Shown: in pieces, positions 1 to 34,960 of the stretch
Position numbering within the stretch: position 1 is the first letter of the stretch
How the letters are laid out: each line of letters begins with the position of its first letter
From: Gemmatimonadota bacterium
Lineage (GTDB): Bacteria; Latescibacterota; UBA2968; GCA-2709665
Assembly (NCBI GenBank): GCA_002709665.1
Contig: PAQK01000041.1
Location: 23,694 to 58,653, forward strand
DNA length: 34,960 nt
Direction: 5' to 3'
The notes under the pieces: model-generated
Seen by the model: only the letters and a program-made list of their open reading frames with translations
Database searches by the model: none
What the model was told of the DNA's origin: nothing
Translations under genes and position numbers: made by a program

Positions 1-72
1 CACACCTTGTGCAAGAAGCGGCTCCAACATGTCAGGTTTATTGTTGCTCACAACATAGGCAAAAGCACTACC

Positions 73-1285
73 TCAGCCATTTTTACCCACCACTTCGGGA
101 TCGCGGCGGGCAAAAGCCACAAGGGCATCGATATTATCATCTGAAACAAAGTCTGCAGCATCTTTTAGATTTCCACCATACTGATAGAGCAGGCCTTTCA
201 TCCGATCGTAATTTGCCTGGTGCATAGGCGTGCCGCTCGATTCAATCCACCGGTTCGGATCTGCACCTTCATTGAGCAGCATCTTGGCAATCTCATGGTG
301 CCCGCCTCTTAAGCGTAGAACCTTTAGGCGCATTACATCCCTCAAATTTGGATCTACACCCCCATCCAATAACAACAGCACCAATTCAACAGAACCTGCT
401 TCTGATGCAACAGCCAGTGGCCTCCCACCCACCTCGTCTATGTTATTGGGTCTTTAAGCAACACTCCAATCCGGCTTTCATCAGCCGCAGGAACAGCTAG
501 ATCCAGTGTATAACGGCCACCGTGCCCAGGATATACCTGACCATTTCTCGATCACCACTTTCCAAGGCAATATCCACAGGGCGCTGACCGCGCTTGCGAT
601 ACCAATCGGTAGTGCCACCCTTTTGAACCGCATCAACGTCTGCGCCATTCTCGCACAAAAAACCCACCATCGCATAGTCTCTGCAAGAAACCGTGTGATG
701 CATGGGGGGCCAGCCTTCATGATCACCAACCGACACCTGATCAGGATTTGTACTGAGAATCTACACCACTGTGTCCTTATTACTAGCTAAGACTGCCTCG
801 TAAATGGGCAACATTGTATTGACATTGTGTGATGCAAGATCCCGCTCGAGAAGTGTGGCAATCTCGTCGTGACTCCGATCTCGTGCAACCACGGTAAGAT
901 CCTCGTGTCTATATCGTATCCACGTGGAATCCGCACCACGATCTAATAGTAGCTTTATAACGGATAATTTGTCTTTTCGAACGGCGAAGTGTATCGGCTG
1001 CGTGTACCAGTATTATTATTTTACCAAGCCCGGATCATGATCAAGAAGTTGCTCCACTTTACTCTCATCGCCGGCTCTCGCCGCCATCAGAATTTCCCAT
1101 GTGTTCGGGTCTATTGATGCTGAGGTGATTGGGTTTCTTCTTTGCGCTCATCGCTTCCTTCCATCATCTAACAGTGCTTGCCAACTCGTAAACCCGTATT
1201 CTATCGCCAACGCCTGTTGCGCCTCGCGCAATCTCAGATCTTTAGCTTTGGGCGTGTACACAGCAAGAACACGGTCGATTATCTA
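73..1285 (-). pseudogene. Decayed ankyrin-repeat protein gene
   Basis: Minus-strand translations show ankyrin-type repeats (GSVELVLLLLDGGVDPNLRD, HHEIAKMLLNEGADPN, YAMVGFLCENGADVDA, DKLSVIKLLLDRGADS). They are preceded by an N-terminal segment LREAQQALAIEYGFTSWQALL, typical of this family. The reading is broken by in-frame stops (e.g. TAG at 761-763, TAA near 1020) and frame changes. Confidence 0.7.
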
Positions 1286-1388
1286 AGAATCGCCGCTTTG
1301 ATATGCCCTGAGTGAATCTCGCGCCTGCTTCTTGTTGTGATTGAGATTAGAGTTTGCAGGTAAGCTAGCAGACCTTGCCCTGATCTAT

Positions 1389-1709
1389 TCAACTCGCCCG
1401 CTCGCCAACTGAATCTTCGACCAATTCGGCCAGCTCCGGGGCACCGGCAACATTAAAGAGAATTTCGCAATCACAACGGCCGCCCTGTTCCGCCAGGAGA
1501 GTCAAATTCAGGGTTGGATCCTCGACACCCATCTGAACCAGGATCTGCCTGGAATAGCGATGGTCATGGCGACATCGCCAGGAATCTTTGTCTCCAGACA
1601 AAGAACCGCATCCTTCATCTCCTGCAAGTCGCTCCTGAAACTCGTCCCATCTTGGATGGGAAGGGGTTATCATATTCGGGTCGGAAGCAGACGAATTCCT
1701 CGACATCAC
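1389..1709 (-). CDS. DUF2695-like protein
   Basis: HPRWDEFQERL ... CRHDHRYSRQIL ... GGRCDCEILFNV matches the DUF2695 pattern. The start is uncertain (several ATGs). Confidence 0.6.
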   Translation of the reverse strand: MMSRNSSASDPNMITPSHPRWDEFQERLAGDEGCGSLSGDKDSWRCRHDHRYSRQILVQMGVEDPTLNLTLLAEQGGRCDCEILFNVAGAPELAELVEDSVGERAS

Positions 1710-1894
1710 CCTGGCTCCTGAGATAGCGATTTGGGCTGATAGGTTCCAGTTTATATCTCCAAATGTGGAGCGAGAATATACGCTCCCGTATTATTACCTG
1801 CAACCTGTTTGGCAGACCCTGGTTGGAGTCCTCAAGAATAATCACTCGTTTGATCGGAAAAACGGAGCACAACACATTTAGTTAAGAAGAGATT

Positions 1895-2275
1895 ATGAAT
1901 TACTATCTCTCCATTTCAGTCATTTTTGCGATCCTGTCCACCCACGGACACCTCACCATCGGAAGCACCGCATTTCTTCGACCCATGCTGGCCACCGAAT
2001 TCGACGTTGTGTCCAAACGAACAATGCACTGCGGATTCCACTACGTTTCAGCCTATTTCCTTACATCTGCCATCGTGCTTACGGGGTTGAGCCTTGGAAT
2101 CCTGTCAGTCGATAAAAATCTTTACCTTGTGAGGTTCATTGGGTTCAATTGGGCGGGATTTGCTGCCATACATATCTTCATCATTCAAACAGGCAAAATC
2201 GAGCGTGGATTCATCAGGATGTTTCAGTGGATACTCTTTTCCAGCATCGCAATCCTGAGCTTTCTCGTTACCTAA
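1895..2275 (+). CDS. Small multi-pass membrane protein, unknown function
   Basis: 126-aa ORF with about four hydrophobic segments. Confidence 0.5.
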   Translation: MNYYLSISVIFAILSTHGHLTIGSTAFLRPMLATEFDVVSKRTMHCGFHYVSAYFLTSAIVLTGLSLGILSVDKNLYLVRFIGFNWAGFAAIHIFIIQTGKIERGFIRMFQWILFSSIAILSFLVT

Positions 2276-2344
2276 ATGATATTGCGTACCTCTTAAAGAA
2301 AAGAAGCTTAAGACCCTTAAGTTTTTGTCGATATAGCTTGACGC

Positions 2345-2478
2345 AGGGGTAATCTACCCTAACTCGTGAAGACCATCATCACCCGGCTTCTGATAACGGG
2401 CGAGTGATGCCGAATGGTCAGGCCCTCTTCGATCAGTAGGAGCATTCATGCGACCGAAGGCGGGGGGGCTTTTTATTA
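2345..2478 (+). other. Structured intergenic element (two hairpins, then a GC-rich stem and T-tract); possible ncRNA or terminator region
   Basis: GGGTA-atc-TACCC (2347-2359). Then GACCAT/CATCAC/CCG ... CGG/GTGATG/ATGGTC (2371-2419), interrupted only by two 4-nt bulges. Then GGCCCTCTTCG ... CGAAGGCGGGGGGGC TTTTTATTA (2421-2478). Confidence 0.35.
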
Positions 2479-2521
2479 TGGATATAAGCTTCGACTTTGC
2501 TTGTGCCAAATTCCTTGTGAA

Positions 2522-3331
2522 TTACCTGCGTCTTGCCTTTTCGGCCTCGATCTCCCGATTACGTGAAGGGACCTTTGTCGTCAGAGACGCCAGCAACCTT
2601 TGGGTGATTGCTGTCGTATCCTCGACCGCCTGATTGAATGCCTCCTTATTCACCTTTGAGGGACTTCTGAATCCACTGACCTTTCTCACAAACTGAAGAC
2701 TTGCCGCCCGGATTTCATCCAAGTTCGCAGGCAGCTCAAAGTTAAATAGCGTTTTGATACTTCTGCACATGGCGTTCTCCCCATCTGAAAAAGACCTCCG
2801 AGAGAATTCCATCGAAGGTCTTTCGTACAAACTCACATTCCAATCCCAACTCATCCGTGAGATCCTTGACGAATACTTGTCAATAGTGGTTCCACTTTCT
2901 TGCCTTCCTCTGCTAATACCAGGGAGCAAAATCGCTCGGGCTTCGAGAGCAGACCCATAGTCCTGCTGATAGGCCAGGGTGATCGCTAGACAATAGTAGA
3001 CGCTTTCCGCATCTGGATCAAGAGACAAGCAGTACTCAAAGTGGAGTTGGGCGGGACGAAAACTTTCTTTCTTCATATAGAGCAATCCCAGGTTACAATA
3101 CGCGTCGGAGAGATGGTCTTCTGCTTCAATCGCCCGGTAATAGCGCCTCTCCGCTTCTTCGGTCCTGCCGGCAGCACCCAGTTCCAATGCGCGCTCGAAT
3201 GGGTCACTCAGATCGGCGGGTGCACAGAATACCAGAAAGAGACTCAGTTGATCCGGATTCCACTTCCCTCTTCCCCTGGCTCGCCGAAATTCAGGCCATT
3301 CCGATTCTGTAGGGAATTCAATGATGTTCAC
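2522..3331 (-). CDS. TPR-repeat region in frame with a complete DUF2277 protein
   Basis: TPR-like PFERALELGAAGRTEEAERRYYRAIEAEDHLSDAYCNLGLLYMKKESFRPAQLHFEYCLSLDPDAE. The C-terminal MCRSIKTLFNFELPANLDEIRAASLQFVRKVSGFRSPSKVN... is DUF2277, with its own ATG at 2768-2770 preceded by GGGGAGA. The ORF start is GTG, directly abutting the Ku stop codon. Confidence 0.75.
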   Translation of the reverse strand: MNIIEFPTESEWPEFRRARGRGKWNPDQLSLFLVFCAPADLSDPFERALELGAAGRTEEAERRYYRAIEAEDHLSDAYCNLGLLYMKKESFRPAQLHFEYCLSLDPDAESVYYCLAITLAYQQDYGSALEARAILLPGISRGRQESGTTIDKYSSRISRMSWDWNVSLYERPSMEFSRRSFSDGENAMCRSIKTLFNFELPANLDEIRAASLQFVRKVSGFRSPSKVNKEAFNQAVEDTTAITQRLLASLTTKVPSRNREIEAEKARRR

Positions 3332-4012
3332 TTAGGCGATCTTTCTTGCCTTTCGGGGCTTCTTCGTGGTCGATTTGGCCTTTTTGGCCCTTTTCTTCGC
3401 AGGCTTCTTCGTCCCTGGTGACCGCATAGACTTCGCTTGCTCGATGCTCTGCTTCAGTGCTGCAGTGATATCGATGATCGACTCTTCCTCGTCTGCAACC
3501 GCCACAACTTCCTTGCCTTCCACCTTGATTTGTATCATCTGTTTCACGGCCTCGTGATATCTATCGGTCAACTCCAGATCTCCCAGTGTGGTAGACATGA
3601 TGCTCACCAGAGTCTTGGCAAGTTCCAGCTCAGGTTTGGACACTTCCTCATTGCGTTCATCTGACATGTCGCTGATTTTTCTGAGAGACACGGGATTTTG
3701 CAGCTTGAAGAGCACCAGACCATCATCCTGTGGAGAAATGGCAACGACCTCTTCCTTATCCCGCATCACGATCCTGCCGATACCCAGTTTATCGCTGGAA
3801 CTCAACGCTTCTCTCAGAAGGGAATAAGGTTTGGCGGCAATGGGGTCATCTGGTCCTACCAGTAATGGGGAATCATAGAGCATCGGATGTAAATCGGCGT
3901 CTTCCACGAACCCTTCTATCTCGATAATTCCGACGCCCGGAAAGAGCAATTTTTGCAGATTGGTCAACTCCACCTTGCGTCGAACTACATTGGTCAGAAC
4001 TGACTTCTTCAT
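3332..4012 (-). CDS. Ku-family protein lacking the canonical N-terminus, with a Lys-rich tail
   Basis: EIEGFVEDADLHPMLYDSPLLVGPDDPIAAKPYSLLREALSSSDKLGIGRIVMRDKEEVVAI...DGLVLFKL...KPELELAKTLV matches the Ku core. C-terminal tail AKKRAKKAKSTTKKPRKARKIA. The usual N-terminal RAIWSGSISFGLVNIPVKLY is absent, and an in-frame stop lies just upstream of the ATG. Confidence 0.85.
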   Translation of the reverse strand: MKKSVLTNVVRRKVELTNLQKLLFPGVGIIEIEGFVEDADLHPMLYDSPLLVGPDDPIAAKPYSLLREALSSSDKLGIGRIVMRDKEEVVAISPQDDGLVLFKLQNPVSLRKISDMSDERNEEVSKPELELAKTLVSIMSTTLGDLELTDRYHEAVKQMIQIKVEGKEVVAVADEEESIIDITAALKQSIEQAKSMRSPGTKKPAKKRAKKAKSTTKKPRKARKIA

Positions 4013-4044
4013 TTGCGATACTCTAGCGACCCGTCAATCAGTGA

Positions 4045-4092
4045 CAAAAATAGGGAGTGGTTTCCGCTACACTTACGCGGATCCCACTCCCC
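4045..4092 (-). terminator. Rho-independent terminator or attenuator upstream of the Ku gene
   Basis: Minus strand GGGAGTGG-GA-TCCGC-gtaagtgta-GCGGA-AA-CCACTCCC followed by TATTTTTG. Confidence 0.6.
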
Positions 4093-4190
4093 CATTAGTA
4101 ACACCTTATGAAATCAGCTATTTACGACAGAAACATAAGGAAGTCTATCATCCCTGTCAACACTACATATACATCCCGTGGTTATCCAGA

Positions 4191-4664
4191 TCAGCCCAGC
4201 CTTTGTTTCACCAACTGAGCACCAAACCAGGCTGACGGAAGAAAAACCAGAAAACCGGCTACTGAAAACCAGATCGAATGAGGTAACATAACCATATTCG
4301 CTATACCTCCCGCCATGAGAAGTCCCCCCACAATTATCCCAGGTACTATGGATGATCGTGAAATCCACACTGCCAATGCACTGCCCGCTCCGCTGCCCAA
4401 TACCCATCCAAGCAAAACGAACAACATGCTCCCCAGTGGAATCTTGTCCATATTGGCTTTCAAACTCTCGATATCTGTCGGATTGACTCCTTCTGGCAAG
4501 GGAAAGAGAACATGCCCCAAGCCTTCTACCATGGCAACCAGCGTCCCGCCGGCAATCATCCCCATAAAAACACCCACTACATTCCGCACGTGGCCTCCAA
4601 TCTCCTCCTGGACTCGCGCTACCCGACACCCCGATTCAGATAGAGCTTGTTTTCCATTTCCCAT
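4191..4664 (-). CDS. Small membrane protein of unknown function
   Basis: Hydrophobic segments (VVGVFMGMIAGGTLVAMVEGLG, LGSMLFVLLGWVLGSGAGSALAVWI, IVPGIIVGGLLMAGGIANMVML). The true start may be internal, because the 5' end overlaps the Lhr relic. Confidence 0.55.
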   Translation of the reverse strand: MGNGKQALSESGCRVARVQEEIGGHVRNVVGVFMGMIAGGTLVAMVEGLGHVLFPLPEGVNPTDIESLKANMDKIPLGSMLFVLLGWVLGSGAGSALAVWISRSSIVPGIIVGGLLMAGGIANMVMLPHSIWFSVAGFLVFLPSAWFGAQLVKQRLG

Positions 4665-5163
4665 CTGTCAAGACCTATATTCCCCTCGAGCAACCGGGCC
4701 TCCTTCCCCTCCTTTACCGCCACAGGAACACCATTACGATAGAGCACGCGATTCGAAAACAGACTGGGGACACGTTTTCCGGGCCTTGTGATCACGCCCG
4801 TCAGATTGAGGGGATCCGCCGCACAGATGGACACGAACTGTTCCTCGTCGCGTTTTTTCTCACGGACCTGAGGATCGGGATCACCTCGGGTAGTGCAAAC
4901 TGCTCACCCCACACACCTTCAACAAAAAGCCCACCCCTTATCTCGCCTCTCGCCTCGAGTCTTCTACAGACACGAACCAGCTCACGCCAGAGCGGGCTCA
5001 TTCCTTCGTGGACCGCAATCTTCCGAAAGATCACACCATACCTGCTTAGAAGCGTTCGACGGATTCCCCTGTCGTATCCTCTCCCCGAGGGAGCAGTGAC
5101 CACCTGCCTGCCATCTCCATACTGAAAATCGGACTCCTGTGTCTTCGCACTCAAACTGAACAT
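4619..5163 (-). pseudogene. C-terminal relic of an Lhr-type DEAD/DEAH helicase, frameshifted
   Basis: [75 protein letters not shown] resembles the Lhr C-terminal region. It continues in the -1 frame as [49 protein letters not shown]. Confidence 0.65.
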
Positions 5164-5314
5164 TTAGGTGACGATTTGGGCAACCACCAAAGCTGAATAG
5201 TACTCGGCAAACATCTCTCTCCTTGCGGATCGAGCCAGGTAAATTTCTTTACTGTAACCACAAAGCGAAACTTGTCGTATTATTAGACGTTGAGACATAT
5301 GAAAAGGAGTCACT

Positions 5315-7219
5315 GTGGAAGTGCTGAAAGTCAAACCTGTTCACGCAGATATGGGTCCCAAAGAAGCCCGCAAACAGTTGCTCGAGAGGCTCCAGCATCT
5401 ACCCGACGAGCACGGTGTGTATATAATGCGTGACAGGGAAGGTATCATCATTTACATCGGCAAAGCAAAATCTCTCCGGAATCGTGCGAACTCCTATTTT
5501 CGGCCTCGCGGGTATGATGGACGTCCCCAATTCAGAGCCCTGGTCAGAAGTGTCTGGACAATGGACTATATTGTAACGGACACGGAGGTTGAGGCGCTGA
5601 TACTGGAAGCCAACCTGATCAAGACCCACAAGCCCAAATACAACATCAACCTGAAAGACGACAAGAAGTATCCGTTCGTGCGAATCACCAAGGAGCCTTT
5701 TCCCAGAATATTGCTCACACGGGATGTCGTGCGAGACGGCTCACGTTACCTGGGTCCTTATTCGGATGTGAAATCGCTCCGGAGAACTCTGAAGTCACTC
5801 AGCAAGCTTTTTAAAGTGAGGAGTTGTGACTTTGACCTGCCGTGCAAGCCCGCAAAGCTTTGTCTCGATTATGAGATCAATCGGTGTGACGGCCCCTGCG
5901 AAGGACTGATATCGGAAGCCGACTACGGCAAGATCATCGATGAAGCCGTGCTCTTCCTCACCGGACGCCACAAAGATGTTGTCCGAACCCTCAAAAACCA
6001 AATGAAAAAGGCCTCTGCAGACCTCAAATTCGAGGATGCGGCGGAATTTCGCGACCGGCTCCAGGCGCTCGAGAACGTCACCCGGCGGCAAAAGGTCGTC
6101 ACCCACGATCTTTCGGACTGGGACACTGTTGCTCTCGCGAAGGAGGACAATGAGGCCTGTGCCGTCATCATGGAAATCCGCGATGGTCGGCTAATCGGCC
6201 GACAGCACTATTTTCTCAGCGGCGTACTCGATAAGCCGATGGAGGAAGTCTCCTCGAACTTCCTACGTCTGTTCTACAGTACCGCCACATTCGTACCCCG
6301 AGAAATAAACCTCCGATATGACACGGAAGACCGGGAAACCATTTTGGACTGGCTCCGCGACCAGACTGATGACATCGTCGAGATTCGGATCCCCCAACGA
6401 GGCGAGAAAGAACGCCTCCTGAAAATGGCGGAGAACAACGCAAGCCTGCTCCTGATGGAACGAAGGTTGAAACGGGAGAATCGGAAATCTCAGGTGTCCG
6501 GTGCGGTGGCCGCGCTTCAAAGAGATTTGAAGCTCAAAAAACCACCCAAACGGATAGAGGCTGTTGACATTTCGAACACACAGGGGTCGAAACCGGTGGC
6601 CTCTCTGGTCTGCTTCGTAAACGGCAAACCGCTGAAGAAAGACTACCGGCACTTCCAGATCCACGGTATCGATGGACCAAACGATTATGCCATGATGGAG
6701 CAAGTCGTCACGCGAAGATTCAAGCGCCTGCTGGAGGAAAATGGAGGATTCCCGGACTTGCTCCTCATCGACGGCGGGAAGGGCCAACTGTCCAGTGCGC
6801 TCAAAGCACTCAAATCCCTTGGTATTCAGAATCAGCCGGTAATCGGGCTGGCAAAGCGGATGGAAGAAGTCTTCCTTCCCTGCCACTCAGATCCCCAGAA
6901 TATTCCCAAGGACTCCTCCTCCATTCGCCTCTTGAGGGAGGTTCGAGATGAATCCCACCGTTTCGCAGTCACCTACCATAGGAAACTTCGAAAAATCGAC
7001 ACCATCAAGTCTGATCTCGACCTGATAGACGGGATTGGGCCGAACCGAAGGAACCTGCTGCTCACACATTTCGGCTCAAAGAAAAAGGTCCTGGCTGCCT
7101 CCAAGGACGAAATCGCCGCCCTGAAAGGCATAGGACCCATTCTGGCTGATACCATTTACAGAAGTCTGCACGGTACGGAACAGACTTCCGAGGTAATTCA
7201 GAGAGCAGAAACCCTGTAG
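5315..7219 (+). CDS. uvrC: UvrABC system protein C
   Basis: Full length with GIY-YIG domain (HGVYIMRDREGIIIYIGKAKSLRNR), UvrC homology (EAVDISNTQGSKPVASLVCFVNGKPLKKDYRHF) and C-terminal HhH (LIDGIGPNRRNLLLTHFGSKKKVLAASKDEIAALKGIG). GTG start. Confidence 0.97.
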   Translation: MEVLKVKPVHADMGPKEARKQLLERLQHLPDEHGVYIMRDREGIIIYIGKAKSLRNRANSYFRPRGYDGRPQFRALVRSVWTMDYIVTDTEVEALILEANLIKTHKPKYNINLKDDKKYPFVRITKEPFPRILLTRDVVRDGSRYLGPYSDVKSLRRTLKSLSKLFKVRSCDFDLPCKPAKLCLDYEINRCDGPCEGLISEADYGKIIDEAVLFLTGRHKDVVRTLKNQMKKASADLKFEDAAEFRDRLQALENVTRRQKVVTHDLSDWDTVALAKEDNEACAVIMEIRDGRLIGRQHYFLSGVLDKPMEEVSSNFLRLFYSTATFVPREINLRYDTEDRETILDWLRDQTDDIVEIRIPQRGEKERLLKMAENNASLLLMERRLKRENRKSQVSGAVAALQRDLKLKKPPKRIEAVDISNTQGSKPVASLVCFVNGKPLKKDYRHFQIHGIDGPNDYAMMEQVVTRRFKRLLEENGGFPDLLLIDGGKGQLSSALKALKSLGIQNQPVIGLAKRMEEVFLPCHSDPQNIPKDSSSIRLLREVRDESHRFAVTYHRKLRKIDTIKSDLDLIDGIGPNRRNLLLTHFGSKKKVLAASKDEIAALKGIGPILADTIYRSLHGTEQTSEVIQRAETL

Positions 7220-7419
7220 AATCCCCTGGAGCTTCCTATTACAGTGCCCGGCCTGGACTTCAAATCATCCAGGGTAAAGCTTCCTTTGAATTCCCTACGA
7301 AGGACCTTTTTGACTTCCCTTAGAGAGCAACTCCTCCAAAGCCGACCATCTGAAGATTTCCGGTATTCCATACAGGGCCTCCTGATGTTGTAGTTCCTTA
7401 CATATTCATATGTGCATCA

Positions 7420-7433
7420 TATACAAATGTATA
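7420..7433. promoter_or_regulatory. Candidate operator, perfect inverted repeat TATACA-AA-TGTATA
   Basis: TATACAAATGTATA, flanked by outer GTGCA...TGCAC. Shares ATGTATACC(A/C)TAT with the dnaE2 upstream site. Confidence 0.4.
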
Positions 7434-7604
7434 CCATATTGTGCACCAAGTCAAGAAGAAATTGCGTCGCCCCCTTTACAGAATATAAGAAGTTAGGCTC
7501 TCCCCGTGCCAAATTCTGCAAGCCACCATTCCCATATATTTCCCCCACGGTCACTACCAATCTCCCCTCCCTGGAAACCATGTAGCGCCTGAGGGAGGCT
7601 CCCT

Positions 7605-7960
7605 ATGAATCCAAGTTTACTCCTGGTTGATGACAACACCGAAATTCGAGCAGTACTGCGTGATTCCCTTACGGGTCAATACAATATTGTCGAAGCCGGC
7701 GACGGCCAACTCGGGCTCACGGAAGTCATAGTTGGCGACCACAACATCGACCTGGTGGGCACAGATCTGAGCAGGCCGGATACCGACAGGGTAGAGCTGA
7801 TAGAAAACCTGCCCGACAGGATGAAGTACATCATCATATCCGGCTATCTAAAACTGCCCCATACAGGGGTGCACTCAAGCACCTGAACCCTGTGGCTGTT
7901 CTGGAGAAGCCCTTCGAAGTACAGAATCTGCGGGATACGATCGAACAGACCCTATCGTGA
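7605..7960 (+). pseudogene. Receiver (REC) domain protein interrupted by a frameshift
   Basis: LLLVDDNTEIRAVLRDSLTGQYNIVEAGDGQLG...DLVGTDLSRPD...KYIIISGYLK, then a frame change to GALKHLNPVAVLEKPFEVQNLRDTIEQTLS*. The Asp and Lys of a receiver domain are present. Confidence 0.7.
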
Positions 7961-7977
7961 AAAGAGATTCCTAAACC

Positions 7978-8012
7978 AAAGGACGGCTGACTAACGTCGG
8001 CCGTCCTTTCCC
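7978..8012 (+). terminator. Rho-independent-like hairpin after the REC gene
   Basis: AAAGGACGGC-tgactaacgtcg-GCCGTCCTTT. Confidence 0.6.
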
Positions 8013-8017
8013 AAAAA

Positions 8018-8491
8018 ATGGATACTCACCAGACAACAACTGTGGCCATCATCTCGGATTCTCACGACCTGGTTCGGCCGGAGATCGAAAACTTCCTGAG
8101 ATCCTCGGACCTTGTAGTTCACGCCGGCGACGTTGGATCAGATCAAACTCTCGAAGGTTTCCTATCGCTCAACGACGACATTACATTGGTGAGGGGCAAT
8201 GTCGATCTGGACACGAAAGTGAGCCGGCTCCCTGAACGCGCCATACTCGAAGTCGAAGGCCGTAGCATCCACATCGTCCACGATATCACAACCTTTTCCC
8301 CGGGAGCAGATGCTCCTGACATCGTCGTCTTCGGTCACTCCCACAGACCGCTCGAGGAGAAGAAAGGCAATACCCTTTTCGTGAATCCCGGGAGCATTGG
8401 CCCAAGACGATTCTCTCTACCCATCTCCTATGCATCTCTGGATCTGGCAGAGGATGTTTTCTCACTGCAATTCCACACCATTGCTCCCTAG
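8018..8491 (+). CDS. MJ0936/YfcE-family metallophosphodiesterase
   Basis: VAIISDSHD...LVVHAGDVGS...VRGNVD...VFGHSHRPLEEKKGNTLFVNPGSIG. Confidence 0.85.
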   Translation: MDTHQTTTVAIISDSHDLVRPEIENFLRSSDLVVHAGDVGSDQTLEGFLSLNDDITLVRGNVDLDTKVSRLPERAILEVEGRSIHIVHDITTFSPGADAPDIVVFGHSHRPLEEKKGNTLFVNPGSIGPRRFSLPISYASLDLAEDVFSLQFHTIAP

Positions 8492-8501
8492 TATATCGCT
8501 C

Positions 8502-9284
8502 TCACTCACCGTTCGGTTCTGCGGATTGGTACCGCTCTATAACATCACTGAGTGTGGCCTCTGAAACGTGACTGGAGGCCAGGGCGGTAAAGCGATGGAC
8601 GTATAACACGTCCTCCCCAAGAAGCAGTTCAAGATCCCTTTCTCCCGGACCATCCGCAGCAACTTCGATATTCGACATCACGTAGGCAAAGATCTTCTTC
8701 TGTTCGAAAACGACCTCGGAAAGCAAGTGGCTTACTGATGCCCCTTTCAACCTGTAACTAACGGTGAAACTGGTCTCATCCATGCTGTCCGGATGTCTCT
8801 GGAACACAGTGTAGACCGTGATGCGGGTTTGGCCTCCTGCTGAAACAGACACCGTGGCAGGCGCTACAAATTCGAAGGAGCTTACCGCAAGGCCCTTCTG
8901 GAAGTTCTTGGCCAGACTGCCTACGGACAAAACCACATCCGTGTCTTCGACGAAAACTGATCCACCACCCAGGTCGCTTGCCGACTCAATCATCTTTCCA
9001 AGTGCCTCCCGTCCCCCCAGACACACGCCTTCCGCAGCTTCCTGAGAAGCGTGTTCCTGCGCTTCGGAACCGTCCTCGTCATCCATCTCTTCACCATCCT
9101 CCGGGTCACCCGGATTCGACGTCTGCACCTCGTCCTCTGAGGGGGGCTTCACCTTGAAAGCGGTCGCCTGATTGTCGCGACTAACTATCCTGAAATAGTC
9201 CTCCTCGTACCCCTTAAACCATGTTTCCAGAGCCAGTCGCAGCGCATCTTCTCCATCAATGGCTCGTATCACCTTTTCTTGCAT
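8502..9284 (-). CDS. Conserved-looking hypothetical protein with an acidic linker
   Basis: 260-aa ORF with GC-biased codon use. The central acidic low-complexity stretch (DEVQTSNPGDPEDGEEMDDEDGSEAQE) separates two globular-looking parts. Confidence 0.55.
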   Translation of the reverse strand: MQEKVIRAIDGEDALRLALETWFKGYEEDYFRIVSRDNQATAFKVKPPSEDEVQTSNPGDPEDGEEMDDEDGSEAQEHASQEAAEGVCLGGREALGKMIESASDLGGGSVFVEDTDVVLSVGSLAKNFQKGLAVSSFEFVAPATVSVSAGGQTRITVYTVFQRHPDSMDETSFTVSYRLKGASVSHLLSEVVFEQKKIFAYVMSNIEVAADGPGERDLELLLGEDVLYVHRFTALASSHVSEATLSDVIERYQSAEPNGE

Positions 9285-9422
9285 TTTCCCTACCTCTTCT
9301 GGTGTTTGGCAAAAGAATCGACCCTAGTAACTTCCCGTGTTGATCAATGATATGCCATCATCCACATCCTGTCCAGTGCTAATCCCTTGTCCGTTCTCCT
9401 GCTGACCGATGCCCTTGAGTAC

Positions 9423-9436
9423 TACACGTATGTATA
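9423..9436. promoter_or_regulatory. Candidate operator TACACG-TA-TGTATA upstream of the radical SAM gene
   Basis: Resembles the element at 7420-7433 and the one upstream of dnaE2. Located about 47 bp before the ATG at 9483. Confidence 0.4.
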
Positions 9437-9482
9437 GTATATTGATCTTGCACAACATTTCTCACTTACCGGAGTCAGCCTC

Positions 9483-10520
9483 ATGTCAACCAAGCTCCTC
9501 GGCCGATCCACCGGGCAGAATCCACCGAACCGATTTCACCAACTTCATTTGGAGAGCGACACGAATCCACTACGGATCCCCACCCGTTTCCTGGTGGACA
9601 TTTCGCAGTCCATACTCGCGGAAAACGACAGTCCCGATTTGCCGTTCAGATACAGCGTAAATCCCTACCGGGGGTGTGAGCATGGATGCATTTATTGTTA
9701 TGCCAGGCCCAGTCATGAGTTCCTCGGCTTTTCCGCCGGCTTGGACTTCGAAACGCAAATTCTCGTAAAGAGAAATTCACCTTTCCTCCTCCGGCAGTCG
9801 CTTGGAAAGCCGTCCTGGATCCCCCAGTCCGTCGCCCTCTCGGGCAACACGGATTGCTACCAGCCCATAGAAAGAAAGCTCAAACTGAGTCGATCTTGTC
9901 TGGAAGTCTTTCTGGATTTTCGCAATCCGGTCAGCATCATCACCAAGAACCATCTCGTCACGCGTGATACGGACATCCTCTCCTGCCTCGCCGACCAGGA
10001 CCTTGTTCATGTGGTCCTATCCATCACAACGTTGGACGACGACCTGCACGCCAGAATGGAACCACGTACCTCGAGTCCGTCGAAACGACTCCACGCCGTC
10101 CAGACGCTCGCCGAAGTGGGAGTTCCCGTTGGTGTCAACCTCGCTCCGGTGATCGCCGGTTTGAACGAAGAAGAGATTCCGGATATTCTCCAGGCCGCCA
10201 GAGACAGCGGGGCTTCCTGGGCGAATTACATCCTCCTTCGCCTGCCGGGTCCCGTCAGTCCCCTGTTCCAGGAATGGCTTGGCCGCAACTATCCCAACAG
10301 AGTCCAAAAAGTCCTGAATGGGTTGAAGCGCGTCAGGAATGGGAAGCTCTCCGATTCCAAGTACGGATCCCGGATGCGTGGAACCGGCTCCGGTGCGGAT
10401 CTACTCCAGAGTTATTTCGAAATGTCCAGGAGGAAAGTCGGATTTGGGCAATACGATCACACCTTGCGCACGGATCTCTTTCGTCTGCCCTCGGACAGGC
10501 AACTCACGTTGGAGTTGTAG
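9483..10520 (+). CDS. PA0069/Rv2578c-type radical SAM protein (spore photoproduct lyase-like)
   Basis: NPPNRFHQLHLE, YSVNPYRGCEHGCIYCYARPSHEFLGFSAGLDFETQILVK (CX3CX2C), SGNTDCYQPIERKLKLSR, ITKNHLVTRDTDIL. Confidence 0.9.
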   Translation: MSTKLLGRSTGQNPPNRFHQLHLESDTNPLRIPTRFLVDISQSILAENDSPDLPFRYSVNPYRGCEHGCIYCYARPSHEFLGFSAGLDFETQILVKRNSPFLLRQSLGKPSWIPQSVALSGNTDCYQPIERKLKLSRSCLEVFLDFRNPVSIITKNHLVTRDTDILSCLADQDLVHVVLSITTLDDDLHARMEPRTSSPSKRLHAVQTLAEVGVPVGVNLAPVIAGLNEEEIPDILQAARDSGASWANYILLRLPGPVSPLFQEWLGRNYPNRVQKVLNGLKRVRNGKLSDSKYGSRMRGTGSGADLLQSYFEMSRRKVGFGQYDHTLRTDLFRLPSDRQLTLEL

Positions 10521-10734
10521 GCGATTCATCCGCTACAGAATGTAGAAGTGGCGCGAGCCCTGGGGCCGACGCTCGATTCTTTTCCGTAGCCGAAACTCTT
10601 CCCTGAGGAGAGAAGTTATATCGGCTAGGACAAGCCGATGTTGTTGGAGTCACTTGTTGTGGCTGTAGACCCGGCGAAGGGTCACTCGAGAATTGATGTG
10701 CTGCGATCTTCGGCCTCCGTCAACCTCTGACACA

Positions 10735-11637
10735 TTATGTAGATAGAACCTGTGCGAATTCGAAGTACTGTTTCAGTTGGCGGATGTTTTGGAGGGCGTT
10801 CAGGATCGCTTTGCTCTGGTGTGTGTTGGTGTAAACCACGGCCACCTGACTCGCTTTGTGCACGAGACCGATCTGTCCCTGGATGCGCTCTTCGATCTGC
10901 GCTTCCGTGTAGAGATAGTCGGCTCGTTCATCCTTGGCCTTCTTTCGATTCGATCGCCAGGCCTGGAAATTCAATCCATTATATCGGACATAAGCCTTCT
11001 CTGTCGTGGCGTAAGACTTGAGGGGAAACACATGTGACATCGGTGGAATTTCCGCATTGCATACCCCGATACCGTTGTTCTTCAAAACCTGCAGCGGATA
11101 TGAATTGTGCCAGCTAGCGTGTCTGAACTCAATGTGCACATCGAAATTTCGTTCCAGCGCCTCGGAGGCGATTGTCAGAAAATAGTCCAGTGCCTGTTGG
11201 CTCCTGTGCACTCGATCTTCGAGCTGGATTAAAAAACTGTAAAACTTCCCCGTCTCCACGATCGGCACCACAGCGGACATCAGCCTGTGCATCAGATCGA
11301 TCTTGGGTACAGGATCCCAGTTGTCCGTATGGGATATATCCCTGTGAACCCGAACAGCGAACCGCATTTCCACCTTGCTGTTCTTCTCGAGCTCATCAAA
11401 GAAATCAAAAGAGGGTTCCTCGTTGAACGTGCGATTGATTTCAACGAACGAGAAATACCTCTGATAAAATCTGAACCGTTCCAGGTCTTTCTCGGATTCG
11501 GCCGTTTTTTTTTCGGGCGGGTTGAACCTGTCCACCCAATCATCGTAACTGTACCCCGCAACACCCACCCAGAATCCGGAACCGGTGATATCAGGTGGTG
11601 GTGTGATGGGCTTCCATGTCTTCATCTGTTTTGGCAT
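10735..11637 (-). CDS. DUF72 (YecE-like) protein
   Basis: FWVGVAGYSYDDWVDRFNPP...FRFYQRYFSFVEINRTFNEEPSFDFFDELEKN...RFAVRVHRDISHT. The 5' end overlaps the end of the imuB-like ORF. Confidence 0.85.
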   Translation of the reverse strand: MPKQMKTWKPITPPPDITGSGFWVGVAGYSYDDWVDRFNPPEKKTAESEKDLERFRFYQRYFSFVEINRTFNEEPSFDFFDELEKNSKVEMRFAVRVHRDISHTDNWDPVPKIDLMHRLMSAVVPIVETGKFYSFLIQLEDRVHRSQQALDYFLTIASEALERNFDVHIEFRHASWHNSYPLQVLKNNGIGVCNAEIPPMSHVFPLKSYATTEKAYVRYNGLNFQAWRSNRKKAKDERADYLYTEAQIEERIQGQIGLVHKASQVAVVYTNTHQSKAILNALQNIRQLKQYFEFAQVLST

Positions 11638-12796
11638 CGGAAAGAATATTGAGATAGGATGCATTGAGCACGCTGTCGAAGCCCATCTTTTCCCGAATAT
11701 GGGAGATGGCATACGTACGTTGTCTGAATTTGCTTGCGGTGTTGCTTTCGAACAAATTCAACTGGCCGTCATCTACCAGCGGGCTCCTCACGACCGCACG
11801 AATCGACTTGATCGCAATCCTGCGCTGATACAACTGTTCGAACGTCTCCACAACAACGGGCATCAGTACGGGGAACTCATTGGTAGGGCTTCCCAGCTTG
11901 ACGGTCTTCCGTGTCGTCCTGTCATCGGAATACTTCAGAACAACCGTCACGCGCTTCGTCTTCATACCCCGCGACTTCAACTGATGGCTCAACTTATCGG
12001 AAATCAGCTTTGCATACTGTTTCAGGCGTGAGAAATCATTGATGTCTCGGTTTAAAACGGACTCTACCCTCACTTCGCGCCTCTTTCCCTCCACCTGCGG
12101 CACCAGATCCACCCCCCTCGACAAACTGTAAAGCACTTCCCCCTCTTTTCCCAGCCTGCAAGCCAGAGATTGGCGGCCCAGGTTGCGTACCTGCTTCACA
12201 GTTTGTATCCCATACTTTTTGATTCGCTCCCTCACCCCATCTGAGATTCCAGGCAACACTTCCACATCCAGAGCTTCCAGCGTATCCTCTTCCTCGCCGG
12301 GATTGCATATCTCCACACCGGAAGGACAGGCCAGTGTCGCCAGCAGTTTTGCCAGCAGCTTATTCAGAGAGATACCGAAAGCCACGTCGGTTATCCGAAT
12401 CTTGTATCTGATTTCATCTCCCAGTTCTTCCACAATACACTTCGGATTTTTACTTGCCCACGTACCGGAAAAATCCATCAGGCACACGCCGGAATCCTGC
12501 ACATAAAACTCCGGTGTGTATTCCTCCATGATATGCGTGAGATCCTCACGTGCCGTGGCCTCCCATCGATTATCATACTGAACCATCTTGACCTCGGGAA
12601 AATCTCGCCGGATCACACGTACAGGCGTGTCCGGTTTGACCCCCATATCCACTGCAACAAAAGAACAGGCCGACACGGAAGTCTTATGGCTTTCCGGATT
12701 CTGTTTCACAACCACGAATGGTGTATTCAGAAATCTGGGATTGTACGCGGCAAAGGCCTGAGCCGCGAACTGATCCATCACAACGCAGAAATGCAT
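11591..12796 (-). CDS. imuB: ImuB-like inactive Y-family polymerase
   Basis: Y-family fold cues (VVMDQFAAQAFAAYNPRFLNTPFVVV, EYTPEFYVQDSGVCLMDFSGT). The usual SxDE catalytic motif is replaced by DSGV. A beta-clamp motif QLNLF is near the C-terminus, and the gene lies immediately downstream of dnaE2. Confidence 0.85.
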   Translation of the reverse strand: MHFCVVMDQFAAQAFAAYNPRFLNTPFVVVKQNPESHKTSVSACSFVAVDMGVKPDTPVRVIRRDFPEVKMVQYDNRWEATAREDLTHIMEEYTPEFYVQDSGVCLMDFSGTWASKNPKCIVEELGDEIRYKIRITDVAFGISLNKLLAKLLATLACPSGVEICNPGEEEDTLEALDVEVLPGISDGVRERIKKYGIQTVKQVRNLGRQSLACRLGKEGEVLYSLSRGVDLVPQVEGKRREVRVESVLNRDINDFSRLKQYAKLISDKLSHQLKSRGMKTKRVTVVLKYSDDRTTRKTVKLGSPTNEFPVLMPVVVETFEQLYQRRIAIKSIRAVVRSPLVDDGQLNLFESNTASKFRQRTYAISHIREKMGFDSVLNASYLNILSDAKTDEDMEAHHTTT

Positions 12797-12817
12797 CGCG
12801 GGATGCTCCTCGACAGA

Positions 12818-15800
12818 TCAAGCAACTGCGACAGGCTCGATATCTGCATAGGTGTAGTTCTGGAACGAATCCTTGAGACGATCCGAGGCGAGTTCGAAGT
12901 CCACCTGATTCGGTCGCCACTCCGCAGCCTTGATGGAATGGGCTTCCAGCGAAAACGTGCCCCAGTCTTCGACAATCTGTCCCCATATCTCATAGGGACC
13001 CGGTTTGGCCAGCACATCACCGAAACGTTTGTAGTTTCTCGGCCAGAACAGCACGTCCACCACACCTGTCTTGTCCTCCACCGAAAGAAACTGCATCGGT
13101 TCTCCCGTGCTGGTCACATGGATCCGCTCTGTAACCGGCCAGCCGAACACCTTTACCCCCTTGCCCACATACTTGTGTGCTTCATTGGCAGGAATGGCAC
13201 TTTTGGACCCCGGATGGAGATCCAGAATCTCCAGGATATTCCCCGAAAGCATAAATCCCAGAAGATGAAGTTCATTCAGACACTTCTCCGTCAGTGTATA
13301 ATCATGAAGACCGGGATGCAAATCCCTCAGACGGGCTGAAAACAGAGCCGACTTGTACGAACTCCCCTTCCCATAAATCCCATCCAGCAGATACAGCATC
13401 TCCGGCTGGCTCATCCCAAAACTGTCAAAAGCACCTACAAGGATCAGCTTCTCCACTTCGTGTCTGTCGATCTTCATTCGTGTAATGAAATTCTCCAAAT
13501 TGTTGAACGGGCCTTCGCGCTCCCGTTCCAGCACGATCGCGTCCTGACTCTTCTGCGTCAAACTGCGAATGTGCATCAACCCCGGCCGAATCCAGTTGAA
13601 CTTCCCCCAGTACTTGATGCCTGACTCGTTGATCTGGATGGGAAGGATGCGCACACCCCATCTTCGCGCTTCGTTCAGATATGCGTCACGGGTATAAAGC
13701 CCATGGTTGTTGCTGATGACCGCAGAGAGAAATTGAGCGGGATAATACGCCTTCAGATACGTGCACTTGAAAGACAACTGCGCGTAACTCGCGCTGTGTG
13801 ATTTGCAGAAACTGAATCCATAAAAAGAACTCACACGTGTCCACAGCTCTGTGGCTTGTGCCCGTGTAAGTCCCTTATTTCCCATGCACCCTGCAATGAA
13901 CTCCTCGGCGGTCCTCTTCCACTGTTCGGACGGCACATCACCTTCGTGCAAACTGTTCATCATCTTCCGCACACTATCGGACTTCTTGTAACTGAGCCCG
14001 GCAATGTGGTGACAGATCTTCGTCACATCCTCTTGGAACGCGCAGACATCGTGTGTCTCCTTCAGAAGAGGTTCCAGGGATGGATGCAGAAAATCCCAGT
14101 CCTTGATCCCTTCCTTCATCTTCCGATGACGATCGATGAACACACTGCAGTACGATGCACCCGCCGGACGGACAAGACTCGACGTAATGGTCAGCTCTTC
14201 GAAAGTCTGCGCCTGAGCTTTTTTGTTCAACCGGGTCTGAGCGGGACTTTCGATAAAGAAAACCCCCTTGGTCCTGCCCTTGGCAATGATGTCCTGAACA
14301 AGCGGGTCGTGACAACACTTCTCCAGATCCCACACATTCGGATCCGGAAGCGACTGGTCTTCGAGCTGTCCCAGGGCATCCCGGAGCACAGAAAGAGAGC
14401 CATTGCCCAACACATCGAACTTGATCAAGCCGAGCTCATCGATCCCGTTGTACATATCGATCTGAGTGATAACACGATCTTTTTCCCCTCCCGATCGCTC
14501 CAGCGCTACGTGTCTCCAGATCGGGTCATTGGTAATCAGGAGCCCTCCGGGGTGCTGTCCCAGAAAGCGGGGCCTCCCTTTAATGCGTTTTGTGATCGAA
14601 CCGATTTTGCTGATCTCCGAATCTTCCAGTCTCTCGATCCTCGTCTTCTGGCTCTTCATAATCTGTGTGACCTGTTCCTCGCTGTACCCGTACACTTTGG
14701 CCGTTTCCCGAAATGCGGCCCTAGTGCGGAAATGGTTCGTGGTACAGGTAATCGCCACCCGGTCTTCTCCCCACTTGTCGATGATATAGTCGATCACCTG
14801 ATCCCGTTCGTCCCATCCAAAATCGAGGTCCGCATCCGGAGGGGAAGCCCGATCCTCATTCAGAAACCGCTGAAAGTAGAGGTCATATCGAATCGGATCC
14901 AGATCGCTTACCCCAAGATTGTAGAATGTGATGGAATTCGCAGCACTCCCCCTAAGAATCGAGCAATCCCTAGGTCTTCGATACGCATTGCTCAATTTGC
15001 CATTGGCCCAATCTCGAATGTCCTTCACAATCAGGAAATAAGACGGGTAGCCCAATCTGGAGATGACCCCGAGCTCCATTTCCTGAATCTGCTTCGCCCG
15101 GGCATACTCCCTGGTCCCACCATAATTCTCCTCCAGTCCTTCCCTGGCGTAGCCGGCCAGCAGAGCATCCGGCGTAGTTCCTTCCGGTACATCTATTTCT
15201 GGAAGGATCCATTCATTGAGGGTCAACATCGCGTTGCACTGGTCTGCCAGCTGTCTGGTATTCGAAATGGCTTCCCTGTGGTTGAAGAAGGATCGCCCCA
15301 TCTGTTCGGAAGACATGAAATAGGCGTTCTTCGCGGCGATCTCGTCCGGTTCCAGTCGCGACAACGTGGATGACAGACCGATGGCGGTCAGTGTCCTGTG
15401 CAGATCCCATTCTGAGGATTCCAGGAAATACGAATTGTTGGAAACGATAAGCGGAACACCCAGTGTCCCGGCCTTTTGTTCGAGAACTCTGCTTCTATTT
15501 CTGGTAAGCTCTGAATTATTAATGAGTTCTCCATAGAGGTTGGCGCGATTCGGTGTTGCGGCCATCAGCTCCAGAAGGTGGGGGAAACTGGTGAAAAAGA
15601 ACAGATTGGGCCATTCCTTCTCGAAAACCCTGGAAAAGCTGAAATGCGGATCCAGATGTCTATACGTAATCACCTCGCAAAGGTCCCCGTACCCCTCGGC
15701 ATTTTTGGCCAGAAGCACAATGTGCTCGCCCGGTTCCCGGGGATTTGTGAGCTCTACGCCCAGAATCGGTTTGATGCCCTGCTGTACACACTCCAGATAA

Positions 15801-15952
15801 AAGAGAATCAGACCACTCATCCGGTTCGTATCTGTCAGTGCAACCGACTGCATGCCAAGGGTTTTAGCCCGATGTACCAATTCTTTGACCGTACAAACAC
15901 CCGCATGAAAAGAGAACACCGAGTGACAATGCAGGGGAACGAAATCAACCAT
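12818..15952 (-). CDS. dnaE2: DNA polymerase III alpha subunit, error-prone DnaE2 type
   Basis: PHP start MVDFVPLHCHSVFSFHAG, polymerase motif PDADLDFGW, GQHPGGLLITN, NGIDELGLIKFDVLG. Paired with an imuB-like gene. The probable start is the ATG at 15950-15952 rather than the upstream start at 16009. Confidence 0.93.
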   Translation of the reverse strand: MVDFVPLHCHSVFSFHAGVCTVKELVHRAKTLGMQSVALTDTNRMSGLILFYLECVQQGIKPILGVELTNPREPGEHIVLLAKNAEGYGDLCEVITYRHLDPHFSFSRVFEKEWPNLFFFTSFPHLLELMAATPNRANLYGELINNSELTRNRSRVLEQKAGTLGVPLIVSNNSYFLESSEWDLHRTLTAIGLSSTLSRLEPDEIAAKNAYFMSSEQMGRSFFNHREAISNTRQLADQCNAMLTLNEWILPEIDVPEGTTPDALLAGYAREGLEENYGGTREYARAKQIQEMELGVISRLGYPSYFLIVKDIRDWANGKLSNAYRRPRDCSILRGSAANSITFYNLGVSDLDPIRYDLYFQRFLNEDRASPPDADLDFGWDERDQVIDYIIDKWGEDRVAITCTTNHFRTRAAFRETAKVYGYSEEQVTQIMKSQKTRIERLEDSEISKIGSITKRIKGRPRFLGQHPGGLLITNDPIWRHVALERSGGEKDRVITQIDMYNGIDELGLIKFDVLGNGSLSVLRDALGQLEDQSLPDPNVWDLEKCCHDPLVQDIIAKGRTKGVFFIESPAQTRLNKKAQAQTFEELTITSSLVRPAGASYCSVFIDRHRKMKEGIKDWDFLHPSLEPLLKETHDVCAFQEDVTKICHHIAGLSYKKSDSVRKMMNSLHEGDVPSEQWKRTAEEFIAGCMGNKGLTRAQATELWTRVSSFYGFSFCKSHSASYAQLSFKCTYLKAYYPAQFLSAVISNNHGLYTRDAYLNEARRWGVRILPIQINESGIKYWGKFNWIRPGLMHIRSLTQKSQDAIVLEREREGPFNNLENFITRMKIDRHEVEKLILVGAFDSFGMSQPEMLYLLDGIYGKGSSYKSALFSARLRDLHPGLHDYTLTEKCLNELHLLGFMLSGNILEILDLHPGSKSAIPANEAHKYVGKGVKVFGWPVTERIHVTSTGEPMQFLSVEDKTGVVDVLFWPRNYKRFGDVLAKPGPYEIWGQIVEDWGTFSLEAHSIKAAEWRPNQVDFELASDRLKDSFQNYTYADIEPVAVA

Positions 15953-15982
15953 GAAAAGACTCCATTCTTTTGCGAGAAATAG

Positions 15983-15996
15983 TGCACATATGTATA
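15983..15996. promoter_or_regulatory. Candidate operator TGCACA-TA-TGTATA upstream of dnaE2
   Basis: Lies about 30 bp before the likely dnaE2 start. Shares ATGTATACC(C/A)TAT with the 7420 site and TATGTATA with the 9423 site. Confidence 0.45.
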
Positions 15997-16767
15997 CCCT
16001 ATCCTCCATTTAATGTCAAGAAAAAAGCATGATCTTTTACACGGAGCCTGGCTGTTGGAAAAAGATCGAGTCGGTGATTTTGGGGGCTTTGTTCAGGTCT
16101 TCTGATTAGAAGGAACAGCAAATGAAGGGGGGTGTCTCAGGCCCTTATTGACGACCAATTACCGAGGACCTAGGAGGATTGGTCTTTTGGGCAGCGAGGA
16201 AATACTGTGGATCGGGTCCTGGTGGTGAGAGATGTATCCAAGGGTTGAGAGGACGTAACCGCCGATCGAAATGGCATAACTCCAGCATACTCAATTAAGC
16301 ACAGGCCATCCCCTGGGCTTTTGCTATATCATATGTTGCAAATCGGCAACATAGAAAATACCTTGTCCTATAGATGGGATCTGCGAACCCGGTTCGCGAT
16401 ACCATCGAGCTGGGTATAGTAGACGAACACACAGGTTCGTGAATGTCTTGTTAAATGAAAGCAGCGCAAGAATCCCAACCACAACACCTCCAAAAACCGC
16501 GCACAAGGAAATTCAAATGCAAGCAAAGCTGGCTGTGGAACTTGATGCCCGCCGCTGCCGCAGCAATCGCCTCTTTGGGGTCCTCCGTGTGGGGGCTTCC
16601 CAGAAAATTAGCCAATTTCATCGTCCAAGCCGGCAATCAGCACGGTGATGGCTTGAGGGAGGACCTCTGTGACACGATGAGAGTCACCCATCCTGGCAGA
16701 CAATCTTCAGTTTGCCCTATGATTGCCGAAAATCAAGTCCTTCAACCAATGAGGCGGCCTGAACGCC

Positions 16768-16804
16768 GAAAAAAAACCCCGAAGGCATTACGTCTTCGAG
16801 GTTT
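16768..16804 (-). terminator. Rho-independent terminator downstream of the HTH gene
   Basis: Minus strand AAACCTCGAAG-acgtaatgc-CTTCGGGGTTTTTTTT. Confidence 0.7.
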
Positions 16805-16829
16805 ACATCAAAATGCAATCTGGTGATCT

Positions 16830-17075
16830 CTAATTCCCGTTTATACCTGCCTCTTTAGCCATTAATTCCAGTAATTTCGAGGCCATTTTACCCGGTTTGT
16901 TCTTCCCATTCTCCCACCGACTCACACTACCAAGGCTGGATCCGATTCTCTGTGCGAATTCCTCCTGGGTCAGTTCGAGTTCTGTTCGAATCGCCTTCAC
17001 CATCTTAGGAGTCACTCTCATCGAAAACGCCCTTTCCATCCCGGGGGGAGAAATGCAAAAAAAACCTTTAGGCAT
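16830..17075 (-). CDS. XRE-family HTH regulator
   Basis: VTPKMVKAIRTELELTQEEFAQRIGSSLGSVSRWENGKNKPGKMASKLLELM. The probable start is the internal Met at 17021. Confidence 0.8.
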   Translation of the reverse strand: MPKGFFCISPPGMERAFSMRVTPKMVKAIRTELELTQEEFAQRIGSSLGSVSRWENGKNKPGKMASKLLELMAKEAGINGN

Positions 17076-17221
17076 CCTGGCAATTGAGGCAAACGATCTC
17101 TCGAAAGGGTTGACAAGATAAGAAAAAACGAAAATAGCCGCAACTATCTTTTAAACAGTAATCTAGAAAAGAAATCGGCAACTTATATACAAGATATAGG
17201 GGATAAAACCACAAACACACC

Positions 17222-17250
17222 TTGACTTGTGTACCAGAATGGCCTATATT
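17222..17250 (+). promoter_or_regulatory. Sigma70-type promoter
   Basis: TTGACT - 17 nt - TATATT. Confidence 0.6.
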
Positions 17251-17256
17251 GAAGTG

Positions 17257-17385
17257 GTTCCCCTTTATCCCCTTATTGGTTCTCTCAGGGAAAATGGCGG
17301 GAAGGCCTGATTGGGGGAGATCAGGTCCTTTGCCTCTTTGGGATTACCAACTGAAAAGCCCGGCAATTCTGCCGGGCTTTTTGGC
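17257..17385 (+). ncRNA. Candidate small RNA between a promoter and a terminator
   Basis: Predicted start follows TTGACT-N17-TATATT. Internal hairpin CCTGAT-tgggggag-ATCAGG (17306-17325). Ends at a strong terminator. Confidence 0.45.
17354..17382 (+). terminator. Rho-independent terminator
   Basis: AAAAGCCCGGC-aattct-GCCGGGCTTTTT. Confidence 0.85.
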
Positions 17386-17436
17386 TTTCCAAAACACCAG
17401 GGAGCACTGACTCCCTATTCTATACCAAAATCTCAG

Positions 17437-17478
17437 AAAAAATAAAACGCCGGCACCTCAAATTTGGAGGGCCGGCGG
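17437..17478 (-). terminator. Rho-independent terminator, minus strand
   Basis: Minus strand CGCCGGC-CCTC-caaatttg-GAGG-t-GCCGGCG followed by TTTTATTTTTT. Confidence 0.6.
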
Positions 17479-17668
17479 CCAAAGAGATAAGATCCAGTGG
17501 ACAACAGTTATATCATCGACACAATCCAATATTGCTTGAGGAAATAATCAGAATACCGAAAGCTGCTCTTGCATTGGCCAACACAATCCCGGAATACTGA
17601 GACAGCTTTACGATTCATCTTCAATACTCTGAATTACGACTGGTCAGGCCACACAATGCTCCGTCTGA

Positions 17669-17905
17669 GTGCATCTCGGACGGCTTTTCTGTCAAGTCCT
17701 GTCGCTGCCGGAAGACGCACCCAGGGGAATGGACTTTCTCTACAGCTTGAATCGACTGAATGTCGCCACCTCGAGAGCCAGGTGCGCCATCATCCTGGTA
17801 GCCAGCCCCAAACTGTTCGATGTCAACTGTCGTTCGGTGGAACAGGTCAGGTTGGCCAGTGCATTCTGTAAATATGTGGAGTCTGCAAACCGTCCGGGGT
17901 CCTAA
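17669..17905 (+). pseudogene. C-terminal relic of a TM0106-type RecB-like nuclease/helicase
   Basis: MDFLYSLNRLNVATSRARCAIILVASPKLFDVNCRSVEQVRLASAFCKYVE resembles the C-terminus of these AAA/UvrD-fold proteins. No upstream helicase motifs are present. Confidence 0.6.
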
Positions 17906-18092
17906 GTCGTTGGTTGTAATCAAGCCACCGCCCGGCGCAGAAACCCCCTGGCTGTAAACAGCCGTTGAAGACCAACTGGTAACTGCGACTTGCTGACGGT
18001 AGAGGTCACGGGAGAACCTCGCCTTGTCATCAACTTTCAGTAAATTCGAAACTTACTTGTGGGCCAATGCAATCAGAAACTTGAAATTTTAC

Positions 18093-18121
18093 TTGTCAAA
18101 TGTCGTGCGATTTGTTAAAAT
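18093..18121 (+). promoter_or_regulatory. Sigma70-type promoter of the HTH operon
   Basis: TTGTCA - 17 nt - TAAAAT. Confidence 0.6.
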
Positions 18122-18135
18122 AGCTGTGTAGAACT

Positions 18136-18187
18136 AAGGCGCGGACCCTTGGCAATTAAAACGGCCTCCCCCAGGGTCTGCGCCTTT
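18136..18187 (+). other. Long imperfect hairpin in the 5' leader of the HTH operon
   Basis: AAGGCGCgGACCCTtGG ... CCAGGGTCtGCGCCTT, beginning a few nt after the predicted transcription start. Confidence 0.5.
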
Positions 18188-18284
18188 CGATTTATCCGTT
18201 TCCCATTTCCAAATTTTATATTGACAGGATAAATTTAATTAACTAATTTTCAAAAAAATTCACCCTTTTTGGATTTTCTTCACC

Positions 18285-18500
18285 ATGAAATTAGAAGTAA
18301 AAGTCTGGGAACTGATGGCAAGGGCAGGCATCCGGCGACAGAAAGAGCTCGCTGTAAAGGCGAATCTGTCAGAAGCTTTGGTCAGCAAATTGGTTGCCGG
18401 CAATATGAAAGGCATCAAATTCAGCACCCTTGCGTCACTCTGCGAGGCCCTGGATTGTGAACCAGGAGACCTCATCAAGATCGATTCGAAAGCATCCTGA
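18285..18500 (+). CDS. Cro/C1-type HTH regulator
   Basis: ELMARAGIRRQKELAVKANLSEALVSKLVAGNMKGIKFSTLASLCEALDCEPGDLI. Confidence 0.85.
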   Translation: MKLEVKVWELMARAGIRRQKELAVKANLSEALVSKLVAGNMKGIKFSTLASLCEALDCEPGDLIKIDSKAS

Positions 18501-18514
18501 TCCTGGAGGCATTC

Positions 18515-18715
18515 TTGCTCAAACAGTCACCCCGAAGCGGCCACTACTGTGTTTACCGACTTGCCGACGTACAATACGCGTTGACGGCACTGGAAAAAGG
18601 CGATATAGGGGCAGTCAGAAAAATCCTGGAAGACAAACGCGCCGCAATGGGTCAGCCGGAAGGCGTCAGCGAGCTGCTAAGATTGGGCTCCGAGGATTAC
18701 CAGGTCTCCCGATGA
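18515..18715 (+). CDS. Small protein in the HTH operon, unknown function
   Basis: 66 aa from a TTG start. The stop overlaps the next ATG (ATGA). Confidence 0.5.
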   Translation: MLKQSPRSGHYCVYRLADVQYALTALEKGDIGAVRKILEDKRAAMGQPEGVSELLRLGSEDYQVSR

Positions 18716-19203
18716 AGGAATCATCCCGTTTGAAAAACAACCGGATAGGTGATACGGTAAAGCGAACCAGGAAAGCCCTGGGATACTCCCAGGAAATCCT
18801 CGGTGATATGGCAGCTGTTTATGCCACTTACATCGGCCAGATCGAACTGGGTAAACGGATTCCTTCGGACGAAGTCTGTTCGTCCCTGGCCTACGCGTTG
18901 AACCTCGATCCCAACCATCTTCTTTTCCTTGCACACACGGAGCGTGCCAAAGGAAGCACGAAGGTCCTGATGGAGCAGATCGAAGGGTTGATCTTTGACC
19001 AGAACGAATTTTCAGAGCTCCTCCAGAGCACACTGGATAATTCGGCAAGCCAGACCTCACTTAAGGAAGTAATGTCCAAAATCCTCACCAGCACAAGGCT
19101 CGGATCCTTCTTGAAAGAGAATATGAGAAAGGTTCGCATCCGGCCCTCAGGAGGAACGCAGTCATCCTATCAATTCAGGGGCGCCAGTTCCGAGCGGCGT
19201 TAG
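18712..19203 (+). CDS. XRE-family HTH regulator with a C-terminal extension
   Basis: RIGDTVKRTRKALGYSQEILGDMAAVYATYIGQIELGKRIPSDEVCSSLAYALNLDPNHLL. ATG at 18712 overlaps the preceding stop codon. Confidence 0.85.
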   Translation: MKESSRLKNNRIGDTVKRTRKALGYSQEILGDMAAVYATYIGQIELGKRIPSDEVCSSLAYALNLDPNHLLFLAHTERAKGSTKVLMEQIEGLIFDQNEFSELLQSTLDNSASQTSLKEVMSKILTSTRLGSFLKENMRKVRIRPSGGTQSSYQFRGASSERR

Positions 19204-19269
19204 ACCAATCTGTGGTCGTGCAGGTCCTCTCTCACCATTGATTTCACCGTGAACTCAATCCAGTGGGTC

Positions 19270-19299
19270 GCCACCCAATAAACGGGTGGCTTCTTTTTG
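19270..19299 (+). terminator. Rho-independent terminator of the HTH operon
   Basis: GCCACCC-aataaac-GGGTGGC-TTCTTTTTG. Confidence 0.75.
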
Positions 19300-19541
19300 T
19301 TCAACAATGAAGGCGCAACGTCCTTCTCCTCTGGGGCGACCAATGGTCGTTGGGCAACTGAAGCATCAGGAAATTTTGGATAAAGCCAGGGCCATTAATT
19401 GGTCTGATGTAACCTTCATCCCGATTGTGGTGTCAAAAGATGTGCTTGTTTTCTTGATTGATTGGTCCGTTTCCTATATCATAACTAATTGAACAGAGAC
19501 TATAAGGCAGTTCACCTGACCGCGAAAGGATGTAATGTAAG

Positions 19542-20459
19542 ATGTATCGAATCAAGATGATCACCCTCTATGTTGCTGCCGCCCTTCTTCTGACCTCCGA
19601 GTCATCCCAAGGGCAAGAGAAGGTTACGTTGCTGCCCCTTGTCCATCCGGAAATGACGGCGGAATACAAACACGATTACTCCTTGCTGTACAAAAGCGAC
19701 AGCGCCGAGCAGATCGTCCCTGGCCGTTCGACTCGAGGATGGGTGCAGCTGGATATCAAAGGATCCTGGAAGTCAACCGAGACCTCCAAACCTGTTGCTG
19801 AATCTGAAGATTTCGAGATGGAAGCCACAATCAAGAAAGCCTTCAACAGCTTTTTCTTCGACCAAAAACTGAAAACTTATGACCAGCACCCATATACGCT
19901 GGATCAGCTGAATGATAGAGTGTTCAACTGGCAGATCTCGTCCAAAGGTGAGGTCTTGGAGGTCACCCACGGGTTCAAGCCGGACGAGTTGAACCGCGCC
20001 GACATCGTTACAACATTCGAAGAGACCTGGGCTCCGGAGATGCACCCGATCTTGCCCGAGAATCCGGTTGGAGCGGGCGACACCTGGACTGCGAAGCATA
20101 CTTTCACAGCTCCCTTCGATCAGGTTCCGGAGAAGGCTCTGGTTGAGATCACCAGCACTTACGAAGTGAAGAAACTGGGTAAGAAGAAAGGAAATGTCAC
20201 GATCGTCATCAAAGAGAAGCGAGAAGTCAAATATCACGCGTGGGCATATGTCACGCCTGTCTCCGTTCTCTATGAAGGAGAGGGAGAAGGCGAAGTCGAA
20301 TGGAAGATCGATGTCGATCGACGTGTTGTGCTATCTCAAAAGGGCAAGACGACCATTAAGCGTCCCCAGGTCACTGTCGCCTCAAAAGAGAAACCCGCCG
20401 ACAACATCAAAGCGGAAGTAACACTCAGATACAGTCGAAAGCTGGACAAATTGAAGTAA
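19542..20459 (+). CDS. Secreted hypothetical protein (DUF6263-like)
   Basis: N-terminal signal-like MITLYVAAALLLTSESSQGQ. Beta-rich body with PENPVGAGDTWTAKHTF. Confidence 0.6.
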   Translation: MYRIKMITLYVAAALLLTSESSQGQEKVTLLPLVHPEMTAEYKHDYSLLYKSDSAEQIVPGRSTRGWVQLDIKGSWKSTETSKPVAESEDFEMEATIKKAFNSFFFDQKLKTYDQHPYTLDQLNDRVFNWQISSKGEVLEVTHGFKPDELNRADIVTTFEETWAPEMHPILPENPVGAGDTWTAKHTFTAPFDQVPEKALVEITSTYEVKKLGKKKGNVTIVIKEKREVKYHAWAYVTPVSVLYEGEGEGEVEWKIDVDRRVVLSQKGKTTIKRPQVTVASKEKPADNIKAEVTLRYSRKLDKLK

Positions 20460-20506
20460 CTTCGATCCGGCAAAGGAACTTGTAGACAGGAACTTTCGAG
20501 ACTGCG

Positions 20507-21754
20507 ATGTCAGAAGCTGAAGCATACGATCTTATCATAGTAGGAGGCGGCCCGGCAGGTGCCGCCTCTGCCTTGTACGCCAAACGGCAGGGCCTCAGAA
20601 TCCTCCTTGTGGACAAGGCACGGTTCCCCCGCGACAAAATCTGTGGTGATGCTTTGTCGGGCAAGGCCGTAGCCATTCTCCACGAACTCGACCTGTTGGA
20701 CAAGGTGAGAGATCTTCCCGGTGCTGCAATCGACACGGTCGTCTTCGGCAGTCCCGATCACGTCGACACAACCATCGACCTGAATGCTGACGAGCACAGA
20801 GACCTGCTCACCGGCAAGGTAATGCCAATGAAAGGGTTCGTCATCCGCCGAGAAATTTTCGACAATTTTCTATTCGAGGAGGCGCGCAGGGCCGCGGACA
20901 CCTGCCTCGAGGGATTTACCCTCAAGGATATCCTTCAGGAAGACGGTCGAGTAACAGGTATTGTCGGCATGAGGGAAGGAGAGACAGAGGAGTACCGGGG
21001 CAAACTCGTACTCGGCTGCGATGGCTTCAACTCTATTGTCTCCAGAAAAGCTGGATTGTACGAACACGACGACCGCCACTGGATCGTTGCCCTGCGGTGT
21101 TACTACGAGAACGTCTCGGATCTATCCGACCAAATCGAACTCCATTTCGTTGACGAAGTAAGGCCCGGATATTTCTGGATATTCAGGCTGGACAACGGCC
21201 ACGTAAACGTCGGTATCGGAATGGTACATGACGAAATGAAGCGGCGGAACATCAACCTCAAGGACGCACTCGATCAGGTGATCGGTCGAGCACCATTTGC
21301 AGAGAGATTCAAAGACGCGAGGCCGCTCGAGAAACCGGTGGGATGGAACCTGCCTGTCGGCAGCAAGCGACGCAAGATCCACGGAAACGGGTTCCTTATC
21401 CTCGGAGACGCAGCCGGGCTCATCGATCCTTTCACCGGAGAAGGTATCGGGAACGCGTTCTACTCCGCTCGCCTGGCCATCGACACAGCTGTAGAAGCCA
21501 TTGCCGAAGATAATTTCACCGAGCGATTTCTCAAGCGATACGAAGACCGCCTCTGGGATTCGCTCGGGGACGAACTGAAAATCAGCAGCCGAATGCAATC
21601 TCTGGGGCGGTGTCGCCCACTGCTCAATTTCGTCCTCCGCAAAGCTGCAAAGAACGACGACGTCCGGGACCTGATCTGCGGAATGATCGCGAACGCATTT
21701 CCAAAGAAGGAACTGTTGAGCCCGTTGTTCTATCTCAAACTGCTGTTCAAATAA
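20507..21754 (+). CDS. Geranylgeranyl reductase family FAD-dependent oxidoreductase
   Basis: YDLIIVGGGPAGAASALYAKRQGLRILLVDKARFPRDKICGDALSGKA...ILGDAAGLIDPFTGEGIGNAFYSARLA. Confidence 0.92.
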   Translation: MSEAEAYDLIIVGGGPAGAASALYAKRQGLRILLVDKARFPRDKICGDALSGKAVAILHELDLLDKVRDLPGAAIDTVVFGSPDHVDTTIDLNADEHRDLLTGKVMPMKGFVIRREIFDNFLFEEARRAADTCLEGFTLKDILQEDGRVTGIVGMREGETEEYRGKLVLGCDGFNSIVSRKAGLYEHDDRHWIVALRCYYENVSDLSDQIELHFVDEVRPGYFWIFRLDNGHVNVGIGMVHDEMKRRNINLKDALDQVIGRAPFAERFKDARPLEKPVGWNLPVGSKRRKIHGNGFLILGDAAGLIDPFTGEGIGNAFYSARLAIDTAVEAIAEDNFTERFLKRYEDRLWDSLGDELKISSRMQSLGRCRPLLNFVLRKAAKNDDVRDLICGMIANAFPKKELLSPLFYLKLLFK

Positions 21755-22080
21755 CGAATAAGATATTGGACAACAAGAAACCGCCACTGGAGAGAATCGA
21801 ACAATTCTTCGACGATGTTCACCAGAACTTATGTATGGATAAGCAGATAAATGGGCGAATGAAGGCTGTTTCTTTGGTAATCTCACTGCGAAGATGAGCA
21901 CCAAAGACGACCTGATTCGTACTAAAATCAATAACATCTTCCAGGAAGTAATGGGACTGATCCATTCTGCCTTGAACGATGCTGTTGCCCTAGGAGATAT
22001 TCCGGAAATGGATACCCACGAGGCGGCCCAGGCCATTTGGGCATATTGGCGGGAATACTGGACCGAAGCATCAAGCGTGG
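21755..22080 (+). pseudogene. C-terminal relic of a TetR-family regulator
   Basis: PPLERIEQFFDDVHQNL, then in another frame GCFFGNLTAKMSTKDDLIRTKINNIFQEVMGLIHSALNDAVALGDIPEMDTHEAAQAIWAYW (TetR C-terminal GCxxGN pattern). No HTH upstream. Confidence 0.6.
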
Positions 22081-22609
22081 AGACCTCGCGCCCGATTTTT
22101 CACTCCCAAGCAGTCTAGGTGAGACCGTCCAACTTTACGACCTCCTCAGCCGGGGGCTCGTCGTACTCAGCTTCTACAGAGGTAACTGGTGCCCCTTCTG
22201 CTCAATCGAACTCCAGGCACTTCAGAACGCGCTGCCAAAAATCACCGAATTTGGCGCTACCCTTATAGCTATATCACCACAGGTGATTCCTTGCAGTGAC
22301 GTATCTGACGAAGAATGTGGGGCAGATTACGAAGTCCTCAGCGACAAAGGTAACACTGTCGCAAGGTCTTACGGCATTGTCTTTCACCTCCAGGATGAAA
22401 TGCAGGCCATCTACAAGGAATTCGATCTCGACCTTCCCGAATTTAACGGCGACAACTCCTTCGATCTTCCGGTACCGGCAACATACGTTATAGGTGAAGA
22501 CGGTGTCGTCAATCTCTCCTTCGTCGACCCGGACTGTACACGCCGATTCGATCCCGCTGAGATTCTTTCTTCACTTCGGGAGTTGCAAGTGGCAGCCTTG
22601 ACGGGTTGA
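22037..22609 (+). CDS. Peroxiredoxin-like (AhpC/TSA) protein
   Basis: GDLAPDFSLPSSLGETVQL...FYRGNWCPFCSIELQALQNALPKITEFGATLIAISPQ...LPVPATYVIGEDGVV. The start is ambiguous. Confidence 0.85.
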   Translation: MGILAGILDRSIKRGDLAPDFSLPSSLGETVQLYDLLSRGLVVLSFYRGNWCPFCSIELQALQNALPKITEFGATLIAISPQVIPCSDVSDEECGADYEVLSDKGNTVARSYGIVFHLQDEMQAIYKEFDLDLPEFNGDNSFDLPVPATYVIGEDGVVNLSFVDPDCTRRFDPAEILSSLRELQVAALTG

Positions 22610-22808
22610 AACGGGCAGAAGTGACAAATCCTTCTGCCTCGCAGCAAACCTTGATACCTGCGAAAGCCTCCCCTCTCCTTCCGACTCACTTCCGTCTTTA
22701 CCCGCCACTGTCCGGCAAGTATATTGTCTTTCGCCACTCAATTGGACGCTACGGAACACCAACCCGGTGTTGACCTTCGTCTATGACTCTCGACACCCGA
22801 CTGCCTTT

Positions 22809-24710
22809 ATGCCCTACAAATCACTAAGACACTGCCTGACCGACCTCGAACGAAACGGCCATCTCCTCAGACTATCCAAGGAGCTCGACCCTGACCTTGT
22901 CATTCCAGAAATCCACCGTCGTGTATTTCAGGCCGATGGCCCAGCAGTCCTCTACGAAAAGGTCAAGGGGTCTCCGTTTCCCGCTGTCTCCAACCTCTTC
23001 GGCACGCTGGAGCGCTCACAGTTCATCTTCCGCGACACCCTCGAGCGTGTCCAAGGAATCATCGAGCTCAAGGCCGATCCACCTGCCTTCCTCCGAACCG
23101 CGGCGGCGAACCCGGGTCGCCTCTTTGACGTCGCAAAGGCCGGGCTCACTAGCCTCCCTAAAAAGGTCCGCACCGGTCCCGTCCTAGCCAACGAAACCAC
23201 AATAGACCAGCTCCCAAAGATCAAGTGTTGGCCGAACGACGGCGGACCCTTTGTGCTTCTCCCCCAGGTCTACACCGAAGACCCGCTCGATCCCGGAATC
23301 CTCAAATCCAACCTGGGAATGTACCGAATCCAGCTCGCCGGAAACGACTACCGGCCGAACAAAGAAATTGGCCTCCACTACCAGATCAGAAGAGACATCG
23401 GAATCCACCACACAAACGCAATCGAAAAGGGCGAACCTCTCCGTGTCAGCATATTCGTCGGAGGCCCACCAGCCCACACCTTCGCCGCTGTAATGCCCTT
23501 ACCCGAGGGGCTCCCCGAAGTCGCCTTCGCCGGAGCCCTCGCCGGCCGACGCTACCGCTACGCCCTCGCTGAAGAAATCCTGACACCGGACACCGGACGC
23601 CGGACGCCGCACGCCTCTGTGGTCTCCACCGACGCCGACTTCGTAATAACAGGAACCGTCACGCCCGGCCAAACAAAACCCGAAGGCCCCTTCGGCGACC
23701 ACCTCGGCTACTACAGCCTCGCCCACGACTTCCCGGTCCTCCAGGTCGAACACGTCTATCACCGCAAGGACGCCGTCTGGCCCTTTACTGTCGTAGGACG
23801 TCCGCCCCAGGAAGACACCGCCTTCGGCCACCTCATTCACGAAATCACCGGGCCAATGGTCCCCGTCAGTCTCCCGGGTGTAAAAGAAATCAACGCTGTC
23901 GACGCGGCAGGCGTTCACCCGATCCTCCTGGCAATCGGAAGCGAACGCTACGTCCCCTACCAGGAGCGACAGCCCCAGGAAATCCTCACAATTGCCAACG
24001 CGATCCTCGGCTTCGGCGCCTGCTCCCTCGCCAAGTACCTCATCATCGCTGCAGGGGAGGACGACCCCGGCCTCGACACGCACGATATCAGTCGCTTCCT
24101 CCAGCACGTCCTCGAACGTGTCGACTGGACCCGCGACCTCCACTTCCAGACACGTACCACAATCGACACCCTCGACTACTCCGGAACGGGACTCAATGAA
24201 GGCTCCAAAGTCGTCATTGCAGCGGCCGGCAACAAGAAATGGGACCTCGCCAGGGAAGTCCCCTCAGATCTGCCGCTACCCAACGGATTCAAGAAGCCCA
24301 CCGTTGCACTGCCCGGCATCCTAGTCCTTGAGGCCCCCCGATTCACCGACGCAACCACAGCCTCTGAACACCTCGCGCAACTTTGTGCTACACTTGAATC
24401 TGAAACCACCCAAGCCACCTCCAAGGCACTCGCCGGATTCCCGCTGCTCTTATTGGTAGACGACAGCGTCTTCACCAGCCGAACCCTTAACAACCTCCTC
24501 TGGACCACCTTCACCCGCTCCAACCCCTCACACGACATTCACGGCCTCCACAGCTTCACCGAACACAAACACTGGGGCTGCCGCGGATCCCTCATCATCG
24601 ACGCCCGCCTCAAACCCCACCACGCACCACCACTTCTTGAAGACCCCACTGTCACCGCTCAGGTCGACCAACTCGGAGCTCCGGGAGGACCGCTTAACGG
24701 GGTCATCTGA
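22809..24710 (+). CDS. UbiD-family decarboxylase
   Basis: LRDCL-type start, IGLHYQIRRDIGIHH, PEGPFGDHLGYYS, TVVGRPPQEDTAFGHLIHE, LRTRTTIDTLDYSGTG-like region. Confidence 0.92.
   Translation: MPYKSLRHCLTDLERNGHLLRLSKELDPDLVIPEIHRRVFQADGPAVLYEKVKGSPFPAVSNLFGTLERSQFIFRDTLERVQGIIELKADPPAFLRTAAANPGRLFDVAKAGLTSLPKKVRTGPVLANETTIDQLPKIKCWPNDGGPFVLLPQVYTEDPLDPGILKSNLGMYRIQLAGNDYRPNKEIGLHYQIRRDIGIHHTNAIEKGEPLRVSIFVGGPPAHTFAAVMPLPEGLPEVAFAGALAGRRYRYALAEEILTPDTGRRTPHASVVSTDADFVITGTVTPGQTKPEGPFGDHLGYYSLAHDFPVLQVEHVYHRKDAVWPFTVVGRPPQEDTAFGHLIHEITGPMVPVSLPGVKEINAVDAAGVHPILLAIGSERYVPYQERQPQEILTIANAILGFGACSLAKYLIIAAGEDDPGLDTHDISRFLQHVLERVDWTRDLHFQTRTTIDTLDYSGTGLNEGSKVVIAAAGNKKWDLAREVPSDLPLPNGFKKPTVALPGILVLEAPRFTDATTASEHLAQLCATLESETTQATSKALAGFPLLLLVDDSVFTSRTLNNLLWTTFTRSNPSHDIHGLHSFTEHKHWGCRGSLIIDARLKPHHAPPLLEDPTVTAQVDQLGAPGGPLNGVI
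23582..23609 (+). repeat. Four tandem 7-bp units inside ubiD-like CDS
   Basis: GACACCG GACACCG GACGCCG GACGCCG. Confidence 0.7.
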
Positions 24711-24933
24711 CTCGTTTTCTCCCTGTTGCACGATTCCATCAGGGAACCTAAACCTGTAATTCTCCTTGAGCATCAGCGTGGGTAAAGGTAAATTCCATTC
24801 AGAGAAGCACCTTCGACTTCAAGTGACGGCGTTATCGAAGGCACGACCGACTTGCCTCCGGTAAGCATCTGACCGTTGTCCAAGGCGATGCTCACGTCGG
24901 AAACTTCATGCTCCCCAGGCGACAAGGTCAGGT

Positions 24934-25229
24934 ATGGCGATCGATTGGCATAACTGGCATCTCTCACTCGAAGCGAGCGACTTGGCCTTCCTCATCGCTT
25001 ACAAGTGGCAGGCAAGGCGGAGATCTGAACACGAATTGGCTCTGCTACGACATACTATGACCACATCGGGGAACCGGGTGTTAACGACTATTCCTGGGGC
25101 AGCCTCTGGACCGACTATCGAGAATCTGTGATCCTGGCGACGTTGATTTCCATCGGACAGTTCCGGCGGAAGCAGCATCCGGCGCTGATTTGGCATGGGT
25201 TGGAATGTAGCTCCGCTGCATACACATGA
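24934..25229 (+). pseudogene. C-terminal relic of an aminoglycoside-phosphotransferase-like kinase
   Basis: IDWHNWHLSLEASDLAFLIAYKWQARRRSEHELALLR, then a frameshift to YYDHIGEPGVNDYSWGSLWTDYRESVILATL...*. Confidence 0.6.
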
Positions 25230-25421
25230 CCTAGGATGTGAAGAGCTTCTATGATCGCGGCTGCCGCCTCGCTAACATGAGTTGCAGCAGTCAGGTTTCC
25301 GGTGAATCGAAAGCGGGCGGGGCGGGGCAAATTTTAAGAACCAAACGACATCCGCTCAAGCTAACCTTGGCAGACCGCCCAAGCCCTCTACCCAAAAGTT
25401 ATCAAATTAGGAGCCAGCACT

Positions 25422-26471
25422 ATGAAACGGAAGATCCGACTAGGATTGCTGCGTTGTGACACCCACGCCTACTGGTATGCACCCTTCTTTGCTAGGTGTG
25501 ATTGCGATAAACTTCGCATCAACGACACCGCTTGTTACAATATATTTTGCTCGCTGGCGGATCCACACAAACTGGATATTCCCTGGGTGCCGGGGTTCAC
25601 CATCGCAAGTTGCTGGGATGAAGACGCGGAACGAGCCAAGAAATTTTCAGCGACGTTTCTGGGTACAGCCAATGTTGTTGGTTCGCCTGAAGAAATGGCA
25701 AACAAGAAGGCAATCGACGCAGCGTTCATCGCCGATTGCAGTGGCGACGGCCACGACAAGCTGAGATTGGCACGACCGTTTATCGAGAAGGGCATTCCCG
25801 TCTTCATCGACAAGCCTTTCGCTCACAACTTCAAGGATGCAAAAGCGTTGGTGGGGCTGGCGAAGAAGCATCGAACGCCGATCATGTCCGCGTCGTTGTT
25901 GGAGTACAACACGGTTGCGAAACAGTTCGCCCAGCGGTTCGGTGAGATCGGCGAGGTCGGCATGATCGTCGTGAAGGGTGTGGGCGGTGTGGGGCTGGCG
26001 GGCATCATTCATGGCATCGCCCTGGTGCGAAACTTCTTTGGGGATGGGGTCGAATCGGTGCAGGCGATGGGAAACGTGCCTCTGCACGAGTCGGCTTCTA
26101 GGAAGCTCAACGCCGGTGGCCTTCCCGATTTTAGAGCGAAGCGAGTGCCATTGAACTACATCCACATGCAATACGCCAACGACAAGCAGGGGTTGGTCAT
26201 CAACGGCCCTGTTGACCTGTTTCCGGATCGCTGTGACTTCCACGCCACCGCGCACAGCAAGAACGGCACGCTGCATTCACCGCCTATTGGCGATCCGGAG
26301 TTCATGGGAGGTGGGAAGGTCATCTTCGAGCTATTCCGCAAGATGGTGCGAACGGGAAAGCCAGTCATTCCGTACGAATCGATACTGGAAAAAATTGCCA
26401 TCGTCGACGCCGCACTGCTGTCGCAGAAGCGTGGCAGGACGGTACGGCTAAGCGAGATCAGCGGACGGTGA
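25422..26471 (+). CDS. Gfo/Idh/MocA-like oxidoreductase
   Basis: DAAFIADCSGDGHDKLRLARPFIEKGIPVFIDKPFAHNFKDAKALVGLAKKHRTPIMSASLLEYN. Confidence 0.75.
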   Translation: MKRKIRLGLLRCDTHAYWYAPFFARCDCDKLRINDTACYNIFCSLADPHKLDIPWVPGFTIASCWDEDAERAKKFSATFLGTANVVGSPEEMANKKAIDAAFIADCSGDGHDKLRLARPFIEKGIPVFIDKPFAHNFKDAKALVGLAKKHRTPIMSASLLEYNTVAKQFAQRFGEIGEVGMIVVKGVGGVGLAGIIHGIALVRNFFGDGVESVQAMGNVPLHESASRKLNAGGLPDFRAKRVPLNYIHMQYANDKQGLVINGPVDLFPDRCDFHATAHSKNGTLHSPPIGDPEFMGGGKVIFELFRKMVRTGKPVIPYESILEKIAIVDAALLSQKRGRTVRLSEISGR

Positions 26472-26715
26472 CACCGCTTGCGCTAATCGCTGCGTTAGGC
26501 TGAAAGCTGGCTGCCATGCCCATACCACCACCCTGAGGCTGGTTAATCACGCGTTGCGTTATTATATACTATGTTTATATCGTTCGAGTGCTCCTATACG
26601 GAAGCCCTTGCCAACGATCGACGAGTCTAGTGGTTCACCGGCATCGAGTCGGTGGCGCAAGCTTCGTCAGTTACAGATCGCAAGGAGACTTCAGGATCTC
26701 CGAGTACCTCAAAGT

Positions 26716-26982
26716 AACAGGCTTGAAGCACTGAGGGGAGATTGTGCTGGCCAGCATAGCATTACCAACGCTTACGGCCTGGAAGACCGTGAGCAAGAAC
26801 GAGCATTTCTGCCATCGACAGTCCTTACGATCGGTTTTATCACCAAACCCTTCACCGCTAGGGCCATCCTCAAGATTCAGGAAATGTCGCGCCTTCAGAT
26901 GCACGATTCGAGCGTTGATCTAATCGACACGCCGCACCGCAATTGGAGCACTTCAGGCACTCTAATCCCAGTGAGGCAGCTT
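26716..26982 (+). pseudogene. Class C beta-lactamase-like serine hydrolase relic
   Basis: NAYGLEDREQERAFLPSTVLTIGFITKPFTARAILKIQEMSRLQMHDSSVD resembles the SxxK region with the nucleophile Ser changed to Phe. In frame with the downstream UxuA-like ORF. Confidence 0.55.
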
Positions 26983-28011
26983 ATGAAGATCGGTCTGGGC
27001 CTGTATCCCCACTTACTGACGTCGGAAACCTATCGTTTCGCATTCCAGGCCGGTGCGACCCACATAGTCGCCCACCTGCCCGGATTCTCTCGCCGTGAAG
27101 GCCGCGGGCTTCCACCTGAGCAGATGTGGACTCTCGACGAACTGGCCGAACTCAAGCGCAGCATGAACGACGCGGGGCTGGAGTTTGCCGCGATCGAAAA
27201 TTTCGAGGTGGAGCACTGGTACGATGTGCTCCTCGATGGTCCCCTCCGCGATGAGCAGATGGCGGGCCTGAAACAGCTTCTCCGCAATATGGGGCAGCTC
27301 GGCATCGGCGTTATGGGCTACAACTTCAGCTATGCCAATGTTTGGGGTACCACCAGAGTCACGCGTGCACGTGGAAACGCTCCTGCACCGGGTTACAGCA
27401 CCGATCTGGCGCCTCCACAGGCTGAGATCCCTAAGGGAATGGTATGGAATACGGTGTATGATGAAGACGCTCCCGAGGGTACCATCGGCACAGTGTCCGA
27501 GGAGCAGATTTGGGAACGCTACGAGCGGTTCCTCACTGAGCTGGTGCCTGTTGCTGAGGAAGCGGAGGTCCGCCTGGCGATGCATCCGGCCGATCCGCCT
27601 CTTGAGGTTATCAACGGCACAGCCCGAATGGTCACCAGGCCTGAACATTACCAGCGTTTACTCGATCTGGTACCGAGTCACTACCACGCCGCCGAGTTCT
27701 GCCAGGGCACGATTGCCGAAATGGACGGGGAAATGGACGTATACGAAGCCATCGAAACCTATGCCGGTCAGGGCCGAATCGCCTACGTGCACCTGCGTAA
27801 TGTAGTAGGGAAGGTTCCCGACTACTACGAAACTTTTATTGATGATGGCGATGTCGACATGGTCAAGGCATTAAAACTGTACAAGAAGCATGGGTTCGAT
27901 GGGGTCATCATTCCCGACCACAGTCCGGAAATGACCTGTCAGGCGCCATGGCATGCCGGGATGGCCTACGCGTTAGGATGGATTCGGGGCGTCATCGCCA
28001 CTCTTGATTAG
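26983..28011 (+). CDS. Mannonate dehydratase (UxuA)-like TIM-barrel protein
   Basis: MKIGLGLYPHLLT...LAMHPADPP...EFCQGTIAEM...IAYVHLRNV...DGVIIPDHSPEM...GMAYALGWIRG. Confidence 0.8.
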   Translation: MKIGLGLYPHLLTSETYRFAFQAGATHIVAHLPGFSRREGRGLPPEQMWTLDELAELKRSMNDAGLEFAAIENFEVEHWYDVLLDGPLRDEQMAGLKQLLRNMGQLGIGVMGYNFSYANVWGTTRVTRARGNAPAPGYSTDLAPPQAEIPKGMVWNTVYDEDAPEGTIGTVSEEQIWERYERFLTELVPVAEEAEVRLAMHPADPPLEVINGTARMVTRPEHYQRLLDLVPSHYHAAEFCQGTIAEMDGEMDVYEAIETYAGQGRIAYVHLRNVVGKVPDYYETFIDDGDVDMVKALKLYKKHGFDGVIIPDHSPEMTCQAPWHAGMAYALGWIRGVIATLD

Positions 28012-28252
28012 GACAAGCTTGGTGAAACGGTGTATCGGTAACGACCGCCTCGTAACTGACCCGGAGATCCAGGAGGCTCTCACGCATCGGGAGATCGTGG
28101 ACTACATCGAGCGGGAATATCACCGTCTGGAAGGTGGGCAGGAATGAACCTGTATCGCGCGGAGTGAGACCACACAGATCGATCGTTCCCTAGGACAGTT
28201 CCCTGCGTTGTGTAAACTTCCAAGCCATCTGAATGAACGTGGAGGATCGCTC

Positions 28253-28996
28253 ATGAAGGTAGCAGTCATTGGCGCCGCCGGCTGGGTCGGCCGGGCGGTG
28301 CTTGAAAATTTCGCCGCTCGCCACCAGGTGCGAGCGTTCGAATACAACCCTGCAGCGTGGGAGGGGTACAGGAAATTTGATGGGGACTGGGAGGGGGAAA
28401 AGGTTTACGGGGATATCGCTAACTTCCACGCTGTCGATAGCGCCCTGGAAGGCATGGACGGGGTTGTCAATCTGGCCGCCTACTTCGGTTATCAGGACCC
28501 ACCCGAGAACAACGAGAGGCCTTTCCTCATCAACCTCAAGGGGATGTGGAATGTTCTGGAGTCGGCCCGGCGACGAGAACTCAAGCGGGTGGTACAGATG
28601 GGCTCCTGCGTGGTGCAGCATCCAGATGGCGTCTTCTTGTCGGCCGAGGTCCGCAGCAAGGAGGGGGATCTGTACGGGATAACGAAGCGCCTGCAGGAGG
28701 AAATGTGCCGGCAGTATCACGATGCATATGGTCTGCGCATCATCGTCTTCCGCCCATGCAGTATCGGCGACAGCAGGCTCGGTATCAGCCGGGACGGTGC
28801 TCCTGCCAGGGGTGGCATCAGCTGGGTTTGCCGGCATGATCTGGCTGAGGCATGCCACCTGGCATTGGAATCCGAGGCCATCGATTTCGACATTATGCAT
28901 ACGGCCAGTCACCCGGATGCAAACAAATATTGCAACACGCCTCGGTCCCGGGACATTCTAGGTCTGCAATACAAAGGGCTCTTTCCCGCAGATTAG
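28253..28996 (+). CDS. NAD-dependent epimerase/dehydratase
   Basis: MKVAVIGAAGWVGRAVLENF (GxxGxxG), VVNLAAYFGYQ, YGITKRLQEEMCRQY (YxxxK). Confidence 0.88.
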   Translation: MKVAVIGAAGWVGRAVLENFAARHQVRAFEYNPAAWEGYRKFDGDWEGEKVYGDIANFHAVDSALEGMDGVVNLAAYFGYQDPPENNERPFLINLKGMWNVLESARRRELKRVVQMGSCVVQHPDGVFLSAEVRSKEGDLYGITKRLQEEMCRQYHDAYGLRIIVFRPCSIGDSRLGISRDGAPARGGISWVCRHDLAEACHLALESEAIDFDIMHTASHPDANKYCNTPRSRDILGLQYKGLFPAD

Positions 28997-29019
28997 CACA
29001 GGGACAGGACCGTAGTCTC

Positions 29020-29268
29020 CCTACCCACAGGTGGGTAAGCTTCACTTCCAGGGATTTCGGCGCAACATGGTCAGTGCAACAACTGGGTCCACCACGGGAA
29101 GGAGGCGGCATCAGGGAGCTGAACATGCAGGGCGGCTCTGTTCACCATCCGATTGAAGGTAGAGATCCATACTACATCTTCTTTGCCGGTCTCAGCCGCC
29201 ATCCGAAGGATCAGAAAGTGATCAATACACGCGTGTACTTTGCCAAGACCGGTTGCAAAGCTCACTGA
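29020..29268 (+). pseudogene. Possible sialidase/BNR-repeat protein fragment
   Basis: RWVSFTSRDFGATWSVQQLGPPREGGG...GRDPYYIFFAGLSRHPKDQKVINTRVYFAKTG contains a BNR-like SxDxGxTW unit. Confidence 0.35.
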
Positions 29269-29659
29269 GCAAGCTGAGACACTTCTAGGTTGTTGCGATT
29301 GCTCCGGTCAGTGTCCTTGTTGGGATTCTCTCGCACACCAGATTGGTGCAAGACACACCTTCTTTCCCGGGGGCCACGTTGGCAGTGGTTTGAGAGATAT
29401 ATGAAGAAATTGGAATGCAGGCCATACTCAAGAGGTTCGTTGACGCACCTGTGATTGGATATGATGAAGTGACCCTCGAGCGCTCAGCTCGCAGCCGTTA
29501 TCCGACACAAAAATTAGTTCTGGTGATCTTGAATCCAAAGAAAAAACTATGCGCACTTGAGCTGGTGTGGACGGAGTGGTTGGACGCCCCAGACTTGCGC
29601 AGCCCTCTAAGAGGTGCCTGCCTACTAAAGGACAATCTGGAAAGGGACCGCATAACGAG

Positions 29660-31129
29660 ATGGCAAAGAAAAGTGTAAGGCGGCTTTTTGTCGATGACGC
29701 TCATATTGAGAAGGAATTTCTAGTCGAGCGGAAGTGCCACCAGCCGAGGAATTACATTGGCAATCCGCTCATGGTGGGAGACCGGTTTCACGACGCTCGC
29801 TCGGGCGTTCGATATGAAGAAGACGAAGTGCCAAGAGAAGGCGGGGTGGAGAAGTTAAGCTATTCCCTCACCCCTACCTCTGTGGTGCGAGATGAGGAAG
29901 CCGGGATATTTCGCATGTATTATCAGACGAGAAGCGAGCATCTGTTCGATGATATGGGATATGGTGGCGGGACTCCAGTCGTCGCCTACGCCGAATCACA
30001 TAACGGTATCCATTGGCATCTCCCCCCCTTGAATCGAGTCTTGCTGAAGAACAAGCAGGAGAACAACATCCTGTTCTATCCGCCCGGTTCGTTGGCGACG
30101 GTGGTTATAGATCGGCAGGATCGAGATGCGTCGCGACGGTACAAGATGCTGTTCTATCCGCCGAGTATCAGTTTTTCTTCTGATGGGATTGGTTGGACGG
30201 AACCCCAGAAGATAGAGATCCCGACTCATATTGGGCAGGGTGATGGATTGACCTGTCTTGCGGGTTGGGATGCACGTATTGGGAAGTACGTCGCCTATTT
30301 CCGTCCGCAGGTTGCGCGACCGGAGCAGTTGAAAGACGTAGAAGGTAAGACAATCAGGCTGATAGGAAGAAGCGAAAGTGCGGACCTGAAGGATTGGTCT
30401 GAGTTGAAGGCGGTGCTCGTACCTGATGAAAACGATCCTCCAGGGACGGAGTTTCAGAACATTGGCGCATTTTTCTATGAAGGGATGTACCTGGGTCTGC
30501 TATGTTTTCATGAAGGATTCGAAGAGGAACGACCGATGCGATTTCCGCAGCGTGCGCCGAATGTGCCGGTTCATGCGCCCATGCTGGGGCGTTGTTATGT
30601 TGAATTGGTCAGTAGCTGGGATGGTATACATTGGAACAGACTGGAAGACCGTTCACCATTCATCCAGAACGAGCCGGGAAGCCTCGGTTCAGGTGTGATC
30701 TGGCCGGCCAACGCTCCGGTTGTTCTGGATACGGAACTGTGGTTCTATTTTGGAATGGGCTTTCATTCTCATGGGTTCCAGCTCGTGAAAATGCCTGGAC
30801 TTGCCAAGCTGCGAAGAGATGGTTTTGTGAGTCTTGCTGCGGGAGACAAGGAAGGATGGATAGTTACGAAGCGGTTTACCTGTCCGGGGGGACGTCTGTT
30901 TGTGAATGCTGATGCGTGTGGCGGCCAGCTCTCTGTTTCTGTTGTTGATGCAGACGACTATCATTTTCCCTACTATGCGAAAGTAAGGTGTGCAACCCTT
31001 GACCAGGATTCCCTAGCGAATGCAGTGACATGGGTGGAGCGCAGCGACCTGACATCTCTCGAAGGCAAGGAGATCCGCCTGAAGTTCTATCTGAGAAATG
31101 CCGACCTCTATTCCTTTTGGTTCAAGTGA
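29660..31129 (+). CDS. GH32/GH43-like five-bladed propeller glycosidase
   Basis: SLTPTSVVRDEEAGIFRMYYQT, VAYAESHNGIHWHLPPLN, RYKMLFYPPSISFSSDGIGWTEP, VELVSSWDGIHWNRLEDRSPFI (repeated SxDGIxW blades). Confidence 0.7.
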   Translation: MAKKSVRRLFVDDAHIEKEFLVERKCHQPRNYIGNPLMVGDRFHDARSGVRYEEDEVPREGGVEKLSYSLTPTSVVRDEEAGIFRMYYQTRSEHLFDDMGYGGGTPVVAYAESHNGIHWHLPPLNRVLLKNKQENNILFYPPGSLATVVIDRQDRDASRRYKMLFYPPSISFSSDGIGWTEPQKIEIPTHIGQGDGLTCLAGWDARIGKYVAYFRPQVARPEQLKDVEGKTIRLIGRSESADLKDWSELKAVLVPDENDPPGTEFQNIGAFFYEGMYLGLLCFHEGFEEERPMRFPQRAPNVPVHAPMLGRCYVELVSSWDGIHWNRLEDRSPFIQNEPGSLGSGVIWPANAPVVLDTELWFYFGMGFHSHGFQLVKMPGLAKLRRDGFVSLAAGDKEGWIVTKRFTCPGGRLFVNADACGGQLSVSVVDADDYHFPYYAKVRCATLDQDSLANAVTWVERSDLTSLEGKEIRLKFYLRNADLYSFWFK

Positions 31130-31299
31130 AGAATGTAACACAGGGATGCGCTTGAGCTGGAAAGGCTCCTGATTGATGGAGGTACGAAAATCGACAGTAA
31201 GGACCACTTATGGAACAGATCCTGCAGTAGCAGGTCATTGCAGCGAAACAGTCGTCCGGTAGTGCTGGAGGGGTGGGTCAATCCGTCGCAGATCCTGGG

Positions 31300-31568
31300 A
31301 TCCCATCGTATCCGCTTCTTCTCAGCTGTTCACATCCTCCTTCTCACGTGCAATACCCACGTGCAGACTGCTCGCCTGGAGTCGCGCAACCTCAGGAGTC
31401 GAGAAAAGGGGGTTCCCGAATCGAAGATTCAAGTTGCGTTGGACGCAACGCAAATCATGCAAGAAGGAAGCGGAGGAATTCGACAACGTGATGGAGCTGG
31501 ACACAACACACTTGTCGCCGGAGCAGACGGTCGCAGATGCCGAACGGTGGATACTAGAGAGGATCTAG
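31300..31568 (+). pseudogene. P-loop/AAA-kinase-like C-terminal relic
   Basis: HVQTARLESRNLRSREKGVPESKIQVALDATQIMQ, then a frameshift to KKEAEEFDNVMELDTTHLSPEQTVADAERWILERI*. Confidence 0.4.
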
Positions 31569-31726
31569 AGCAGGCCAACCTGGTCGAACCACAGAAGTAA
31601 TATGATCGATCCCATATGTTGCAGTTCTTGATGATCGGAGACTCTGAGATGGGGCAATAAGGCGCCCGCTGCCTGGATCAATATACCGTTAATTTTTCTT
31701 ATTGTGTCTCGTGAAGGAGTAAGAAA

Positions 31727-32524
31727 ATGAAGCTTGGAGTTATGCCCGGTGACATCATTCCCTCTTCTGAACTGAAAGCAGAAGGATTCGACGCGATGCA
31801 GCTGTTCTGGGGCAAGGGCGATGGTGCGGCCGCCAACGATGCCGAACCTGCGAAGATCGCAGCGACCCTGGCTGCAGGTAACCTAGATCTGGCAGCCATG
31901 ACACTCCACATCGAACTTGTGGGCCCACACGGCCGAATCGATGCCGATGTCGAACGAGCCTTAGAACTGGTCGGCCGCACGGCCTCTCTGGACATCCATA
32001 AGGGTGACAACCCGCGGTCCATTCTGGTCTGGCACCCCTCAGGTTATCCTGAGAGCGAGGGCTTGGATGACCGGGCAATCTTCGACGGTCTGTGCGGCGC
32101 ACTCACGGAAATCTGCAGAGTCGCAGAGTCATCCGACGTTAATATCGCCGTTGAGATCACACGAAACAGCGCCGTTGGAAGCGCCGAAACGTTCCTCCAC
32201 CTAGCAGAACACGTCGACTCCAGTGCCCTCAAGGTCTGCATCGACGCCGCCAACTTCTGTCCCGACCGCACACCCCTGGTTCGTGCCATTCGCCGTCTGG
32301 CCCCCTACACCGTCATCGCTCATGGCAAGGACTGTTCATTCAAGGACAATGGAGAACCCGATACGTATGGGCCAACCGGATCTGGCAGACTGGACTACGA
32401 CACCTATATTCAGTCCCTGCTCGAGTTTGCGCCAGAATTACCCTATTTCGTGCTGGAGTACTACAAGTCGCGGGAAGACCTGCTGAAGGCACGCGACATT
32501 GTGCTGGAGGCTTTGGCTGGCTGA
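31727..32524 (+). CDS. Sugar phosphate isomerase/epimerase-type TIM barrel
   Basis: MKLGVMPGD...NIAVEITRNSAVGSAETFLHLAEHVDSSALKVCIDAANF...VIAHGKDCSFKD...FVLEYYKSREDLLKAR. Confidence 0.75.
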   Translation: MKLGVMPGDIIPSSELKAEGFDAMQLFWGKGDGAAANDAEPAKIAATLAAGNLDLAAMTLHIELVGPHGRIDADVERALELVGRTASLDIHKGDNPRSILVWHPSGYPESEGLDDRAIFDGLCGALTEICRVAESSDVNIAVEITRNSAVGSAETFLHLAEHVDSSALKVCIDAANFCPDRTPLVRAIRRLAPYTVIAHGKDCSFKDNGEPDTYGPTGSGRLDYDTYIQSLLEFAPELPYFVLEYYKSREDLLKARDIVLEALAG

Positions 32525-32825
32525 GGTTTGCGTTAGATTGACGGATAGACTTGCCTGACATTCATCGGACTCGTTCTAAAGAGTACATCAACCCTTTGAT
32601 CCATCCATACGACAATTCTACGCAGACACGCTGGGACCGCGGCGAGTTCAAGGTTCAACTCAATCAGCCTAATAATCCTCGTCCCATTGGGTTTTGTGAC
32701 GGAAGCACAGAGGACGTCGCTGAACTTCACTTTATCGCTGAAGCCGAGGGTGTTGATGAAGTGAAAATCCACAAGAAGATCCTCAAGACCGGGCGGGAGA
32801 TCTGGACCTTGGGAGGAATCAATCG

Positions 32826-33499
32826 ATGACGCGATTCGATGAAAGGGTGATCCTCCTCACAGGGGCTGCTCGGGGACTGGCTCGGGCAACAAGCACGTCT
32901 GTTGTCCGAGCGGGGTGGATCGCTGGGCCTCGTGGATATCCTCGAGCAGGAGGTGGTTGTCCTGGCGGCAGAGCTCGCGAAGACGCAAAGCCCTTCGTTG
33001 CCGATCTGTCGAGCGTTGGGGAGATAGGCAAAACGGTCGAAAGCGTTCTGGGAGCGTTCGGCCAGATCGATGTCCCGATCAACAACGCAGCTATTTGTCC
33101 CCGTATCCCGTTCGGCGACGCCACCGCTGAGGATTGGGATCGCCAGTTTGACAACTGTGGCTCCAAAATAGACATCTACAATGTACTGGACATCAAGCTT
33201 CACGATGGCGCGATAGCCAGCCTTGCAAGTACGGGTGCCACCAAGCCCTCTGAGCGAACCTATGAGGTCCGGGTATACGGAACCGAAGGCAGGCTCTTCA
33301 TGGATCTCTGGAAGGGGACCATGTCCTACACAAGGGCGACGGACAAGTGCACAAATACGAGGGACTCGCGCCACAGAACATCTACCCGCTCTATGCCGCT
33401 GCTACGAACCTCGTTGATGTAAGCCTCGGACTGGCCGGGAACGGGTCCCCCGCCACACTGGGGGCGACGGCGATGCGCATCATCAGGGCCCCCTGCTGA
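32826..33499 (+). pseudogene. Chimeric relic: frameshifted SDR N-terminus joined to Gfo/Idh/MocA C-terminus
   Basis: LLTGAARGLA, [other frame GQQARLLSERGGSLGLVDILEQEVVVLAAELAK], FVADLSSVGEIGKTVESVLGAFGQIDVPINNAAICPRIPFGDATAEDWDRQFD. Then NCGSKIDIYNVLDIKLHDGAIASLASTGATKPSERTYEVRVYGTEGRLFMDLWKGTMSY, then a frameshift to KGDGQVHKYEGLAPQNIYPLYAAATNLVDVSLGLAGNGSPATLGATAMRII. Confidence 0.75.
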
Positions 33500-33683
33500 T
33501 CAGCGTCTTGCGGGCAAAATGCCATCTTGTAGAAAGAGCCGTGGCGCTCCCTGCGCGCGGTCCTCAAGCCCTCATTTCTTCCTGGAGGCAAAGCAAGCGC
33601 CAACACGGACTCAAGACAAGTGCTCAGGCCACTTTTCAAGCGTCATCATGTTGATGTTCCCCATTCCCGAAAAGGAACCCTCT

Positions 33684-34844
33684 GTGAAAATCAAAGATAT
33701 CAAAGTCTACCCCACGTGGGTCGGGCATCGAAATCAGTTACTTGTAAAGATCGAAACCGACGAAGATGTTCACGGCTGGGGCGAATCCGGCGTCTCGGGA
33801 CGTGAACTGGCTGTCAAAGGCGCCGTCGAACACTACCGAGAATTCCTGATCGGTCGAGATCCCCGAAATCCGGGCGCCTTGTGGCAGGAGATGTATCGCA
33901 GTCAGTACTTCGAAGGTGGTCGCATCCTCACCGGAGCGATCTCCGCGATCGACATCGCTCTCTACGACATCATGGGCAAAGCGCTGGACATACCGGTTTA
34001 CCAACTCCTAGGCGGCAAACATCGCGACTATGTTCCCTGTTTCGCCACCACCGGTGCACCGTCGCTGGAGAAACTCATCGAGAATTGCGAGCTTCTGCTA
34101 GACAAGGGTTGGTCCGTCATCCGTTCGACCATCGCCTATCGGGGCAAAGCGAAAGGTGAGAATCTCTTCGAGCCGAGAGAATCCATCGGTGTATCGGCGG
34201 AATGGCTCGCGATTCTTCGACAGGAGCTCGGTCCCGATCCGGTCCTTGGGATCGACTACCACCATCGCCTCACTGTGGCCGAAGCTGCCTCGTTCTGTCA
34301 GAAAATGCCGGCTGGCACGCTTGACTTTATCGAAGAGCCCATTCGAGACGAATCACCGGAAGCATACGAATCGCTCCGAACAATGACCGACATTCCCTTC
34401 GCGATCGGAGAGGAGTTCGCCAGCAAGTGGCAGTTCGCGCCCTATCTGGAACGCGGCATCACACAGTTCGCCCGAATCGACATCTGCAATATCGGCGGTT
34501 TCACGGAATCGATGAAAGTCGCAGCAATGGCCGAATCACACTACATCGACCTGATGCCGCACAATCCACTCGGCCCTGTGTGCACAGCGGCAAGTGTTCA
34601 CCTCGGAGCAGCTGCACCCAACTTCGCCTGGCTCGAAGCCCGTTTGTCCCCGACCGAAAGCCTGAAATTTCAAGACCCGGAACTCTTCCCCAAGCAGCTG
34701 GAAATGGAGCGAGATCGATACATCGTCCCCGACAGCCCCGGACTCGGCGTCGAAGTCAACGAGGAAAAAGTTGCTGCGCAAACCTTTGAATTTTGGGAGG
34801 CCCCCCACCTGAATCGAGAAGATGGCTCATATACGAATTGGTAA
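33684..34844 (+). CDS. Mandelate racemase/galactonate dehydratase-like enolase superfamily protein
   Basis: VKIETDEDVHGWGESG, ISAIDIALYDIMGKALDIPVYQLLGGKHRD, GIDYHHRLTVAEAASFCQKM, DFIEEPIRDESPEAYESLR, PFAIGEEFASKWQF, MPHNPLGPVCTAASVHL. Confidence 0.93.
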   Translation: MKIKDIKVYPTWVGHRNQLLVKIETDEDVHGWGESGVSGRELAVKGAVEHYREFLIGRDPRNPGALWQEMYRSQYFEGGRILTGAISAIDIALYDIMGKALDIPVYQLLGGKHRDYVPCFATTGAPSLEKLIENCELLLDKGWSVIRSTIAYRGKAKGENLFEPRESIGVSAEWLAILRQELGPDPVLGIDYHHRLTVAEAASFCQKMPAGTLDFIEEPIRDESPEAYESLRTMTDIPFAIGEEFASKWQFAPYLERGITQFARIDICNIGGFTESMKVAAMAESHYIDLMPHNPLGPVCTAASVHLGAAAPNFAWLEARLSPTESLKFQDPELFPKQLEMERDRYIVPDSPGLGVEVNEEKVAAQTFEFWEAPHLNREDGSYTNW

Positions 34845-34960
34845 CACAAGTGTGTAGCACCCCTGCATCTTGATTCCTGGGACCGTCGCCCGGCCTGTTC
34901 GCCGTAGCTTTAGTGCCGGGGGAAACTGAGTCGCGCGCAACGATGTATCTGGCTGATTCT

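Follow-up and report, generated by a model that had tools for sequence, protein, structure and literature searches.

LexA represses the genes of the SOS response, and its repression is relieved by self-cleavage that RecA stimulates. Its operators, the LexA or SOS boxes, are among the best cases of a regulator whose target motif has changed repeatedly in evolution. The box of Fibrobacter succinogenes is reportedly TGCNC-N4-GTGCA. The Gram-positive LexA (DinR) of Bacillus subtilis and Staphylococcus aureus recognizes CGAAC-N4-GTTCG (PMC9578287, Table 1), the cyanobacterial box is written as RGTACNNNDGTWCB or AGTACWNWTGTACT (PMC3091678), and a paper from 2021 counted 17 distinct LexA motifs (PMC8565304). 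Our search of the literature, which covered only a minority of the subscription journals, found no description of the box reported here, no SOS study of this lineage and no LexA motif from a comparable uncultured group.

In this study, we analysed a stretch of 34,960 nucleotides (hereafter the window) that contains three palindrome-like sites with a TGTATA half. Judged from sequence, the three sites are very probably LexA operators of this lineage. The predicted LexA box is 14 bp long, T-R-N-A-C-N4-G-T-N-Y-A, and its usual half-sites are TGAAC, TGCAC, TACAC and TATAC. Like the Gram-positive box it is a 14-bp dyad with an AC-N4-GT core, and the box of the host lexA gene (TGAACTAATGTTCA) contains an exact GAAC-N4-GTTC; unlike it, the outer base is T/A instead of C/G, and positions two and three are less strict (TATAC, TACAC, TGCAC). 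Among the host boxes found, the lexA box alone has both the GAAC and the GTTC half, the strict form CGAAC-N4-GTTCG is not matched, and the three window sites are built from TATAC, TACAC or TGCAC halves, none of them GAAC/GTTC. The cyanobacterial box shares the 14-bp dyad and the AC-N4-GT core, and its -TAC-N4-GTA- half-site version resembles TATAC-N4-GTATA, but its flank is AG/CT where that of the host is T(A/G)/(T/C)A. The Fibrobacter form fits the box of a host sigma factor (TGCACATATGTGCA) and the TGCAC half of the dnaE2 box, whereas the boxes of host lexA, recA and uvrA have TGAAC or TACAC halves, and a TATAC half is frequent. The predicted box thus falls within the Gram-positive GAAC-N4-GTTC class as a variant that tolerates TATAC in place of one half-site, and the form that the original prediction took to be undescribed belongs to that class. 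With its mixed half-sites within one genome, the motif would bridge the Gram-positive, cyanobacterial and Fibrobacter forms. The relevant features of the window are as follows.

7403..7416, no strand: second, weaker putative box TATTCATATGTGCA (matrix, fourth best in window)
7420..7433, no strand: putative LexA box TATACAAATGTATA, perfect inverted repeat around AA (matrix, extended motif)
7605..7960, + strand: response-regulator receiver gene, frame broken, which the 7420 site may control
9415..9420, + strand: -35 hexamer TTGAGT (composite, 0 mismatches)
9423..9436, + strand: predicted LexA box TACACGTATGTATA in the promoter spacer (matrix, composite pattern)
9438..9443, + strand: -10 hexamer TATATT (composite)
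9483..10520, + strand: PA0069-family radical SAM protein (443.7 bits, cut-off 360)
10735..11712, - strand: DUF72 protein, last gene of the cassette
11591..12796, - strand: Y-family protein, DinB-like, ImuB-like by its replaced catalytic Asp-Glu pair (alignment)
12818..15952, - strand: DnaE2-like C-family DNA polymerase, below the cut-off for canonical error-prone DnaE2
15983..15996, - strand: predicted LexA box of the dnaE2-like operon, TATACATATGTGCA on the minus strand, with TATACA as -10 (matrix, relatives)
16014..16019, - strand: -35 hexamer TTGACA, separated by 17 bp from the -10 of the dnaE2-like promoter (layout common to four relatives)

The three sites and their first consensus

Direct reading places the sites at 7420-7433 (TATACAAATGTATA), 9423-9436 (TACACGTATGTATA) and 15983-15996 (TGCACATATGTATA), as originally described, and the distances of about 30-50 bp to start codons also hold, being 46 bp to the ATG of the radical SAM gene (9483) and 30 bp to the ATG of the dnaE2-like gene (15952, minus strand). 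The narrow consensus first proposed for them, TRYACRNNTGTATA, matches the window 17 times when up to two mismatches are allowed, against 4.1 ± 2.2 matches in shuffles (maximum 9), with palindromic sites scored on both strands. Its exact form occurs in only three places of the 5.27-Mb genome, which are the three window sites, all inside 8.6 kb. With one mismatch, the pattern occurs 40+28 (68) times in the genome versus 43+36 (79) times for its reversed control; being no commoner than the control, the narrow consensus is not a genome-wide regulatory motif. The genome scan that the original prediction had proposed as a check therefore speaks against the motif in its narrow form and, as described below, in favour of the corrected TRNAC-N4-GTNYA. 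An Rfam scan of the window gave no match.

Host LexA and the corrected box

LexA is present as a single copy in the host genome (one Peptidase_S24 match). The protein scores 235.7 bits against TIGR00498 (cut-off 111), has the wHTH and self-cleaving S24 domain of a canonical LexA, and its Ala-Gly cleavage site, Ser and Lys align with those of a solved LexA. Its own promoter, TTGACG-AA-TGAACTAATGTTCA-C-TATATT, carries the box expected for autoregulation, and TRNAC-N4-GTNYA was derived from this promoter together with that of the host recA gene, TTGATT-AA-TACACATATGTTCA-G-TATATT. The radical SAM promoter of the window, TTGAGT-AC-TACACGTATGTATA-G-TATATT, has the spacing and placement of the lexA and recA promoters and a closely related box. 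Although the narrow motif does not resemble the lexA box at first glance, the two are linked through recA, since TACAC-N4-GTTCA shares one half with each.

When the box with its adjoining -10 (TRNACNNNTGTWYANTATATT) was searched in the host genome with up to two mismatches, 15 matches were found versus 2 in the control. The eight best of these lie at recA, lexA, the radical SAM gene, the sigma factor (on two contigs), uvrA, the 7420 site and C19:73227, the last without an obvious gene. With the -35 added to give the full composite, 7 matches were found versus 1 in the control, with exact matches at the sigma factor (two contigs), recA, lexA and the radical SAM gene, and one mismatch at uvrA. 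The fragmented assembly comprises 84 contigs, with contamination estimated at 8.8%, and neither lexA nor recA is on the contig of the window; a mix-up of contigs is unlikely, because the same boxes are found in genomes of the same family. The guess that the sites are of LexA type agrees well with these data: a single canonical LexA is encoded in the host, its lexA, recA and uvrA promoters contain boxes with the geometry of the window sites, and a matrix made from relatives only ranks the three sites first.

TATACA/TGTATA-like palindromes near UV-repair genes resemble the operators of LitR/CarH, and the exact narrow pattern is confined to the window, so that TGTATA-type palindromes at such genes might be thought to serve not LexA but, for example, a MerR-type B12 photoreceptor of the CarH/LitR kind or a local repressor. 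A CarH/LitR operator was indeed our first idea, and it was dropped because the recA and lexA promoters carry the same box. We regard any such non-LexA regulator as very unlikely, given that the box geometry, the placement relative to -35 and -10 and the flanks are also seen at lexA, recA and uvrA, and that the recA boxes of relatives include an exact copy of TATACATATGTGCA, a set which a local regulator would not yield.

Under regulation by LexA, the overlap with core promoters suggests how the sites could work: the 9423 box lies in the 17-bp spacer and the 15983 box lies over the -10. In the undamaged cell, a LexA dimer on the box would block RNA polymerase, either from within the 17-bp -35/-10 spacer, as at the radical SAM gene, recA, lexA, uvrA and the sigma factor, or from over the -10, as at the dnaE2-like operon. 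Upon DNA damage, RecA filaments would form and bring about LexA self-cleavage, and the box-bearing promoters would open. We infer from the established biology of LexA that it would bind the sites and that damage would induce the genes behind them.

Conservation in related genomes

Every one of the 30 lexA loci obtained, that of the host among them, has the box, 28 of them with an exact fit to TRNAC-N4-GTNYA, and the stricter composite is present in each of the 21 genomes searched (host included) with 0 control matches in every one. Exact boxes also precede recA in the host (TACACATATGTTCA) and in G002, G004, G005, G015, G019, G020, G021 and G028; the recA loci of several relatives from more distant families had no box at the threshold used, and some other loci were unreadable. 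The recA box of G015 is TATACATATGTGCA, identical in every letter to the dnaE2 box of the window. Because TATAC halves are common in the recA boxes of this group, the TGTATA half is a normal half-site here; the original prediction had placed it in every site, and it stands as an allowed half, although one of several and with GTTCA and GTGCA commoner. At the level of sequence, the LexA and RecA genes, their boxes, the promoter placement, the genome-wide specificity and the conservation in relatives can be regarded as established.

An independent score was obtained with a symmetric matrix built from 34 distinct boxes of 20 relatives (G001-G020), host sequence excluded. It ranks the window sites 15983, 9423, 7420 and 7403 highest, at 17.8, 14.6, 13.9 and 13.1 bits, and the fifth site reaches 7.2 bits. 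Since the training boxes were gathered with the pattern GT(T/G)CA, the matrix is biased against GTATA halves and not for them. The chance expectation per window under a first-order Markov model of the same composition is 0.03 for 15983, 0.18 for 9423 and 0.29 for 7420; the set of sites is well beyond chance, and each of the weaker sites taken singly is not.

The matrix also bears on another explanation, namely that the shared letters are -10 hexamers (TATACA, TATATT) alone, without an operator. TATACA does form the -10 of the dnaE2-like promoter and TATATT does follow the 9423 box; the similarity that was seen to extend rightwards from the sites is, at 9423, this very -10 hexamer, and at 15983 the promoter is oppositely oriented and TATACA itself is the -10. 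However, TGCAC (15983), TACAC (9423) and the inner GT lie outside the hexamers and yet fit the relatives-trained 14-bp matrix, and four relatives retain the outer half (GTTCA, GTGCA) in their dnaE2-type promoters on the downstream side of the -10, where no promoter element needs it. An explanation by -10 hexamers is therefore hardly credible.

The DnaE2-like cassette

All four relatives with a readable dnaE2-type promoter (G020, G015, G035 and G022) have a box that overlaps the -10, in a layout where a TTGAC -35 is followed, after 17 bp of spacer, by TATAC or TACAC-N4-GT(T/G)CA. The corresponding pattern with the box over the -10, TTGAC-N18-TATACNNNNGTNCA, has one exact instance in the host genome, and this is the dnaE2 promoter of the window. 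An open reading frame was called from 16009, a position inside this promoter and upstream of the box that is an unlikely start.

The window polymerase scores 528 bits against the canonical DnaE2 model PRK05672, below the curated cut-off of 939. In its Y-family partner, the Asp-Glu pair of solved Pol IV (SIDEAYLDVT) aligns, as read by eye, with non-acidic residues (query DSGVCLMDFS), which is a loss of the ImuB type, and the protein also carries QLNLF, a motif like those that bind the clamp. A DUF72-like reading frame likewise lies downstream in G020, by sequence reading. Compared with the LexA-controlled ImuB-DnaE2 mutasome, the window is alike in having a box over a DnaE2-like promoter and a Y-family protein without the Asp-Glu pair. 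It is unlike the mutasome in that the polymerase falls below the DnaE2 cut-off, the partner is DinB-like and no ImuA is seen adjacent, and in that two relatives, G035 and G024, additionally carry a separate ImuB-like/DnaE2/PA0069 operon.

The radical SAM gene

In those two relatives the second operon, separate from the DnaE2 cassette of the window type, comprises an ImuB-like protein, a more typical DnaE2 and, as its third gene, the PA0069 radical SAM protein, and the box precedes the first gene. In G035 the ImuB-like protein has weak Pol IV matches only, and the other DnaE scores 869 bits (cut-off of the canonical DnaE2 model, 939). As the radical SAM gene is grouped with SOS mutagenesis genes in relatives, a box of its own in the window fits well. 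The PA0069 genes of five other full-length readable relatives have no exact box directly upstream, and in the literature we found no paper naming PA0069 together with LexA. The ImuB-like/DnaE2/PA0069 operons behind a LexA box are located at L310:1426-7529 and L312:1202-7558.

A shorter radical SAM gene, a distant relative of PA0069, has an SOS composite promoter directly upstream at G003:C25:11608-12215 (L281) and at G002:C65:18031. In the window, a 260-aa protein without a Pfam or NCBIfam match is encoded at 8502-9284 on the minus strand, between a phosphoesterase and the radical SAM gene.

The pair of boxes at 7403 and 7420

The 7420 site lies between uvrC and the broken-frame receiver-domain gene. 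A fourth box that was absent from the original prediction, TATTCATATGTGCA at 7403-7416, stands 3 bp from it. The pair may be functional, as would be suggested by adjacent boxes whose scores are third and fourth of the window and well clear of all others, and as the lexA promoters of relatives also have a second weak box (TATTCAAATGTGCA) beside the main one. That the pair is instead a LexA site in decay, or a decoy, next to the broken receiver gene and no active SOS promoter is nevertheless a real possibility, to which we give somewhat less than an even chance: no good -35 was found for the 7420 site in either direction, none of the small reading frames at 7220-8020 is convincing as its target, and the frame of the receiver gene downstream is broken. 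The break lies near 7886, and the C-terminal part (LEKPFEVQNLRDTIEQTLS) continues in another frame.

Predicted SOS regulon and further candidates

It seems probable, if by no means assured, that TRNAC-N4-GTNYA is a LexA box peculiar to this lineage, whose TATAC half can double as a -10, and that the predicted SOS regulon includes an RpoS/RpoD-like sigma factor, the PA0069-family radical SAM protein, a second cassette (DnaE2-like, inactive DinB-like and DUF72) distinct from imuB-dnaE2, and a family of about 100 aa without a Pfam match. The box would provide a usable search pattern for SOS genes in a poorly studied group, and would link the damage response to a sigma factor and a radical SAM enzyme of the PA0069 type.

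The sigma factor belongs to the sigma-70 family and is RpoS/RpoD-like, scoring below the cut-off of every model listed, and its box TGCACATATGTGCA is perfect. The gene is present on two host contigs (G000:C9:37545-37573 and G000:C36:47701-47729; L316, L317) that are identical over at least 1.7 kb, which reflects either a duplication or redundancy of the assembly. Similar sigma-factor genes with boxes are found in G001, G004, G014 and G015. The protein family of about 100 aa (G000:C1:64792-65182; L215, L290) occurs in 25 of 41 genomes, and LexA-like boxes lie upstream of it in the host and in several relatives, making it a candidate new SOS gene.
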